From the NCBI RefSeq assembly GCF_033096445.1, contig NZ_AP028155.1, positions 186,001 through 250,000 on the forward strand: DNA of 64,000 nt, written 5' to 3'. The stretch's first letter is position 1. Each line of letters opens with the position of its first letter. The notes under the pieces were generated by a model, which ran no database searches, was not told the origin of the DNA, and was given only the letters and a program-made list of their open reading frames with translations. This DNA comes from Butyricimonas faecihominis (GTDB taxonomy: Bacteria > Bacteroidota > Bacteroidia > Bacteroidales > Marinifilaceae). This document shows, piece by piece, positions 1 to 64,000 of the stretch. A program made the position numbers and the translations under genes.

Positions 1-148
1 CGGCAGCTAGGTTGGAGGCCCAGTTTCCCGGATCGATAAAGCCCACGGTGACAAGTAGGCCGGGACCTATATATTTAAATATTTCCAGTCCTCCGAGTTT
101 CGGGTTATGTTTTGCCGTGTTCAGTAGTTCTTTGAATTGTTTTAACAT
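1..148 (-). CDS. Nramp-family divalent metal transporter (N-terminal fragment)
   Basis: The first 49 codons of a leftward gene that runs off the window edge. The translation begins MLKQFKELLNTAKHNPKLGG and continues into GPGLLVTVGFIDPGNWASNL. The DPGN motif in the first membrane helix is the metal-binding signature of Nramp/MntH transporters, which import Mn2+ or Fe2+ with protons across the inner membrane. The ATG at 146-148 gives the short cytoplasmic N terminus usual for Bacteroidetes members. It is divergent from the cation exchanger at 291. Most of the protein is outside the window, so metal specificity cannot be judged. Confidence 0.85.
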   Translation of the reverse strand, partial: MLKQFKELLNTAKHNPKLGGLEIFKYIGPGLLVTVGFIDPGNWASNLAA

Positions 149-241
149 GTTGTTCGAGTTAAAAGCTAAAGGTTAAAAGCCGATCGTGTAATTTTATTAT
201 TATTTTTGGAACTTCAAAAGTACGAATAACGATGAATATTT

Positions 242-259
242 GTTCTCGTGATCGTGAAC
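242..259. promoter_or_regulatory. Candidate operator between divergent metal transporters
   Basis: An 18-bp imperfect palindrome of the form GTTCnCGnnnnCGnGAAC lies in the divergent promoter region. It is about 30 bp before the exchanger ATG and about 95 bp before the Nramp ATG. A TACTTTTG motif on the minus strand nearby resembles a Bacteroidetes -7 box, but no -33 box accompanies it. A metal-responsive regulator is a guess from context only. Confidence 0.3.
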
Positions 260-290
260 TTTTAGTATTAACTTTTAACTTTTGATTTTC

Positions 291-1220
291 ATGTTGATTC
301 CTGTACTTCTTGTCGTGGCCTCTTTGGTGGTACTTTATTTCGGGGCAGATTTTCTGGTGAAAGGTAGTTCATCGCTGGCCGTGCGTTTTGGAATATCTCC
401 TTTAGTAGTCGGTTTGACCGTGGTGGCATTCGGGACGAGTGCGCCGGAGTTACTGGTTAGCGTGCAGTCGGCATTGGAAGGTAATCCGGGAATTGCCGTG
501 GGAAACGTGATGGGATCTAATATATTTAATGTTTGTGCTATCCTTGGAATTTCAGCGATGATTTACCCGTTGAGGGTGAATCCCCGGTTGATTCGGCTGG
601 ATGCACCCGTGATGCTGGCGGCCACGTTATTGTTCGTGGGGATATTTCATAACGGGAGTTTCGGAAGATGGGCCGGGATATTGTTTTTTGCCGGGATATG
701 TGCCTATATGATTTACTGCGTGTACAAGGCCAAGCGGGGAGAGGTGGTTGAAGGGGACGAGGAAATCAAACCCACGAAGAGCTGGATGCTGGATGTCGTG
801 TTGGTGATCGCGGGACTTGCTTTGTTGGTATGGGGATCGGGCTTGCTCGTCGATAATGCCGTGATTATTGCGAAAGCCTTGGAATGGAGCGAGGCGGTGA
901 TCGGTTTGACGATCGTGGCAGCAGGGACAAGTATGCCGGAACTGGCAACTTCCGTGGTGGCTGCCTTGAAAAAACGTACGGATATTGCCATCGGTAACGT
1001 GATCGGTTCGAATATATTCAATCTTTTGGCTGTTTTAGGATTAACAGCGACGATTGCGCCCGTGGAGACCAACCAGATTAACTGGACGGATATGCTGGTG
1101 ATGCTCGGAACTTCTTTACTTCTGTTGCCTTTCATGCGAACGGGATTCAAGATCGGGCGGGGGGAAGGTGGCGTGCTGTTAGTTATTTATATTGCTTATA
1201 CATTGTATCTGATTGTTTGA
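291..1220 (+). CDS. Calcium/sodium antiporter (CaCA family, YrbG-like)
   Basis: An inner-membrane cation exchanger of about 309 residues, the usual YrbG length. The two inverted alpha repeats are visible: GLTVVAFGTSAPELLVSV near residue 40 and GLTIVAAGTSMPELATSV near residue 205. Each is followed by a matching G-N-V-x-G-S-N-I-F-N motif, and the acidic residue of the GTSxPE motif is present in both. Hydrophobic segments fill the rest, with a charged central loop (KRGEVVEGDEEIKPTK) between the halves. An upstream in-frame TTG exists at 282, but the ATG at 291 is the likelier start. It is divergent from a metal transporter gene. Whether it moves Ca2+/Na+ or another pair cannot be read from sequence. 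Confidence 0.9.
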   Translation: MLIPVLLVVASLVVLYFGADFLVKGSSSLAVRFGISPLVVGLTVVAFGTSAPELLVSVQSALEGNPGIAVGNVMGSNIFNVCAILGISAMIYPLRVNPRLIRLDAPVMLAATLLFVGIFHNGSFGRWAGILFFAGICAYMIYCVYKAKRGEVVEGDEEIKPTKSWMLDVVLVIAGLALLVWGSGLLVDNAVIIAKALEWSEAVIGLTIVAAGTSMPELATSVVAALKKRTDIAIGNVIGSNIFNLLAVLGLTATIAPVETNQINWTDMLVMLGTSLLLLPFMRTGFKIGRGEGGVLLVIYIAYTLYLIV

Positions 1221-1466
1221 TAAAAATTGGTGGGTGGGATTGGTGTGATAATATAATAAAACGTTCGTTTATTGATTGTTATAAAACGAGAAGAAAATCA
1301 ATAGAAATGATTTGTTACATTTTGCGTAAACAAAATCACTATCAATGATAAAAAAAGAATATTTGTTTTTAGGAAAAACAGGTTATTTCCTTTAATTTTT
1401 CGGTTGCAATAAACGAAGGATTGTTGATTGTTATTTGTTTTTTTAATCATGTGATTACGAGGATTA

Positions 1467-2030
1467 ATGCAGAGCGAGCAAGAGATACTTTTAGAACATC
1501 TGGCCAAGGATGATGATATGGCTTATACTCTTTTGTATAAGCAGTTTTACGTGCCGATGGTACTCTTTGCCAGTCAATATATCAACAATGAAGAGGCCTC
1601 AAAGGACGTGGTGCAGGAGTTTTTCATTTCCATGCTGGGGCAGAAAAAGGATTTCGAGAATGTCACGGCGTTAAAAGTTTATCTTTATCATTCGGTAAAA
1701 AATAGGTGCATGAATTATATCCAGCATGAACAGGTCAAGGGGCGTTACGAGGCATTTGTATTGCGGGAATTTGATGATGTCGATCTTTTCTGGGATCGGG
1801 TTTTGGAGGAAGATGTTTATGCGCGGGTTTTGGAAGTCGTGCAGGAATTGCCTCGACAATACCGCAACGTGATGATGCTTTCGTTGGATGGGTACAAGAT
1901 TTCTGAAGTTGCGGAAAAAATGGGTATTTCTTTAGAGACTGCCAAGGAGTATAAGAAAGAGGGAAAGAAACGGTTGAGTGTCCGGTTACGATCTTTAGGA
2001 TTGGAGTTGTTTATTCCTATTTTCTTTTAA
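1467..2030 (+). CDS. ECF-type RNA polymerase sigma-70 factor
   Basis: A 187-residue extracytoplasmic-function sigma factor. Region 2 spans about residues 12-75, including the core-binding stretch ASKDVVQEFFISMLG. Region 4 covers about residues 120-180 with the helix-turn-helix ISEVAEKMGISLETAKEYKK. It is followed by a FecR-type anti-sigma and a SusC/SusD pair, the standard arrangement in which substrate binding at the outer-membrane receptor signals through FecR to release the sigma factor and induce the transport genes. It ends with a hydrophobic tail (LELFIPIFF) seen in Bacteroidetes family-1 sigma factors. The long AT-rich upstream gap (1221-1466) probably holds its promoter; I see no clear box. 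Confidence 0.93.
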   Translation: MQSEQEILLEHLAKDDDMAYTLLYKQFYVPMVLFASQYINNEEASKDVVQEFFISMLGQKKDFENVTALKVYLYHSVKNRCMNYIQHEQVKGRYEAFVLREFDDVDLFWDRVLEEDVYARVLEVVQELPRQYRNVMMLSLDGYKISEVAEKMGISLETAKEYKKEGKKRLSVRLRSLGLELFIPIFF

Positions 2031-2132
2031 ATTCTTCTTTTTTGTAAAAATAGTTTATTTTTTTCTTCATTTTGATCCCCCCGTTTTCTTTCCATTCCTG
2101 TTTTATTTATAAAGGCATAAATAGAATGAATT

Positions 2133-3320
2133 ATGAATAGAGCGGATGAAACTTTTCAGGTGTCAGAAATGATTTCCCGGTATGTGTTGGGGAGTATGAC
2201 TGAATCGGAAAAAGAAGAACTGAATGGTTGGCTGGATAAATCTCCTCGTAACAAATTGTTGTTCGAAGAGTTGGTTCGTCAGGAAGTCGCTTCTGGAAAG
2301 ATTCTGGCTTACGGGCGTGTGGAATGGGAGGATGCATTGAAAGAATTGTTGGAGCAGAAAAAGAAATTGAGGTTGGCCGGACGTAAAAGGCGAATTATCC
2401 GTTTGGGAAGTTGTGCGGCCGTGTTGTTATTTGCCTGTATGGGCATTTGGTTTTATTATATTCAGACGGGAAATGCCCCGGTCGGGGAAGGACAGGAACA
2501 CAAGGAAATTCCGAAATTATTGGCAGGAAAGCCGCGGGCAACGTTGCAACTAGCTTCTGGAAAGACGGTATTCCTAACGTCTGATTCTTCCCGGAGCATC
2601 GAACCGGAATATGGCGTGGAAATCCGGCAGGACTCCGGGGTGATAAAGTATCAGGTTGCTGAGGTTCAAGGAGGGAAAGAGGAACAATATAATATGATCA
2701 CGGTTCCGAGAGGTGGGGAGTTTACCTTGATTTTGAGTGATGGAACGCAGGTTTGGTTGAATGCGGAAACGAGTTTGCGTTATCCGGTGGAGTTCGTGGG
2801 GAATGAACGGAAAGTGTATTTGGAGGGAGAAGCGTTTTTTGACGTTACGCGTGATAAACAAAAACAATTTGTTGTCGAGACGGAAAAAGCGAAGGTGCGG
2901 GTGTATGGAACGGCATTTAATGTTTACGCTTATCCCAACGAGGATGAAGTGGCGGCCACTTTGGTGCGGGGAGCTATTGATTTGAAAGAGCGTGGGGCTG
3001 GCAATCGAATTCGGCTGGAACCGGGAGAACAGGGTTGTCTTGTTGGGGGTAAGCTTGCAAAGCGAGAAGTTGATGTGGATATGTACACCGCTTGGATCAC
3101 GGGGCGTATGGTGTTTAAAAGTATTCGTCTAGGCGATATGTTGAAACATTTAGCCCGTTGGTATGATGTCGATATTGTGTTTACGGAAGAGCGATTGAAA
3201 GAAGTTTCGTTTACGGGAGCGGTGAAAAAGTATGATGATTTCACGGAGGTGTTGGACGTGATCGAATCGACGCAAGTTGTCCATTTTAGGATAGAAGATA
3301 GAACAATAATAGTATATTAA
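2133..3320 (+). CDS. FecR family anti-sigma factor
   Basis: A 395-residue single-pass inner-membrane protein. The cytoplasmic N terminus (about 1-85) has the MTESEKEELNGWL anti-sigma motif, a transmembrane helix lies near residues 88-108, and the periplasmic FecR domain follows (about 185-290, including PRGGEFTLILSDGTQVWLNA and GEAFFDV). The DUF4974-type C-terminal domain (about 320-395) contacts the STN domain of the partner receptor in this family. It lies 102 bp after the sigma gene and 80 bp before susC, so the three probably form one regulatory circuit. Confidence 0.93.
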   Translation: MNRADETFQVSEMISRYVLGSMTESEKEELNGWLDKSPRNKLLFEELVRQEVASGKILAYGRVEWEDALKELLEQKKKLRLAGRKRRIIRLGSCAAVLLFACMGIWFYYIQTGNAPVGEGQEHKEIPKLLAGKPRATLQLASGKTVFLTSDSSRSIEPEYGVEIRQDSGVIKYQVAEVQGGKEEQYNMITVPRGGEFTLILSDGTQVWLNAETSLRYPVEFVGNERKVYLEGEAFFDVTRDKQKQFVVETEKAKVRVYGTAFNVYAYPNEDEVAATLVRGAIDLKERGAGNRIRLEPGEQGCLVGGKLAKREVDVDMYTAWITGRMVFKSIRLGDMLKHLARWYDVDIVFTEERLKEVSFTGAVKKYDDFTEVLDVIESTQVVHFRIEDRTIIVY

Positions 3321-3400
3321 AAAGAAACAACCGGTGCTGGAACACGAGGTTGTTTCAAGAGTAAGTTAATCAGCAATAATAACTTAAACGACACAAATGT

Positions 3401-6400
3401 ATGAAAAAAAATGGAGAATATGACCCTCCAAAGTACGGGTCATTGAAAAAAACATGCAGGATTATGAAAGCTACATTGCTTTTCCTTATGCTGACAGTTT
3501 GTCATTCATTTGGAATGGTCTATTCACAGGAGGTGAGGTTAGACATAGATTTGGAGAATGCGACTTTCGGACAGTTCATGGAGCAGGTAAAAAATCAATC
3601 TGATTTTACTTTCTTTTTTCACGATGCTATGGTCATGAAATTGACAAACATTACTTTGCACGTGAAACAAGAGGACATCGATGCGATTCTTACCAAGTGT
3701 CTGAAGGATTCGGGGATCACTTACCGTATTAAGGATCGTACGATTATTCTTTACGGGACGGATGATAACACGAAGAAAGAGATCGAGGTGAAAGGGCGAG
3801 TTGTTGACGAAAAGGGAGAGCCTTTACCGGGCGCGACGGTGAAGGTAAAGGACGAACCGGGAGAGAAAGGGGTGTTGCGGGGAACCGTTACAGGGCCGGA
3901 CGGGAATTTCTCGTTGAAAGTGCCGAACAATAAAGCCGTTCTGGAAATCTCTTTCGTGGGATATGTTTCCCAGACAATTCCGGTGGCTAATGCCGAGGCG
4001 TTGAAAAAGATCGTGTTGAAAGAGGTGGTAGAGAATATCGACGAGGTGATTGTTACCGGTTACCAGAGAATAGACCGTAAATTGTTTACGGGTGCTGCGG
4101 CAGTTATCAAGGCCGAGGACGCTATGGTCGAGGGTTCCATTGACGTGAGCCGGATGTTACAGGGTAAAGCTGCCGGGGTACAGATTCAAAACGTGTCGGG
4201 TACGTTCGGGGCATCCCCGAAGATGCGGGTCCGGGGCGCCTCTTCTATTTATGGAAACCAGAAACCGTTGTGGGTGGTGGATGGATTGGTGTTGGAAGAT
4301 ATCGTTGAGATTTCTGCAGATGATTTGTCATCCGGGAATTCGGAGACTTTGATCAGTTCGGCTATTGCCGGGTTGAATGCGGATGATATTGAAAGCTTTC
4401 AGATATTGAAGGATGCCTCGGCGACCGCATTGTACGGGGCGAGGGCAATGAATGGTGTGGTGGTGATCACGACGAAGAAAGGTAAAAAAGGCACGATGAC
4501 CGTGAATTATAGCGGTGAATTCACGATACGGATGAAACCCAGTTATTCCCAGTTTAATTTGATGAACTCTCAAGAGCAGATGATGGTTTACGAAGAGATG
4601 GAGGAGAAAGGTTGGTTGAATTACGCGGACATTTCTCGGGATAAAAATGGTGGCGTGTATAAGAAAATGGCTGATCTGATTTCTACCTACGACCCGGTAA
4701 CAGGTAAGTTCGGGTTAGAAAATACTCCTCAAGCGAAAGCTGCTTTTCTACAAAAGTACGAGATGGCAAACACGGATTGGTTTGATGTGCTTTTCAGGAA
4801 TTCTTTGCAACAGGTACATTCTTTAAGTTTGTCTTCCGGTTCGGAAAGATCTCGTTTTTATGCCTCTTTGAGTTATTTTAATGATGCCGGTTGGACTCTC
4901 GCTGATAAAGTGAATCGTTACACGGCGAACATGAACGCCTCTTTCGATATAAAACCATGGATTTCAGTTAATTTGTTAACAACAAATTCTTTGCGTATGC
5001 AAAAGGCTCCGGGAACGAATAGTCGCAGGACGAATGCCGTGGACGGAACTTTTGAACGTGATTTTGACATTAACCCGTTCAGTTACGCTTTAAATACAAG
5101 CCGTACTCTACGTCCGTATGATGATAACGGGAATTACGAGTATTACACGATGAATTATGCCCCGTTTAGTATTCTGAACGAGTTGAATACGAATAAGTTG
5201 AATATTGATATGCTGGATGCTAAATTTCAGGCCGAGTTGGAAATTCGTCCATTGAAGGGATTGGAAGTGAAGGCTTTGGGTGCGGTGCGCTACGTGAAGA
5301 CAACCCGGGAACATCGAATTAACGATAAGTCGAATGCGGCAGAGGCTTACCGGGCTGATATGGATGCACAGATTCGGGATAATAATAAATTCCTGTATAA
5401 AGATCCGGATAATCCGGGCTATCCGGCTAAGGTTGTGATGCCGAAGGGTGGATTTTATAACCGGGATGAGAATACGATGCTGAATTATTACCAACGGGGA
5501 ATATTGAATTACAACACTTCTTTCAACGAGGGAATTCATACTTTGAACGTGATGGCGGGAGAGGAAGTACGTTATACGAACCGGACGATAGCTTTTAACA
5601 AGGGATTTGGTTACCAATGGGATCGTGGTGGAGTACCTTTTCTGGACCCTGATTTGTTGAAACAACAGATTGAAAACGGTGTCGATTATTACGGGATGGA
5701 AGAAGAATACGATCGCTTTGCCGCTTTCTTCGGTACGGTAGGATACAGTTACAATGGTACTTATATTTTTAACGTGACGGGGCGTTACGATGGTTCTAAC
5801 AAATTGGGTAAATCCCGGTCTGCTCGTTGGTTACCGACGTGGAACGTGAGTGGTGCATGGCACGTAACGAATGAAAAGTTCATGGAGCCAGTTGAAACAA
5901 TATCCCGTTTGACCTTACGGGCGACTTACGGGTTGACGGCGAGTATGGGACCCTCAAGTAATTCGATAGCCGTTTTGTATAATGACGTGGCTTATCGTCC
6001 GAACCAAAGTGACAGGGAGAATTTGATATATATCAGTTCTTTAGAGAATAGCGAACTGACATGGGAAAAGCAGTATGAAACGAACGTGGGTATTGATCTG
6101 GGGATTTTTGATAATCGCATAAGCTTGAGTGCTGACGTGTATTGGAGAAAGGGATTTGACTTGATTGGTAACGTGCGGACTTCGGGAATTGGAGGGCAAC
6201 AGACGAAGAAGGCCAATTATGCAAATATGAAATCTAATGGTGTCGAGTTTACTTTAAACACGAAAAATCTGGTTTATTCCAATTTTAGCTGGACAACGAA
6301 CTGGACGTTTGCTTTCAACAAGAACAAGATCACGAAACTGGAATCTCGTCCGCGGGTGATCGATCTGGTGCAGGCAGAAGGAGCCCCTTTGAAGGGGTAT

Positions 6401-7072
6401 CCCGTGAGAGGTATTTTCTCTATTCCTTTTTTAGGATTGAACGCGGAAGGTATGCCAATATTGATGGATGCTGACGGGCAACCTTGTACGGGAGATATTG
6501 ATTTTCAAGAGACGATTAACTTGGGATTCTTGAAATATGAAGGACCGGTTGATCCGAAAATTACCGGAGGTTTTGAGAATACCTTCAAATACCGGAACTG
6601 GACGTTCAGTTTCTTTATCAATTACCAATTTGGCAACAAGGTGCGGTTGTACGATTATTTCAAGAGCGAGTATTCTGATATGACCGTGATGCCGAAAGAA
6701 TTTGATGATCGTTGGGTGTTATCGGGCGATGAGACGAAAACGAATATCCCGGTTATTCTTTCCCAACGTCAGGAGCAACGTCCGAAGAATGAATATAAAG
6801 AGGCTTACAATGCTTATAATTTTTCCACGGAGCGAATTGCTGACGGTTCGTTTATCCGATTGAAAGACATTAGTTTGACATACAAACTTCCGGATCGATG
6901 GATGAAGACGATCGGTTTGGGATCTGCCTCTTTGAAATGTATTGCTTCCAACGTGGCCTTGTTGTATAGAGACAAGAAGTTACACGGTCAGGATCCGGAG
7001 TTTTTCCGTTCCGGCGGTGTGGCGATGCCAGTGCCGAGACAAATTACCTTCTCTTTGCGGGTAGGGTTCTAA
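3401..7072 (+). CDS. SusC/RagA-like TonB-dependent outer-membrane transporter with signalling domain
   Basis: A 1223-residue outer-membrane import channel. After a long basic leader and signal sequence (about 20-43, ending near MVYSQ) comes an STN secretin/TonB short domain (about 50-125, ending DRTIILYG), which marks receptors that signal to a FecR partner. A carboxypeptidase-regulatory-like beta domain follows (about 130-205, KGRVVDEKGEPLPGATV). The plug begins at IDEVIVTGYQ and carries the GxxxALYGARAMNGVVVITTKKG signature in pieces. The remaining 850 residues are a beta-barrel ending in the aromatic-terminal strand FSLRVGF. Its cognate SusD starts 35 bp downstream. The substrate is unknown: no glycoside hydrolase is encoded nearby, so it need not be a glycan. 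Confidence 0.95.
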   Translation: MKKNGEYDPPKYGSLKKTCRIMKATLLFLMLTVCHSFGMVYSQEVRLDIDLENATFGQFMEQVKNQSDFTFFFHDAMVMKLTNITLHVKQEDIDAILTKCLKDSGITYRIKDRTIILYGTDDNTKKEIEVKGRVVDEKGEPLPGATVKVKDEPGEKGVLRGTVTGPDGNFSLKVPNNKAVLEISFVGYVSQTIPVANAEALKKIVLKEVVENIDEVIVTGYQRIDRKLFTGAAAVIKAEDAMVEGSIDVSRMLQGKAAGVQIQNVSGTFGASPKMRVRGASSIYGNQKPLWVVDGLVLEDIVEISADDLSSGNSETLISSAIAGLNADDIESFQILKDASATALYGARAMNGVVVITTKKGKKGTMTVNYSGEFTIRMKPSYSQFNLMNSQEQMMVYEEMEEKGWLNYADISRDKNGGVYKKMADLISTYDPVTGKFGLENTPQAKAAFLQKYEMANTDWFDVLFRNSLQQVHSLSLSSGSERSRFYASLSYFNDAGWTLADKVNRYTANMNASFDIKPWISVNLLTTNSLRMQKAPGTNSRRTNAVDGTFERDFDINPFSYALNTSRTLRPYDDNGNYEYYTMNYAPFSILNELNTNKLNIDMLDAKFQAELEIRPLKGLEVKALGAVRYVKTTREHRINDKSNAAEAYRADMDAQIRDNNKFLYKDPDNPGYPAKVVMPKGGFYNRDENTMLNYYQRGILNYNTSFNEGIHTLNVMAGEEVRYTNRTIAFNKGFGYQWDRGGVPFLDPDLLKQQIENGVDYYGMEEEYDRFAAFFGTVGYSYNGTYIFNVTGRYDGSNKLGKSRSARWLPTWNVSGAWHVTNEKFMEPVETISRLTLRATYGLTASMGPSSNSIAVLYNDVAYRPNQSDRENLIYISSLENSELTWEKQYETNVGIDLGIFDNRISLSADVYWRKGFDLIGNVRTSGIGGQQTKKANYANMKSNGVEFTLNTKNLVYSNFSWTTNWTFAFNKNKITKLESRPRVIDLVQAEGAPLKGYPVRGIFSIPFLGLNAEGMPILMDADGQPCTGDIDFQETINLGFLKYEGPVDPKITGGFENTFKYRNWTFSFFINYQFGNKVRLYDYFKSEYSDMTVMPKEFDDRWVLSGDETKTNIPVILSQRQEQRPKNEYKEAYNAYNFSTERIADGSFIRLKDISLTYKLPDRWMKTIGLGSASLKCIASNVALLYRDKKLHGQDPEFFRSGGVAMPVPRQITFSLRVGF

Positions 7073-7106
7073 CAAAAGTTTGATGAATGAATTAAATCGA
7101 ATATAT

Positions 7107-8648
7107 ATGAAGACAAATATATTAACAGGCGGTCTGATGATGATGTTGGCAGCATCGTGTAACTCGTTTCTGGACGTTGTACCCGACAACCGGACGTTGT
7201 TGGACTCTCCCGATGCGGTGAAAGAAGTTCTGGTATCGGCTTATCCCCAAGCTCATTATTACCATATATGTGAGGTGATGAGCGATAATGCGCAGGAGAG
7301 AAAGGTGAGTAGCACGCATAGCCGTGCGACGTTGAATAAACAGATGTATTACTGGGATGACGGAACGGAAACATCACAGGATAATCCCGTGTACGTGTGG
7401 ACGAATTATTATGAGGCAATCGCCGCATCCAATATGGCGCTGGAGGCGATAGAAGAGGCCGGGGACACGGATGAATATTCTACTGCCAAGGGAGAGGCGT
7501 TGGTGTGTAGGGCTTTTAATCATTTTATTCTGGTCAATCTGTTTGCTGAACATTATGATCCGAATAAAGCGGAAAATATGCTGGGTATTCCGTACAACAC
7601 GAAACCGGAGACACAGGCTATTGTTTACTATACCCGTGATAACTTGAAGCGTGTGTACGAATTGATTGAGGAGGATCTGACAAAAGGGTTGCCTTTGTTG
7701 AAAGACGAAACTTACGAGGTCCCGAAGTATCATTTTACAAAAGCGGCAGCCTCTGCTTTTGCAGCTCGTTTCTATCAATACAAGGGGGATTGGGATAAGG
7801 TGATAGAGTATACTTCTAACGTGTTGGGGGCTAATCCACAGAAAAAACTACGTGATTTGCGGCATATCAAGAATCGCTCGGACAAGGATGCTTATCAACA
7901 GGATTATTTCTACGGGGAACATGCTTCTACTTTATTGATGGTATCGGCTATAAGTTGGTGGGCTCGTGATAATTATTCTACCAGCTTGCGTTTCGGAATG
8001 ACGCGTGATATTTACACGGATTTGTATTACAACAAGAACATTTGTGGAACATCGGGAAGTTCGGCAACTTTCTATATTACTTCTACTTATACTCCTTCCG
8101 ATGCGGCACAGATGCGTAAGTTCAAGGAGTTGTTTAAATATAATTCCGTGGGATCGACAACCGGTAAAGGCTATGCGGTGGGATGTTTATTGAGTACGGA
8201 GGAGGCTTTGTTGAATCGGGCTGAGGCCTATATCATGAAACATGAGTTCGATTTGGCCTTGGAAGATATTAATTTGTTACTTAGTGAAAGAATATGGGTG
8301 AATAAGAATGACGTGGATGCAGACTTTACGGCTTATCGGGTGAATTTGGCAAAGATTAAAGCTTTTTATGATGATAACGAGAAATATCCGGATTTGGCTC
8401 CTTTTTACGCGTCGGAAATTGATGAGGATCAGATGTCGTTGTTGAAATGCGTCGTGGATTGGAGGCGCCGGGAGTTTATGCAGGAAGGATTGCGTTGGTT
8501 CGACATTAAGCGTTTCCATTTACCGGTGGTTCACGAATTCAAGTTCACGGGAGATCCGGCGATAACTCTTACGGGTGATGATTTACGCCGGGCAATTCAG
8601 ATCCCGACGGAGGCACAAGGATTTGGTGTAGAACCTAATCCCCGTTAG
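7107..8648 (+). CDS. SusD/RagB-like outer-membrane substrate-binding lipoprotein
   Basis: The surface lipoprotein that caps the preceding SusC channel. The ATG at 7107 gives MKTNILTGGLMMMLAASCNS, a clean type II signal with Cys at about residue 18; an upstream in-frame ATG at 7080 would add nine unneeded residues. SusD-family traits include the N-terminal FLDVVPDNR stretch, TPR-like helices (EALVCRAFNHFILVNLFAEH, AAASAFAARFYQYKGDW) and the C-terminal RRREFMQEGLRWFDIKRF motif. Its length of about 513 residues is typical. The same transcript very likely continues into the metallohydrolase gene 24 bp downstream. Confidence 0.95.
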   Translation: MKTNILTGGLMMMLAASCNSFLDVVPDNRTLLDSPDAVKEVLVSAYPQAHYYHICEVMSDNAQERKVSSTHSRATLNKQMYYWDDGTETSQDNPVYVWTNYYEAIAASNMALEAIEEAGDTDEYSTAKGEALVCRAFNHFILVNLFAEHYDPNKAENMLGIPYNTKPETQAIVYYTRDNLKRVYELIEEDLTKGLPLLKDETYEVPKYHFTKAAASAFAARFYQYKGDWDKVIEYTSNVLGANPQKKLRDLRHIKNRSDKDAYQQDYFYGEHASTLLMVSAISWWARDNYSTSLRFGMTRDIYTDLYYNKNICGTSGSSATFYITSTYTPSDAAQMRKFKELFKYNSVGSTTGKGYAVGCLLSTEEALLNRAEAYIMKHEFDLALEDINLLLSERIWVNKNDVDADFTAYRVNLAKIKAFYDDNEKYPDLAPFYASEIDEDQMSLLKCVVDWRRREFMQEGLRWFDIKRFHLPVVHEFKFTGDPAITLTGDDLRRAIQIPTEAQGFGVEPNPR

Positions 8649-8672
8649 TATTAATCGTAAATACTTTAGATT

Positions 8673-9527
8673 ATGAAAAGATATATATTGAATTTGTTTT
8701 TGTTGGTTATGCTCTTTTCCGTGTCGGCTTGTTCTGACGATGATTTGGGACCGTCTATTTTTGATCCTTCAACGGAGGAATTAACCGAGTTAGACTTGTG
8801 GATGCAGGCTAATTTCACGAAACCTTATAACATTGAGGTCCTTTATAAATGGTTGGATATCGAGTCGGATATGGCGGCGACACTCGTACCCCCGACCGAG
8901 GATAATGCGGCGGGGTTGGCCGATGTTCTGAAAAAAATCTGGTGTCTCCCTTACGTGAATATTGCCGGCAATGATTTTTTCTGCAAATTGGCCCCCAAAC
9001 AGTTGATGTTTATCGGTTCTTCCCGTTACAATTCGGATGGAACCGTCACGAAAGGGTCGGCTGAAGGAGGACGGAAGATTATTATTTACGAAGTGAACCA
9101 GTTTGACCGTACTAATGCAACCCGTTTGAAACGTTATATGAAGACGATCCATCACGAGTTCACGCATATTGCTAATCAAACGATCGAATTCCCGAAGGAA
9201 TATGAATTGATCAGCCCCGGTTACGTGGAACAGTGGAAGAACATGAAGGATCAAGAAGCCTACGATGCCGGGTTTATTTCTCCTTACGCGATGAGCGAGC
9301 CTTCAGAAGATTTTGCCGAGATGGTGGGAATTATGCTTTCCAATAGTCGTGCCGAGTGGGAAGTCTTGTTGGATAAACCTGCCACGCAGGATGGAAAAGA
9401 CAAATTGCAACAGAAATTGGAAATGGTGTTGAATTATTACCGGGATGTGTGGAATGTTGACTTGTATGCTTTACAAGAAGAATGCGAGAAAGCTATTTAC
9501 GAGGTTGTTAATAATGTTAATCCTTGA
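8673..9527 (+). CDS. Substrate import-associated zinc metallohydrolase lipoprotein
   Basis: A 284-residue lipoprotein (signal MKRYILNLFLLVMLFSVSAC) with a gluzincin-like HExxH motif: IHHEFTHIANQ near residue 160, followed by a downstream acidic stretch SEPSEDFAEMVG that may supply the third zinc ligand. It matches the family described as import-associated HExxH lipoproteins (TIGR04549), whose members sit beside SusC/SusD pairs. I infer that it cleaves a peptide-like or modified substrate at the cell surface before uptake; the substrate is not known. Its stop overlaps the start region of the next gene, so the two are co-transcribed. Confidence 0.85.
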   Translation: MKRYILNLFLLVMLFSVSACSDDDLGPSIFDPSTEELTELDLWMQANFTKPYNIEVLYKWLDIESDMAATLVPPTEDNAAGLADVLKKIWCLPYVNIAGNDFFCKLAPKQLMFIGSSRYNSDGTVTKGSAEGGRKIIIYEVNQFDRTNATRLKRYMKTIHHEFTHIANQTIEFPKEYELISPGYVEQWKNMKDQEAYDAGFISPYAMSEPSEDFAEMVGIMLSNSRAEWEVLLDKPATQDGKDKLQQKLEMVLNYYRDVWNVDLYALQEECEKAIYEVVNNVNP

Positions 9528-9532
9528 TACCT

Positions 9533-10906
9533 ATGAAGAAGTTAATATATTTATGGTTGTTGGCGAGTGTGTTGTTGCCGGCAGCTTGTACGGATGACGA
9601 TGATGTGTTCTCGGAAGAATCGGGGGTACGTTTGCAGGCGGTGATTGACGAGTGTAACACGACGTTAAGGGGAGCCGAGAATGGTTGGAAAATGGTGTAT
9701 TACCCGAAAGTCGAAAGTTATGGAGGCTATACTTTTCTTTTCAAGTTCGGGGCGAAGAATCGGGTACAGATGATCAGTGATTTTGACACGAGTGAAGATA
9801 CGGATTATTCTTATAATTTTAATACATCGGAAAGTGTTGTTCTGACGTTTGATTCTTATAGTCCTTTACATCGTTTGGCCGACCCGCAGTACCCGGCTCC
9901 TGATTACTCGAATAAAAAAGGTTACGGGGTAGAGGGGGATTTCGAGTTCGTGGTGAAAAAAGTAACTGCCGATACATTATATCTGGTGGGGAAAAAGAAT
10001 CGGGTAGAAGTCCAGTTGACGAAAGCGACCGGGGAAGATTGGCAGCTAGTTAGCATGATGGCCGAAATGTCTTCCTGTTTTGCTTTGAGTGAGAACGAAA
10101 GATTGGGTATGTCGGTTCATGGCGTGTTAATGGCATCGGGTCTGGTAGAGTTAGATGATATATATCATATCTGTGAAATATCTTATAAAGATGAGGAAGG
10201 AGATGCCGTGTCGGTTGAGAGTCCCTACGTTATGACGGATAAAGGGTGCCAGTTCATGCAGGAAATTGAAGTGGCAGGAATTAAGTTTTCCGGTTTGAAT
10301 GTTGATTTAAGCGAGGGTTTCAATAACCGGGAATTTGTTTCTAACGATGAAGGCGGGAGTATTCGGTTCTTTATCCAGAATTTTGCCCCGTTAAATTTGA
10401 CGAGAGACCAGATTCCGACGTATGTTCCCAATAAGAATATTGCATCTGTCGATCTGTTAAGAACAACGAATGGGGATGATGCACGTTACGTGATTACCGA
10501 GATGAGTGCGGAATTGGAGGCTCAACGGGATATTATTCGGAATAGTCTGCCGAATTTCATTGATTTCTATTTAGAATTGAACCGGAAAGATGGCTATGAG
10601 GGTTCCTTCCGGATAGGAGCTTACCAAGGTACTTCCGTGAAGTATTACAATTATGATTTCAAAACCTTCGAGTTGTTGGATAATAGTGTGAATAAGGTTA
10701 TCTTTGATAATCAGGCGGCATCTTCATCAACATCAGGTTTTACAGATAAGGATTTGTATTCTATCAAAAAGAATAAGAATACAAAAGCAGTTTACGACGC
10801 CTTCTTCTCGGGAGACGGGTTTGTGGTTATCCGGGATTCGGACACGGTGTATTGGATCAGGAGTTTGAAAGATCCGAATATCTGGATGAAACTGGAGGAA
10901 GACTAG
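9533..10906 (+). CDS. DUF4302-type exported lipoprotein
   Basis: A lipoprotein of 457 residues with signal MKKLIYLWLLASVLLPAACT and an acidic TDDDD tether after the lipid-modified Cys, typical of surface-exposed Bacteroidetes lipoproteins. The ATG at 9533, 5 bp after the previous stop, is preferred over a TTG at 9524. The body is beta-rich (GWKMVYYPKVESYGGYTFLF), and the opening RLQAVIDECNTTLRGAENGWK resembles DUF4302 proteins, which accompany SusC/SusD and the HExxH lipoprotein family. It has no recognisable catalytic motif; a substrate-binding role is inference. Confidence 0.75.
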   Translation: MKKLIYLWLLASVLLPAACTDDDDVFSEESGVRLQAVIDECNTTLRGAENGWKMVYYPKVESYGGYTFLFKFGAKNRVQMISDFDTSEDTDYSYNFNTSESVVLTFDSYSPLHRLADPQYPAPDYSNKKGYGVEGDFEFVVKKVTADTLYLVGKKNRVEVQLTKATGEDWQLVSMMAEMSSCFALSENERLGMSVHGVLMASGLVELDDIYHICEISYKDEEGDAVSVESPYVMTDKGCQFMQEIEVAGIKFSGLNVDLSEGFNNREFVSNDEGGSIRFFIQNFAPLNLTRDQIPTYVPNKNIASVDLLRTTNGDDARYVITEMSAELEAQRDIIRNSLPNFIDFYLELNRKDGYEGSFRIGAYQGTSVKYYNYDFKTFELLDNSVNKVIFDNQAASSSTSGFTDKDLYSIKKNKNTKAVYDAFFSGDGFVVIRDSDTVYWIRSLKDPNIWMKLEED

Positions 10907-10933
10907 GTTCCTGTTTATTGTAGATTACACCCA

Positions 10934-10962
10934 CCAATTCCCTCTGAGGAAGGGGGAGTTGG
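10934..10962 (+). terminator. Hairpin after the SusC/D operon
   Basis: CCAATTCCC and GGGGGAGTTGG can form an imperfect stem just after the DUF4302 stop. No strong T-run follows, so it may be a relic of the small palindromic repeats elsewhere in the window (similar CCAACTCCC/GGGGGAGTTGG sequence) rather than an intrinsic terminator. Confidence 0.35.
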
Positions 10963-10997
10963 AAAACTAGAAAATAAAAGTTGAAAATTAAAATAAA

Positions 10998-12137
10998 ATG
11001 AATGTATTAAAAATAGTCGCTTGTTTGTTGTTTTTCAGTTTTGTTTGGTGTGTCGGTTACGGTGATACCCCGTTAAAGCCAAAGAAAGAAGAACAGGCAA
11101 AGCAAGCTCCCGTGGACGGGCCGTACGTGTTATATGATGAGGTCGGAAATGCACGGGTGATCCGTGTGGATGAACGGGGTGTTGTGCGGGATAGTGTTTA
11201 CGGGAAACTACCGGAAGGTTTTAAACTAGACGTGGTTTCGCAGAAAGGCGGCCATCGTTTTCAGGTGAAACTACATCCCGTGGAGCGTCCACTTTGGAAG
11301 TCCGGACAGCGGGAGAAAACATTGATTATTTCTGATCCTCATGGAGACTTGGAGAGTTTCGTTTCCGTGTTGTGCAACAATGGTGTGATCGGAAAGAATT
11401 ATAAATGGAAGTTCGGTAAGAATCAGGTGATTGTCATCGGTGATGTCTTTGACCGGGGAAAGGACGTGTTGCCCATTTTCTGGTTGATGTACAAGTTGGA
11501 ACAGGAGGCGAAGGATGCGGGAGGGGTGATGACTTTTATGTTAGGGAATCACGAGGAAATGGTGTTGCGGGGTAACTTGAAATATACCCGGAGCAAGTAT
11601 AAGGATTTAGCAACATCACTTGGGATAGAATATGCCGACTTGTGGCATGAGAAGAGCGAGTTGGGGCGTTGGTTGCGTTCTCGTAATCTGATTCAGGTCG
11701 TGGGAAAGAATTTGTTCGTCCATGCCGGACTGAGCAAGGAGTTTACCGGAATGGGAAATGCCGTGACAGAAGTAAACGAAGAGATGGCGAGATCTATTTT
11801 CTTGCCGAAAAAAGAACGGCAGGAGTTGTCTGCCTTGTCTGATTCCATCTATTGTAATCGGGGACCTTTTTGGTTCCGAGGAATGGTGAAAGATGAGGAG
11901 AAATATAGTCCTTCCACGCCGGAGGATGTGGAGCGTATTTTGGAACAATACGGTGTAGACCGTATATTCGTGGGACACACGATATTTGATGACGTGACTC
12001 CCTTCTTTGACGGGAAAGTTGTGGCCGTGAACGTGAATAATCAAAAGAACCGAGAGGCAGGTAAAGGCCGGGGAATCTTGATGCAGGGAAATACCCTGTA
12101 TGTTATATACGATAAGGGTAAGCCTCGTAAATTCTAG
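10998..12137 (+). CDS. Exported metallophosphatase (PPP/Shewanella-like phosphatase type)
   Basis: A 379-residue calcineurin-like phosphoesterase with an N-terminal signal (about 1-22). The metal-site motifs occur in order: SDPHGDLE (GDxHG-type), GDVFDRGKD (GDxxDRG), GNHEEMVLRG (GNHE), LFVHAGLS and VGHTIFDD. This set fits the PPP serine/threonine phosphatase superfamily, closest in pattern to periplasmic Shewanella-like phosphatases. The DPHGD variant of the first motif is normal for that group. It follows the import cluster by 91 bp on the same strand but has its own spacing and a hairpin in between, so shared regulation is uncertain. The substrate is unknown. Confidence 0.82.
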   Translation: MNVLKIVACLLFFSFVWCVGYGDTPLKPKKEEQAKQAPVDGPYVLYDEVGNARVIRVDERGVVRDSVYGKLPEGFKLDVVSQKGGHRFQVKLHPVERPLWKSGQREKTLIISDPHGDLESFVSVLCNNGVIGKNYKWKFGKNQVIVIGDVFDRGKDVLPIFWLMYKLEQEAKDAGGVMTFMLGNHEEMVLRGNLKYTRSKYKDLATSLGIEYADLWHEKSELGRWLRSRNLIQVVGKNLFVHAGLSKEFTGMGNAVTEVNEEMARSIFLPKKERQELSALSDSIYCNRGPFWFRGMVKDEEKYSPSTPEDVERILEQYGVDRIFVGHTIFDDVTPFFDGKVVAVNVNNQKNREAGKGRGILMQGNTLYVIYDKGKPRKF

Positions 12138-12158
12138 CTGTTTTATTTCAATAATAAT

Positions 12159-12188
12159 AAGTTACAGGTTAATAACAACCTGTAACTT
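12159..12188. terminator. Bidirectional terminator between convergent genes
   Basis: A perfect 12-bp inverted repeat, AAGTTACAGGTT / AACCTGTAACTT with a six-base loop, lies between the convergent phosphatase and acyl-ligase genes. A second short hairpin, TTTCGCC-TCC-GGCGAAA, occurs at 12193-12209, directly after the ligase stop on the minus strand. Both strands have AT-rich flanks. Confidence 0.75.
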
Positions 12189-12209
12189 GTTATTTCGCCT
12201 CCGGCGAAA

Positions 12210-13859
12210 CTATTGATACAAAAAGCGCTTAATACTCTTTTTGGGTGTTTTTTCAAACTCTTCGTTGTATATCGTAACCTTCGCAATCTGGCTGTATGCC
12301 GGGAGAGTTTCGTTAATTTGTTTCCGGTTTTCCTCCATGATGGCAGCGATGGCCTCATCCGAGTTCTTGTTGTCGGCATTGATAGTCTCGAAGTCAGGAT
12401 AGATGAGGGCAGTGAGTTTGCCTTCTTTCTCGACCACGATAGATTCGCTCACGTAAGGAAGGTTATTCAGATGATCTTCAATTTCTTCTGGATAGATGTT
12501 TTGACCACTGGGGCCGAGAATCATGTTTTTACTACGCCCCTTGATGAAAAGGTTGCCTTCTTCGTCAATCAGTCCAAGGTCTCCCGTGCGGAGCCAGCCG
12601 TCGGGTGTGAATGCGGCATGTGTGGCCGCCTCGTTCTTGTAGTACCCGATCATGAGATTATCTCCTTTGGCTAGGATCTCCCCGACGATATGTGCCGGAT
12701 CGGGCGAGTCTATTTTCAGTTGCATACGGGGTGCAGCCCTTCCGCAGGAGCCTTTTTTGAAAGTTTCCCATCCGGCATACGAGAGGATCGGTCCGCATTC
12801 CGTCATACCGTAACCCACGGTATAGGGAAAGTTTATCGAGTGTAAAAATTCTTCTACTTCTTTATTCAGTGCGGCTCCGCCGACGATGAGTTCTTTGAAA
12901 TTCCCGCCGAAGGCATCAATGACTTTCTGACGGATGGAATTCTTCACTTTCTTGTCGAGTAACGGCAGGTTAAGCATGAGTTTAATCAATGGTTTTTCCA
13001 GTGCCGGGAATACTTTTTTCCGGATAATCTTTTCGATAATCAAGGGTACGGAAATAATCAAGTTGGGTCTTACCGTGGAGAATGCGTCCGCGATGATCTT
13101 CGGGGACGGGGTTCTCGTCAGGAAAAATACATGAGCCCCGCTGGCAAACTCGTAGATGAACTCGAAAGCCAACCCGTACATGTGTGCCATGGGGAGCATG
13201 GATATAACCTGTTCTCCGGGTAATTTCCCAAATACCCCGAAGGCGAACGTGAGGTTCGACCAGAGGCTGCGATAGGGGAGCATAACCCCTTTCGAGAAAC
13301 TGGTGGTTCCCGACGTGTAGTTAATAATGGCGAGTTCTTCCGGTTTGTCATACGTGTAGTTCACGTCTTCCGGGCGGAAACGGTCGGGGTATTTCTTCCC
13401 GAACAGTTCGTTCAGTCGCTCCCGTGCGTGTGATAATGCTTGGCTACGCGACACGAGTATTGAATTATCTTCCAAGCTTAGAATACCTTCCAGTGCTTCC
13501 ATCGAGGCCTCGTTCAATCCTTCCCACACGACGCTACCCACGAAAAGTAGGCGAGCCTCGGAATGATTCACGATATTGTGTATGTTATCCGGTTTAAATT
13601 CGTTTAGGATGGGGACTACGACAGCCCCGTAGGTTAGTGTGGCGAGGAATGCAATTCCCCAATTTGTGGAATTTCTCCCGCATAATGCGATTTTATCTCC
13701 TTTTTTAATGCCTGCGTGTTCGAAAAGAATATGTAATTTTTCTATTTTCCGGGCCACGTCCTTGTAGTTACAATTTATTCCGTGATAGTCGGTCAGTGCC
13801 GGACGATCCCAGTTTTCTTTGATACTACTCTCTATATAATATATAAAACTTTCTTCCAT
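12210..13859 (-). CDS. AMP-forming long-chain fatty acid-CoA ligase-like enzyme (copy 1)
   Basis: An adenylate-forming enzyme of about 549 residues that activates a carboxylic acid, probably a fatty acid, via acyl-AMP. Motifs are INYTSGTTSFSKGVMLPYR (A3 P-loop), GYGMTECGP (A5), WLRTGDLGLIDEEGNLFIKG (A7/A8), GQNIYPEEIED, and a C-terminal KTPKKSIKRFLYQ holding the catalytic lysine region. The ATG at 13857-13859 is preferred over a TTG six codons upstream. A closely similar paralogue lies at 14839-16485, with a DUF4251 gene and a family-B repeat between them. CoA as acceptor is assumed from the family; an acyl-ACP synthetase role is possible. Confidence 0.9.
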   Translation of the reverse strand: MEESFIYYIESSIKENWDRPALTDYHGINCNYKDVARKIEKLHILFEHAGIKKGDKIALCGRNSTNWGIAFLATLTYGAVVVPILNEFKPDNIHNIVNHSEARLLFVGSVVWEGLNEASMEALEGILSLEDNSILVSRSQALSHARERLNELFGKKYPDRFRPEDVNYTYDKPEELAIINYTSGTTSFSKGVMLPYRSLWSNLTFAFGVFGKLPGEQVISMLPMAHMYGLAFEFIYEFASGAHVFFLTRTPSPKIIADAFSTVRPNLIISVPLIIEKIIRKKVFPALEKPLIKLMLNLPLLDKKVKNSIRQKVIDAFGGNFKELIVGGAALNKEVEEFLHSINFPYTVGYGMTECGPILSYAGWETFKKGSCGRAAPRMQLKIDSPDPAHIVGEILAKGDNLMIGYYKNEAATHAAFTPDGWLRTGDLGLIDEEGNLFIKGRSKNMILGPSGQNIYPEEIEDHLNNLPYVSESIVVEKEGKLTALIYPDFETINADNKNSDEAIAAIMEENRKQINETLPAYSQIAKVTIYNEEFEKTPKKSIKRFLYQ

Positions 13860-13934
13860 CTGTAAGTATACTGTCAAACAAGTGTCAAAGTTACGAATAT
13901 TTTTCGAGATTTCGAGGGAAGGGGAAAAAGTAGT

Positions 13935-14095
13935 AAGGGGGCTGTTCCCAAAGTCTTATTCAATATCTACAAGCTACCCCCTCCAACTCCCCCTTACACA
14001 AGGGGAGAGCTGATTACCAAGCGGTTTCTCCCCCTGTGTAAGGGGGGAGTTAGTGGGGGTAGTTATTTAAAAATGACTTTTTGGACAGCCCCTTT
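13935..14095. repeat. Family B palindromic element, copy B1
   Basis: An intergenic element of about 160 bp. The termini are inverted: AAGGGGGCTGTTCCCAAAGTC at the left and, at the right, the complement of AAAGGGGCTGTCCAAAAAGTC. The core holds inverted CTACCCCCTCCAACTCCCCC and matching GGGGGAGTTAGTGGGGGTAG arms around CCAAGCGGTTTC. The same design occurs at 20710-20870 and, without the termini, at 21889-22001. Confidence 0.85.
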
Positions 14096-14126
14096 CAGAA
14101 GCAAAGGTTCGATTTTATAAACTTAT

Positions 14127-14708
14127 TTATATCCCCAGAGCTTTTCTTTTATCATCCGGAATTGGAGTAAGATCACCACCGTATGAGATACTTGCCCGGT
14201 TGTTGCTGGTCACGTTGACGCTGCATTTCCCGTTACCGTAAACTTCCACGTAGAAGTTAAAGACATCGTTGCGATTTCTCACGTTGAATTTGTATTCGAT
14301 GTAATGTTTTTTGCGTTTGTTAATCACCTTGAATGATTCGTTTTCAATCTTTGCTTTCTCGAACTCAATCCCGCCGCCTTGTCCGTATTCCGTGGAGTAG
14401 GCCCGTCCGAAGAATGGCAGGCGTCCCGTGGCTATGGTGTCGAGGATAAAGAGTTGTCCCTCGTTGGTAGCCAGCGAAACGTAGCCTTCGCCACCAATGC
14501 GTTTCTGCCCGTATTTGGAGTCGATGGTGATGCTGCTGTTACCTGTCGGGAAGGCTTGATCTACCTCGATGTAGAATTCACGGCTTTTCATGAGTTGTTC
14601 GATCTTGGCGATACCCGCGGTGTCGCTTTTCTGTTTCTTTTCACCCATCGCGAAGAGGCAGGTAAAAAGGAGTATTCCTATTGGAATGATTGTTTTCAGT
14701 GTTTTCAT
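14127..14708 (-). CDS. DUF4251-type exported protein
   Basis: A 193-residue protein with an N-terminal signal (MKTLKTIIPIGILLFTCLFA). The body is beta-rich, with FYIEVDQAFPTGNSSITID, then GEGYVSLATNEGQLFILDT, then YGGDLTPIPDDKRK at the C terminus. This pattern (an SxxFxIEVxxAxP opening and YxGxLxP ending) is that of DUF4251 proteins, which are restricted to Bacteroidetes and have no assigned activity. It sits between the two acyl-ligase paralogues on the same strand. A periplasmic or outer-membrane-associated location is expected. Confidence 0.8.
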   Translation of the reverse strand: MKTLKTIIPIGILLFTCLFAMGEKKQKSDTAGIAKIEQLMKSREFYIEVDQAFPTGNSSITIDSKYGQKRIGGEGYVSLATNEGQLFILDTIATGRLPFFGRAYSTEYGQGGGIEFEKAKIENESFKVINKRKKHYIEYKFNVRNRNDVFNFYVEVYGNGKCSVNVTSNNRASISYGGDLTPIPDDKRKALGI

Positions 14709-14838
14709 GTTCTTGTTGTTTTTTCGTGAATATAAATGTCATTTTAATATATAGCAAATCATGTACCACGAGCCATAATTCGCTGAATGGATTCACAATA
14801 TAGTAAAAATAAGGGATATTTGCAAATTTACTCCCTCA

Positions 14839-16485
14839 CTACTGGTACAAGAACCGCTTTATACTTCGTTTTGGGGTCTTCTCGAATTCCTCGTCGTGAA
14901 TCTCTATCCGGGCAATCTGGCTGTATGCCGGGATCTGTTGGTTGATCTGTTTGCGGGTCTCGTGAATGATTTTGAGAAGTGCCTCGCGGGATATTTTGTT
15001 TTGTTTCATGGCCTCGGCATCCGGATAGACAAGGGCCACGAGTTTACCTTCCCGTTCAATCACTAGCGATTCTGCGATATAAGGTTGGGCGTTGAGTAGG
15101 TCTTCGATCTCTTCGGGGTAAATGTTCTGCCCGCTGGGGCCGAGAATGAGACTTTTGCTACGACCTTTGATGTAGAGATACCCGTCCGGATCCAGCACGC
15201 CGAGATCCCCCGTGTGGAGCCATCCGTCGGGGGAAAGCACGGTATTGGATGCTTCCGGGTTGTTGTAGTACCCGTCCATGACATTCATGCCTTTGGTGAG
15301 AATTTCTCCAACTTGTTTGAACGGATCGGGCGAGTCGATGCGGATTTCCATGCGGTCCACGGCTCTCCCGCAGGAGGTGGGACGGAACGTCTGCCAGTGG
15401 TCGAAAGCGATGGCAGGCCCACACTCGGTCATGCCGTAGCCCACGGTGTAGGGGAATTTCACGGAATGGAGGAATGCCTCGACTTCTTTATTGAGGGCGG
15501 CTCCCCCGACTGCGAGTAGCTTGAATCGTCCCCCGAAAGCATCAAGAATCTGCCGCTTGATCTTGTGGCGGATTTTTCCCCCGATGATGGGCATTTTTAG
15601 CATCAGCTTGATATGAAACTTTTCCAGTTGCGGGAGTACTCGACTTTTGATGATCTTCTCGATAATTAAAGGCACGGCGACGATCAGGTGCGGGCGGATG
15701 TCGGCAAAGACTTCCCCCAGTATCTTGGGCGAGGGCATTTTTTGTAGGAAATAGATATGTATTCCGCTGGCGAAGGGGTAAATGAACTCGAAGGCCAGCC
15801 CGTACATGTGGGCCATGGTAAGGATGGATACAAGTTTTTCGCCCGGCGTGTAACCCATCTGGTCAAGGGCGTAGCGGAGGTTGGACCACATACTGCGGTA
15901 AGGGAGCATCACGCCTTTGGGCGAGCTGGTGGTGCCGGATGTGTAGTTGATCATGGCCAGTTCTTCCGGTTCCTCCGTGCGGTAGTGTATATCCTCGATT
16001 CGCAGTTCCCCGGGGTGCTGGGTGGAAAACAAGGTCTCCAGCCGGGTTGTGGTTTCCGAGAGAACCGGGTTGCGGGAGGAGATCACGGAATAATCAGCCA
16101 TGGCGATGATCCCGTCCAGCGCAGGCATACTCTCGTGGTCTATGTTATCCCACACGGATTTTCCCACGAACAGGAGCCGGGCCCCGGAGTGGTTGATAAT
16201 GTGGTGAATCGTGTCGGGTTTAAACTCGTTAAGGATGGGAACGGCCACCGCCCCGTAAGTGAGCGTGGCGAGAAAAGCTATTCCCCAGTTGGACGTGTTG
16301 CGGCTGCATAGCGCCACTTTATCTCCCGGTCGGATACCGCCTTCCTCGAAAAGGATATGTAATTTTTCAATCCACCGTGCCACGTCTTTATAGTTATGTT
16401 CCGCACCCTCGTAGTCCGTCAGGGAGGGAAGGTGCCAGTGTTCTTTTATGCTGTATTCTATAAGTTTCAAGAAACTCGTTTCCAT
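14839..16485 (-). CDS. AMP-forming long-chain fatty acid-CoA ligase-like enzyme (copy 2)
   Basis: A 548-residue paralogue of the enzyme at 12210-13859, near-identical in length and similar over its whole length by eye. Motifs are INYTSGTTSSPKGVMLPYR, GYGMTECGP, WLHTGDLGVLDPDGYLYIKG, GQNIYPEEIED and KTPKRSIKRFLYQ. The start METSFLKLIEYSIKEHWH lines up with MEESFIYYIESSIKENWD of copy 1. Base composition is clearly more GC-rich than copy 1, suggesting an old duplication or separate histories. Both are leftward, so they may be expressed together. Confidence 0.9.
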   Translation of the reverse strand: METSFLKLIEYSIKEHWHLPSLTDYEGAEHNYKDVARWIEKLHILFEEGGIRPGDKVALCSRNTSNWGIAFLATLTYGAVAVPILNEFKPDTIHHIINHSGARLLFVGKSVWDNIDHESMPALDGIIAMADYSVISSRNPVLSETTTRLETLFSTQHPGELRIEDIHYRTEEPEELAMINYTSGTTSSPKGVMLPYRSMWSNLRYALDQMGYTPGEKLVSILTMAHMYGLAFEFIYPFASGIHIYFLQKMPSPKILGEVFADIRPHLIVAVPLIIEKIIKSRVLPQLEKFHIKLMLKMPIIGGKIRHKIKRQILDAFGGRFKLLAVGGAALNKEVEAFLHSVKFPYTVGYGMTECGPAIAFDHWQTFRPTSCGRAVDRMEIRIDSPDPFKQVGEILTKGMNVMDGYYNNPEASNTVLSPDGWLHTGDLGVLDPDGYLYIKGRSKSLILGPSGQNIYPEEIEDLLNAQPYIAESLVIEREGKLVALVYPDAEAMKQNKISREALLKIIHETRKQINQQIPAYSQIARIEIHDEEFEKTPKRSIKRFLYQ

Positions 16486-16611
16486 GATGTTATATAATTA
16501 ATATTCTCTTCTTATACTGAAAATTAACTTGAAATGTTTTTCTCGCGGGTTTATTTTTATCCGGGGAGAGGTTTGTGTATATTCGCGTGAAACAAGAAAA
16601 AATCAGGTCAC

Positions 16612-17271
16612 GTGAAAAGAAATAATAACGAGGTAAGGGTGGTTCCGCCCGTGTTGCAGGGGGTAGAGACGGGGAACGAGTTGTTCAGCGAGTTGTTGGT
16701 GGACGATGACGAGGTGGATCGTCGCTCGTTCAGTCGGGAGGTGGTTGACGGGGTAGATTTGTCGGAGGTGAACGTGTCGTCCTGCGTGTTTGATCATGTC
16801 TCGTTTCCCGGTTGCCGTTTCCGGGAGTCCCGGCTCACGGACGTGTTGTTCGAGAATTGTGACCTGTCGAACGTGGACTTGTCGGGGAGCGTGTTGTTCC
16901 GGGTGGAATTCCGTTCGTGCAAGTTGATGGGGACGAACCTATCGGACGGTGTGTTGAATAACGTGTTGTTCCGGCATTGTAACGCCCGTTACATGAATCT
17001 CTCGATGGGGCGTTTGAAACAAGTACTTTTCGCCCACGGTGATATGCAGGGAAGTGCCTTGGAGAGTTGCCGGTTGGAGGCGGTGGCGTTCGACACGTGT
17101 AGCCTCGTGGAGGCTGAGTTTTCTCGTACTTCATTGAAGGGGATGGACTTAACATCCTCACGGTTGGAAGGCTTGCGGCTGGGTGTGGGGGATTTACGTG
17201 GCGTGATCGTGTCACCCGTGCAGGCGTTGGATTTAACCCGCTATTTAGGACTGGTTGTCAAGGATGTGTAA
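16612..17271 (+). CDS. Pentapeptide-repeat protein
   Basis: A 219-residue cytoplasmic protein made of A(D/N)LxX-type pentapeptide repeats from about residue 45 to 205 (for example SNVDLSGSVLFRVEFRSCKL, MGTNLSDGVLNNVLFRHCNA). These fold as a right-handed quadrilateral beta-helix. The start is GTG at 16612; no ATG is available nearby. The repeats are unusually rich in Cys at one position (SSC, FPGC, FENC, FRSC, FRHC, LESC, FDTC). The C-terminal stretch ending LDLTRYLGLVVKDV leaves the repeat pattern, as in Qnr-like and YjbI-like proteins. A DNA-gyrase-protecting role is possible but not shown. Confidence 0.8.
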   Translation: MKRNNNEVRVVPPVLQGVETGNELFSELLVDDDEVDRRSFSREVVDGVDLSEVNVSSCVFDHVSFPGCRFRESRLTDVLFENCDLSNVDLSGSVLFRVEFRSCKLMGTNLSDGVLNNVLFRHCNARYMNLSMGRLKQVLFAHGDMQGSALESCRLEAVAFDTCSLVEAEFSRTSLKGMDLTSSRLEGLRLGVGDLRGVIVSPVQALDLTRYLGLVVKDV

Positions 17272-17408
17272 GTGATGTCAGCAAAGTACAAGGGTTGTTA
17301 AATGTGACGGGAGGTTGAAACTTTCGTCCTGCGGCATCGTAATTATTCACGAGTGTCTTGACAGACACGCCCTTTAAAAATTTTCTAAATAAACTAAACT
17401 AATTAATT

Positions 17409-18806
17409 ATGAAGACAGAAAATCCTATCACACCGGTTTTTGGGACGGATGAAGAGGCCCGGGTGGCACCGAAATACGAGATGCCAGAGGGTATGATGCC
17501 GGGCGAAGTTGCCTATCAAATCGTGCATGACGAGGCCATGTTGGATGGTAATTCACGTTTGAATCTGGCGACTTTCGTGACTACATGGATGGATGATTAC
17601 GCTAGAAAAGTGATGACCGAGAACATGGATAAGAACATGATCGACAAGACGGAGTACCCGCAAACGGCGGAGATCGAGCGTCGATGCGTGAATATCCTTG
17701 CCAAGTTGTGGAATTCACCTGAGAAACCGTATTGCACGGGTACGAGTACCGTGGGTTCTTCCGAGGCTTGTATGCTGGGTGGTATTGCCGCCTTGAAACG
17801 CTGGCAGAAGAGACGTAAGGCAAAAGGTCTTCCTATCGATAAACCGAATTTCATCATCTCGACCTGTATGCAGGTGGTTTGGGAGAAATTCGCTATCTAC
17901 TGGGATGTCGAGATGCGTATGATTCCCGTGACGGCGGAGAAGATCACGCTTGACCCGCAGGACGTGGTCAAGGCTTGCGACGAGAACACCATTTGCGTGG
18001 TGCCGATTCAAGGAGTGACGATTACCGGGTTGAATGATAACGTGAAGGAGATTAACGATGCACTCGACAAGTTGAACACCGAGAAAGGTTGGGAGATTTG
18101 TATCCACGTGGATGCCGCTACTGGTGGGTTTATCCACCCGTTCATCGATCCTGAAACGATCTGGGATTTCCGTTTGAAATGGGTACTTTCCATCAGTACT
18201 TCAGGTCACAAGTTCGGTCTGGTATATCCCGGTGTGGGTTGGGTGGTTTGGAAAGACAAGCAATATTTGCCCGAGGAAATGAACTTTGCCGTGAATTATC
18301 TGGGAGCCAACATCCCGAGTATTTCCATTAACTTCTCTCGTCCGGGTAATCAAGTATTGGCCCAGTATTACCAATTCATGCGCTTGGGTAAGGAAGGGTA
18401 CAAGAAAGTACAGCAAAATTGCCTGAACGTTTGTCTCTACCTGAAAGAGCAATTGAAAAAGATGGGTATTTTCGAGTTCTTCAGTAATGATATGCCGAAC
18501 CCGTTGTTTATCTGGAAATTGAAAGATGATCCAAACCGGAAATGGACTTTGTACGATTTGTCGGATGCGCTGCACGTGGAAGGATGGCAGGTGCCTGCTT
18601 ACACGATGCCGAAAGCGATGGAGGACGTGATAATCATGCGTGTTGTTGTTCGACAGGGCACCGGGTTTGATTTGGCCGATCTGTTGATGGAGGACATCAA
18701 ACGTTGCGTGAACCAGTTGGATGCTCTGAAAGAGCCGACAAATAGCGCTCTGATGTGGGCGAAGAAAGAACCGCAGAAACCGAGAGGTTTTAATCATTCC
18801 AGATAA
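17409..18806 (+). CDS. gadB: Glutamate decarboxylase
   Basis: A PLP-dependent enzyme converting glutamate to GABA and CO2 while consuming a cytoplasmic proton. Its 465 residues match the usual 466 of bacterial GadB. The Schiff-base lysine is Lys268 in STSGHKFGLVYPG, and the PLP aspartate lies in HVDAATGGFIHPF. The C terminus MWAKKEPQKPRGFNHSR resembles the pH-responsive tail of Escherichia coli GadB, whose histidine closes the active site at neutral pH. Glutaminase and a GadC-like antiporter are encoded 2-4 kb downstream on the other strand. A stem of GTGTCT/AGACAC lies about 40 bp upstream of the start. Confidence 0.96.
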   Translation: MKTENPITPVFGTDEEARVAPKYEMPEGMMPGEVAYQIVHDEAMLDGNSRLNLATFVTTWMDDYARKVMTENMDKNMIDKTEYPQTAEIERRCVNILAKLWNSPEKPYCTGTSTVGSSEACMLGGIAALKRWQKRRKAKGLPIDKPNFIISTCMQVVWEKFAIYWDVEMRMIPVTAEKITLDPQDVVKACDENTICVVPIQGVTITGLNDNVKEINDALDKLNTEKGWEICIHVDAATGGFIHPFIDPETIWDFRLKWVLSISTSGHKFGLVYPGVGWVVWKDKQYLPEEMNFAVNYLGANIPSISINFSRPGNQVLAQYYQFMRLGKEGYKKVQQNCLNVCLYLKEQLKKMGIFEFFSNDMPNPLFIWKLKDDPNRKWTLYDLSDALHVEGWQVPAYTMPKAMEDVIIMRVVVRQGTGFDLADLLMEDIKRCVNQLDALKEPTNSALMWAKKEPQKPRGFNHSR

Positions 18807-18834
18807 ACGTGCTGTTTGTCAACTATTTACTATA

Positions 18835-18863
18835 TAGAGGATCGCCTTGGCAGTCCTCTTTTT
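18835..18863 (+). terminator. Intrinsic terminator of gadB
   Basis: AGAGGA and TCCTCT form a stem with an internal GCC-TT-GGC hairpin, followed by a TTTTTCT tract, 30 bp after the gadB stop. Confidence 0.85.
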
Positions 18864-19075
18864 CTGTTGCTTGATGATTCTTTTATGTTAATAGCTTTAA
18901 AGGTGTTAACAGGCTGTTTATCAACACGTGTACACAGGTGAAGAAGTGGTTATGAACAGGTGGAGAAGTGGTGGAGAAGGAAAACTGTTAAGGAGACGGT
19001 TTGCCGGGGGAAGGGCAACACGGGGCTGTTTGCTCGATGGCTAAAGTGATGGCAGGGCGATAATCGGGAAATAAG
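18864..19075. other. Gene-free stretch with short direct repeats
   Basis: No gene is visible. It contains an ACACGTGT palindrome at 18924-18931 and a 22-bp imperfect tandem repeat beginning ACAGGTGAAGAAGTGG at 18934, repeated as ACAGGTGGAGAAGTGG at 18956. TTATCAACA near 18918 is one base off a DnaA box, but it stands alone. Confidence 0.5.
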
Positions 19076-19106
19076 ATTGTTTTTCCGGTAAATTGTGTTA
19101 TCTTTG
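19076..19106 (+). promoter_or_regulatory. Bacteroidetes-type promoter for the cold-shock gene
   Basis: ATTG (19076-19079), a 19-bp spacer and TATCTTTG (19099-19106) match the -33/-7 pattern of the Bacteroidetes primary sigma factor. Transcription would begin near 19113, leaving an untranslated leader of about 210 nt before the ATG at 19325. Confidence 0.65.
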
Positions 19107-19324
19107 TTTCAATTAGAATTTCGAATATTATTGATCGGAACGTTTTTACAAGTTAATCAGGTTTCTCCTTTAATTCTCCCTATCTCTAATTTGTCATTTT
19201 AAAACGAATGAATTGAATTTCTGTGTCCCGTTTTTTTTATCATGGCCGGAAGTTTGACTATTTATACCCATCCTATCTGTAAGGACACTAGAAGTAAATG
19301 ATATTATTAATTAAAATAAATTGT

Positions 19325-19780
19325 ATGGCAAAACCTACTACATTTGGTAAAAAAGAAAACGAGAAGAAAAAACAAGCCCGAAGACAGGCAAAACAAAACC
19401 GGAAGGAAGAGAGAAAACAATCCGGTAAAGCGACCAGTTTCGATGACATGATCGCTTACGTTGATGAACATGGCATGATTACCTCGACACCGCCTGAAGA
19501 GCGGCATGATGAGGAGAAAATCGTGCAAGAGGATATACAAATTTCAATCCCCAGGCAGGAAGCTCCCGCCATTTTGAAAGGTCGGGTGGAGTATTTTGAC
19601 TCGCAGAAAGGGTATGGCTTTATCAAGAATCTGGTAGGGACGGATAAATACTTTTTCCATGTCAATAATGTCCTTGTTGATATCGTGGAGAATGATATAG
19701 TAACGTTTGATTTGGAACGAGGGAAACGGGGAATGAATGCCGTAAATATTTGTACAATAAATAATCAATTGGCAGTATAA
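19325..19780 (+). CDS. Cold-shock-domain RNA-binding protein with basic N-terminal extension
   Basis: A 151-residue protein. The N terminus (about 1-45) is extremely basic (KKENEKKKQARRQAKQNRKE). The C-terminal cold-shock domain (about 83-148) has the RNP1-like KGYGFIKN and RNP2-like KYFFHVNNV motifs. Start ATG 19325 (MAKPTTFGKK) is chosen over an upstream in-frame start that would add a non-conserved leader. Such long Csp-like proteins are common in Bacteroidetes and act as nucleic-acid chaperones. A 65-residue gene follows 10 bp downstream and is probably co-transcribed. Confidence 0.9.
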   Translation: MAKPTTFGKKENEKKKQARRQAKQNRKEERKQSGKATSFDDMIAYVDEHGMITSTPPEERHDEEKIVQEDIQISIPRQEAPAILKGRVEYFDSQKGYGFIKNLVGTDKYFFHVNNVLVDIVENDIVTFDLERGKRGMNAVNICTINNQLAV

Positions 19781-19790
19781 ATCAATTCAC

Positions 19791-19988
19791 ATGAAAAAGA
19801 ACACAAACCATTTTGAAAGATTATCGCAGGCTCAACAGGCGGAGAATGCGTTGAAAGAACATAGAAAAAGAGTTGGTGAGGTTGAGTATGTCACTATTAG
19901 CGGGCGCACGACTTTCGAATTCCCGGTCAGTTTATCTGAAGAAGAAAGAGAGATCCGCAAAATTATAAAAAACGGCACAAGCCGTTAG
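19791..19988 (+). CDS. Small conserved-type hypothetical protein
   Basis: A 65-residue soluble, highly charged protein (MKKNTNHFERLSQAQQAENA and, at the end, EEREIRKIIKNGTSR). I do not recognise the family. It begins 10 bp after the cold-shock-domain gene, which supports a real co-transcribed gene, and it ends 1 bp before the convergent channel gene. Confidence 0.6.
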   Translation: MKKNTNHFERLSQAQQAENALKEHRKRVGEVEYVTISGRTTFEFPVSLSEEEREIRKIIKNGTSR

Positions 19989-19989
19989 T

Positions 19990-20685
19990 CTAAAGGGTCG
20001 TTTGTTCATCGGCCGTGCCGTTCGTTTCTTTTCTTTTTCGCTGGAATATTGTCGTGACGTAAGCGGTGAATATCGGGAAGAAAATCATACCCGCGGCGGC
20101 GAGAATGACGGCAAGGATTTGCCCGATCTTCGTGACCCCGAAAATATTCGACCCGACCGTGGTGACGTTCATCAGCGCCCAGTCGAAAGCGTCCCAGTAT
20201 GTTTTCACGGGAGGGTTAACACCGTGTTCCATGTAGTAGAAAATGATGCTGCAAAAATAGATCGTCGTGAAAAGAATCGTCAGGTACGTGGCGAACAAAT
20301 TGGTGATCCGGCTGCGTGTCATCCAACTCACGATGAGTGATACCCCGTAAATGCCTCGTGCCAGAGGGATTAACCGCAGGATTAGCCACGTGGAATGGGA
20401 TATGGTGGTTGATAAACCGTACACGATATTAAGGTAAGGAATCGAGACCAGCAAGAAAAACAAGTTATGATTGAAAAAACGCCCGGTCCATCCATCCGTG
20501 TACCACCGAACGAAAAAGTCTGCCAGAAAAAGCCCGCACACCCAGAGATGGAATTTCAATATGAAAGCCTCGCTGAGAGCGTTATTCCCGTCCAGTAGTT
20601 CGATAGAGGCAACAATAATAATTGCCAAACTACCCAACAATACAAGCCCGTTGAGTATTTGCTCGAAAACTTTACTTCTTTTCAT
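19990..20685 (-). CDS. VIC-type ion channel in the acid-resistance cluster
   Basis: An inner-membrane protein of about 231 residues from MKRSKVFEQ; in-frame ATG 20709 and TTG 20724 are alternatives, the latter inside the upstream repeat. Hydrophobic segments fit a six-helix voltage-gated-channel-like fold, with an S4-like WLILRLIPLARGIYG carrying only a few arginines. The pore loop reads MNVTTVGSNIFGVTKIG where K+ channels have TVGYGD, so the selectivity filter is non-canonical. The charged tail FQRKRKETNGTADEQTTL is cytoplasmic. Channels of this kind accompany gadB, glutaminase and gadC in Bacteroides acid-resistance clusters, presumably to balance charge; the ion is not certain. Confidence 0.8.
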   Translation of the reverse strand: MKRSKVFEQILNGLVLLGSLAIIIVASIELLDGNNALSEAFILKFHLWVCGLFLADFFVRWYTDGWTGRFFNHNLFFLLVSIPYLNIVYGLSTTISHSTWLILRLIPLARGIYGVSLIVSWMTRSRITNLFATYLTILFTTIYFCSIIFYYMEHGVNPPVKTYWDAFDWALMNVTTVGSNIFGVTKIGQILAVILAAAGMIFFPIFTAYVTTIFQRKRKETNGTADEQTTL

Positions 20686-20709
20686 AGAAAATGGGTTTAT
20701 AAGGTCCAT

Positions 20710-20870
20710 AAGGAGGGTGTCCAAAAAGTCTTATCCAGTATCTACAAACTACCCCCTCCAACTCCCCCTTACACAGGGGGAGAGTTGATGACCAAGCGGT
20801 TTCTCCCCCTGTGTAAGAGGGGGGTAGTGGGGGTAGTTGTTTAAAATTGACTTTTGGGACAGCCCCTTTA
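20710..20870. repeat. Family B palindromic element, copy B2
   Basis: An element of about 160 bp between the channel and glutaminase genes. Left terminus AAGGAGGGTGTCCAAAAAGTC; right terminus GACTTTTGGGACAGCCCCTTT. The core is as in B1, with CCAAGCGGTTTC at the centre of CCCCCTTACACAGGGGGAGA / CCCCCTGTGTAAG arms. Confidence 0.85.
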
Positions 20871-20874
20871 TGAA

Positions 20875-21839
20875 CTAATTGATTACTTCCACGTGATCTC
20901 CCCCGAAGACATTCACGTTTAATTTCTGTGCGATATACTTGATGGCAGCCTGTGCTTTCACCGAGTTTCCGGCCTCGTCCAGAGGGGGGGCGAAAGCGGC
21001 GATACCGAACAGTCCGGGAACAACTCCGAGTACACCGCCACCAACTCCCGATTTAGCGGGAACGCCACTGGTGTACAACCAGTCTCCCGTGTGTTCGTAG
21101 AATCCCACGGTTGCGATCAGGGAGGTGATTTTAGGAGATAACGATGGGTCGAATACCTGTTGTTTTGTCACGGGATTCAAACCGTTATTGGCAATCGTGC
21201 AGGCGGCGATGGATAATTGTTTTGCCGTTACACCCATCGAGCATTGCCGGGTGTACAGGTCTAGCGACATATCCGGGTCATCGTAAATCCGGTTGAAATT
21301 CTTCAATAACCACGCGATAGAACGGTTATTGAAGTTCGTTTCGGATTCCGATTTATAGAGTTCATCCAGTAACTTCAGATCGCTACCGCTTAATTCCCGC
21401 ATATTGTCGGTGATTGCCTTCCATTTGGCCTCACTGTTACCCACGGGTTTCACCATACTGTCGGCACTGATGGCCCCGGCGTTCACGAGCGGGGTACTCG
21501 GGTGATCGTTTTCCAGTAGAATTGCCATGATTGAGTTAAACGGCAACCCCGTGGCATCCGCCCCGATCTTGTCTAACACGGCTTGCGCCCCATACTGGCG
21601 TAAGACTAGAATTGCGGTGTACACTTTGGAGACGGATTCGATACCGAAAACGTAATTCGTGTCTCCGGCCTCGATAACTTCTCCCGACGGGAGACAAACG
21701 GATATACCGAATAAATTAGAATCAATTTTGTCTAGGAATGGAATATAATTCGCTTTTTCCCACCCTTCAAATCCTTCACTTGTGCATGAGCCTCGTTCAC
21801 TAAATTCTTGAGGTCATTGCTTGTAATTGTTTTTTTCAT
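20875..21839 (-). pseudogene. glsA: Glutaminase A, interrupted by a one-base frameshift
   Basis: Glutaminase hydrolyses glutamine to glutamate and ammonia; in acid-resistance clusters it supplies both glutamate and base. The gene starts at ATG 21837-21839 (MKKTITSNDLKNLVNEAHA) but hits a TAG at 21732-21734 after 35 codons. The rest continues in the -1 frame from about 21755 to the stop at 20875. Adding one base gives 321 residues, close to family length. The catalytic SxxK (ESVSK, Ser69 and Lys72 of the restored protein) lies after the frameshift but before the first ATG of the downstream frame (MYTAILVL), so internal initiation would yield a dead enzyme. The lesion lies at a run of five A (T at 21754-21758). 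It may be a true mutation, a sequencing error or ribosomal slippage on AAAAAG. Confidence 0.88.
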
Positions 21840-21888
21840 ACCTGTGATTATAGTTTGGAATTTAAAATTTAGAGTTTAGAATGAAAGA

Positions 21889-22001
21889 CTACCCCCTCTG
21901 ACTCCCCCTTACACAGGGAGAGGATACGCTGCATTGAAACATTGTGGCGCTTTCTTGCGTTCGTTTCTCCCCCTGTGTAAGGGGGAGTTAGAGGGGGTAG
22001 T
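21889..22001. repeat. Family B-like palindrome, copy B3
   Basis: Arms of about 30 bp (CTACCCCCTCTGACTCCCCC... and ...GGGGGAGTTAGAGGGGGTAG) enclose a unique 50-bp centre (GATACGCTGCATTGAAACAT...). The shared GGGCTGT termini of B1 and B2 are missing. It separates glsA from the gadC-like gene. Confidence 0.8.
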
Positions 22002-22012
22002 TTTTACGTTTT

Positions 22013-23542
22013 TTATTTTTTAGCATCCGGAGTGGCCGGGCTAGTTGAAGTCGTTGAAGTAGCCGGGGCAACCGGTTGTTCTTCCCAGTGGAACGGGGCG
22101 ATTTCAGCTTTCGGGTCTTTCCATGACGGTTTACGCAAGGAGTAGATGATGAACGGAGTGGCAACAACCACGACGCACCCGATAATCAGCACGGCAAACC
22201 AGACGGTATTACTACCCACGTTGATCTGTGAAGGCGGGATGAAACTCAACACGAAAGCCAGCAAGGCCCCGCAGAATCCCAGTCCGGCGATGATCCATAT
22301 CCCGACGTTACTTTTCCGGCCGATAGCGAACGGTCGATTTGCTTTTTTCATCTTGTAGCGTAACACGATAGCTCCGGAGAACATCAACAGGTACATAATC
22401 AGGTACAACAAGACGGTCAACTGCGACAATATCTGGTAGAACGACTGCACGGAAGGCATGACCACGAACAACAATGCCAAGATTGTAACAACTCCTCCTT
22501 GTACGAACAGGATGTTCTTCTGAACACCGATCTTGTTTGTTTTCTGGAAGAATGGAGGCAAGTAACCGGCTTTACCCACGGTGAAAATACCTTTTGACGG
22601 ACCCGCAACCCAAGTAAGCACTCCGGCAAGCACACCGAACATCAAGGCGATAGCTATTACCGGGGATGCCCAGCTGATATGCAGGTATTTGAGATACCCG
22701 TCGAACCCGACAAGCAAACTTTGTGTCAGGTTAATGTCTTTTGCAGGAATAATCAAACCCAGCGCGAACGTACCCAGCACGAAGATAACCACGGTAATCC
22801 CGGCACCGATAAAGATCGCTTTCGGGTAGTTCTTCGATGCAGGTTCCTTCACGTCCATCACGTGAATACCCATCATCTCCATTCCGGCGTAGAAAAGGAA
22901 GATTCCCGAGGCTAGCACGAGGTTGTCAAACTTGGTCAAGTCGGGGAAGAAACCTTGGCTCATGTCCATGTTATTATGCCCGCCCGTGGAAATGTAAATA
23001 ATACCGAAAACGATCAGAAGCCCGGCGGGAATAATCGTCCCGACCATGGCCCCGATCTTGGAAACTTTACCTACCCATCCCAGTCCTTTCAGCGAGATAA
23101 AGGTTGCTACCCAGTAAATAGCCAGCACGGTAACCAGCGTGAAGATTTTGTTGGATGCCAGCAGGGCATCTTCGGAGGTGTTCAAGCCGATGTACGCGAT
23201 GGATACGGCCCCGAATGTCAGAACCGTCGGGTACCAGATCGTACTCTCGATCCATTGCAGGAATATTGCTAGGAAACCAAAACGTTTTCCGTACGCCTCA
23301 CCTACCCAACGGAAAACTCCACCCTCTTTCTGGGCGAACATGGCGGCTAATTCGGCTGCCACGAGAGCCGTGGGAACCAGAAATACAATGGCTGCGAATA
23401 AATAGTAGAATGCAGAACTCAACCCATAAACGGCTTCTGCCGGTAGGCCACGAAGACTCACAACCGCCGCGACATTCATAATTGCGAGGGTCATCACGCC
23501 GAGTTTCATCGCAGTCCCTTTTGTGTTTGAATTTGTTGTCAT
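22013..23542 (-). CDS. gadC: GadC-like glutamate:GABA antiporter
   Basis: A 509-residue amino acid-polyamine-organocation transporter with about 12 hydrophobic segments. The first helix AIMNVAAVVSLRGLPAEAVYG and the EGGVFRWVGEAYG loop are typical of the glutamate:GABA antiporter branch. The cytoplasmic tail (PFHWEEQPVAPATSTTSTSP) is Pro/Ala/Thr-rich and could act like the pH-gating C-plug of Escherichia coli GadC, though it is not similar in sequence. It would exchange external glutamate for GABA made by GadB. It is upstream of glsA and the channel on the same strand, making a channel-glsA-gadC unit opposite gadB. Confidence 0.9.
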   Translation of the reverse strand: MTTNSNTKGTAMKLGVMTLAIMNVAAVVSLRGLPAEAVYGLSSAFYYLFAAIVFLVPTALVAAELAAMFAQKEGGVFRWVGEAYGKRFGFLAIFLQWIESTIWYPTVLTFGAVSIAYIGLNTSEDALLASNKIFTLVTVLAIYWVATFISLKGLGWVGKVSKIGAMVGTIIPAGLLIVFGIIYISTGGHNNMDMSQGFFPDLTKFDNLVLASGIFLFYAGMEMMGIHVMDVKEPASKNYPKAIFIGAGITVVIFVLGTFALGLIIPAKDINLTQSLLVGFDGYLKYLHISWASPVIAIALMFGVLAGVLTWVAGPSKGIFTVGKAGYLPPFFQKTNKIGVQKNILFVQGGVVTILALLFVVMPSVQSFYQILSQLTVLLYLIMYLLMFSGAIVLRYKMKKANRPFAIGRKSNVGIWIIAGLGFCGALLAFVLSFIPPSQINVGSNTVWFAVLIIGCVVVVATPFIIYSLRKPSWKDPKAEIAPFHWEEQPVAPATSTTSTSPATPDAKK

Positions 23543-23658
23543 CTTGAATTAATTTAGTTTAGAATTTATAATCTAGAAATTTTGGTTAGTTATATCTGTC
23601 TTGTTTGCATGGGGTAAATACGGGAGAAAAGGCGAGAAGGTTCTTTCTCGCGCCATAT

Positions 23659-24858
23659 TTAACGTTGAATTTGTATTCCCAAAGTACTCGTATTTCGTTT
23701 AAAATAGGTGAACACAGCAAATATCCCGGCCAGTATCGTGCTGAGTAAAAACGGGAAATAGGAGGTATCCGTGGAGAATATTCCCTGTAAAATTTCGAGA
23801 ATAAAAGGGTAGGTGATAATTGCCATATAATTCATGGCCATCACCAGTGCCAGTGCGAATGTTGCGTGTGATTCGGCCGTACTCGTGGATGTTTTGTCGT
23901 ATATGATGGGTTGCATACACCCGTACCCCAACCCGATAAGGATAACACCGATGGTTAGCAGTACCGGCCCGCCTTTCACGAGGAAAAGCACGAAACCGAG
24001 GGCGATGGCCGCGGAGGAGCACACGTTCGTGTAACTGCGCAACCATCCGATGATGTTGTTGATAAAAAGTCCGGGAATTGTCATGGCGAGGAAAAAGACG
24101 GAAATATATGTGCCGGAAATGTCCGGGTCCTTGAATTTCAACGTTTCCATATAGATCGACAGGTTAAAGGGGACTGTCAGCACGATAAACGTGATAAAGT
24201 AATAGAGAAACATGAGCGCTACAGGCCAGTTGTGGTTTGTCGATACGGGAGTATCGTTTGCAGGTTGGGCTCTTTGCGGTGCTGCCGGAGGGGCAGAGTT
24301 CAGTTTAAAAGCGAACAACAGCGAGATCCCCGACAGGCAGTACACGAGGAATGCGTAATGCCAGTTGATGTCGGCGAGAACGCCAGCAAGAAAGGTGGTG
24401 AGAACCAGCGTGATGTTGGTGATCGACGAGGCGATACCTAGTTGGCGGGTCCTGTAACGTTTCGTGAAGTTGTCAGCGATAAGTCCTGTGGAAAACGGGA
24501 TGATCATCCCGGCCCCGACGCCCAAGAGGGCGCTGACTACCAGTAGCAGCCACAGGGAATTACTGAAAGGGTAAATCACGCTGCACCCGAAGAATATTGA
24601 TAACCCGATGATAAGGATTCTTTTTTTGTTAATCCTTAAAGATAATCGTCCTGCCAGCAAGATGAAGGGGACAATGATAAACGACGGGAGCGATTCGAGC
24701 ATTTGCAGTTCCAAGTCGCTGGCATCCTTGAAAATGTTCTTGAGATCACCGAGAATCGGCGAGATGGCCAAGCCGGGTAATGAAGTTACCATCGATATGG
24801 AATAGATGGCAAGGAGTGCCGTGAGCGTGATCATGCCATGGCCGGTTTGTATTTTCAT
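23659..24858 (-). CDS. MFS transporter
   Basis: A 399-residue inner-membrane transporter with 12 predicted hydrophobic segments. The MFS loop 2-3 motif region is degenerate (LAGRLSLRINKKRILIIG), and a conserved-looking GAGMIIPFSTGLIAD occupies helix 4-5. The pattern resembles the drug/sugar efflux DHA1 group, but no substrate can be assigned. It lies 116 bp downstream of the gadC-like gene start on the same strand, so it is probably a separate unit. Confidence 0.85.
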   Translation of the reverse strand: MKIQTGHGMITLTALLAIYSISMVTSLPGLAISPILGDLKNIFKDASDLELQMLESLPSFIIVPFILLAGRLSLRINKKRILIIGLSIFFGCSVIYPFSNSLWLLLVVSALLGVGAGMIIPFSTGLIADNFTKRYRTRQLGIASSITNITLVLTTFLAGVLADINWHYAFLVYCLSGISLLFAFKLNSAPPAAPQRAQPANDTPVSTNHNWPVALMFLYYFITFIVLTVPFNLSIYMETLKFKDPDISGTYISVFFLAMTIPGLFINNIIGWLRSYTNVCSSAAIALGFVLFLVKGGPVLLTIGVILIGLGYGCMQPIIYDKTSTSTAESHATFALALVMAMNYMAIITYPFILEILQGIFSTDTSYFPFLLSTILAGIFAVFTYFKRNTSTLGIQIQR

Positions 24859-24920
24859 GTTGGTCCTGTTTAGTTTTCTGCACTATACGGGGGAAACAAG
24901 CGAAAAGATTCATACTAACT

Positions 24921-26096
24921 TCATTTTTCTGTCCTCACGATTACGGCTCGTCCGTCATTGAGGGTGGTGGCAAAAAGGTAGGTGGTGCCGCCGTCTTTTA
25001 TCTTGCTTCGGGTACGGAGTTCGTTGACAGATAGTTTAAAGTTGCGGGTGGTGATGTTTGCTTTGGGGATGGTGCGGGAAATCTGTTTAAGCAGTTTGCT
25101 TGAAAAGTCCAGTATTTCTTTGACTTGAAATGCACGACCGGGGAAGTCTGCAACAAGATGATCCGAAGTGTAGAGGTGGCTGTGAGGGTGGAGTTTCTCC
25201 AGCCCGTAACGGTTGGCAACGAGTTTAAAGGCTCCGCTTTTGAGGACGGAACTATTCGGTTCATAAAGGTAGGAGCCGATATGACTCATGTAGCGAGGTT
25301 GTGCGTCCTTTTCCTCTTCCAAGAGAAAGGAAAAGTATTGCTCCGTGTCGGTAGCAAAATTCACGGTGTGAATGTTCACCGCTTGATTTATCGGGGTTTT
25401 ATCCAGCACGAATAAAAGTTCCTTACACTCGTTGCGGACGGAAACCACATGCACGTCGGTGGTTTCGGGTAGGAGTTGCAGGACTGCGGAAAGGTCGGCC
25501 ATGGGGGAGATTTTGATGATCAGGCGTTGACCTTGTTGTAAAAGTGTTTCCTTGATTTCCAGTACGTTCGGGGCATAATCGGTCAGGGCGAACACCCGCT
25601 TGTTATCGCTTGTCCGGCGGGCGGGATCAACATAGTACGTGTCGGCAATAACTTGGCTGGCCACGGTTGTCGCGTCAGCGTGAATAACCTCGATGTTGGT
25701 CGCTCCCAGCGCTAGGAAATTGGAACGAGCAGCCTCGCAGTACGATTCATCGCGTTCCACGTATGTCACTTTATCTACTTGCCGGGAAAAGAAGTACGTG
25801 TCGACGCCCAAGCCACCCGTGAGGTCGCAGAGAGAGTTACCGGTGGCGAGTCGAGCCTTGTAGGGAGCAGTTGTCTCGGATGAGCATTGTTCGGTGGATA
25901 GCTTGGACGGGTAGAAGATGTCCCGGCAGGCATACCACGAGGGAAGTTTCTCCTTGATATTCTCCCGGGCTTGAATTTGTTCCACGGCCAACACGACACG
26001 ATCATCCGGGTACTCGTTTTTCTTCCATAGTAACTGATCCGGATTGTCGTCCAGATGCTCTCGGATGAAACGGGATATTTCGGGATTTAATGGCAT
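24921..26096 (-). CDS. Class I SAM-dependent methyltransferase with THUMP-like domain
   Basis: A protein of about 391 residues from MPLNPEISRFIREHLDD; the ATG at 26096 is preferred over a TTG nine codons upstream. The central Rossmann methyltransferase shows the SAM motif SLCDLTGGLGVDTYFFS, an acidic VTYVERDE strand and the catalytic-type YYVDPARR. The C-terminal part fits the THUMP-like domain (IRNEC-like VSVRNECKELLFVLD, then TRNFKLSVNELRTRSKIKDG). Nucleic acid, probably tRNA, is the expected target; the exact position is unknown. It begins 23 bp after the histidine-kinase stop, so the two may be co-transcribed. Confidence 0.82.
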   Translation of the reverse strand: MPLNPEISRFIREHLDDNPDQLLWKKNEYPDDRVVLAVEQIQARENIKEKLPSWYACRDIFYPSKLSTEQCSSETTAPYKARLATGNSLCDLTGGLGVDTYFFSRQVDKVTYVERDESYCEAARSNFLALGATNIEVIHADATTVASQVIADTYYVDPARRTSDNKRVFALTDYAPNVLEIKETLLQQGQRLIIKISPMADLSAVLQLLPETTDVHVVSVRNECKELLFVLDKTPINQAVNIHTVNFATDTEQYFSFLLEEEKDAQPRYMSHIGSYLYEPNSSVLKSGAFKLVANRYGLEKLHPHSHLYTSDHLVADFPGRAFQVKEILDFSSKLLKQISRTIPKANITTRNFKLSVNELRTRSKIKDGGTTYLFATTLNDGRAVIVRTEK

Positions 26097-26119
26097 GTTC
26101 GATCGTGTTAAACAAATTA

Positions 26120-28966
26120 TCAATGGTCGGTAGCGCCTGACTTTGCTTTATACAAGGGATCGTAGGGGAGCGAGAACCAGAACGTGGAGCCGCATCCCAG
26201 TGTGGATTTAACCCCGATTTCCCCGCCCAGTTTTTCAACGATACTCTTGCAGATGGACAAACCCAAGCCTGTACCTCTCGCGAAGGTATTTAATTTTATA
26301 AAACGATCGAAGATTTGTTCTTGATTCTTTGTCGAGATCCCGATACCCGAGTCTTGCACGTGGAATCGGATGTACTTTTCCGAGAGAGTATAACCCACGT
26401 GAATGTAACCGAATTCCGTGAATTTAATCGCATTGTTGATGAAGTTTGAAAGAATCTGCGTGATGCGGTTTCTGTCACTGCAAATGGAACAATGAGGCTC
26501 GTGTTCCTCGAATGATAACGTCACGCCCTGAGGGACTTTCATAGCATGAGAACAGATGATTTCTTCGCATAGGTCATTCACGTCCACTTCGGCAAACGTG
26601 ACCTCGTAGGTTCCCGCCTCGATTTTGGAGAGGTCAAGTATATCAGAGATGAGTTGCAATAAAAGTTCGTTGTTTTTCTGTATCACGGAGATGTATTGTT
26701 CCCTTTCCTCGATGTTGCTCGTGTCAGCCAACAAGTTGGAGAAACCTACTATTGCGTTGAGAGGGGTACGGATTTCATGGCTCATGTTAGCCAAGAAGGC
26801 CGATTTCAAGCGATCAGCCTCTTCGGCTTTCAGCTTGGCGGCAATGAGTTTACTTTCTGTTTCTTTTAGTTCCGTGATGTCAAGATTTAGCCCGATGAGT
26901 TCAATAATGCCTTTCTGCGGATTGTATTCTTTCACTTTGAAACGTATACGCATCCAGCGCCAGCTATCCTCGAATTGGATACGTACCTGCCCGGAGAATG
27001 ACTGTTCCTCCCCGTCCATGACGTTTTGGAAAAACGTGGCGAGACATTGGAGATCATCCGGGTGAGCATGCTCGTAGGCTTCCATGATATTGTTGATCTG
27101 GCGGGGTGTCTGGTTTAGATTATGAAACCAAACGTCCGAACCCAAAAAGTTGTTACTTAGCGGGTTCCAGCGGCAAATACCTACTTTGGAGAATTCCGCG
27201 ATGTCATTGAACAGGGTTTCAAAGTCTTCAATTTTGCGGTAAGCCTTGATGGCTTCCGTGTTGTCGATGACGATGAGAAGGTAGTTTTCTATGTTATTGT
27301 TGGTATCATAGAGACAATTTCCTTTTACCGTCAAGTTTCTCGTTCCCTCGTATTTCGTGTTGTAGTAGGTTTTATTCACGTTCGTGAATTTGTATGTCAG
27401 CGGGAATGTGATTTCCTTGCCCTGCCGTAACATTTCGAGATGTTGCTGGGGAAGATTCGGATTTTTAAATAGATTAACTCCCAGTACGTCTTCTTTGTGT
27501 TCGAAGCCAAAGATTTCGCTTTCAACGTCATTTAGAGCGATTAAGGTTCCATCTTTATCATAGATTTCGATACCGACGGGTATGTTTTTGTATATGTTGT
27601 GTAAGGTTTCTTCACTACGGCGAAGGGCCTCGATCGTTTTCATCCGTTCTGAGATGTCCGTGAACAAAGCGACGACTTCTTGTTGACCTTGTAAGTAGAT
27701 CAAGATATGATACTGGCGTCCTGTATTTGCTATTAGTCGATTGGTTTCAAGTACTTTGCCGCTTGAAACGACTTGCTGCAACACTTCCAGTTCTTCGGGT
27801 TTGTTCGCGTTGAAGTCTTTAGCAGTATGACCGATATACGAACCGATTGGCGATGCTGTTATATTGTAAAAGGCGGGATTCGCATCCAGATATTTGTAAT
27901 CGGTTACTTTGCCGGAATGATCATATAAGATTTGCATCCGTAGGTAACCGATTGGCATATGATCGTAAAGGCTCTTGAAATACTCTCTTTCCTGTTGGGC
28001 TTTTTTCTCGGATGCCCGTAATTCGATACAGATGTTGATGATGTTGGAGATGGCTGAAAACCATTCCTTGTCGATCATGCTCCAAAGGCGGGGTGTGTTT
28101 ACAATGTCTATCCCCATATACCCCCAAATACCTTGTGCGGATAGAAGTGGGAATACCATGAGGGAGGCAATATTCTGACGGGCCAAAGTTTGCTTGTCGC
28201 TTATGGCTTCCGGTGGCATCTCATCTAGGTTGTTGATGATGATAGGCACGTTGTTGAACATTTGTTTACTCCACCACTGGTTGTAGTTGATGTCCATATC
28301 CTGCAATGTGTCGATCTCCGGGGAAACTCCTTCCCGGGTAGCTTCGTAGATACAACTTTGTGTACCTTTTGCCTTGTCGTACTGGAATATATAAGTGCGG
28401 TCCCCGTTAAATTGCTGTAATAAATCTTTCAGCGTGTCCGTGATGACTTTTGGGGTGTCTGCACTTTTTAAGAAGTTTGATAGGGACTGAGACAGGGCAA
28501 ATTGCCGGACCAGTAATTCCTTTAAACGGGAGTCTTCCTTGTTTTTATAAAGGGATGTATTCGTTTCTTCATCAAGTATTTGGGAAAATCCGATGGCGAT
28601 AATCGTGTTGTCTTCCCGCACTATTTTGTTGCCCAGCTTGGAATGAATCCATAATTCTCCATACTTTGTTTGGATCGGGAATATTTCGTCGTAGAAATTC
28701 TGTGTCCGGATGTGGATGAACGAGGAAGAGATACGTTGCCTGTGTTCCACGTTGATGATGTTTAGGAACTCTTCTACGGTCATGGTGTTTTTAGATAGAT
28801 CGAGTATATCCATGATGTAGTCTGAACAAATGATTTCGTGAGTGTTGAAGTTTACCTTCCACCAGCCGATTTTTGCTGATTTTTGTAGTTCGTGGAGTAT
28901 AAACTCTTTCTCTTGTAAATCTTCTAATTCATTTACCGGAATTGCGGTATTCTTGTTTTCAGACAT
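26120..28966 (-). CDS. Multi-sensor histidine kinase (PAS/GAF)
   Basis: A 948-residue soluble kinase without membrane segments. In order: a PAS-like domain (about 30-130), a GAF domain (about 165-315), two PAS domains (about 330-450 and 465-575), a PAS_3 fold (about 590-700), HisKA with [19 protein letters not shown] (His near 728), and HATPase with [25 protein letters not shown] and [11 protein letters not shown]. There is no receiver domain, so it needs a separate response regulator; none is adjacent. The nearest regulator in the window is the NtrC-type protein at 40179. Confidence 0.92.
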
Positions 28967-29184
28967 GATCGAATCTATTTAGTAGTGATTATACGCCTTG
29001 GAGATGTTTTCCTGTTTCACGGGCAAAAGTAGACAAATTTTGCATAATAGCCATGATTTAGGGTTAAAAACGAAAGATTATAACTGGTATTTTACAAGTT
29101 TTGACAGAAGGGGGGATCTTCTGTTTTTTTATTTGGATTATTAACGAATTCAATGTTCCTTTGCGATGGAAAAATAATGAAGAC

Positions 29185-30084
29185 GTGTTAGAGCGATTAA
29201 AAACATGGATGTTGCCTTTGGCGATGTTAAGCGGGGGTATATTTTACTCTTTTTTCAGCTTGTTTTCTTTCTTGACTCCTTACTTGATTTCCGTGATGCT
29301 ATTAATCACGTGTTGTCGTTTGTCGATCAGAGAAATGCGTTTTACCCGGTTACACGTGTGGATGCTTGTGGTTCAGGTCGTGGGTAGCGTGTGCGTGTAC
29401 GCCGTGTTATGCCCTTTTGATGCCTTGTTGGGAGAGGCTATGATGATTTGCGTGCTGGCCCCGACGGCCGTGGCTGCGACGGTTGTCACGGGGATGCTGG
29501 GCGGGAGTGTGCCATGTCTAGCCGCTTACACGTTAGCGAGTAATTTGTGCGTGGCAATCGTGTCACCTGTGATTTTCTCTCTCGTGGGGACGCAAGGGGA
29601 AATGTCTTTCGGTGCGTCTTTATGGTACGTTTGCCGGCAGGTTGGGCCGTTGTTACTTTTGCCGCTGGCCGGGGCATGGATCTTGGAATATTTTATTCCT
29701 TCAGCACATAAGGTGTTGAAAAGTCATCAAAGCATTTCTTTCTATTTGTGGTCGTTCAGCCTGACAATCGTGGTCGGGAAAACGGTGTCTTTCATTATGC
29801 AGCAGGATAGTAAAAACTACGGGGAAGAGTTTTTAATCGCTTTTGCCGCGTTGTTATTGTGTATCGGACAATTTGCGATCGGGCGTTGGGTCGGTCGCCG
29901 ACATGGTGAGACCATTGCAGGAGGCCAAGGATTGGGACAGAAAAACACGATTTTGGCTATATGGATGGCGCAAGTGTATCTTTCGCCTCTTTCTTCGATA
30001 GGACCTGCCGCTTATGTCCTTTGGCAGAATAGTATCAATAGTTGGCAGTTGTGGAAGAAGAGGAAGAAGGAAGGAAAAGCATGA
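29185..30084 (+). CDS. BASS-like (bile acid:sodium symporter fold) membrane transporter
   Basis: About 300 residues with eight to ten hydrophobic segments. The conserved C-terminal pattern ISAGQ-like GGQGLGQKNTILAIWM and NSINSWQLWKKRKK matches a Bacteroidetes transporter family related to bile acid:Na+ symporters. The open frame extends upstream to TTG 29101, but the family begins with a short charged helix before the first membrane span. GTG 29185 (VLERLKTWMLPLAMLSGG) fits best; ATG 29209 is an alternative. The substrate is unknown. Confidence 0.75.
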   Translation: MLERLKTWMLPLAMLSGGIFYSFFSLFSFLTPYLISVMLLITCCRLSIREMRFTRLHVWMLVVQVVGSVCVYAVLCPFDALLGEAMMICVLAPTAVAATVVTGMLGGSVPCLAAYTLASNLCVAIVSPVIFSLVGTQGEMSFGASLWYVCRQVGPLLLLPLAGAWILEYFIPSAHKVLKSHQSISFYLWSFSLTIVVGKTVSFIMQQDSKNYGEEFLIAFAALLLCIGQFAIGRWVGRRHGETIAGGQGLGQKNTILAIWMAQVYLSPLSSIGPAAYVLWQNSINSWQLWKKRKKEGKA

Positions 30085-30225
30085 CAATGTTGTATTGATT
30101 TATCTTGTTATTGGAATAAAATGGAATGTTATTGTAGCATATTTGGAAATATAGCGAAAATATGCTAACTTGTGTCCGGGTATTTGTGGGGAAAGTGAGA
30201 ATACAAAATATAATGAGAATGGAGT

Positions 30226-30678
30226 ATGAGTAAATGGAGTGTAGTGCATACAGTTACGTTTTTGCAGGATGCTTACATGATCAAGTCTTACTTGGAATCG
30301 GCTGGAATCGAGACTTTGATACCGGATGAGTTTACCGCACAGGTGAATAATTTCTATACCACGGCGATTGGTGGTGTGAGACTGATGGTACGCACGGAGG
30401 ATTTGGAATCGGGGGTGGCTTTGTTAAAAGAAGGCGGGTACATTAATCCCGAAAATTCGGTAACGGATGAGGAGATTTTGATCGTGGGAGCAGATAGTTC
30501 CACGGATATGACTTGTTGTCCGTTCTGTGGTTCTGCGAATATCGGTAAAAGAAACACGCCGGGAATGGCGATGGTGATTCTTTATTTCTTGTTGTCGGCG
30601 TTATTTCCGATATTCCGGTCGGCAAACAAGTGTTTTGATTGTGGTAAGATCTGGAAATTTAAAAAGATAAGACAATGA
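30226..30678 (+). CDS. DUF2007 protein with zinc ribbon and membrane hairpin
   Basis: A 150-residue protein. Residues about 4-75 form the DUF2007 ferredoxin-like domain (TVTFLQDAYMIKSYLESAGI, RLMVRTEDLESGVALLKEGG). After a linker come two Cys pairs, CCPFCGSANIG (about 102-112) and NKCFDCGKIW (about 137-146). Together they make a treble-clef-like zinc ribbon, but a hydrophobic membrane-type segment (MAMVILYFLLSALFPIF) lies between the pairs. The stop overlaps the ATG of the next gene (ATGA at 30675-30678), so the two are translationally coupled. Confidence 0.8.
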   Translation: MSKWSVVHTVTFLQDAYMIKSYLESAGIETLIPDEFTAQVNNFYTTAIGGVRLMVRTEDLESGVALLKEGGYINPENSVTDEEILIVGADSSTDMTCCPFCGSANIGKRNTPGMAMVILYFLLSALFPIFRSANKCFDCGKIWKFKKIRQ

Positions 30679-30950
30679 TGAGTGAGGTTAAATTGGCGAA
30701 TATTGATGGTGAGGAATTACGGAGAGAGCTCGAAATTTTGTTCGAGGATAAGGAGAAAAGAGTGTTTTTCATGCAGATGTTGGCAACAAGTGTCAAGGAG
30801 ACAAACGAGTTGCTAAATGTGGTGACTTTGATGCTGGAATCCCCGGAAATATTACAGAATCCCGAGTCCAAGATGAAGATATGTGAATTTCTGAAGAAAC
30901 ATAAGGGTATTATTGCCGATTTATCAGAGAGTATGAAAGTGTTTTTATAG
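30675..30950 (+). CDS. Small helical hypothetical protein coupled to DUF2007 gene
   Basis: A 91-residue soluble, mostly helical protein (MMSEVKLANIDGEELRRELE; MKICEFLKKHKGIIADLSES). I do not recognise a family. Start overlap with the preceding DUF2007 gene supports a real gene and a joint function. It ends just before the convergent EamA gene. Confidence 0.7.
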   Translation: MMSEVKLANIDGEELRRELEILFEDKEKRVFFMQMLATSVKETNELLNVVTLMLESPEILQNPESKMKICEFLKKHKGIIADLSESMKVFL

Positions 30951-31001
30951 TTTGATTTCAAGATTTGTTTATAACAGCTTTCACTTTTTTCTTTTTGTTT
31001 A

Positions 31002-31892
31002 TCAATGCGAATCCTGCAATGATAATACGAGGGCGATTGGGTCGTGCCATGAGAATTTCTGGAGACCGAGCGATATTGACACGATGGCTCCGGTGATAGG
31101 GAGGAGGTAAATATACACGCTTTCCACAAAGGGCGAAATGTATAGCAGGGCTTTCAAGTTTAGGAAGTAAGCTATCATCGTGGCGAAAATAAGCACGAAA
31201 CCGAGTTCCAACCAGATATGTACGGGAGCCTCTGACGTGAATAGCGGGGCTTCGAGGGTTTGATGCAAGCCGAAAGGGAGTACGAGGATAAAGGCTGCCA
31301 AGCTCATCCAGCGCATCACGATAACCGAATTGAATTTCTGGGTGTAGGGTTTGATTAATATGAGATAGAGCGCGTTGAAAACCGAGGCAACGAAGATCAG
31401 AACGTCTCCTGTGAATGAGTCTTTCACCGCTCCTGCGTGCGGGGTGATTGAAACGTAAAGAGTTCCCGCAAGTCCCAAAACGATACCGATGGCTTTGTAG
31501 CGATTGAAGTCCGCGTGAAGAATCAGTACGGCGAGTGCAATTACGATAATAGGTTGCACGGTACGGATAACAAAAGCATCCACGGGACCCGTGATATTCA
31601 AGCCGTTGATGTATAGTAGTAAGTTACCCCCGATGCCGAGCAGACCGCCCAGCATCATCATGAAAATGTCTTTTCTTTTGGGTTTTGCCTGTTGTTTATT
31701 TGCCGGGATGAAGAGGGAGATGATCCAGAAACCGAAAGCCATGACCGTGCAACGAATTAACACGAGGCCATGAGGACCGATCCATTCCGGCATGAGGATC
31801 TTCATGAAATTCGTGTTAAAGCTATATATGACAATTGTAGACAAGACCATGAGATGCCCGATGATCTCTTTTGGCTTTTGAGTTGTTTCCAT
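31002..31892 (-). CDS. EamA/DMT-family transporter with C-terminal frameshift
   Basis: An inner-membrane drug/metabolite transporter of 296 residues with two EamA halves (about 10-145 and 160-290; GLLGIGGNLLLYINGLNITG, and the SPFVESVYIYLLPITGAIVS signature). The open frame ends abruptly as FSWHDPIALVLSLQDSH. Beyond Leu in DPIAL, near 31026-31028, the other frame encodes IIIAGFALINKKKKVKAV and stops at 30958-30960, which is a normal EamA last helix and basic tail. One missing base explains this; the intact gene would be 30958-31892 with 311 residues. It could be a real truncation or a sequence error. Confidence 0.82.
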   Translation of the reverse strand: METTQKPKEIIGHLMVLSTIVIYSFNTNFMKILMPEWIGPHGLVLIRCTVMAFGFWIISLFIPANKQQAKPKRKDIFMMMLGGLLGIGGNLLLYINGLNITGPVDAFVIRTVQPIIVIALAVLILHADFNRYKAIGIVLGLAGTLYVSITPHAGAVKDSFTGDVLIFVASVFNALYLILIKPYTQKFNSVIVMRWMSLAAFILVLPFGLHQTLEAPLFTSEAPVHIWLELGFVLIFATMIAYFLNLKALLYISPFVESVYIYLLPITGAIVSISLGLQKFSWHDPIALVLSLQDSH

Positions 31893-31999
31893 TCGTGTCG
31901 TTTTTTCGTGATAAACGGAAACTTCCCGGATAAGGTTTGAGTCGGTCTTGTAAATTATATTAAAAACTCAAACACTTGGTCGTGGTGGTGGATAATGTA

Positions 32000-33262
32000 T
32001 TACTTGTGCATATCCAGTGCAACATCACCTGCCGGAATCGGTTCTTTTCTTATAGAGAAATGGAAACGAGTTCCACGTCCTTCAGAAGAGGTAAATTGAA
32101 TGGTTCCGCCCATCGCCTCAATGTATGCCTTACAAATAGATAGACCCAGTCCGGGGCCGTCGGTAAAGGTGTTTGCCTTATAGAATCTCTCGAAGAGGTA
32201 CGTGTGTATTCTGGGCGGCATTCCTAAGCCCGTGTCTTCCACGATGAAGTTAATCATATTTTGTTCTTCATCCACGGAATAAGCGAGTTTGATGTGTCCT
32301 TTGTTTGTGAATTTCTGGGCGTTGGACAGGAGATTGAGAATTACCTGATATAATTTTTGTTGATCCGTGTACACCAAGAGATTCGGGGAGTCTCCTTCCA
32401 AATACAATTCCACGTTCGGGTGGGTGTTGTTCATTCGAAGAAGGATAATATCCTGAAAAAACTCGTGCAGACAGAAGGTTGCCATCTGTAAATCGATCTT
32501 GTGCGCATCGATCCGGGCCAGCCGCAACACGTCATTTGCCAGATGCGAGAGTTGGTCGGAGTGTTCGTATATAAGATTCATGTACTCGTTTTGCTGGTTA
32601 GGTGTCAGTGTTTTATCCGTACTTACTAGGTTGGTCCAGCCTAAGATGCAGTTTAACTGGTCGTTAATTTCGTTACTCAGTTTTTCGAGAAACGTGAATT
32701 TTGACTTTTCAATCCGTTCTGTTTTGGCCAAAGCATCTTGTAAGCGAATTTGAGCCTGTTTGAGTTCCGTGATGTCATGAATGGTAATTAACATTTCCGG
32801 ACGGTTGTGAATGTTCATGTATGAACCGGAAACGGCAACATTGCATTTGAAGGTTTTCTTGTCTGATAGACGCAGGCTTACAGTGGTTTCCAAGTTAGAA
32901 AAGTCCTTTTTCGTTTTAAAGGCTTCCGTTACTGCCTGTCTGATGGGACAAGCCTTGCAAAGTTCTCCGTTGCCGCAACCTTTATTCAGGGAATTGACAC
33001 AATTAAGTAGTTCCCCGACTCTTTTAGGTTGTCCAGAGTCCTCGGTGTCTGTGATCGCGTAATAGTTCGTTTTCTCCACGATAAAGTTCCTGTCAATGAC
33101 AAGGATATAGGACTTTATGTGTTGTAAAATAAAATTGAATAGTGCCTCAGAAGTTTTGATTTCTCCTTTTTTGTCGCTAATAATTTGTTTCGCCTGTATA
33201 TACTTGTATAAAATAAACAGGATTACACATATTAGTATCGCGATAATGATGTTATATTTCAT
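32000..33262 (-). CDS. Membrane histidine-kinase-like protein lacking the phospho-acceptor His
   Basis: A 420-residue protein starting at ATG 33262 (MKYNIIIAIL) with one N-terminal membrane helix (about 4-22). A PAS domain (about 40-165) contains four cysteines, Cys88, Cys96, Cys102 and Cys105. The dimerisation region reads FLEKLSNEINDQLNCILGW where active kinases have [19 protein letters not shown], so Asn197 replaces the catalytic His and Gln replaces the Pro. The ATPase domain is intact: YQVILNLLSNAQKFT (N box), VEDTGLGM (G1) and [11 protein letters not shown] (G2). It therefore probably binds ATP but cannot autophosphorylate by the usual route. A regulatory pseudokinase or partner of another kinase is the likeliest role. 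Confidence 0.88.
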   Translation of the reverse strand: MKYNIIIAILICVILFILYKYIQAKQIISDKKGEIKTSEALFNFILQHIKSYILVIDRNFIVEKTNYYAITDTEDSGQPKRVGELLNCVNSLNKGCGNGELCKACPIRQAVTEAFKTKKDFSNLETTVSLRLSDKKTFKCNVAVSGSYMNIHNRPEMLITIHDITELKQAQIRLQDALAKTERIEKSKFTFLEKLSNEINDQLNCILGWTNLVSTDKTLTPNQQNEYMNLIYEHSDQLSHLANDVLRLARIDAHKIDLQMATFCLHEFFQDIILLRMNNTHPNVELYLEGDSPNLLVYTDQQKLYQVILNLLSNAQKFTNKGHIKLAYSVDEEQNMINFIVEDTGLGMPPRIHTYLFERFYKANTFTDGPGLGLSICKAYIEAMGGTIQFTSSEGRGTRFHFSIRKEPIPAGDVALDMHK

Positions 33263-33437
33263 GCTACACACTTCTTGTAATTCACCACAAAGTTGTTAAA
33301 TTTTACCGATGTTCCAAAGGATAGAATTATAAATTTCTATATTTTTTGGAAAATTGTTCTGTCGCAAACACTCCTTTTTTGCAATATTTTTGTTTTTCGT
33401 TCTGATGTGCAGGTGTTTGCTAGTAGGGAAGATGGCA

Positions 33438-33704
33438 TTAAAGTAGATCTTCGTATTCTTTATGACGGGCCACGTATACGCGGGCAAAAGGACAGGTGAT
33501 GATAACCTTCAAGTGATTTTCCCGTGCATAATTCAACGTTTCTTTCACAAGTTTGGCCCCGTAGCCTTTATTCTGCAAAGGTTTGGGAACGAATGTGTGT
33601 AAGATGTTGATTCCCCCGTCAAAGGGTTTGTATTCTACGACGGCCGAATTCCCGTTTTTGGAGAATTCGAACATATGTCTGGTTTTATCATGTGTAATTT
33701 CCAT
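33438..33704 (-). CDS. Small GNAT-family N-acetyltransferase
   Basis: An 88-residue minimal GNAT of the NATD1/YjdJ type. The acetyl-CoA binding loop is QNKGYGAKLVKETLNYAREN, preceded by the beta strand INILHTFVPKPL, and the C-terminal stretch ITCPFARVYVARHKEY is typical of this subfamily. The target is unknown. It is monocistronic, with about 175 bp before the kinase-like gene start. Confidence 0.85.
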   Translation of the reverse strand: MEITHDKTRHMFEFSKNGNSAVVEYKPFDGGINILHTFVPKPLQNKGYGAKLVKETLNYARENHLKVIITCPFARVYVARHKEYEDLL

Positions 33705-33969
33705 GTTTTGAGTGTTTTTGAGTTTATAAATTTCTTATATATACGATAAAAGAGCGGGTGCAGTTTCAAACTTTTTATTAAAAATTATTTGTTGGGGGAA
33801 AGGAGGTTGGTCGGGGCATGGTGTATACTGGCGGTGTGGCCTTGATTGCTTATGATAAATTATATGTTTTGAGATGCTGATTATGAGAAATTTGATGATT
33901 ATTTTTTGGTTTATAACCTATTTTCACGAACCGAGGGGTGGATTTCTCGGATAATTGTATAATTTTATA
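33705..33969. other. Gene-free AT-rich intergenic region
   Basis: No gene is visible between the divergent GNAT gene and the YbjN-like gene. The only structure I see is the stem-loop listed next. It must carry both promoters, but no convincing TTTG/TAnnTTTG pair was found. Confidence 0.5.
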
Positions 33970-34002
33970 GCGCTCCCGTGTGGATGTGGCACGAGTGAGC
34001 GC
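33970..34002 (+). promoter_or_regulatory. GC-rich stem-loop in the 5' leader of the YbjN-like gene
   Basis: GCGCTC, one unpaired C and CGTG, then a nine-base loop, then CACG, AGT and GAGCGC, form a two-part stem ending 36 bp before the ATG at 34039. It stands out from very AT-rich surroundings and has no following T-run, so it looks more like a leader or operator element than a terminator. Confidence 0.45.
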
Positions 34003-34038
34003 GTGAATCATAATTATTTATTTAATACATTATAAGTC

Positions 34039-35403
34039 ATGAAACAAACATTGACATTTAACCTTTCCACGATCGCTTCTACGGAAAGTAAAATTAAGGT
34101 CGATTATTTCGATACGAGTGTAGAGGCGTTCGATAATGGAGAATATTTGCAGTCGTTCTATGCTTTATTGGACTATGTGAACGACGAATTCCGTGAGAAA
34201 TACGGGAACGCGAAAGGAACGGAATTTAATATTCCTCATGGTTCGATCGTGGTGAATATAAAGATCGAGGATGATCGGTTGTTGATTCACGCACCGTTTC
34301 TCTCTTTGCCGGAGAAGAATCGTATTCCCTTGTTACGGCAGGTTGCAGGCTTGAATTTTAATGCTATGGACTTGGCTCAAGTTGAGTTGAAAAAGGATCG
34401 ATTGGCATTCGAGTACACTTGCCCGCTGGCACTGGCAAATCCTTACAAGATTTATTATATTCTTCAGGAGATTTGTAACACGGGAGACAAGTATGATGAC
34501 GAGTTCGAGACCAAGTTCGGGGCTCAACGGATATATGAACCGAAAGTAACTCCTTTTGACGATGAGACGCTGAACACGGTTTACGAGGTGGTACAATTGA
34601 GTTGTAAGGAGTGTATGGATGCCGTGAAGGATTTTGAGGTGGACCGGAAATACGGGTTTGCGTGGAACGTGCTGGATACGACGATATTGAAGATATTGTA
34701 TTACGCTCACCCGCAGGGACAGTTGTTGAATGACTTGAATAAGGCCGTTTCCGAGATGGATCGGGAAGATATTCCGCTGCCGGAAGTGGTGAATTACGGG
34801 AAGTCTGTCATTGCCCGCTTGCAGGGAATGACGAAAGAGCAATGGGCTGAGGATTTGTATTACGTGGAGACCTTTATTTCGGATAAACGTCGTTCTAATT
34901 TGAAGAATATTCAGGAGAATTTCGAGAATTCATACAATCGTGCGACCCAAGCGTTTGAAACAGGTGATTACATGACGTGTTGCTTGATGATTGTTTACAA
35001 GTTCTACGAGATGTACTATTATAATAACGTGCAGGATGACGTGAATGCGGTTGTGGTTCGTGCCTTGGAAAAAGCTTCCGCCAAACCTTGGGATGAGGCT
35101 GCCCCGATCTTACATGCTGCCATGGATAATATCATGGAGGGAGAGTTGGAACCGGATGATGACGACGACGAGGAAGGTGAATTTGATATGTCCCAGATGA
35201 TGCAGGGTATGCAGCAAATGATGCAGCAAGGAATGCAACAAGCGGCACAAGCCATGCAACAGGGCGGTGGAATGATGGAGTACGTGCAGAAGGTGCAGGA
35301 GTTGCAGCAACAGCTAGCTGCCGGACAGGTGAGTATGGAAGATTATATGTTGAAAGTACAACAGTTAGCCGCCACTTATATGGGGAACGGTCAGCAACAA
35401 TAA
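34039..35403 (+). CDS. YbjN/secretion-chaperone-like protein with Met/Gln-rich tail
   Basis: A 454-residue cytoplasmic protein. Residues about 15-150 resemble the YbjN / type III secretion-chaperone fold: a dimer-type helix (YLQSFYALLDYVNDEFREKY), then strands with LLIHAPFLSLPEKNRIPLLR and DRLAFEYTCPLALANPYKI. The middle (about 175-360) is helical and matches nothing I know. It ends with an acidic patch (EPDDDDDEEGEFD, about 373-385) and a tail of Met, Gln and Ala (MMQGMQQMMQQGMQQAAQAM) predicted to be helical or disordered. The protease gene starts 9 bp downstream and carries a related domain, so the two very likely work together. Confidence 0.65.
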   Translation: MKQTLTFNLSTIASTESKIKVDYFDTSVEAFDNGEYLQSFYALLDYVNDEFREKYGNAKGTEFNIPHGSIVVNIKIEDDRLLIHAPFLSLPEKNRIPLLRQVAGLNFNAMDLAQVELKKDRLAFEYTCPLALANPYKIYYILQEICNTGDKYDDEFETKFGAQRIYEPKVTPFDDETLNTVYEVVQLSCKECMDAVKDFEVDRKYGFAWNVLDTTILKILYYAHPQGQLLNDLNKAVSEMDREDIPLPEVVNYGKSVIARLQGMTKEQWAEDLYYVETFISDKRRSNLKNIQENFENSYNRATQAFETGDYMTCCLMIVYKFYEMYYYNNVQDDVNAVVVRALEKASAKPWDEAAPILHAAMDNIMEGELEPDDDDDEEGEFDMSQMMQGMQQMMQQGMQQAAQAMQQGGGMMEYVQKVQELQQQLAAGQVSMEDYMLKVQQLAATYMGNGQQQ

Positions 35404-35412
35404 TGAAATTTA

Positions 35413-36498
35413 ATGATTATGGAACAGAATATTTTTAACACTGTATATAAGGTCAATCATGCCGGTGGGTCAGGCAGTTGTTTTTACTTGAAAAATTATG
35501 ACCTGTTCGTGACGAATTACCACGTGGTGGACGGTTTCCGCGAGGTTGCCCTGCAAGATAACGACAAAAATCGTTTTTACGCTAGAGTAGTGTTGGTGAA
35601 CCCGGCAAAGGATATAGCCTTTTTAAAAGCCGAGGGGGATTTCTCCGCCCTACCGGAAATCGCTTTGTCCGCGTTAGATAGCGTGTCTATCGGCCAGAAG
35701 ATCAACGTGGCAGGTTACCCGTTCGGGATGCCGTTCACGGTAACCGAGGGAACCGTGTCGTCCCCAAGGCAGTTGATTAACGATAGTTATTATATCCAGA
35801 CGGATGCCGCCGTGAATCCGGGAAACAGCGGGGGACCGATGTTCAATGACCGGGATGAACTGGTCGCAATCACGGCAAGCAAAATCACGGATGCGGATAA
35901 CATGGGATTCGGTATTCCGGTGACGGCTTTACGTGAGTTATTGGAACAGATCGGTGATCTGGATACAAGCGTATATAACGTGCAATGTAATAGTTGTGAC
36001 GAGTTTATTTCCGATGAAGAGGAATATTGCCCGTCATGCGGGGATAAGTTGCCGTCGAATGTTTTCCAGGAACGTTCATTGACCGACTTGGCAGTTTTCT
36101 GCGAGGAAGCTATTCAGGCTATGGGAATTAATCCCGTGTTGGCCCGTGTCGGTTACGAGAGTTGGGTGTTCCACAAGGGAAGTTCAGAGATCCGTATGTT
36201 CGTGTACCAGCGTTCTTACCTGTTCTGTACTTCACCGATCAACGTGTTACCGAAGAAGAATCTCGAACCCGTGTTGACGTACTTGTTGAATGCAGAGGTG
36301 AAACCTTATCAATTGGGATTGGACGGTAATCAGATTTATCTGTCTTACCGGATTCATATCTCCGACATCTTCTCTGATTTTGCAGACGAGGTACAGAAAA
36401 ATATCACGAATATGGCATTCAAGGCAGATGAGCTGGATAATTACCTGATGGATACTTTCGGGTGTGAATTGTCCGAGTATGCCAAGAATGACGCTTGA
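35413..36498 (+). CDS. Cytoplasmic trypsin-like serine protease with zinc ribbon and YbjN-like domain
   Basis: A 361-residue protein without signal peptide. Residues 1-180 form a chymotrypsin/HtrA-like protease with a complete triad: His37 (TNYHVVDGF), Asp67 (KDIAFLKA) and Ser139 (GNSGGP). Instead of a PDZ domain there is a zinc ribbon (Cys192, Cys195, Cys206, Cys209; CNSCDEFISDEEEYCPSCG). The C-terminal half (about 222-355) contains TSPINVLPKKNLEPVLTYLL, which aligns by eye with the YbjN-like region of the upstream protein. Start ATG 35413, with ATG 35419 as alternative. No HtrA partner or membrane anchor is seen, so the substrate is probably cytosolic. Confidence 0.85.
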   Translation: MIMEQNIFNTVYKVNHAGGSGSCFYLKNYDLFVTNYHVVDGFREVALQDNDKNRFYARVVLVNPAKDIAFLKAEGDFSALPEIALSALDSVSIGQKINVAGYPFGMPFTVTEGTVSSPRQLINDSYYIQTDAAVNPGNSGGPMFNDRDELVAITASKITDADNMGFGIPVTALRELLEQIGDLDTSVYNVQCNSCDEFISDEEEYCPSCGDKLPSNVFQERSLTDLAVFCEEAIQAMGINPVLARVGYESWVFHKGSSEIRMFVYQRSYLFCTSPINVLPKKNLEPVLTYLLNAEVKPYQLGLDGNQIYLSYRIHISDIFSDFADEVQKNITNMAFKADELDNYLMDTFGCELSEYAKNDA

Positions 36499-36518
36499 TA
36501 GAGGAAAATATATTGAGT

Positions 36519-36712
36519 CAAGGAGGCTGTTCAAAAAGTCTCTTCTCAAACTCCCTCCCCCCTTCGGGGTACTCCCTCTATAAACAGAGGGAGAGCTGAA
36601 ATACTTCCTGTCTTCGGGAAGAGTCACCAGCTCCTCCTCTGTTTATAGAGGAGGTGGCACGAAGTGACGGAGGAGTTTTTGGAAATAAAATGACTTTCCG
36701 AACGGCCTCTCT
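36519..36712. repeat. Family A palindromic element, copy A1
   Basis: About 194 bp with inverted termini AAGGAGGCTGTTCAAAAAGTC and GACTTTCCGAACGGCCTCT. The core has CTCCCTCTATAAACAGAGGG and CCTCTGTTTATAGAGGAGGT hairpins around GAAGAGTCACCAGCTCC. It lies between the protease and acetyltransferase genes. Related copies occur at 39892, 46356, 54303 and 57882. Confidence 0.88.
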
Positions 36713-36731
36713 GTATAAAGTAAAAAAAATG

Positions 36732-37292
36732 ATGAAGACAGAGAAAGAGAAGATGCTTGGCGGGGAGCTGTATAACGCCATGGACCCCGTACTATACGCG
36801 GAGAGGAGTCGGGCCAAAGAGTTGTTGTACGATTATAATCATACCCGGCCTTCCGAGAAAGAGATCAGGGAACGTATCTTGCGGGAATTATTAGGAAGTA
36901 CAGGGGATGATTTTCTGATTGAACAGCCGTTTAATTGTGATTACGGGTATAATATCCGCATCGGGGAGAATTTCTATGCGAACGTGGGGTGTACGATTCT
37001 CGACGTGGCTCCCGTGACGATTGGTGATAACGTGATGCTTGCCCCGAACGTGAACATATACACGGCAGGTCACCCATTGGATGCGGAGATTCGTAATTCG
37101 GGGTTGGAATACGCTTATCCGGTAAATATCGGGAATAATGTCTGGATTGGGGGAAACGTGACGATTGTACCGGGAGTAACTATTGGTGCTAATACGGTGA
37201 TCGGCGCGGGGAGTGTTGTGACGAAGGATATTCCGGCTAACGTGGTTGCCGTGGGAAATCCTTGTCGGGTTGTCCGGAAAATTCCAAAATAG
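36732..37292 (+). CDS. Maltose/galactoside O-acetyltransferase-like hexapeptide enzyme
   Basis: About 186 residues of the maltose acetyltransferase type. The N-terminal Mac domain reads MKTEKEKMLGGELYNAMDPV, and the left-handed beta-helix repeats include IGENFYANVGCTILDVAPVTI, IYTAGHPLD (with the catalytic His) and VWIGGNVTIVPGVTIG. It transfers acetyl from acetyl-CoA to a sugar hydroxyl. An open frame extends upstream through the end of repeat A1 but is not conserved-looking; ATG 36729 or 36732 is the start. Confidence 0.9.
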   Translation: MKTEKEKMLGGELYNAMDPVLYAERSRAKELLYDYNHTRPSEKEIRERILRELLGSTGDDFLIEQPFNCDYGYNIRIGENFYANVGCTILDVAPVTIGDNVMLAPNVNIYTAGHPLDAEIRNSGLEYAYPVNIGNNVWIGGNVTIVPGVTIGANTVIGAGSVVTKDIPANVVAVGNPCRVVRKIPK

Positions 37293-37340
37293 AGATGATT
37301 GTGTATATAATTGTTGTATCTTTATCTGCAAAATGAGAAT

Positions 37341-38090
37341 ATGGATAAAGTAATTTTAACCCAAGAGAATATAGAACAGGAACATATTTGTTGTGCCATG
37401 TCTGACAAGAAAAGTGCTGAGGGTGTGGAGGCCAAGAAAGAGTGGTTGGCGTGTCGTATGGAGGAGGGATTGAAGTTTGTCAAACTGAATGTCCGGGGAA
37501 AAGTTTTCATCGAGTATTTACCGGCTGAATATGCTTGGGTGCCTATCGAGGCGGACGGCTACACCTTCATCAATTGTCTGTGGGTGGCCGGATCGTTTAA
37601 AGGACACGGATACGGTCGGGAGTTGTTGAAAACGTGTGAGGAAGATGTTGCGGGTACAAACGGTGTGGTCGTGATGGTAGGGAAGAAGAAGTTACCGTAT
37701 CTTTCGGACAAGGCTTTTTTCATCAGGCACGGGTACGAGGTGTGTGATTCGTGTGTTCCGAACATCGAATTATTGGTAAAACGGTTCAGACCGGATGCAC
37801 CGTTTCCTCGTTTTAAATCGTGTGCCTCTGCCGGTTTGGGCGATGATGTTAAGGGAATAGATATATTTTACACGGCACAATGTCCTTTTACGGTGCCCTA
37901 TATCAAACTACTAGATCCGGTTATTCAATCTTCAAGTGTTCCCGTGCGGGTACACCCGATAATGACTCATGAAATGGCACGGGATCATCGGGCGCCGCTC
38001 ACCACGTATAGCGTGTTCGTGGATGGGAAATTTTATACCCGAGAAGTTCTTACTCCGGTAAAGTTACAGAAACTACTGGCGGAACAGTAG
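37341..38090 (+). CDS. YoaP-like GNAT N-acetyltransferase
   Basis: A 249-residue protein from MDKVILTQENIEQEHICCAM; an upstream in-frame start at 37311 is less likely. The GNAT core (about 40-130) has the acetyl-CoA loop WVAGSFKGHGYGRELL. The C-terminal part (about 175-245) resembles the YoaP domain: IDIFYTAQCPFTVPYIKLLD, a thioredoxin-fold-like strand with one Cys, then TTYSVFVDGKFYTREVLT. The target is unknown. It follows the hexapeptide acetyltransferase by 48 bp. Confidence 0.85.
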   Translation: MDKVILTQENIEQEHICCAMSDKKSAEGVEAKKEWLACRMEEGLKFVKLNVRGKVFIEYLPAEYAWVPIEADGYTFINCLWVAGSFKGHGYGRELLKTCEEDVAGTNGVVVMVGKKKLPYLSDKAFFIRHGYEVCDSCVPNIELLVKRFRPDAPFPRFKSCASAGLGDDVKGIDIFYTAQCPFTVPYIKLLDPVIQSSSVPVRVHPIMTHEMARDHRAPLTTYSVFVDGKFYTREVLTPVKLQKLLAEQ

Positions 38091-38113
38091 GTCCGGTTTG
38101 GAGGCTCGGTAAA

Positions 38114-38977
38114 TTACAGGTCTGTTTCTACCGTGTCTTTTTTGTCAATGTAATTGGAGAAACGGAATTCTGGCATACCGAGGGCCATGGCGGCATGAAT
38201 CGTGCCGTTTATTCCCAGCATATTAGCGAGAGTTCCCTTGTTTTCCTGATGGATGGCAGTGCAGACGAATCCCATGGAGAATTGGTTTACCCCGAGACAT
38301 TCCGCCATGAGTGACCCGTTCTGATAAGCCAGATTTGCGTCTGCGCTCCCGAAACGACTGGTTTTGGGCGTGTGGATAAACAGGGCGGCTGTGGCTCCCC
38401 GCAGAATCATGTCGTGTCCGTTGGCATACTCCCGGTTCAGGCGGTCAAACACGGGCAGGTAACGGTAGGCGTCCGGCATAATTCGTTTCAAGATGGGTTT
38501 TAGTATCGGGTTTTTCAATTTCTTGGCGGCCGAGTTAAATACGTCTAGCGTGAAACGGCTGATTGCGTCCAGTTGTTTGGGATCGGTTACCAGTGTGAAG
38601 TGTACTTGTTGCATATTACTTGCCGTTGGAGCACGATGGGCGGCCTCGATGATTTGTTCCAGCATCTCTCTGGGAATCGGTCTGGTTGAAAATGCCCTGT
38701 TCGAACGGCGGGCTTTGCACACGAGCATCATTTGTTCGGGGGTGGGGTAGTCACTGTATTTGAACGCGTGTACCTTTTCAGGCGGGAATTCGGAATGAAG
38801 TACCGAGCTGGTAGGACATACTGCCACGCAATGCCCGCACACGATGCAGTTTTCTACGTTTTGTACTTTTACCGCGGAGCCTTTTGTTTCCTGTGTGATG
38901 ATCTGTGAAGGGCATACTCGTGCGCACTTGCCGCATTTAATGCAGGTACCCGTGTTGATACTTAATTTTCCGTCCAT
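38114..38977 (-). CDS. Ferredoxin-nitroreductase fusion protein
   Basis: A 287-residue protein. Two [4Fe-4S] motifs occupy residues about 10-62 (CIKCGKCARVCPSQ and CIVCGHCVAVCPTS). An FMN nitroreductase domain follows (about 85-275; RRSNRAFSTRPIPREMLEQI at the FMN site and ANLAYQNGSLMAECLGVNQF). Electrons would pass from the clusters to FMN and then to an unknown acceptor. This fusion is common in anaerobes. Confidence 0.92.
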   Translation of the reverse strand: MDGKLSINTGTCIKCGKCARVCPSQIITQETKGSAVKVQNVENCIVCGHCVAVCPTSSVLHSEFPPEKVHAFKYSDYPTPEQMMLVCKARRSNRAFSTRPIPREMLEQIIEAAHRAPTASNMQQVHFTLVTDPKQLDAISRFTLDVFNSAAKKLKNPILKPILKRIMPDAYRYLPVFDRLNREYANGHDMILRGATAALFIHTPKTSRFGSADANLAYQNGSLMAECLGVNQFSMGFVCTAIHQENKGTLANMLGINGTIHAAMALGMPEFRFSNYIDKKDTVETDL

Positions 38978-39017
38978 GATTCTGTCATTTTGCCTGTGTT
39001 AATAATACGTTGTATTG

Positions 39018-39049
39018 TTTACAAAAATAATGAATATTCTTTAACTTTG
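39018..39049 (+). promoter_or_regulatory. Candidate promoter of the YdcF-like gene
   Basis: TTTA (39018-39021), a 20-bp spacer and TAACTTTG (39042-39049), about 33 bp before the ATG at 39082, fit the Bacteroidetes promoter pattern with one mismatch in the upstream box. Confidence 0.45.
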
Positions 39050-39081
39050 GAATCGTAAATTTGAACTAACCGGGGTATTAT

Positions 39082-39579
39082 ATGAAACAGATCGTTTTAA
39101 CATTGGGGGCACCGAATGATGAACAGGGAAATTTAAGCCCGATGGCGGTGGATCGGCTAGAGTGTACATTAGGGCTTTATCTTCATAATGATGGTGTGAA
39201 GATTCTTTGTACCGGGGGATTTGGTGAATCCTTCAACACGACCAATCATCCTCATGCTTATTATTCAAAACGTTTTTTGATCGAGCGAGGGGTAAGGGAA
39301 AGTGATTTCTTGGAATTTGCGCTGACCACGAATACGGTGGAGGACTTCCGGATGTCAAAGCCGATAATCGAGCGGGAAAGGCCGGATTTGTTGTTCATTG
39401 TTACTTCTGATTTTCACATGGAGCGGGTGAAATTACTACATGGTCTTATTTTGAACTATCCTCACGTGGTTTTTATCCCGGCAAAATCAAGTCTGTCGGG
39501 AGAAGAGTTAGCTCCTTTGGTTTTACACGAGAAACTTGCCGTCAAGAGTTTACGGGATCGGGATTTTAAACTGTATTAA
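39082..39579 (+). CDS. YdcF/DUF218-like protein
   Basis: A 165-residue soluble protein with the DUF218/YdcF Rossmann-like pattern: VLTLGAPNDEQGNLSPMAVDR at the start, ILCTGGFGE (GG loop), LTTNTVEDF (the TxxxT/N segment), and IVTSDFHMERVK (the SxxxHxxRA-type motif with His). Unlike the membrane-anchored YdcF proteins it has no transmembrane helix. The function of the family is not settled; a hydrolase or SAM-binding role has been proposed. Confidence 0.8.
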   Translation: MKQIVLTLGAPNDEQGNLSPMAVDRLECTLGLYLHNDGVKILCTGGFGESFNTTNHPHAYYSKRFLIERGVRESDFLEFALTTNTVEDFRMSKPIIERERPDLLFIVTSDFHMERVKLLHGLILNYPHVVFIPAKSSLSGEELAPLVLHEKLAVKSLRDRDFKLY

Positions 39580-39617
39580 TTGGGATGGATATTTTTAAGA
39601 AAAAACAAATTCTTTCT

Positions 39618-39647
39618 TTTGTGAATTTAAATTTTCCTTTATCTTTG
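39618..39647 (+). promoter_or_regulatory. Promoter of tRNA-Ser
   Basis: TTTG (39618-39621), an 18-bp AT-rich spacer and TATCTTTG (39640-39647), 11 bp before the tRNA, match the Bacteroidetes consensus. The same TATCTTTGCA sequence precedes the rRNA operon. Confidence 0.75.
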
Positions 39648-39658
39648 CATCCGCATTT

Positions 39659-39743
39659 GGAGAGGTGGCAGAGTGGTCGATTGCGGCGGTCTTGAAAACC
39701 GTTGTACTGCGAGGTACCGGGGGTTCGAATCCCTCCCTCTCCG
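39659..39743 (+). tRNA. tRNA-Ser (anticodon TGA)
   Basis: Acceptor stem GGAGAGG/CCTCTCC, D-arm GGCAGAGTGGTCGATTGC, anticodon stem GCGGT/ACCGT around loop CTTGAAA (anticodon TGA), a long class II variable arm (TACTGCGAGGTA) and T-arm GGGGGTTCGAATCCCTC. The 3' CCA is not encoded. Confidence 0.97.
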
Positions 39744-39761
39744 CCCAAGTCGCACGAAACG

Positions 39762-39795
39762 AGAGAGTTAGCACACGAAAGCTGACTCTTTTTTG
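39762..39795 (+). terminator. Terminator of tRNA-Ser
   Basis: AGAGTTAGC and GCTGACTCT pair around an eight-base loop, followed by a run of T residues at 39789-39794. Confidence 0.85.
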
Positions 39796-39891
39796 TATTT
39801 TAAAGGATTCGAACGAAGGGATGGTGGGTTCGTAACGCATTCATGAGAAGTCCGAAGGTTGTGGGTTCCTCTAAGGTAATGCTTGTTTTCA

Positions 39892-40030
39892 TACTCAAAC
39901 TCCTCCGTCACTTTGTGCCACCTCCTCTATGAACAGAGGAGGAGCTGGTGACTCTTCCCGAAGACCGGGAGTATTTCAACTCTCCCTCTGTTTATAGAGG
40001 GAGTACGGCGAAGCCGGGAGGGAGTTGGTT
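39892..40030. repeat. Family A palindromic element, copy A2 (termini missing)
   Basis: Core only: CTCCTCCGTCACTTTGTGCC through the paired CCTCTATGAACAGAGGAGGA and CCTCTGTTTATAGAGGGAGT hairpins to CGGCGAAGCCGGGAGGGAGT. The GGCTGT-type ends found in A1 are not recognisable. It lies after the tRNA terminator; the region 39796-39891 holds nothing I can identify. Confidence 0.8.
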
Positions 40031-40178
40031 TACTGCAAATTCGTATATAAGTTCCTAATTTTTTATCTACGAATAGGCGAATGTTATCTATTGGTTTTAG
40101 GCAAAAGTCGTTTTTGGAAACCCGTGTTCTTTTTAATGTAATAAAATGATTGTATCTTCGTACCCATATTGGCGTTTT

Positions 40179-41531
40179 ATGAATAAAGTACTGATTATAG
40201 ACGATGAAGATCAATTAAGGGGATTATTATCCCGGATCATAGGGCTGGAGGGGTACGAGGTCTTCCAGGCGGATTCCTGCAAGAACGGGTTAAAGCAATT
40301 AGCTTTGCACGATCCGGACGTGGTGTTGTGTGACGTGCGTTTGCCGGACGGGAACGGGGTGGAGTTGATTGCGGAGATCAAGCGGGTAAAGCCGCTGGTG
40401 GAGGTGATCATGCTGACGGCCCACGGGAATATTCCCGATGGGGTGCAGGCGATCAAAAACGGGGCATTTGATTATCTCACGAAAGGGGATGATAATAACC
40501 GGATTATCCCGTTGATCAGTCGGGCTATGGATCAGGTGGCAAAGGCCAAGCAGGAGAGTCAGGCGGAGATTCCGGTGGATCGGGAATACTCGTTTGACAC
40601 GATTCTAGGGAGTTCAATGGCAATCCGGGAGGCCATTGCGCTGGCAAAGAAGGTTTCCGTGACGGATGTCCCCGTGCTATTAACGGGGGAAACCGGAACG
40701 GGGAAAGAGGTGTTCGCGCAGGCGATTCACCGGAATAGCGAACGGGCCAAGAAGTCTTTCGTGGCGGTGAATTGTGCGGCTTTCAGCAAGGAATTGCTGG
40801 AGAGCGAGATGTTTGGACATAAAGCGGGTTCTTTCACGGGCGCTTTGAAGGACAAAAAGGGATTGTTCGAAGAGGCGAATCACGGCACCATATTCTTGGA
40901 TGAGATCGGGGAAATGGCGTTTGATTTGCAGGCGAAGTTGCTGCGTATTTTGGAGGCTGGTGAATTTATTAAAATAGGAGATACGAAACCCACGAAGGTG
41001 GACGTGCGGGTGATCGCAGCCACGAACCGGGATTTGACAAAAGAGATCGGGAACGGGCATTTCCGGGAGGATTTATATTACCGGCTTTCCGTGTTCTGTA
41101 TTCCGCTACCGCCGTTGCGGGAACGGGTGGAGGATATAGAAGTGTACGCGCGGGCTTTCGTGCAATATTTCGGGGCGAAGATGAAGAAGAAGGGGTTGGA
41201 GATTCATCCGGATTACATGGAATGTTTGAAACGTTACGGCTGGCATGGAAATGTCCGGGAATTGCGTAACGTGGTGGAACGGAGTATCGTGATCGCGGGA
41301 GAGGGGCAGTTGACGGAGGATGATCTGCCGCTTGAATTGCGACGTCCGGTTCCGGCCGCGGGAGAAACGGGAGGATTTTCCGATTTCGACATGGCGAATA
41401 TCGAGAAAAATCATATCCGGAGGGTTCTTCAACACACGGGGGGCAACAAGACGGAGGCTGCCCGGTTGATGCGTATCGGGTTAACTACTTTGTACCGTAA
41501 AATCGAGGAATACGGTTTGGGAGATAAATAA
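40179..41531 (+). CDS. NtrC-family sigma-54-dependent response regulator
   Basis: A 450-residue protein from MNKVLIIDDEDQLRGLL; the upstream in-frame ATG at 40146 is less likely. The receiver domain (1-120) has phospho-acceptor Asp52 (VLCDVRLPDG). The AAA+ domain (about 145-385) shows Walker A GETGTGKE, the sigma-54 contact loop as GSFTGA (GAFTGA variant), Walker B GTIFLDEIGEM and an R-finger region. A Fis-type helix-turn-helix closes the protein (GNKTEAARLMRIGLTTLYRK). It directly precedes kdp, whose promoter region has a partial -24/-12 sequence, so it probably controls K+ uptake. No kinase gene is adjacent. Confidence 0.93.
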   Translation: MNKVLIIDDEDQLRGLLSRIIGLEGYEVFQADSCKNGLKQLALHDPDVVLCDVRLPDGNGVELIAEIKRVKPLVEVIMLTAHGNIPDGVQAIKNGAFDYLTKGDDNNRIIPLISRAMDQVAKAKQESQAEIPVDREYSFDTILGSSMAIREAIALAKKVSVTDVPVLLTGETGTGKEVFAQAIHRNSERAKKSFVAVNCAAFSKELLESEMFGHKAGSFTGALKDKKGLFEEANHGTIFLDEIGEMAFDLQAKLLRILEAGEFIKIGDTKPTKVDVRVIAATNRDLTKEIGNGHFREDLYYRLSVFCIPLPPLRERVEDIEVYARAFVQYFGAKMKKKGLEIHPDYMECLKRYGWHGNVRELRNVVERSIVIAGEGQLTEDDLPLELRRPVPAAGETGGFSDFDMANIEKNHIRRVLQHTGGNKTEAARLMRIGLTTLYRKIEEYGLGDK

Positions 41532-41564
41532 CAAGTATCGTTCGTTTGTTTTCCGTTTTGTTAT

Positions 41565-41597
41565 ACCGAAATGGAAGGATGACCTTTTCATTTTGGT
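41565..41597. promoter_or_regulatory. Large inverted repeat, candidate activator site upstream of kdp
   Basis: ACCGAAATG (41565-41573) and CATTTTGGT (41589-41597) pair in eight of nine positions, with an inner AAGG/CCTT pair. The centre is about 100 bp before the candidate -24 element, the usual distance of an enhancer site for NtrC-type activators. It could instead be a terminator hairpin for the regulator gene, although no T-run follows directly. Confidence 0.45.
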
Positions 41598-41679
41598 AGG
41601 GTTTCTTGTCTTTTATTCATTCCAATAAAGATGTTTATATTCTTGTTTCATAGATGGTTATAATAATTGTTTCTTCATG

Positions 41680-41695
41680 TGGCATACCATTGGTA
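41680..41695 (+). promoter_or_regulatory. Candidate sigma-54 promoter of kdp
   Basis: TGGCATACCATTGGTA has a good -24 half (TGGCA) and the right spacing to a poor -12 half (TGGTA against TTGCA). It would start transcription about 27 bp before the microprotein ATG. It is also part of an ATACCA-T-TGGTAT palindrome (41684-41696), so it may be a repressor site instead. Confidence 0.35.
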
Positions 41696-41733
41696 TCACA
41701 AGGGCAAAGATTATTGAATTAATATATGAAATT

Positions 41734-41829
41734 ATGGAACAGGTATTATCATTTATTTTCTTGTGTCTGACAGGCGTCGTCTGTTACTGGTTTTTCTTTA
41801 AGTGTATTGATTGGTTTGAGAAGATTTAA
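41734..41829 (+). CDS. 31-residue membrane microprotein at the head of kdp
   Basis: The frame MEQVLSFIFLCLTGVVCYWF continues FFKCIDWFEKI and stops. It is one hydrophobic helix with an acidic N terminus and a short charged C terminus. It ends 12 bp before kdpF, with AAAGGAGG between, consistent with co-transcription. Not KdpF itself, which follows. Possibly a second small regulatory subunit of the pump; this is inference from position. Confidence 0.6.
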   Translation: MEQVLSFIFLCLTGVVCYWFFFKCIDWFEKI

Positions 41830-41841
41830 AGGAGGAAAAAA

Positions 41842-41922
41842 ATGTTTACGGTATTATTTATTTTTAGTGTGGTGATGTTCGGGTACATGATGTATGTACT
41901 GGTTCGGCCCGAGAAATTTTAG
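41842..41922 (+). CDS. kdpF: Potassium-transporting ATPase small subunit KdpF
   Basis: 26 residues, MFTVLFIFSVVMFGYMMYVL then VRPEKF. A single membrane helix ending in a short polar tail with terminal EKF is the KdpF pattern; the subunit stabilises the KdpABC complex. It is preceded by a GGAGG sequence and followed after 12 bp by kdpA. Confidence 0.85.
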   Translation: MFTVLFIFSVVMFGYMMYVLVRPEKF

Positions 41923-41934
41923 ATAAAATAAGAA

Positions 41935-43632
41935 ATGAATACAGAGATTCTAGGTAGTGTATTGCAGGTCGTCCTGTTGGTGGTACTGGCTTACCCGTTG
42001 GGACGTTACATTGCAAAAGTGTACAAAGGGGAGCGTGTATGGACGGATTTTATGGCTCCCGTGGAGAGATGGATGTTTAAATTAAGCGGTATAAACCCGG
42101 AAGAGTCAATGAACTGGAAGAAATTCTTGGTGGCATTGTTGACGATCAACCTGTTTTGGTTCTTCTGGGGAATGTTCCTTCTGGTCTTCCAAGGGCATCT
42201 GCCGTTGAACCCGGATGGGAATGTGGGACAAACACCCGATCAGGCGTTCAACACCTGTATCAGTTTCATGGTAAACTGTAATTTGCAGCATTATAGCGGT
42301 GAATCGGGATTGACTTATTTCACCCAGTTGTTCGTGATCATGTTGTTTCAGTTTATCACTGCCGCCACGGGTATGGCTGCGTTGGCCGGGATATTCCGGG
42401 CGATGGCTGCCAAAACGACACGGGATTTCGGTAACTTCTGGGCGTTGCTCGTGAAGAGTTGTACCCGAATCTTGTTACCGTTAGCTTTGGTTGTTGGTTT
42501 TATCTTGATCATAGAAGGTGTTCCGATGGGCTTTGACGGGAAAATGGAAGTGACCACGTTGGAGGGACAGACCCAGATGATTTCACAGGGACCGACGGCT
42601 GCCATCGTGCCGATCAAGCAGTTAGGAACGAATGGCGGTGGTTATTTCGGGGTGAATTCTTCCCATCCTTTGGAGAATCCGACTTTCCTGACGAACATGA
42701 CGGAATGTTGGTCGATATTAATTATCCCGATGGCGATGGTGTTCGCGCTGGGATTCTACTTGAAACGTAAAAAGTTAGCATACACGATCTTCGGAGTGAT
42801 GTTGTTTGCCTTCCTTGTGGGTGTTTTTGCCGCTCATTATTTTGAAATGCGAGGCAGTGAGCAGATCAACGAGCTGGGGATAGCCCAAGAACTGGGAAGC
42901 ATGGAAGGTAAAGAAATCCGTATCGGTTCCGCGGGTACGGCCCTGTGGAGCCAAGTGACTACGGTGACATCCAATGGTTCCGTGAACGGTATGCACGATA
43001 GTCTGACTCCCATCACGGGAATGTTCACGATGTTGAACATGATGATAAACTGTTGGTTCGGCGGTGTCGGAGTGGGATTCATGAATTACTACGTGTTTAT
43101 CATCATAGCCGTGTTTATCAGTGGATTGATGGTCGGGCGTACCCCGGAGTTCCTAGGGAAGAAGGTGGAAGCGAGAGAGATGAAGATAGCCATGATCGTG
43201 GCATTGGCTCACCCGTTCTTTATCTTGTTGTTCACGGCGATAGCTAGTTTCTTGGCGGCTCACAATCCCGAACTGGCGGGAGCTTGGCTGAATAACCCTT
43301 CGTTCCACGGTTTAAGCGAGATGCTATACGAGTACACCTCTTCGGCTGCCAATAACGGTTCCGGTTTCGAGGGATTGAGCGATAACACCTATTTTTGGAA
43401 CTACACGTGCGGTATCGTGCTGATCATGGGACGTTACCTCCCGATTGTCGGTCAGGTGGCCATTGCCGGGTTGCTGGCAAGTAAGAAGTTTATCCCGGAG
43501 AGCGCGGGTACGCTAAAGACGGACACGACGACTTTTGCCGTCATGACTTTCCTCGTAATCTTTATCGTGGCAGCCTTGTCGTTCTTCCCGGCATTGACGT
43601 TAGGGCCTATCGCTGATTATTTATCATTTTAG
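41935..43632 (+). CDS. kdpA: Potassium-transporting ATPase channel subunit KdpA
   Basis: A 565-residue membrane subunit that selects and takes up K+. Its four channel-like repeats contain filter segments such as NTCISFMVNCNLQHYSGE, LGTNGGGYFGVNSSHPLENP, MNMMINCWFGGVGVGFM and YTSSAANNGSGFEG, each with the conserved Gly of degenerate K+ filters. Length is normal for the family. Confidence 0.96.
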   Translation: MNTEILGSVLQVVLLVVLAYPLGRYIAKVYKGERVWTDFMAPVERWMFKLSGINPEESMNWKKFLVALLTINLFWFFWGMFLLVFQGHLPLNPDGNVGQTPDQAFNTCISFMVNCNLQHYSGESGLTYFTQLFVIMLFQFITAATGMAALAGIFRAMAAKTTRDFGNFWALLVKSCTRILLPLALVVGFILIIEGVPMGFDGKMEVTTLEGQTQMISQGPTAAIVPIKQLGTNGGGYFGVNSSHPLENPTFLTNMTECWSILIIPMAMVFALGFYLKRKKLAYTIFGVMLFAFLVGVFAAHYFEMRGSEQINELGIAQELGSMEGKEIRIGSAGTALWSQVTTVTSNGSVNGMHDSLTPITGMFTMLNMMINCWFGGVGVGFMNYYVFIIIAVFISGLMVGRTPEFLGKKVEAREMKIAMIVALAHPFFILLFTAIASFLAAHNPELAGAWLNNPSFHGLSEMLYEYTSSAANNGSGFEGLSDNTYFWNYTCGIVLIMGRYLPIVGQVAIAGLLASKKFIPESAGTLKTDTTTFAVMTFLVIFIVAALSFFPALTLGPIADYLSF

Positions 43633-43653
43633 AATTTGAATTATAAATCGTGT

Positions 43654-45699
43654 ATGAATATGAAATCCAATAAATCAACTTCACTTTTCCCGCGGGAATT
43701 GGTGCTGGAGAGCTTGAAGCAGTCGTTCGTGAAGTTAAACCCGCGGCTGATGGTAAAGAATCCCGTGATGTTCACGGTGGAGATTTGTACGGTGTTGATG
43801 ATTGTTGCCACGTTGTATTTTCTTTTTGCCGGGATCACGGATCAGGGGTCATTCGGTTATAACGTGGCGGTTTCCATCATATTATTTATCACCTTGTTGT
43901 TTGCCAATTTCGCCGAGGCTATCGCCGAAGCGAGAGGGAAGGCACAGGCTGATAGTTTGCGAAAAACAAGAGAGGAGACTCCGGCGAAGATGATCGTGAA
44001 CGGTAAAGTACAGGTGATCAGTAGCTCCCAATTGAAGAAAGGGGATGTCTTCGAGTGTGAGGCCGGGGACGTGATTCCTTCCGACGGGGAAATTATCGAG
44101 GGATTAGCCTCTATTGACGAGAGTGCCATCACGGGTGAGAGCGCCCCGGTGATCCGCGAGGCGGGAGGGGACAAGAGTTCCGTGACCGGGGGAACTAAGG
44201 TCCTTTCCGATAAGATCCGTGTACAGGTGACGACCCAGCCGGGAGAGAGCTTTTTGGATAAGATGATCGCTCTGGTGGAAGGTGCATCTCGCCAGAAGAC
44301 CCCGAACGAGATCGCGCTGACCATCCTGTTGGCCGGGTTCACGCTGGTGTTCGTGATTGTCTGCGCGACGCTGAAACCTTTTGGTGATTACGTGGGAACC
44401 AATATCACGGTGGCAGCTTTTATATCTCTGTTCGTGTGCTTGATCCCGACGACAATCGGGGGATTGCTTTCGGCGATCGGTATTGCTGGGATGGACCGGG
44501 CGTTACGTGCCAACGTGATTACAAAATCGGGTAAGGCGGTTGAAACGGCGGGTGACGTGGACACGCTGTTACTGGATAAAACAGGTACGATCACGATCGG
44601 TAACCGGAAGGCTACTCGTTTTTATCCTTCTGCCGGGGTGGATGAACGGTATTTCGTGAGAGCCTGTATGTTGTCTTCGCTTTCCGACGAGACACCGGAA
44701 GGAAAGTCTATCGTGGAACTAGGGCGGGAGAGTCATCTCCGGATGAGGGATATTGACACGGCCGTGACTCGGATGATCAAGTTTACTGCCGAAACCCGTT
44801 GTTCCGGGGTGGACTTGGCAGATGGTACCCGGATTCGGAAAGGGGCTTTCGATTCCATTCGTGCGATCGCGGAGAGAGCCGGGAACGAATTTCCGCTGGA
44901 AACGGAACAAAGGATCCGCACGATTTCCGGTAACGGGGGAACCCCGCTGGTGGTCTGCGAGAACGAGAAGATTCTGGGAGTTATCGAGTTACAGGATATT
45001 ATAAAGCCGGGTATCCGGGAACGTTTCGAGCGGTTGCGTAAAATGGGTGTGAAAACGGTGATGGTGACAGGGGATAACCCGTTGACTGCAAAGTATATTG
45101 CTCAGAAAGCCGGGGTGGATGATTTTATTGCCGAGGCAAAACCGGAAGACAAGATGGAGTACATCCGGAAGGAACAGCAAGAGGGGAAATTGGTTGCCAT
45201 GATGGGAGACGGAACGAATGATGCCCCGGCCTTGGCACAGGCTGACGTGGGGGTTGCCATGAACAGTGGAACACAGGCAGCGAAAGAGGCGGGAAATATG
45301 GTCGATTTGGACAATGACCCGACGAAGTTAATCGAAATAGTAGAAATCGGGAAGCAGCTATTGATGACACGGGGTACGTTGACCACGTTCAGTATAGCGA
45401 ACGATGTCGCCAAGTATTTCGCTATCGTTCCTGCCTTGTTCATGGCAACAATTCCCTCGCTGGGCGTGTTGAATATCATGGGATTACACAGCCCTGAAAG
45501 CGCGATTCTTTCTGCGGTGATCTTTAACGCTGTTATCATCCCGTTACTGATTCCGTTGGCGTTGAAGGGGGTGGCTTACAAACCGATCGGAGCCTCAGCC
45601 TTGTTACGTCGGAATATGCTGATCTACGGGTTGGGAGGAATTATTGCCCCGTTTATCGGGATTAAGTTGATCGATCTACTGATCGGTTGGTTATTATAA
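43654..45699 (+). CDS. kdpB: Potassium-transporting ATPase ATP-binding subunit KdpB
   Basis: A P-type ATPase of about 681 residues from [10 protein letters not shown] (ATG 43654; an in-frame TTG lies at 43636). It has the actuator motif [12 protein letters not shown], the phosphorylation site [10 protein letters not shown] and the hinge [10 protein letters not shown] / [18 protein letters not shown]. It drives K+ uptake together with KdpA. Short spacing to kdpA and kdpC indicates one operon. Confidence 0.96.
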
Positions 45700-45714
45700 A
45701 ATGGAAACTTGTAA

Positions 45715-46302
45715 ATGAAGATAATCATGAAATCAAATTTATTGAAATCATTCAGATTGACCCTTGTATTTTGTGTCTTTTTTAGTGTTTTCTACATACT
45801 TGTCCTTTGGTTGTTTGCCAAGGTGGCAGGACCGAACGGTGGAAACGCCGAGGTGGCAGTGCTTGACGAGAAAGTGGTCGGGGGTGCTAACGTGGGACAG
45901 AATTTCACGAAGGATATTTATTTCTGGGGACGGCCTTCCTGTGCCGGTGACGGGTACGATGCAACCAGTTCGGCCGGAAGTAATAAAGCAACGACGAACC
46001 CGGAGTATCTGAAAGAGGTGGAGAGTCGTATCGATACTTTTCTCGTGAAACATCCCTACCTGAAACGGGAGGAAGTGCCTGCCGATATTGTGACGGCCAG
46101 CGCCAGCGGTTTGGACCCGGATATTTCCGTGGCTTCGGCTTACGTGCAGGTGAAACGGGTTGCCGAAGCTCGGGGAATGTCGGAAGAGGCGGTGAAAGCG
46201 ATTGTTGAAAAGGTGAAACAAGGCCCCTTGTTGGGGATGTTCGGTCCGTCGAAAGTAAATGTTCTAAAACTAAATATGGCCTTGGACGAGAAAGCCGATT
46301 AG
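45715..46302 (+). CDS. kdpC: Potassium-transporting ATPase subunit KdpC
   Basis: A 195-residue subunit with one N-terminal membrane helix (about 15-35) and a periplasmic domain. Conserved stretches are FTKDIYFWGRPS, SAGSNKATTNPEY, EVPADIVTASASGLDPDISVASAYVQVKR and GPSKVNVLKLNMALD. ATG 45727 (MKSNLLKSF) is an alternative start. The start is 15 bp after kdpB. Confidence 0.95.
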   Translation: MKIIMKSNLLKSFRLTLVFCVFFSVFYILVLWLFAKVAGPNGGNAEVAVLDEKVVGGANVGQNFTKDIYFWGRPSCAGDGYDATSSAGSNKATTNPEYLKEVESRIDTFLVKHPYLKREEVPADIVTASASGLDPDISVASAYVQVKRVAEARGMSEEAVKAIVEKVKQGPLLGMFGPSKVNVLKLNMALDEKAD

Positions 46303-46329
46303 TTTGATTTAGTTAGGTGTTTATTTTGC

Positions 46330-46355
46330 ATCGGGGGATGCGTCCATCCCCCGAT
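46330..46355 (+). terminator. Hairpin at the end of kdpC
   Basis: A perfect 11-bp stem, ATCGGGGGATG / CATCCCCCGAT with loop CGTC, 27 bp after the kdpC stop and followed by TTTC. It may terminate or attenuate transcription before the outer-membrane barrel gene. Confidence 0.65.
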
Positions 46356-46562
46356 TTCAAAAAAACTCCTCCGTCACTTCGTGCCACCTCTTTCTTCCCC
46401 TGCCTGAGGGGAAGTACCCCGAAGGGGGGATGGGGAGGGAGAACAGAGGAGGAGCTGGTGACTATTCCCGAAGAAAGGGAGTATTTCAACTCTCCCTCTG
46501 TTTATAGAGGGAGTACCCCGAAGGGGGGAGGGAGTTTAAAAAATGACTTTTGGGGACACCCC
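46356..46562. repeat. Family A palindromic element, copy A3 (enlarged)
   Basis: Family A core with an extra inner segment (TTCCCCTGCCTGAGGGGAAG plus GTACCCCGAAGGGGGGATGG). The right end AATGACTTTTGGGGACACCC matches the A/B terminus; the left terminus is poorly kept. Together with the hairpin at 46330 it fills the 336-bp gap between kdpC and the barrel gene. Confidence 0.8.
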
Positions 46563-46638
46563 CGATTTCTTAAAAATGGAAGAAACGGTCGGGTGACCGC
46601 AAGGGATGTTATTACCCTTTAATTAAATAAGTTTTAAT

Positions 46639-47433
46639 ATGCAATTAGTAAAGAAAACAATGATGATGGCAGGGGCTTTGCTCCTTGCTTTAAATGTGTG
46701 TGGACAAGAGAATGTTCCCGCGGAGAAGAAGGTTGAAAAGAAGGTAACGAGTGAGAATCATGATGTCGGCAAGGTGAATTTTAAAGTGAGTGCCGACGTG
46801 GTGAGTTCTTACGTATGGCGTGGAGCTTACAATGCCGGAGCCAGTATCCAACCAACTCTGGGAATGAGTGCGGGTAACTTCTCGCTTACGGTTTGGGGAT
46901 CGAAAGAGATCAGCGATTTACACAAGGAAATTGATATTACGGCTGCCTACCGTTTCGGACGTGTATCCGTGTCTGTTGCCGACTACTGGTGGGAAGGTGA
47001 CAAGTTCTGGGAAAAAGAGGATAATTCTTCTGCCAAGTATTTTAATTTGGACAATCATGACACGAAACATCGTCTGGAGGCCGGGATTTCGTGGGCAATT
47101 TCCGAGAGGTTTCCCTTGTCCGTGGCTTGGAACACGATGTTTTGGGGAGCTGATAAGGATGCCCGGGACGGGAAACAGAATTATTCTTCTTACGTGGAAT
47201 TGAATTACCCGTTCACGGTTCGGCAGATCAACCTGACGGCAACACTGGGTTTTACTCCTTACGAGAGTCGGAATATGTATGGAACCGGAGGTTTTGATGT
47301 GTGTAATATCGCGTTATCCGCTGCGAAAGAGATTCGGACTTCAAAGAGGTTTTCCTTGCCTGTTTTTAGCCGGGTGGTATTGAACCCTGCCGCGCAGGAT
47401 GCACATGTTGTTTTCGGGTTCACTTTACAATAA
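46639..47433 (+). CDS. Outer-membrane beta-barrel protein of the kdp operon
   Basis: A 264-residue protein with a signal sequence (ending near LNVCGQ) and a beta-barrel pattern of alternating hydrophobic strands (FKVSADVVSSYVWRGAYNAG; NLTATLGFTPYESRNMYG), closing on HVVFGFTLQ with a C-terminal aromatic strand. It resembles the TorF-like putative porins found after kdpC in Bacteroidetes. A role in K+ passage across the outer membrane is inferred from position. Confidence 0.75.
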   Translation: MQLVKKTMMMAGALLLALNVCGQENVPAEKKVEKKVTSENHDVGKVNFKVSADVVSSYVWRGAYNAGASIQPTLGMSAGNFSLTVWGSKEISDLHKEIDITAAYRFGRVSVSVADYWWEGDKFWEKEDNSSAKYFNLDNHDTKHRLEAGISWAISERFPLSVAWNTMFWGADKDARDGKQNYSSYVELNYPFTVRQINLTATLGFTPYESRNMYGTGGFDVCNIALSAAKEIRTSKRFSLPVFSRVVLNPAAQDAHVVFGFTLQ

Positions 47434-47796
47434 TCCTGTACGTTTAAGGGGAAAAATCCTGTTTTTAATCGTTTAAATTAACATCTTTTGTTAGTTGTAA
47501 CTTTATGATAGATAGTGTGTTACAAGCTTTTCTCCGAGAAAAGCCCTGTTTCTACAACTTGGGGTACTTTTTTACGGTTCTGGATAGGTTCTTGTAACCT
47601 TCTGGATACCTTAAGTATAGATTCGGGAAAGCAAGTAAAAATCAGTGCTAAGTTACTCGACAGTTACCGCTTATCTCCGGTAACTTTCCGGTAACTTACC
47701 GGTGACTTACCGGTAACTTACCGAACAAGGAGTTAAGGATTCTAAAATCTACAGTTACTAAATCTAAGATCAGTGGGAAAAATTGGGGGGGATGTT
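47434..47796. repeat. Intergenic region with 4 x 11-bp tandem repeat and palindrome
   Basis: No gene and no kdpD remnant is visible in this 363-bp gap. A tandem array CCGGTAACTTT, CCGGTAACTTA, CCGGTGACTTA, CCGGTAACTTA occupies 47677-47720 with an exact 11-bp period. A palindrome GCTTTTCTC-C-GAGAAAAGC lies at 47526-47544. The array is downstream of both convergent genes. Confidence 0.85.
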
Positions 47797-49155
47797 TTAT
47801 TGCCATCCCCCACCTAATGCCTTGTAAAGATTAACGACGGAAAGCAGTTCGTCCCGCACGGCATTGTTCAGGCCGATCTGGGCATCGAAGTAACCTCTTT
47901 GGGCATCAAGCACGTCTAGGTAACTGATCACCCCGTTAATATATTGCAAGTTGGCTAGTTCCATGTACGAGCGGGCGGCCTCTTCCAACCGGGCTCTTGA
48001 TTCCCGCATATCCCGTATTTTCGAGAACGTGGTCAAGGCATTATCAACTTCCTTGAACGCAGATAGAACGGTCTGTTGATAGCTGTACGTCTCGGCCTCC
48101 AGCGCGGCACGGGCGGCTTTAAGACGAGCCCGGTTGCTCCCGGCGTTGAACACGGGGGCGAGCAGTTTACCTCCCAAGTAAAAGTAAGGTGCTTTCAGAA
48201 AGTCGCTGAGTTCGCTATCTTCCCGGCCGTATCTGGCCGTCAGCGTGATTTGCGGGAAAAGGCTGGTATAGGCAACACCTACTTTAGCGTTTGCCGCTTT
48301 TAGTTTATATTCCGCTTGCCGGATGTCGGGACGGCGTTCAAGCAGGGAAGAGGGTAATCCTACCGGAAGATCGGTCAACAGCGTTTGCCGATCGATGTTT
48401 TCCCCGCGGGGGATGTCCCCGGGATAATGTCCCGTGAGCAAGGATATTTCGTTTTCTTTCAACCGGATCTGTCTTTCAAGATCGGGAACAAGGGTCGTGG
48501 TCTTCGCTAGTTCCACTTGTGCCTGACGATAGGCTGTTTCGGAAGTCAACCCGCCTTCGAAACGTAGTTTTGCCAGACGAACACTCTCTACACGAGCCTC
48601 GTAGGTCTGTTTGACAATACTTAATTCCATGTCAAGAGCCCGTAGCTCGAAATAGGCTTGTGCCACTTGTGAAACTAACGTCATGCGTAGGGCCTTTTGT
48701 CCTTCCACGGTTTGGAGATAGGCTGCCAAACTGGCCTGTGAACTCCAGCGGAGTTTTCCCCAGAGGTCAAGTTCCCAAGAGAGGGTGGCCTCCACGTTGA
48801 ACGTGTTACCGGGAGAACGGTCATATTCTCTTTCAGCGAGCGCATCTGCACCGACTTTGGGGAAGAGGTTCGCTTTCTCCATGCGGTGGGCGTAACGACT
48901 TTCTTTCACCCGGGCCGCGGCAGCCAGCAGATCCTTGTTGTAAGTGAGTGCCGTGTTGACGAGACGTTGTAACACGGTGTCCGTGTAGATCGTCGGCCAT
49001 TGGATGTCAGCCACGGTCGTCGTGTCCGAACTGTTCGTGTCGGCAATTGTTGTCGGTAAATCCAGTTCCGGACGAGTATATTTTTTACCAATCTTGCAGG
49101 AGGTCGCTAAACTTCCGACAAGCACGGCAACGAGTATGATGTGATAGTGTTTCAT
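47797..49155 (-). CDS. RND efflux outer-membrane channel lipoprotein (OprM/NodT type)
   Basis: A 452-residue TolC-like channel. The lipoprotein signal is MKHYHIILVAVLVGSLATSC, followed by KIGKKYTRPELDLP, the standard start of NodT-family factors. Two coiled repeat halves each contain the helical-barrel pattern (ADALAEREYDRSPGNTFNVEA; VGVAYTSLFPQITLTARYG). It completes a tripartite pump with the two genes upstream. A family-C repeat separates it from the pump gene. Confidence 0.93.
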   Translation of the reverse strand: MKHYHIILVAVLVGSLATSCKIGKKYTRPELDLPTTIADTNSSDTTTVADIQWPTIYTDTVLQRLVNTALTYNKDLLAAAARVKESRYAHRMEKANLFPKVGADALAEREYDRSPGNTFNVEATLSWELDLWGKLRWSSQASLAAYLQTVEGQKALRMTLVSQVAQAYFELRALDMELSIVKQTYEARVESVRLAKLRFEGGLTSETAYRQAQVELAKTTTLVPDLERQIRLKENEISLLTGHYPGDIPRGENIDRQTLLTDLPVGLPSSLLERRPDIRQAEYKLKAANAKVGVAYTSLFPQITLTARYGREDSELSDFLKAPYFYLGGKLLAPVFNAGSNRARLKAARAALEAETYSYQQTVLSAFKEVDNALTTFSKIRDMRESRARLEEAARSYMELANLQYINGVISYLDVLDAQRGYFDAQIGLNNAVRDELLSVVNLYKALGGGWQ

Positions 49156-49171
49156 GACTGTGATATTTTGG

Positions 49172-49332
49172 GGTTTATAAAGTTTGTAAAGTTCATAAGG
49201 TTTATAAAGTTTATAAGGTTTATGGACCCCTGCGGGGCGCTTTGTTGACGGCAGCTCGGGCTGCCGTTAAACGCTGTCCGAAGGACACCCGTCACTTTAT
49301 AAACCTTATGAACTTTATGAACCTTATAAACT
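49172..49332. repeat. Family C palindromic element, copy C1
   Basis: Arms built from repeated TTTATAAGG/GTTCATAAGG units flank a conserved core, GGACCCCTGCGGGGCGCTTT...GGCAGCT...CTGCCGTTAAACGCTGTCC-GAAGGACACCCGT. The inverted arms end in AACTTTATGAACCTTATAAA. It lies between the pump and outer-membrane channel genes and touches the pump stop codon. Confidence 0.88.
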
Positions 49333-52300
49333 ATTTCTTTCTCCACATTTTTACCTTATAAATTTGCACGAAGAAGAAGGGTACAAGGACGATCCCGACG
49401 GTGATGGCAACGATCATACCGAAGAAGATTCCGGTACCGATGGAATGACGGCTGGCCGATCCGGGACCCGTGGCAAGTACCATGGGCAACATACCGAGTA
49501 CGAAGGCCAGAGAGGTCATCAAGATCGGGCGGAACCGGGCTCGGGCGGCGGTGATGGCCGCGTGTACGGCATCAACACCTTTATCCACTTCTACCTTGGC
49601 GAATTCCACGATCAAAATGGCGTTCTTGGCTGCCAGTCCGATCAGCGTTACCAAACCGATCTGGAAGTACACGTCGTTCTCCAAACCGAATACCCACACG
49701 CCGAGATAAGCCCCGAGAGCGGCAATCGGCAAGGATAACAACACGGCAATCGGCACGAGCCAGCTCTCGTACAAGGCGGCAAGGAAGAGGAACACGAAGA
49801 TGAAAACGAGCGACATCACCATCCCGGTTTGTCCTTCCGCTTTCTTCTCTTGGAAGGAAAGACCGCTCCATTCCGTACCGATGTTGTCGGGCAGGTGTTC
49901 ACGTGCGAGTTTCTCGATGGCTTTCATGGCCTCTCCCGAGCTGTGACCCGGTGCGGCCTCGCCGTTGATGATGGCTGTCGTGAACATGTTGAATCGCTTG
50001 ATAGATCCGGGTCCCGTGGTATTTTCCGCTTTACCGAGAGCCGTCAGGGGAACCATGTTTCCCTTGGATGTCTTCACGAAGAACATGTTGAGGTTCTCTT
50101 TTTGCATCCGGTAGGGGGCTTCCGCCTGCATATATACCTTGTAAACCCGGTTGAACATGTTGAAGTCATTGACATACACCGAACCCGTGTACGCTTTCAT
50201 CGTGGAGAATATATCGGCTAGGGGAATTCCTAGGAATTGGGCCCGGTCACGGTCCACGTCAAAGTACAACTGGGGAATCTCGGCCTGCAACGAGGAAGAT
50301 ACCCCGGAAAGGGCCTTGTCATTTGCAGCGTATTTCACCAGCGTGTCGACAGCATCTACCAGATTCTCGAAGGTGGCCCCGTTACGAGCTTCCACTTGTA
50401 GTTCGAATCCTCCCGATGTTCCCAATCCGGGGATAACGGACGGGGTGGAGAGGAATACAAGGGCCTCCGGGTATTGTTTGAACTCGGTGCGGACATCATT
50501 CATCACTTCTTTCAGGGACATTCCGCCTTTCTTGCGTTCTTCCCACGGTTTGAGGATAACGGTCAATTCCGAGCGGGATTGGTTTGTCCCGACACGGGGG
50601 CTACTTCCTGCCACGCTCTGCACATATGCCACGGCAGGGTGTTCCTTCAGGTAATCGACGGCACGTTCCGTCACCTTGCGGGTGCGTTCCAGCGTGGCAC
50701 CCTCGGGCAACGCCAGTTCTACTTTGAAATATCCTTGGTCTTCCTCCGGCAGGAAACTACTGGGGATTACCCGGTTCAACACGATGATGAAGACGATAGC
50801 CATTCCGAACCCGGCAATGATTCGTCGGGGGTTGGCGAGAGCCCGTTGCAGAAACTGAACGTATTTGTTATTCCCGCGGGCGAGCCACTCGTTGATTTTA
50901 CGGAACACGAAGTTCTTCTTCCCGTTAGACGGGCGTAACAGGATGGCACACATGGCGGGACTTAGCGTCAGGGCCACAACCAGCGAGATCAACACGGACA
51001 CCACGATCGTGATGGCAAACTGACGGTAAAGCATACCGGTGATTCCCGGCAGGAAACTCACGGGTACAAACACGGCTCCCAGCACGAGCGAGGTGGCAAC
51101 CAGCGCTCCCGTCAGCTCTTTCATGGCTTTACGGGTGGCCTTGTAGGGCGACAATCCCTCTTCTTCCATGATACGTTCAACACCCTCGACGACCACGATG
51201 GCATCATCGACGACAATACCGATGGCAAGTACCAGTCCCAACAGGGTCAGCATATTCAGCGAGAACCCGAAGGCCAGCATGAACCCGAAAGTTCCGATCA
51301 GGGACACGGGGACGGCAACGAGGGGAATCAGGGAGGCCCGCCAGCTTTGGAGGGAGAGGAACACGACGAAGATCACGAGGAAAAGCGCCTCGAACAGGGT
51401 TTTATATACCTCGTGAATGGATTCCGAGATGTAAGTCGTGATATCGAAAGGGATGTTATAACTTACTCCTTCCGGAAAATCTTTACTGATTTCTTCCATG
51501 GCTTTCACCACGTTCTTGGCCACTTCCATGGCATTCGCACCGGGGAGCATGTAGATGCCGAGTACGGCAGCATTCTCGCCGTTCAATCCACTCTCCGTGT
51601 TGTACGAGCTGGCCTCCAGCGATACTCTCGCCACGTCGCGCAAACGGATGATGGAACCGTCGGGATTTGCCCGGACGACAATCTCTTCAAATTCGTTTAC
51701 GGAGGAAAGACGGCCCGGAGCCGTGATGGGGATGGTGATGTCCGTCCCGCTCATCGGTTGCTGGCCGAGTACCCCGGCCGCGGATTCCCGGTTCTGATCT
51801 TTCAGTACATTTTGTAAGTCTTTGATCGTTAACCCGAAATTGGCCATACGGTCGGGGAGAATCCAGATTTGCATGGCGTAGTAACGGCTACCGATGTTGG
51901 AAACACGTCCCACGCCGGGAACACGTTTCAGCACGTCAAGCACGTTGATGGTGGCGAAGTTACTGAGGTATATCTCGTCAAAACGAGGGTCGGATGAGGT
52001 CAGCGTGAGAGTCATCAACTGGCTGGAAGATTGTTTCTCCACCTTGATCCCGTTCTGCACGACTTCTGCCGGAAGACGGGATTCTGCCAGTTTCACGCGG
52101 TTCTGAATATCGACGGCGGCCAGTTCGGCATCCGTGGATATGTCGAAAGTCACGGTAATCGATAGACCTCCCGAGTTGGAGCTACTCGATTCCATGTATA
52201 ACATTCCCGGTGTTCCGTTCAATTCCTGTTCGATGGGAGTGGCCACCGCCTGTGAAACGGTAACGGCACTGGCTCCCGGGTAGGACGCGGATATTTTCAC

Positions 52301-52429
52301 GACGGGAGGGGTGATTTGCGGGTACTGGTCCACGGGAAGCAGGAACAATCCGATGAATCCTACCAGCACGATGACGATAGATAGCACAGCCGAGAATATC
52401 GGTCTGTCAATAAAGAAACCGGGTTTCAT
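49331..52429 (-). CDS. RND efflux pump permease (HAE1/AcrB type)
   Basis: A 1032-residue proton-driven inner-membrane pump with 12 membrane segments and two large periplasmic loops. The N terminus MKPGFFIDRPIFSAVLSIVI is characteristic, and the transport-site acidic pair occurs in GIVVDDAIVVVEGVERIMEE of helix 4. It exports hydrophobic compounds through the channel encoded downstream. Its ATG overlaps the adaptor stop (ATGA), so adaptor and pump are translationally coupled. Confidence 0.96.
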   Translation of the reverse strand: MKPGFFIDRPIFSAVLSIVIVLVGFIGLFLLPVDQYPQITPPVVKISASYPGASAVTVSQAVATPIEQELNGTPGMLYMESSSSNSGGLSITVTFDISTDAELAAVDIQNRVKLAESRLPAEVVQNGIKVEKQSSSQLMTLTLTSSDPRFDEIYLSNFATINVLDVLKRVPGVGRVSNIGSRYYAMQIWILPDRMANFGLTIKDLQNVLKDQNRESAAGVLGQQPMSGTDITIPITAPGRLSSVNEFEEIVVRANPDGSIIRLRDVARVSLEASSYNTESGLNGENAAVLGIYMLPGANAMEVAKNVVKAMEEISKDFPEGVSYNIPFDITTYISESIHEVYKTLFEALFLVIFVVFLSLQSWRASLIPLVAVPVSLIGTFGFMLAFGFSLNMLTLLGLVLAIGIVVDDAIVVVEGVERIMEEEGLSPYKATRKAMKELTGALVATSLVLGAVFVPVSFLPGITGMLYRQFAITIVVSVLISLVVALTLSPAMCAILLRPSNGKKNFVFRKINEWLARGNNKYVQFLQRALANPRRIIAGFGMAIVFIIVLNRVIPSSFLPEEDQGYFKVELALPEGATLERTRKVTERAVDYLKEHPAVAYVQSVAGSSPRVGTNQSRSELTVILKPWEERKKGGMSLKEVMNDVRTEFKQYPEALVFLSTPSVIPGLGTSGGFELQVEARNGATFENLVDAVDTLVKYAANDKALSGVSSSLQAEIPQLYFDVDRDRAQFLGIPLADIFSTMKAYTGSVYVNDFNMFNRVYKVYMQAEAPYRMQKENLNMFFVKTSKGNMVPLTALGKAENTTGPGSIKRFNMFTTAIINGEAAPGHSSGEAMKAIEKLAREHLPDNIGTEWSGLSFQEKKAEGQTGMVMSLVFIFVFLFLAALYESWLVPIAVLLSLPIAALGAYLGVWVFGLENDVYFQIGLVTLIGLAAKNAILIVEFAKVEVDKGVDAVHAAITAARARFRPILMTSLAFVLGMLPMVLATGPGSASRHSIGTGIFFGMIVAITVGIVLVPFFFVQIYKVKMWRKK

Positions 52430-53565
52430 AATGCAACCTCCTCCTCTTTAATCATTTCGGGACTCACGGGTTTCACGAGCGCACCCGGGGTTAGTTTGTG
52501 GTAGCCTTCAACGACAACCAGTTCGTCAGGTCCAAGCCCGCGTTCTACCACGGTATGATTATTCACTTCGGGGCCGGTTTCGATGAAACGTTTCTCGGCT
52601 GTACTGTCGCGGCGGACAACGTATATGTAGGCGCCGCCTTTTTCAATGGCGACCGCCTTGCTGGGAACGACGATGGCGTTTTCACGCACGTCGAGTAACA
52701 ACTTTACTTTCGTGAATTGTCCCGGCAATAGTTTCCTGTCGGGATTGGGGAGTTCGGCACGCACGCCGAATGTACCCGTTTGGGGATTCACCTGCGGGTC
52801 GGCGAAATCCACGATTCCGGTTAGGGGATAAATCGAGTTATCCGCTAGCGTGATGGTCACGCTGGGTTGCCATGACCGGTTGGCGTCTTTTTCCCCGAGG
52901 GTTACATTCCGTTGCTGGCTACGCAGGTAGTCGAGGGCGGTAAGACTGAAATCTACGAGTACCTCGTCACTCTCCACGATGGTGGCCAGTTGGGATTTCC
53001 CTCCGGGACCGACCAGTGTACCGATGTCAGCGTACCGTTCACTAATATATCCATCAATCGGGGAACGCACGGTTGTGTAGCTTAATTCGAGTTCAGCTTG
53101 TGCTAGGTCGGCTTTACTCATGGCGACGTTTGCTTTGGCACTCTCGTAGGCAGCCACGGCATTGTCAAGGTCAAGCTGGCTGGCTGCCTTTTGCTCGTAA
53201 AGGGGACGCAGGCGTTCCACGTCACGCTCGGCTTTTGCCTCTTGTGCCTGATCTTTTGCCAGTTGAGCCTTTGCCTTGTCGACACGAGCTTGGTAAAGGT
53301 CACTGTTTATTTTGAAAAGGGGCTGGTTCCGTTTCACGCGCTTTCCTTCCTCGAAAAGCATCTGTTCCAAGTAACCTTCCACGCGGGCTCTCACCTCGAC
53401 GAATCCTTTCGCCCGGATCTGCCCGACGTATTCCCCGTATATTTCCACGTTATCTACTCCTACTTTTTCTACAGCCACTACTTGTCGCTCCGGTTCGGTC
53501 TTGTCTTTACAACCGGACAAGAGGATGAATGACACGAGTGTAATTGCTATTCCTAATTCTTTCAT
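52426..53565 (-). CDS. RND efflux periplasmic adaptor (membrane fusion lipoprotein)
   Basis: A 379-residue adaptor with lipoprotein signal MKELGIAITLVSFILLSGC. It has lipoyl half-motifs (YVGQIRAKGFVEVRARVEGY; IDGYISERYADIGTLVGPGG), a coiled hairpin (about 95-165) and beta-barrel/membrane-proximal domains (PNPDRKLLPGQFTKVKLLLD). It links the pump to the outer-membrane channel. Confidence 0.95.
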   Translation of the reverse strand: MKELGIAITLVSFILLSGCKDKTEPERQVVAVEKVGVDNVEIYGEYVGQIRAKGFVEVRARVEGYLEQMLFEEGKRVKRNQPLFKINSDLYQARVDKAKAQLAKDQAQEAKAERDVERLRPLYEQKAASQLDLDNAVAAYESAKANVAMSKADLAQAELELSYTTVRSPIDGYISERYADIGTLVGPGGKSQLATIVESDEVLVDFSLTALDYLRSQQRNVTLGEKDANRSWQPSVTITLADNSIYPLTGIVDFADPQVNPQTGTFGVRAELPNPDRKLLPGQFTKVKLLLDVRENAIVVPSKAVAIEKGGAYIYVVRRDSTAEKRFIETGPEVNNHTVVERGLGPDELVVVEGYHKLTPGALVKPVSPEMIKEEEVAL

Positions 53566-53627
53566 ATTAATTGATTTTTATACATTTTCGTCGTAATTCT
53601 TCTTATGCTATGAAAATAACATGCTAC

Positions 53628-53651
53628 ATTTTTACGTGATATTGTAAAAAT
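53628..53651. promoter_or_regulatory. Candidate operator upstream of the RND operon
   Basis: ATTTTTAC and GTAAAAAT form an 8-bp inverted repeat with an 8-bp spacer, about 63 bp upstream of the adaptor ATG. Size and position would suit a TetR-type repressor, but no regulator gene is adjacent and AT-rich dyads can arise by chance. Confidence 0.3.
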
Positions 53652-53801
53652 AAGTTATCTTATTGAAATACAATGTTATTTATGAATTCTGTTCGTTTGT
53701 CCATTTCAAAAACGGCGTGTTTTCGTGTAGAATAATGCCACAAGTTGTGGAGGGGGCAAGTTGATTTCATGCTCGCTACGGTTTTCATTACTTGGATATG
53801 G

Positions 53802-54179
53802 TTATAACGCTTTTACAATGAGGTGTCCCACGTAAACGGCCGTTAACCCCAGTACAATGCTGAGGGCCGTGTAGGACATAAAATATAGATAGTTTTGTTC
53901 TCTCAATAACACGAAGTTCTCGTTCATAAAAGTGGAGAACGTGGTAAATCCCCCGCATAAACCCACGGTCAAGAACAGACGTAGGTCTGTGTTAAATAGA
54001 TTGCCTCGCTCGAACAACCCGTAGAAAATCCCGATCAACAGGCAGCCTGTGATGTTCACGATCATCGTGCCGAAAGGGAACGCGGCAAGGAAATGATTTT
54101 GTACGAAACGAGTGAGGAGAAATCGAAATATTCCCCCGCAGAAACTTCCGAGACCGATGATAAATAGTGTTCTAAACAT
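53802..54179 (-). CDS. crcB: Fluoride ion channel CrcB/Fluc
   Basis: A 125-residue membrane protein with four helices. Fluc signature residues are seen in GGIFRFLLTRFVQ, FPFGTMIVNITGCLLIGIFYG (with the conserved Asn) and TVGLCGGFTTFSTFMNE (the FTTFSTF phenylalanine-box motif). It exports fluoride as a dual-topology dimer. A fluoride riboswitch precedes it. Confidence 0.96.
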   Translation of the reverse strand: MFRTLFIIGLGSFCGGIFRFLLTRFVQNHFLAAFPFGTMIVNITGCLLIGIFYGLFERGNLFNTDLRLFLTVGLCGGFTTFSTFMNENFVLLREQNYLYFMSYTALSIVLGLTAVYVGHLIVKAL

Positions 54180-54210
54180 ATACTACGCTTACTTAATGGT
54201 TTAACATTTT

Positions 54211-54281
54211 ACATGTAGGCATCATCAGCTTTTCAAGCGGTTCGAGGTAGATACCATTACCATAAGTTGGGCGCAAAGGTA
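54211..54281 (-). ncRNA. Fluoride riboswitch (crcB motif) with promoter
   Basis: Read on the minus strand, the leader has GGTAATGGTATCTACC, then AACCGC, then GCTGATGATGCCTACATG, the order and bases of the crcB-motif fluoride aptamer (GATGG-type loop, AACCGC and the closing CTGATGAxxCCTAC). A -7 box TACCTTTG lies just upstream (54274-54281 complement). The crcB ATG is about 32 bp after the aptamer. Fluoride binding is expected to turn crcB on; the expression platform is not obvious. Confidence 0.88.
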
Positions 54282-54302
54282 TTATTTTTTTCTTATTAAA
54301 CG

Positions 54303-54491
54303 AAAAGGGGTTGTCCTTAAAGTTATTTTTAAAACTCCCTCCCGGCTTCGCCGTACTCCCTCTATAAACAGAGGGAGAGTTGAAATACTCCCTTTCTTCG
54401 GGAAGAGTCACCAGCTCCTCCTCTGTTTATAGAGGAGGTGGCACGAAGTGACAGAGGAGTTTTAAAAATAACTTTAAGGACAACCCCTTTT
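54303..54491. repeat. Family A palindromic element, copy A4
   Basis: The best-preserved copy. Its 34-bp terminal inverted repeats are perfect, starting AAGGGGTTGTCCTTAAAGTT and ending with the exact complement. The inner core has the same CTCTATAAACAGAGGG and CCTCTGTTTATAGAGGAGG hairpins as the other copies. It lies between the riboswitch and the M3 peptidase gene end. Confidence 0.92.
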
Positions 54492-54501
54492 AAACTGTAT
54501 T

Positions 54502-56598
54502 TTAAAGGTTTTTCAACCCGCTTCTTTCCAACAAAGCGTCAACGGTCGGCTCTTGGCCTCGGAAGCGCTTGTAGAGTGTCATCGGGTTTTCTGATGCGCC
54601 CTTTTCCAGCACGTTGCGGCGGAACGATTCGGCGGTAGTCTTGTCGAAAATACCGTTTTGCTTGAATAACGAAAAGGCATCGGCATCCAGTACTTCTGCC
54701 CACTTGTAGCCATAATATCCGGCAGCGTATCCCCCGGCAAAGATGTGTCCGAAAGCGGGAGAGAAGGCACTACCTTTCACAAGAGGCATGATCTCCGTTT
54801 TGCCCATAGCCCGTTGCTCGAAGTCCACGAGAGGTTCGGTGACAGGTTCGGTGATCGTGTGCCATGCCATATCGACCATGCCAAAACTTAACTGACGGTC
54901 GCTCGCGTACCCGGCTTGGAAATTGGATGATTTCTTGATTTTGTCAATATATTCCTGCGGAATTTTCTCTCCGGTCTGGTAGTGTACGGCCCATGTGTCA
55001 AGCCACTCTTTTTCGAGGGCGAAGTTTTCCATGAATTGCGAGGGCAATTCCACGAAGTCGCGGGACACACCGTCCATGGACGTGGAGCCGTAAGTACATT
55101 TACTGAACATTCCATGAAGAGCATGTCCGAATTCATGCAAGAAAGTAGTTACCTCGTTGAACGTCAGCAAGGATGGTTTCGTGTCGGTTGGTTTCGTGAA
55201 GTTCATCACGAGCGATACCAACGGGCGCTGATCTTTACCGTTAACTATTTTCTGACCGCGGAACTGGGTCATCCATGCTCCGCCTCCCTTGCTTTCCCGT
55301 GGGAAAAAGTCCGTGTAGAGAACGGCAAGAAACGATCCGTCATTGTCATATACCTCGTAGGTTTTTACCTCGGGGTGGTATAACGGGATGTTGTTCACTT
55401 CCTTGAAGGTAATACCGTAGAGACGGGTTGCCAAGTCAAAGACACCCTTCTGCACGTTTTCGAGCTTGAAGTAGGGCTTCAGCATCTCGTCGTCAAGAGC
55501 GTATTTCTCCTGCATCAATTTGTTGGAGTAATAAGACCAGTCCCAACGTTGCAATTCTCCCTTTAAGCCAGCTTTGCGGGCGAAATCCTCCACCTCTTTT
55601 TTATCTTTGAGTGCATAGGGGTAGGACGCCTCGTGCAATTCGGCGATGAAGTTATTCACGATCTCCGGGGTGTTGGCCATGCGATCGGTTAATGCATAAT
55701 TTGCGTAGGTCGGGTAACCCATGAGTTTCGCTTTTTCCAGACGCAGGGCGGTGATCTTCTTGACCACTTCCTCGTTGTTATACTCGTTGTCTTTGTATGC
55801 TCGTGTCGAGTTGGCACGATACATTTTTTCTCTCAATGTCCGGTTGTCAGCGTATTTCATAAGAGGACCCATGCTCGGGTAGTGGAGGGTGAAAATCCAT
55901 CCTTCCTTGCCTCGTTGTTTGGCCGTCATGGCAGCCATTTCCTTGGCTCCTTCGGGGAGACCGGAAAGGTCTTTCTCGTCGGTCACGTGCAACTCGAACG
56001 CGTTGGTTTCGGCCAGTTCGTTTTTATCGAAGGTCAGACTTAGCTTGCCCAGCTCGATGGAAATCTCTTTGAAACGCTCGCGGTCGGCACCTTCAAGGTT
56101 TGCTCCCCCGTCAATGAAGGCTTTCCACGTGTTTTCGAGTAACATGGCCTGTTCCGGATTCAGGTTCAAAGTTGCTTTTTGCTCGTGAACTTGTTTTACC
56201 CGTTCGAAAAGTTGCGGGTTCATATAGATAGCGTGGCTGAATGAAGTCAGTTTCGGGGACACGTTTTGGGCAATGTCCTGCATCAAACTGTCGGTGAGAC
56301 AAGCATTCAGGTTGAAAAATATGCCGGAAATGGCATTCATTTTTTCACCGATGTTATCCAGTGCCACGATCGTGTTTTCAAATGTCGGGTTTTCTTTCGA
56401 AGAGGCAATTTGCTCTACCTCTTTCTTGGCTTCCTCGATAGCTACATCAAAAGCCGGTTCGTAATGCTCGGCCTTGATTTTATCGAAGGGAGGCGTCTGG
56501 TGGGGAGTGTCAAAACTCGATAAAAGCGGGTTTTGTTCAGTCTTTCCGCAAGATGCCACAAGAAGAATAATTGCAGCCATAAAAGTCGTTTTTCTCAT
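54502..56598 (-). CDS. M3 family metallopeptidase (Dcp/oligopeptidase type), lipoprotein
   Basis: About 698 residues from MRKTTFMAAIILLVASCGKT (ATG 56598; a GTG 12 codons upstream is less likely). The lipobox LLVASC places it at the inner or outer membrane facing the periplasm. The M3 zinc motif is EVTTFLHEFGHALHGMF, with the conserved downstream ALEKEWLDTWAVHY and C-terminal RFRGQEPTVDALLERSGL. It cleaves short peptides, probably as a dipeptidyl carboxypeptidase. Confidence 0.93.
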   Translation of the reverse strand: MRKTTFMAAIILLVASCGKTEQNPLLSSFDTPHQTPPFDKIKAEHYEPAFDVAIEEAKKEVEQIASSKENPTFENTIVALDNIGEKMNAISGIFFNLNACLTDSLMQDIAQNVSPKLTSFSHAIYMNPQLFERVKQVHEQKATLNLNPEQAMLLENTWKAFIDGGANLEGADRERFKEISIELGKLSLTFDKNELAETNAFELHVTDEKDLSGLPEGAKEMAAMTAKQRGKEGWIFTLHYPSMGPLMKYADNRTLREKMYRANSTRAYKDNEYNNEEVVKKITALRLEKAKLMGYPTYANYALTDRMANTPEIVNNFIAELHEASYPYALKDKKEVEDFARKAGLKGELQRWDWSYYSNKLMQEKYALDDEMLKPYFKLENVQKGVFDLATRLYGITFKEVNNIPLYHPEVKTYEVYDNDGSFLAVLYTDFFPRESKGGGAWMTQFRGQKIVNGKDQRPLVSLVMNFTKPTDTKPSLLTFNEVTTFLHEFGHALHGMFSKCTYGSTSMDGVSRDFVELPSQFMENFALEKEWLDTWAVHYQTGEKIPQEYIDKIKKSSNFQAGYASDRQLSFGMVDMAWHTITEPVTEPLVDFEQRAMGKTEIMPLVKGSAFSPAFGHIFAGGYAAGYYGYKWAEVLDADAFSLFKQNGIFDKTTAESFRRNVLEKGASENPMTLYKRFRGQEPTVDALLERSGLKNL

Positions 56599-56653
56599 TG
56601 TTTTTATAGATTTTGTATTCGAAATTTCGGTCACGAAGTTACAAATAAGTTTG

Positions 56654-56815
56654 GAAAGTTTATAGAGTTCATAAAGTTCATAAAGTTTGTAAGGTTCATA
56701 AGGTCCGTGGACCCCTGCGGGGCGCTTTGTCCATGGCAGCTTGTACTGCCGTTAAACACTGTCCGAAGGACACCCGTGACCTTTTGACTTTATGAACCTT
56801 ATGAACTTTATAAAC
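56654..56815. repeat. Family C palindromic element, copy C2
   Basis: Same design as C1: TTCATAAAG/GTTTGTAAGG arm units around GGACCCCTGCGGGGCGCTTT, GGCAGCTTGTACTGCCGTTA and CTGTCCGAAGGACACCCGTG, closed by TATGAACCTTATGAACTTTA. It lies between the M3 peptidase start and a lipoprotein gene end. Confidence 0.88.
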
Positions 56816-57325
56816 TCACTTCTTTTTCCCCTTGAACACGATCTTGGGTTCCACGATCATCGGGATCACGGTTACCGTGATGTCAAGGTTAAGTTGATTC
56901 TCAGTTACTTTCCCCTTGTGAGTGTAGGAAATGGTCTGTTGACCGACAGATACTTTACCGCCACCTTCCAAGTTAAGAGTGGAGTCGGTTTCGGTTACTT
57001 TGCTCAGTGCCGGGTTAACTGTGATGCCTTTCACGGGCATGGTGAAGTCCACGAGATTCAGCGTGACGTTCTTGCTGGTATCCGCCGTGATGCTGATTTT
57101 ACAGGGGATCGGACCTTCGGGAATAAGCGTGTTGCCGTTAGCGTCGGGTTTGAGCATGGCCTTCACGTGGTCGGGTAGGATGATCGTGGCCTCGCCCTCG
57201 TACAGGCCGGGTAGAGATGAAACGTCGTGTGCCCGACGGTCGCTGCAACTATTGCAAGATGTTAATAATGAAATTGTTGAAATAATAACTAATAATATCC
57301 CGATAAAGAAAATATTCCGTTTCAT
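56816..57325 (-). CDS. Calycin-like small lipoprotein (DUF4925-like)
   Basis: A 169-residue lipoprotein (signal ending SLLTSCNSC). It begins with LPGLYEGEATIILPDHVKAM and is beta-rich throughout, with CKISITADTSKNVTLNLVDF and KGKVTENQLNLDITVTVIP. The pattern resembles lipocalin/calycin-like exported proteins of Bacteroidetes. It is divergent from a similar small protein at 57397. No function is known. Confidence 0.6.
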   Translation of the reverse strand: MKRNIFFIGILLVIISTISLLTSCNSCSDRRAHDVSSLPGLYEGEATIILPDHVKAMLKPDANGNTLIPEGPIPCKISITADTSKNVTLNLVDFTMPVKGITVNPALSKVTETDSTLNLEGGGKVSVGQQTISYTHKGKVTENQLNLDITVTVIPMIVEPKIVFKGKKK

Positions 57326-57396
57326 GAACTATTGATTTATTTTTGTATTTTCGACGGCTAAAAATATAAACTTTTATCAATTAAACCATCAGGATT

Positions 57397-57855
57397 ATGA
57401 AATTTGTAGGATTACTTCTTCTTTTATGTTTCGCGGTCGGAGGATCGATGAACGCCACGCCGGTGAATAACACGAATAAGAAAGACCATGCGGCAGCTGT
57501 TGCCGGGACGTATAACGGGGAGGCTTTTATCGAAATCATGCAACAGAAGATGAAGTTAAAGCTCGAATTGCAACGGACTCACCGGGATAGTGTGATCGTG
57601 GTGGTGAAGGATTTTATGTTGCCCAACGGGCAGAAGTTTAACTATCGTTCGAACGGGGTTTCCGTGAAACCTGAAGTGAAAGATGGGAAAACCGTGTACA
57701 AGCTGAATATCTCGTTTACTTACACGTATAATGGAATGCCGATGAAAGTGACCGCCACGGGAACCGTGAAGGACGGGGAACTCGATTCGCTGGTGAAAGC
57801 CACGATCATGGATGCGATGGAGACGAAAGTGACGTACAAAGCGAAAAAGGCCTAG
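57397..57855 (+). CDS. Calycin-like small exported protein
   Basis: A 152-residue secreted protein with signal MKFVGLLLLLCFAVGGSMNA. The opening VAGTYNGEAFIEIMQQKMKLKLELQ, the repeated SVIVVVKDFMLPNGQKFNYR and GTVKDGELDSLVKATIMD echo the lipoprotein encoded divergently at 56816-57325, so the two are probably paralogues. Periplasmic; function unknown. Confidence 0.65.
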   Translation: MKFVGLLLLLCFAVGGSMNATPVNNTNKKDHAAAVAGTYNGEAFIEIMQQKMKLKLELQRTHRDSVIVVVKDFMLPNGQKFNYRSNGVSVKPEVKDGKTVYKLNISFTYTYNGMPMKVTATGTVKDGELDSLVKATIMDAMETKVTYKAKKA

Positions 57856-57881
57856 TAAAATCTAGTAACTCCGCTTAAAAA

Positions 57882-58074
57882 ACAAGAGGGGTGGCAAAAG
57901 TCATTTTATTTCCCAAAACTCCTCCGTCACTTCGTGCCACCTCCTCTATAAACAGAGGAGGAGCTGGTGACTCTTCCCGAAGAGAGGGAGTATTTCAGCT
58001 CTCCCTCTGTTTATAGAGGGAGTACGGCGAAGCCGGGAGGGAGTTTGAGAAATGACTTTTCCCTCTCCTTGTTT
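57882..58074. repeat. Family A palindromic element, copy A5
   Basis: Between two convergent genes. Termini are AACAAGAGGGGTGGCAAAAG and the related AAATGACTTTTCCCTCTCCT; the core is the common CTCCTCCGTCACTTCGTGCC ... CGGCGAAGCCGGGAGGGAGT, in the same orientation as A2. Confidence 0.88.
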
Positions 58075-58090
58075 TTTATATAATAATATG

Positions 58091-58726
58091 CTACCTCAAA
58101 TCAATAACGTCCACTTCCGGGTGGGCATCCTTGTCAAAACGGAAGAAAGTGACGTCTAGTTCTTTCTCCGGTTTCTTTAAACTTTTAATCGTGATCACCA
58201 CGTCGTTCCCGTCTTTGCCGAAGGACGTGACTTTTTCCACCATGTTTGTTTTCGTGTCGATCCATACCCCAATCTTGGAGATCTGTTTGTGAGTTTGTTT
58301 CGGGGTTAATTCGATGTAGGCTTTGCCATCCTTGTTTTCCACCAACTTCTGGGTGAACTTCTGGTTGTGAATATCGAACAGGATGGAAGGATTCAACATC
58401 TCGTCCTCGTTCTCCTCCGGGTTTTTGATGTTCACCTCTTCTTGATCCGGCATGTACGTGTAGATTACTTCCCCGTCGAAATAGTTGACCACGTCCATCA
58501 CGTCAATGCGGTACATCTTATCTTTCATGTATGCTTTCCCGTGATGTGTTTCATTAATATCTTCTGCCTTGTTGATCATGGAAAGGTCAAAAACGATTTC
58601 CACGGCAGGGTAGGACTTGATATGTTCGACTGTTTTATCCAGAATAGCCTTTGCTTTTGCGTCTGTCTGGGCGATAGCGAGAGAACCGCATAATGCCAGA
58701 ACCATGAATGTCAGAATGTACTTCAT
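58091..58726 (-). CDS. LolA-like outer-membrane lipoprotein carrier
   Basis: About 211 residues from MKYILTFMVLALCGSLAIAQ (ATG 58726; the longer frame to 58771 lacks sense). Signal peptide cleavage after AIA. LolA-type pattern: DKTVEHIKSYPAVEIVFDLS, GKAYMKDKMYRIDVMDVVNY, then GEVIYTYMPDQEEVNI and SILFDIHNQ. It would shuttle lipoproteins across the periplasm, or be a LolA-fold protein with another ligand. Confidence 0.8.
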   Translation of the reverse strand: MKYILTFMVLALCGSLAIAQTDAKAKAILDKTVEHIKSYPAVEIVFDLSMINKAEDINETHHGKAYMKDKMYRIDVMDVVNYFDGEVIYTYMPDQEEVNIKNPEENEDEMLNPSILFDIHNQKFTQKLVENKDGKAYIELTPKQTHKQISKIGVWIDTKTNMVEKVTSFGKDGNDVVITIKSLKKPEKELDVTFFRFDKDAHPEVDVIDLR

Positions 58727-58846
58727 ACAGTGTGTTATTTTATATTGTCTTTTTCTTAAAATCAAAAGCAAATATAGGGATTATCCCGTAGATGCAAAAA
58801 CTTATGGGAAAATTTGCTACTTTCGCACCGTTTTTTGAAAAAGGAA

Positions 58847-59713
58847 ATGGACAAGTTTAAAGGGATTCTATTCGCGGCATTGTCGGCGGCTACCTTCGGG
58901 TTGATTCCGCTGTATGCAAATCAGGCAATACTGGACGGGGTTAATAATGAAACAATATTAGTGTACCGTTACGGGATAGCGGGAATCGTGTATGCTATTT
59001 ATTTATTGTTCCGGAGAATGAATATAAGACTGACCCGACGGGAGGTGAAGGAAGTTACGCTTGCCGGGGTTGGAGGGTATGGAATCACGGCTTTCTTCCT
59101 GATGTGGTCGTATCATTATATGCCCACGGGCGTGGCGACAGCGATTCATTTCTTTTATCCCGTGGTCGTCGCATTGCTGATGGCTATCTTCTACAAAGAA
59201 CGGCTACCCTTGGAGGTGAAAGCGGGGATCGTGCTGGCGATATGCGGGGTGTACCTGTTGTCGTGGACTCCCGGGGAGGTGAAATGGCTAGGATTATTCT
59301 TTGTATTAATGTCCACGGTGACTTATGGGTGTTATATTACCGCGCTGAACCGTCCCGTGTTAAAGCGGATGAATCCGGACGTGCTGACTTGCTACGTGTT
59401 ACTATTCACCGCACTGTTCTACTTGATCTTGGCCGTGGCACAGGGGAAGATGGAAATCATCACGAGACCCCGGTTCTTGCTGGATATGTTGCAGTTGGCC
59501 ATATTGAGTACGATCGTTTCTGCCCGGTTGCTGGTGGCAGCCGTGAAATTGATCGGTTCCGTACCGAGTTCCGTGTTGGGAACGTTGGAACCGATAACGG
59601 CAATCGTCGTGGGAGTACTTTATTTCAATGAACAATTGACTTACGCGAATTACCTTGGGTTATTGATCGTGATCGTTGCCGTTCTTGTCGTGATTTACAA
59701 GATGAAAAAATAA
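58847..59713 (+). CDS. EamA/DMT-family transporter
   Basis: A 288-residue inner-membrane transporter from MDKFKGILFAALSAATFGLI (ATG 58847). Ten hydrophobic segments in two EamA halves, with LMWSYHYMPTGVATAIHFFYPV and LEPITAIVVGVLYFNEQL as the conserved domain ends and a normal last helix (VIVAVLVVIYKMKK). TACTTTCG 20-30 bp upstream could be its -7 box. Substrate unknown. Confidence 0.88.
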   Translation: MDKFKGILFAALSAATFGLIPLYANQAILDGVNNETILVYRYGIAGIVYAIYLLFRRMNIRLTRREVKEVTLAGVGGYGITAFFLMWSYHYMPTGVATAIHFFYPVVVALLMAIFYKERLPLEVKAGIVLAICGVYLLSWTPGEVKWLGLFFVLMSTVTYGCYITALNRPVLKRMNPDVLTCYVLLFTALFYLILAVAQGKMEIITRPRFLLDMLQLAILSTIVSARLLVAAVKLIGSVPSSVLGTLEPITAIVVGVLYFNEQLTYANYLGLLIVIVAVLVVIYKMKK

Positions 59714-59795
59714 GGGGGAAAACTTCCGTTATTATGATGTAACCTATTTATTTTTGGCTATTTTTGCGGGTGAAATTGACTTTTAAGAATATCGT

Positions 59796-60584
59796 ATGCT
59801 GTTGTTTATAACTATAAACTTTTACACTATAACTGATATATTGCTAGCCGCTTTTATATTTTATCAGGTTTATAAACTGGTGAAAGGGACGGTTGCAATA
59901 AATATATTTGCCGGGATTTTCACATTCTACGTGGCATGGTTGCTGGTGAAAGCTCTGAATCTGGAGTTGGTTTCTGGTATCTTGGGACAGTTTATCGGTA
60001 TGGGAGTGATTGCCTTGCTGATCGTGTTCCAGCAAGAAGTTCGCCGCTTTCTATTATTATTAGGTAGTAAATATAACCTGCAAAACATATTTAACTTGGA
60101 GCGGCTTTTTACCAAGACTTCTATAAAAGATGAGGTCGCCGCCGCTATCGTGCAGGCCTGTGATTACTTTTCGAAAACAAAAACGGGTGCTTTGATCGTG
60201 TTGTCCCAGAATTCGGAGTTGTACAATTACGCGCAAACGGGTGTGTTGATCCGTTCGATCGTGTCGGAGGAGTTGCTTGAAAATATCTTCTTTAAGAATT
60301 CCCCGCTACATGACGGTGCGGTAATTATCGCGGATAACAAGATTTTGGCGGCGCGGTGTATTTTGCCGGTTTCCGATAACACGAATATTCCCGGGAGTTT
60401 GGGGTTGAGACATCGTGCGGCGATTGGAATGAGTGCCGTGACCGATGCTCACATCATCGTGGTCAGTGAAGAAACCGGAAATATTTCTTTTGTGAAGGAT
60501 GGGCATTTCAAGGTGCGGATCACCCCGCAAGAATTGAACAGTTTCTTGCACAATGATTTCACGGGTTTCGTCGTGAATAAGTAA
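59796..60584 (+). CDS. cdaA: Diadenylate cyclase CdaA (c-di-AMP synthase)
   Basis: A 262-residue enzyme making cyclic di-AMP from ATP. Three N-terminal membrane helices (about 5-80) precede a coiled linker (QQEVRRFLLLLG) and the DAC domain (about 110-255). Catalytic motifs are LHDGAVIIADNK (DGA), GSLGLRHRAAIGMS (GTRHRA-type RHR) and VVSEETGNISFV. c-di-AMP normally controls K+ and osmolyte transport, which may link it to the kdp genes in this window. Confidence 0.95.
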   Translation: MLLFITINFYTITDILLAAFIFYQVYKLVKGTVAINIFAGIFTFYVAWLLVKALNLELVSGILGQFIGMGVIALLIVFQQEVRRFLLLLGSKYNLQNIFNLERLFTKTSIKDEVAAAIVQACDYFSKTKTGALIVLSQNSELYNYAQTGVLIRSIVSEELLENIFFKNSPLHDGAVIIADNKILAARCILPVSDNTNIPGSLGLRHRAAIGMSAVTDAHIIVVSEETGNISFVKDGHFKVRITPQELNSFLHNDFTGFVVNK

Positions 60585-61031
60585 TCCTGTTTTCGTTTTT
60601 CTTTTATCATATTGGTAAATTATTCGTTCGTGTACCTTGGTTCGCTTGTGGTCTATGGATAGAAGGGGACATGAACATTGCATCTTCATAGCATGAACAT
60701 AGCATGAACACTGACGGGTGTTGTTGATGAGTTAGAGGAGGGTATCTGTCTAGTTTATTTCCTAGTTTATCCCATGATATTCCATAGAACAAACGCTGAC
60801 CACAGGTGGAAGATAGGGTATAAAGACGTATCATTTTCGAATCAAAGACGAATCAAAGACGTTCACGAACGGCTTTGTACCGGCTTTGAAGCGGCTTTGT
60901 ACCGAGGTTGATACCTGTCTTTTACCTTATTTCAATAGTATTATCCTGAAAAAAGTTCCCCTTCTAACATTTTGCCAATCATGCTTTTGGCGTGTATTGA
61001 TGAAAATAATTGAAAAATAATTGTGAAAATA
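60585..61031. other. Gene-free region upstream of the rRNA promoters
   Basis: No gene is convincing. It contains short direct repeats: CATAGCATGAA twice near 60688-60712, AATCAAAGACG twice near 60840-60862, and CGGCTTTGTACCG-like units near 60870-60905. These may be degenerate filler rather than functional sites. Confidence 0.5.
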
Positions 61032-61064
61032 TTTGGAGAAGGGGAAAAGTTTGCCTTATCTTTG
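61032..61064 (+). promoter_or_regulatory. rRNA promoter P1
   Basis: TTTG (61032-61035), a 21-bp spacer and TATCTTTG (61057-61064), followed by CACCCGC. Confidence 0.8.
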
Positions 61065-61234
61065 CACCCGCAAAACAAGAAACAGTGCAAGCATGAACGA
61101 GGCTAGAAAGGTGGTTTCTTGTAACGTTCTTGAAATGTTGAAAAGGAAATAAGACAATCCTTCTTTTGCTTGAGTAATTCAAAATATCGAATTACGAGGC
61201 TCTTAAAAAAAGTTTGAAAAAACTTTGAAAAAGA

Positions 61235-61267
61235 TTTGGAAGGTAACGAAAAAAGGTCTTATCTTTG
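61235..61267 (+). promoter_or_regulatory. rRNA promoter P2
   Basis: TTTG (61235-61238), again a 21-bp spacer, and TATCTTTG (61260-61267), followed by CATCCGC. Same spacing and box as P1, 203 bp downstream. Confidence 0.8.
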
Positions 61268-61315
61268 CATCCGCTTTCGCTCTTAAAACGAGTGAGACTA
61301 AAACAAGAAAGAAAG

Positions 61316-61340
61316 AGTTCTTTAAGATATTGAAATGAAC
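61316..61340 (+). promoter_or_regulatory. boxA-like antitermination element in the rRNA leader
   Basis: AGTTCTTTAAGATATTGAAA resembles the boxA of rRNA antitermination systems. A close match (AGTTCTTTGACATGCTGGAA) recurs in the 16S-23S spacer at 63132-63157, and a weaker one (CGTTCTTGAAATGTTGAAAA) lies between P1 and P2 near 61119. Confidence 0.55.
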
Positions 61341-61431
61341 AAAACGTAGCGAGCGTGAATCGAGATCGACGAGAGTCGAGATTCATGAAACACATGACCC
61401 GGCCAGAATAAAATTTCTGTAAATAACTTTT

Positions 61432-62958
<1,527 letters not shown>

Positions 62959-63270
62959 GGAGCAGGAGCTCATGTGGCTCGCTACCGGCAGTTCATTATC
63001 AACGGGATTCCCTCGAGGGATCTTTAGAGACGAGGCTCGTTGCCTTGGTCCCGGCGTTAAATTTTAGATTTAAAGATTTTAGATTCTAGATTTCAATTTA
63101 AAATTTAAAATGGCTAAATTTAAAATTGTAAAGTTCTTTGACATGCTGGAACGTTAATGGATCATTTGATCCACGAAGTAACAATGTAGTAGAATAACAC
63201 AGAGCCGCTGTCGTGGTGACACGATGGCAAGGTAAAATTATTTAAGAACACGACGCTAACGAACGTGAAC
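62959..63270 (+). other. 16S-23S spacer without tRNA genes
   Basis: About 310 bp with no tRNA-Ile or tRNA-Ala. It contains an AT-rich block of TTTAGATT/TTTAAAATT units (63061-63130), a boxA-like element at 63132-63157 and a GGATCATTTGATCC hairpin at about 63161-63174. Confidence 0.85.
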
Positions 63271-64000
63271 AATTAAGGGCGCGCGGTGGATGCCTAGGCT
63301 CTCGGAGGCGATGAAGGACGCGATAAGCCGCGATAGGCCACGGCGAGGTGCAAGTAACCCTTGACCCGTGGATTTCCGAATGGGGCAACCCGGCCGTCTA
63401 GATGACGGTCATGCATTAATGCAGGCGAACGCGGGGAACTGAAACATCTCATTACCCGCAGGAGAAGAAAACAAAATGTGATTCCCCCAGTAGTGGCGAG
63501 CGAACGGGGAAGAGCCCAAACCGTTGCCGTTTCGGCGACAGCGGGGTCATGGGACCGCGACATTCGACGGAAGACGAAGTGCAATTACCTGGAAAGGTAA
63601 GCCGTGGAGGGTGACAGCCCCGTGCACGACACCTCTTTCGAAGATAGCGGGATCCCGAGTAGGGCGGGACACGAGAAATCCTGCCTGAATTCGCCAGGAC
63701 CGCCTGGCAAGGCTAAATACTCCCGAGAGACCGATAGTGAACCAGTACCGCGAGGGAAAGGTGAAAAGTACCCCGAGCAGGGGGGTGAAATAGACCCTGA
63801 ACCCGCGCGCCTACAAGCGGTCGGAGCCATGAAATATGGTGACGGCGTGCCTTTTGCATAATGAGCCTACGAGTTAGTCGTCACCAGCGAGGTTAAGGGC
63901 TTCAGGCCCGTTAGCCGAAGTGAAAGCGAGCCTTAACAGGGCGTCGAGTTGGTGGCGCTAGACGCGAAACCTTGTGATCTACCCACGAGCAGGTTGAAGT
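63271..64000 (+). rRNA. rrl: 23S ribosomal RNA (5' part)
   Basis: Begins near AATTAAGGGCGCGCGGTGGA TGCC and runs off the window. The 5' domain is recognised by GGTGGATGCCTAGGC, GGGGAACTGAAACATCTCAT and AGTACCGCGAGGGAAAGGTG AAAAG. About the first quarter is present. Confidence 0.95.

What the first reader, a model, noticed from the sequence alone, without database searches (positions are those of the whole stretch)
34039..36498. Two-gene unit: YbjN-like protein with Met/Gln tail plus cytoplasmic protease carrying a related domain
Seen: the first protein has a secretion-chaperone/YbjN-like region (APFLSLPEKNRIPLLR) and an acidic then Met/Gln-rich tail. The second, 9 bp downstream, joins a complete trypsin-like triad (His37, Asp67, Ser139), a four-Cys zinc ribbon and a C-terminal region (TSPINVLPKKNLEPVLTYLL) that looks homologous to the first protein. 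Known: HtrA-type proteases usually have signal peptides and PDZ domains; this one has neither. Inference: the shared fold could let the two proteins dimerise, with the first acting as adaptor or substrate-presenting partner of an intracellular protease, possibly in proteostasis or a defence-like response. I know of no described system of this form.
Basis: partly seen in the sequence, partly recalled or inferred. Interest (0 to 1): 0.66.

Follow-up and report, generated by a model that had tools for sequence, protein, structure and literature searches.

The report
Obligate chaperone-like/protease gene pair
Two neighbouring genes, always found together in scattered Bacteroidota, encode a protein with a secretion-chaperone fold and a cell-internal trypsin-like protease carrying a second copy of that fold, which probably join to hold and cut client proteins; this exact pairing appears undescribed.

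Summary
P1 (34039-35403) has a YbjN / type III secretion chaperone-like (TY-chaperone) domain, an all-helical domain and a variable tail. P2 (35419-36498) has a complete trypsin triad, a four-Cys zinc ribbon and a C-terminal domain of the same TY-chaperone fold (PDB 2plg matches both domains, Z 12.2 and 14.1). P1 and P2 occur in exactly the same 19 of 395 sampled Bacteroidia genomes, side by side in 16, unlinked in 3. Of 61 further Bacteroidales loci, 57 have the pair side by side, two are cut by contig ends, and two (Rikenella-like) are a natural fusion of P1 to the P2 chaperone domain with protease and zinc ribbon lost, still under purifying selection; its model places the two parts confidently against each other (pTM 0.86). 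A sister species lost both genes in one deletion. Best explanation: a cytoplasmic chaperone-protease complex in which paired TY-chaperone domains replace the PDZ domains of HtrA. Client, dimer interface and proteolysis are inferred, not shown. The Met/Gln tail is not a defining part. No defence link found. New variant of a known kind.

The parts
34039..35403 (+). P1 gene, 454 aa: TY-chaperone domain, helical domain, variable tail
   Evidence: ORF; homologues with the same start in the loci examined
34135..34533 (+). P1 residues 33-165, TY-chaperone (YbjN / type III secretion chaperone) domain
   Evidence: AlphaFold2 model pLDDT 94, pTM 0.90; VIA-align Z 12.3-8.3 to about 36 such entries over this range; Pfam TY-Chap1 E 3.3e-4, below its curated cut-off
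34546..35139 (+). P1 residues 170-367, all-helical domain of unknown role
   Evidence: Confident helices in the model; conserved in homologues
35134..35400 (+). P1 residues 366-454, acidic then Met/Gln-rich tail; variable or absent in relatives
   Evidence: Sequence; tails listed; under purifying selection between close relatives (dN/dS 0.07-0.09)
35419..36498 (+). P2 gene, 359 aa: trypsin-like protease, zinc ribbon, TY-chaperone domain
   Evidence: ORF; conserved start
35431..35958 (+). P2 residues 5-180, trypsin-like (HtrA-type) protease domain with His35, Asp65, Ser137
   Evidence: Trypsin_2 96.6 bits; triad conserved
35986..36039 (+). P2 residues 190-207, four-Cys zinc ribbon (CxxC...CxxC)
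   Evidence: Zn_ribbon_3 E 2e-4, below its cut-off; all four Cys invariant in class-wide alignment
36052..36474 (+). P2 residues 212-352, second TY-chaperone domain, paralogous to that of P1
   Evidence: hhalign to P1 domain; intermediate sequences; fold matches Z up to 14.1 in the fusion homologue

Best explanation
P1 and P2 are the two obligate subunits of a cytoplasmic chaperone-protease complex. Shown by comparison: both carry a TY-chaperone domain, they are inherited and lost together, and a natural fusion joins the two chaperone domains. Inferred: the P1 and P2 TY-chaperone domains pair, much as the heterodimeric type III chaperone SycN-YscB does, and hold an extended or unfolded stretch of a client protein; this places the client next to the trypsin domain of P2, which cuts it. 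The TY-chaperone and zinc ribbon would do the recognition and assembly job that PDZ domains do in HtrA proteases. In some Bacteroidaceae and Rikenellaceae the pair sits behind LemA and DUF3137 genes and beside a lipoprotein gene, so the clients may be cell-envelope proteins that have not been exported or are damaged.
For: Same 19 of 395 genomes for P1 and for P2; two further genomes drawn later both have an adjacent pair. Adjacency in 57 of 61 genome-collection loci, with two cut by contig ends and two fused. Shared fold of both domains and homology by profiles: hhalign score 28.0 against shuffled mean 14.2, sd 2.7, maximum 24.5; a distant P1 matches the P2 C-domain HMM at E 1.5e-7 over 47-181; a P1 HMM matches P2 proteins at E about 1e-8. 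Natural fusion of P1 to the P2 chaperone domain, with no separate P2 found in those genomes, dN/dS 0.18, model pTM 0.86 over 533 residues. Evolutionary distances of the P1 and P2 chaperone domains correlate better (r 0.90) than those of P2 chaperone and P2 protease, which share a polypeptide (r 0.82). Both genes lost in one deletion in a sister species. LemA and DUF3137 upstream in 12 of 52 loci with enough sequence.
Against: No experiment. pTM shows confident placement of the P2 domain relative to P1 but not which surfaces touch; it could be the helical domain. The distance-correlation advantage vanishes in the more distant half of the set (0.947 against 0.952). The fusion has lost the protease, so the chaperone part can serve without cutting. 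Three genomes carry the genes unlinked. LemA/DUF3137 neighbours were not found outside Bacteroidaceae and Rikenellaceae in the stretches examined.
Confidence: 0.55

Rival explanations
1. P1 is the regulator or dedicated substrate of P2: its TY-chaperone domain caps the one on P2 and its tail lies in the active site as a pseudosubstrate, so that a signal releases the protease.
For: Obligate pairing; long flexible acidic and Met/Gln tail under purifying selection between close relatives.
Against: The tail is absent or quite different in many homologues that keep an intact protease; the fusion keeps P1 with the chaperone domain after the protease is gone, which a pure inhibitor would not need.
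Confidence: 0.15
2. The core is a non-proteolytic TY-chaperone pair that keeps exported or envelope proteins unfolded; the protease is a secondary editing activity.
For: Fusion without protease maintained in two genomes; envelope-type neighbours in a subset; YbjN-fold proteins are thought to bind partners without proteolysis (PMC3575483; PMC10948618).
Against: Triad and zinc ribbon are conserved almost without exception across the class, so proteolysis is kept nearly everywhere; only two related genomes lack it.
Confidence: 0.2
3. A defence or self-cleavage alarm system in which P1 senses an invader and switches on the protease.
For: Patchy distribution (19 of 395 genomes); trypsin-like proteases and TY-chaperones are both named as parts of predicted conflict systems (PMC7159879; PMC9503650).
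Against: Only generic trypsin matches in PADLOC; no P1 homologue found in phages, plasmids or viral contigs; no recurrent defence genes recognised among neighbours; both proteins are well conserved along their length apart from the P1 tail.
Confidence: 0.07

Closest known systems
HtrA/DegP-type serine proteases (S1C, Trypsin_2)
   Same: Trypsin fold, His-Asp-Ser triad, GNSGGP motif; best PDB sequence matches are MucD, HhoA and DegP-like proteins.
   Different: No PDZ domain matched and no evident signal peptide; instead a zinc ribbon and a TY-chaperone domain, and an obligate partner. Scores far below NCBIfam cut-offs for HtrA families.
YbjN / AmyR / DR1245 / Tll0839 proteins
   Same: Fold and helix-strand order of both chaperone domains; 2plg is among the best matches of both. 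DR1245 is a dimer and binds DdrB (PMC3575483).
   Different: Those are single-domain proteins without a protease; the YbjN Pfam model gives no match in the window's genome.
Class I type III secretion chaperones (SycN-YscB, CesT, SicP, ExsC)
   Same: Same fold, Z up to 12.5; one of them is a natural heterodimer.
   Different: No secretion-system genes recognised near the pair; here the fold is fused to, and paired with, a protease.
TY-Chap1/2/3 proteins of ARG-centred NAD/ADP-ribose systems (PMC9503650)
   Same: P1 matches TY-Chap1 weakly (E 3.3e-4); proposed peptide-binding chaperones.
   Different: Below the curated cut-off; no NAD/ADP-ribose genes recognised near the pair.
BacA / YjfI (DUF2170) beside a PspA gene (PMC10948618)
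   Same: TY-chaperone fold encoded beside a membrane-stress gene.
   Different: No protease, different family, different neighbours.

Membership tests
TY-chaperone superfamily (YbjN / class I type III chaperones), P1 N-domain | Alpha-beta3-alpha-beta2-alpha fold | tested here: met
   Model order H51-55 E62-67 E70-77 E80-89 H95-108 E114-118 E121-129 H135-160; Z 12.3 to 8.3 for about 36 entries, then a drop to 6.7
TY-chaperone superfamily, P2 C-domain | Same fold | tested here: met
   In the fusion homologue H412-415 E421-425 E430-436 E440-449 H455-464 E471-475 E478-486 H495-520; 2plg Z 14.1, rmsd 2.4, 123 aligned
Pfam TY-Chap1 (PF22551) | Score over curated cut-off of 27 bits | tested here: not met
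   P1 20.7 bits; P2 no match; so superfamily, not this family
Pfam YbjN (PF10722) | Score over curated cut-off | tested here: not met
   No match in the window's genome
TY-chaperone superfamily | Dimer that binds an extended peptide | not testable with these tools
   Fusion pTM 0.86 implies defined packing but no interface can be read
Trypsin-like serine peptidases | Trypsin fold family with complete catalytic triad | tested here: met
   Trypsin_2 96.6 bits over cut-off 27.6; triad conserved
HtrA/DegP proteases | C-terminal PDZ domain | tested here: not met
   No PDZ model matched; C-terminus is a TY-chaperone domain
HtrA/DegP proteases | Score over NCBIfam cut-offs | tested here: not met
   degP_htrA_DO 130 against 416 bits; others also below
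HtrA/DegP proteases | Signal peptide or export | tested here: inconclusive
   No hydrophobic N-terminal stretch by eye in the listed homologues; no predictor was run
Known anti-phage systems (PADLOC) | System-specific protein models | tested here: inconclusive
   P1 none; most P2 matches (RT-Protease, PDC-M35A, LmuA) lie in the protease region, 2-200 at most

The most novel reading that the evidence does not exclude
An undescribed cytoplasmic chaperone-protease of Bacteroidota, without an ATPase part, in which a heteromeric TY-chaperone (secretion-chaperone fold) captures unfolded clients, perhaps envelope proteins awaiting export, and hands them to a PDZ-less HtrA-like protease: a design of substrate delivery outside the AAA+ and PDZ types.
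Probability: 0.4. Interest if true: 0.75.

Novelty: new variant of a known kind. Interest (0 to 1): 0.6.

Why it matters
Intracellular proteolysis in bacteria is mostly described through ATP-driven machines, and HtrA proteases through PDZ domains in the periplasm. A conserved cytoplasmic trypsin-like protease whose recognition part is a secretion-chaperone fold, with an obligate partner of the same fold, would be a different way to choose and deliver substrates. It would also give a testable role to the widespread but poorly understood YbjN-type fold. The pair occurs in culturable gut genera such as Butyricimonas, Bacteroides and Alistipes, so it can be tested.

Tried and rejected
Two-sequence BLASTP of P1 and P2 gives no significance (E 0.17); the homology needs profiles or folds. 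A mixed alignment of the fusion with separate P1 and P2-domain rows (A4) was discarded because P1 rows were laid onto the P2 domain; it was replaced by A8, anchored with rows that read through the stop between the two genes. Amphipathic character of the P1 C-terminal end was tested and is not above background (mean moment 0.52 against 0.49, sd 0.13), so a membrane-anchor idea based on the Phe/Met-rich ends was dropped. Phage, plasmid and viral-contig searches with P1 found nothing. Literature searches for YbjN with serine protease and zinc ribbon, and for cytoplasmic HtrA with a chaperone domain, found no description of this pair; the library holds open-licence papers only. No confident structural match for the P1 helical domain appeared among the rows, but it was not searched alone, so nothing is claimed.

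Full report
What is there. P1 (34039-35403, 454 aa) and P2 (35419-36498, 359 aa) are adjacent, same-strand genes. The P2 start at 35419 is preferred because homologues begin there; the catalytic residues are then His35, Asp65 and Ser137. P2 matches Trypsin_2 well over its cut-off, and the zinc-ribbon models only below theirs, but its four cysteines are invariant in a class-wide alignment. P1 matches Pfam TY-Chap1 at E 3.3e-4, below the curated cut-off.

Is the relationship between the two proteins real? Directly compared, it is not visible (E 0.17). With 50-odd homologues each, hhalign aligns P1 67-163 with the P2 C-domain collinearly (score 28.0; 100 column-shuffled controls had mean 14.2, sd 2.7, maximum 24.5). 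Distant relatives close the gap: a P1 homologue (in L142) matches the P2 C-domain HMM at E 1.5e-7 over residues 47-181, and a class-wide P1 HMM finds four P2 proteins at E 1e-8 to 6e-7. These E-values are for small sets of ORFs. Searched separately, the two profiles have the same best PDB sequence, 2plg, weakly (E 0.0035 for P1, 0.054 for P2). Structure settles it: P1 residues 1-371 model at pLDDT 94 and pTM 0.90, and the 33-165 region matches about 36 type III chaperone and YbjN-type entries with Z 12.3 to 8.3, followed by a drop to 6.7. The P2 C-domain, modelled inside a natural fusion homologue, has the same order of elements and matches 2plg with Z 14.1, rmsd 2.4 over 123 residues, and many of the same entries. 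So both proteins carry a TY-chaperone domain. That is membership of the superfamily; the Pfam TY-Chap1 family cut-off was not met.

Are the genes a unit? Among 60 relatives, 10 genomes carry P1 and the same 10 carry P2; all 11 pairs are adjacent. A scan of a genome collection gave 61 loci, in Bacteroidales by their record titles: 57 have P1 followed by P2 (gap mostly 9-40 bp; in L057 and L076 one of the two frames is broken), two are cut by contig ends, and two are fused. Of 395 genomes drawn from the class, 19 have P1 and the same 19 have the P2 zinc ribbon plus C-domain at E below 1e-40. Sixteen are adjacent; in G537, G096 and G532 the genes lie apart but both are present; adjacency in G415 is read. 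Two additional genomes met later, one outside the class, again have adjacent pairs. The genomes are related, so no simple probability is given, but the 19 lie in nine family groups. In sister species G004 one deletion joins P1 codon about 9 to the last 30-odd codons of P2 (score 72 against a shuffled maximum of 24), so both were lost together; in G003 the whole stretch is missing. The pair is therefore dispensable.

The natural fusion. In two Rikenella-like MAGs (L044, L045) one ORF joins P1 to the P2 chaperone domain, without tail, protease or zinc ribbon. Apart from the fusion, a search of these genomes with the P2 profile found only an HtrA-size protease matching the protease part. Both halves show dN/dS near 0.18: maintained, though looser than the intact pairs (mostly 0.02-0.11, up to 0.16). 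The fusion's model has pTM 0.86 over 533 residues. My own estimate is that about 0.67 would be expected if the P2 domain were placed at random relative to P1, so the placement is confident. The rows used for this alignment read through the stop between the two genes in 20 loci, to keep P1 and P2 paired. Neither PAE nor coordinates were available, so the interface itself is not known.

Coevolution. With equal numbers of columns, evolutionary distances of P1's and P2's chaperone domains correlate better (r 0.902) than those of P2's chaperone and protease domains (r 0.820). This holds in the whole set and the nearer half but not in the farther half, so it is a hint only.

Context. LemA and DUF3137 genes lie upstream in 12 of 52 loci with enough upstream sequence (one search counts 13, but L049 is a distant downstream opposite-strand pair); in several the spacing is operon-like, for example about 15 bp in L047, while in L038 and L039 there is a gap of over 1 kb. 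A lipoprotein-like gene is next to the pair in about ten loci, upstream in some and downstream in others. These are Bacteroidaceae and Rikenellaceae by record titles. The LemA and DUF3137 proteins have hydrophobic segments by eye, which points to the cell envelope but does not prove a link.

Mechanism. Shown: parts, their conservation, joint inheritance, shared fold, and a natural fusion. Inferred: pairing of the two TY-chaperone domains, capture of an unfolded client, and cutting by P2. The precedents are SycN-YscB, a heterodimer of this fold bound to YopN (title of 1xkp), and DR1245, a dimer that binds DdrB (PMC3575483). P2 resembles HtrA in its protease domain only; with no PDZ domain found it should not be called an HtrA protease. 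The Met/Gln tail is variable: long in most Bacteroidales, short and basic in others, nearly absent in some, and a Met/Gln-rich end is seen again in G597, of the same family group as the pairs with short basic tails in G143 and G166.

Novelty. I found no paper describing the pair in the open-licence library. TY-chaperones were previously proposed as chaperones in NAD/ADP-ribose systems (PMC9503650), and BacA, of this fold, is encoded beside a PspA-type protein (PMC10948618). The components are known; the arrangement is a new variant.

Noticed in passing
window 36516-36690: An imperfectly palindromic repeat of about 175 bp, starting just after the P2 stop, with about 40 near-identical copies (89-98%) in both orientations in this genome and further copies in sister species; MITE- or REP-like.
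   Followed up: partly
L044:5998-7596 and L045:2-1594: Natural fusion of P1 with the P2 chaperone domain after loss of tail, protease and zinc ribbon.
   Followed up: yes
L216 (G004 C2:307300-308000): Deletion scar in a sister species that joins the first codons of P1 to the last codons of P2.
   Followed up: yes
L008, L010, L011 (tail-less P1 in Odoribacter-type genomes): The tail-less P1 forms end in -IAA or -LAA, reminiscent of the end of the SsrA degradation tag.
   Followed up: no
P1 N-terminus in L138-L141, L146, L148; C-terminus in L134-L137, L034-L042, L057: A short Phe-rich peptide (MxFFxxLF or KKGFFxxLF type) recurs at the N-terminus in one clade and at the C-terminus in others; meaning unknown.
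   Followed up: partly
window 30659-33271, 37311-38090: Neighbouring genes (histidine kinase, transporter, acetyltransferases by eye) are shared with only some sister species and show no evident link to the pair.
   Followed up: no
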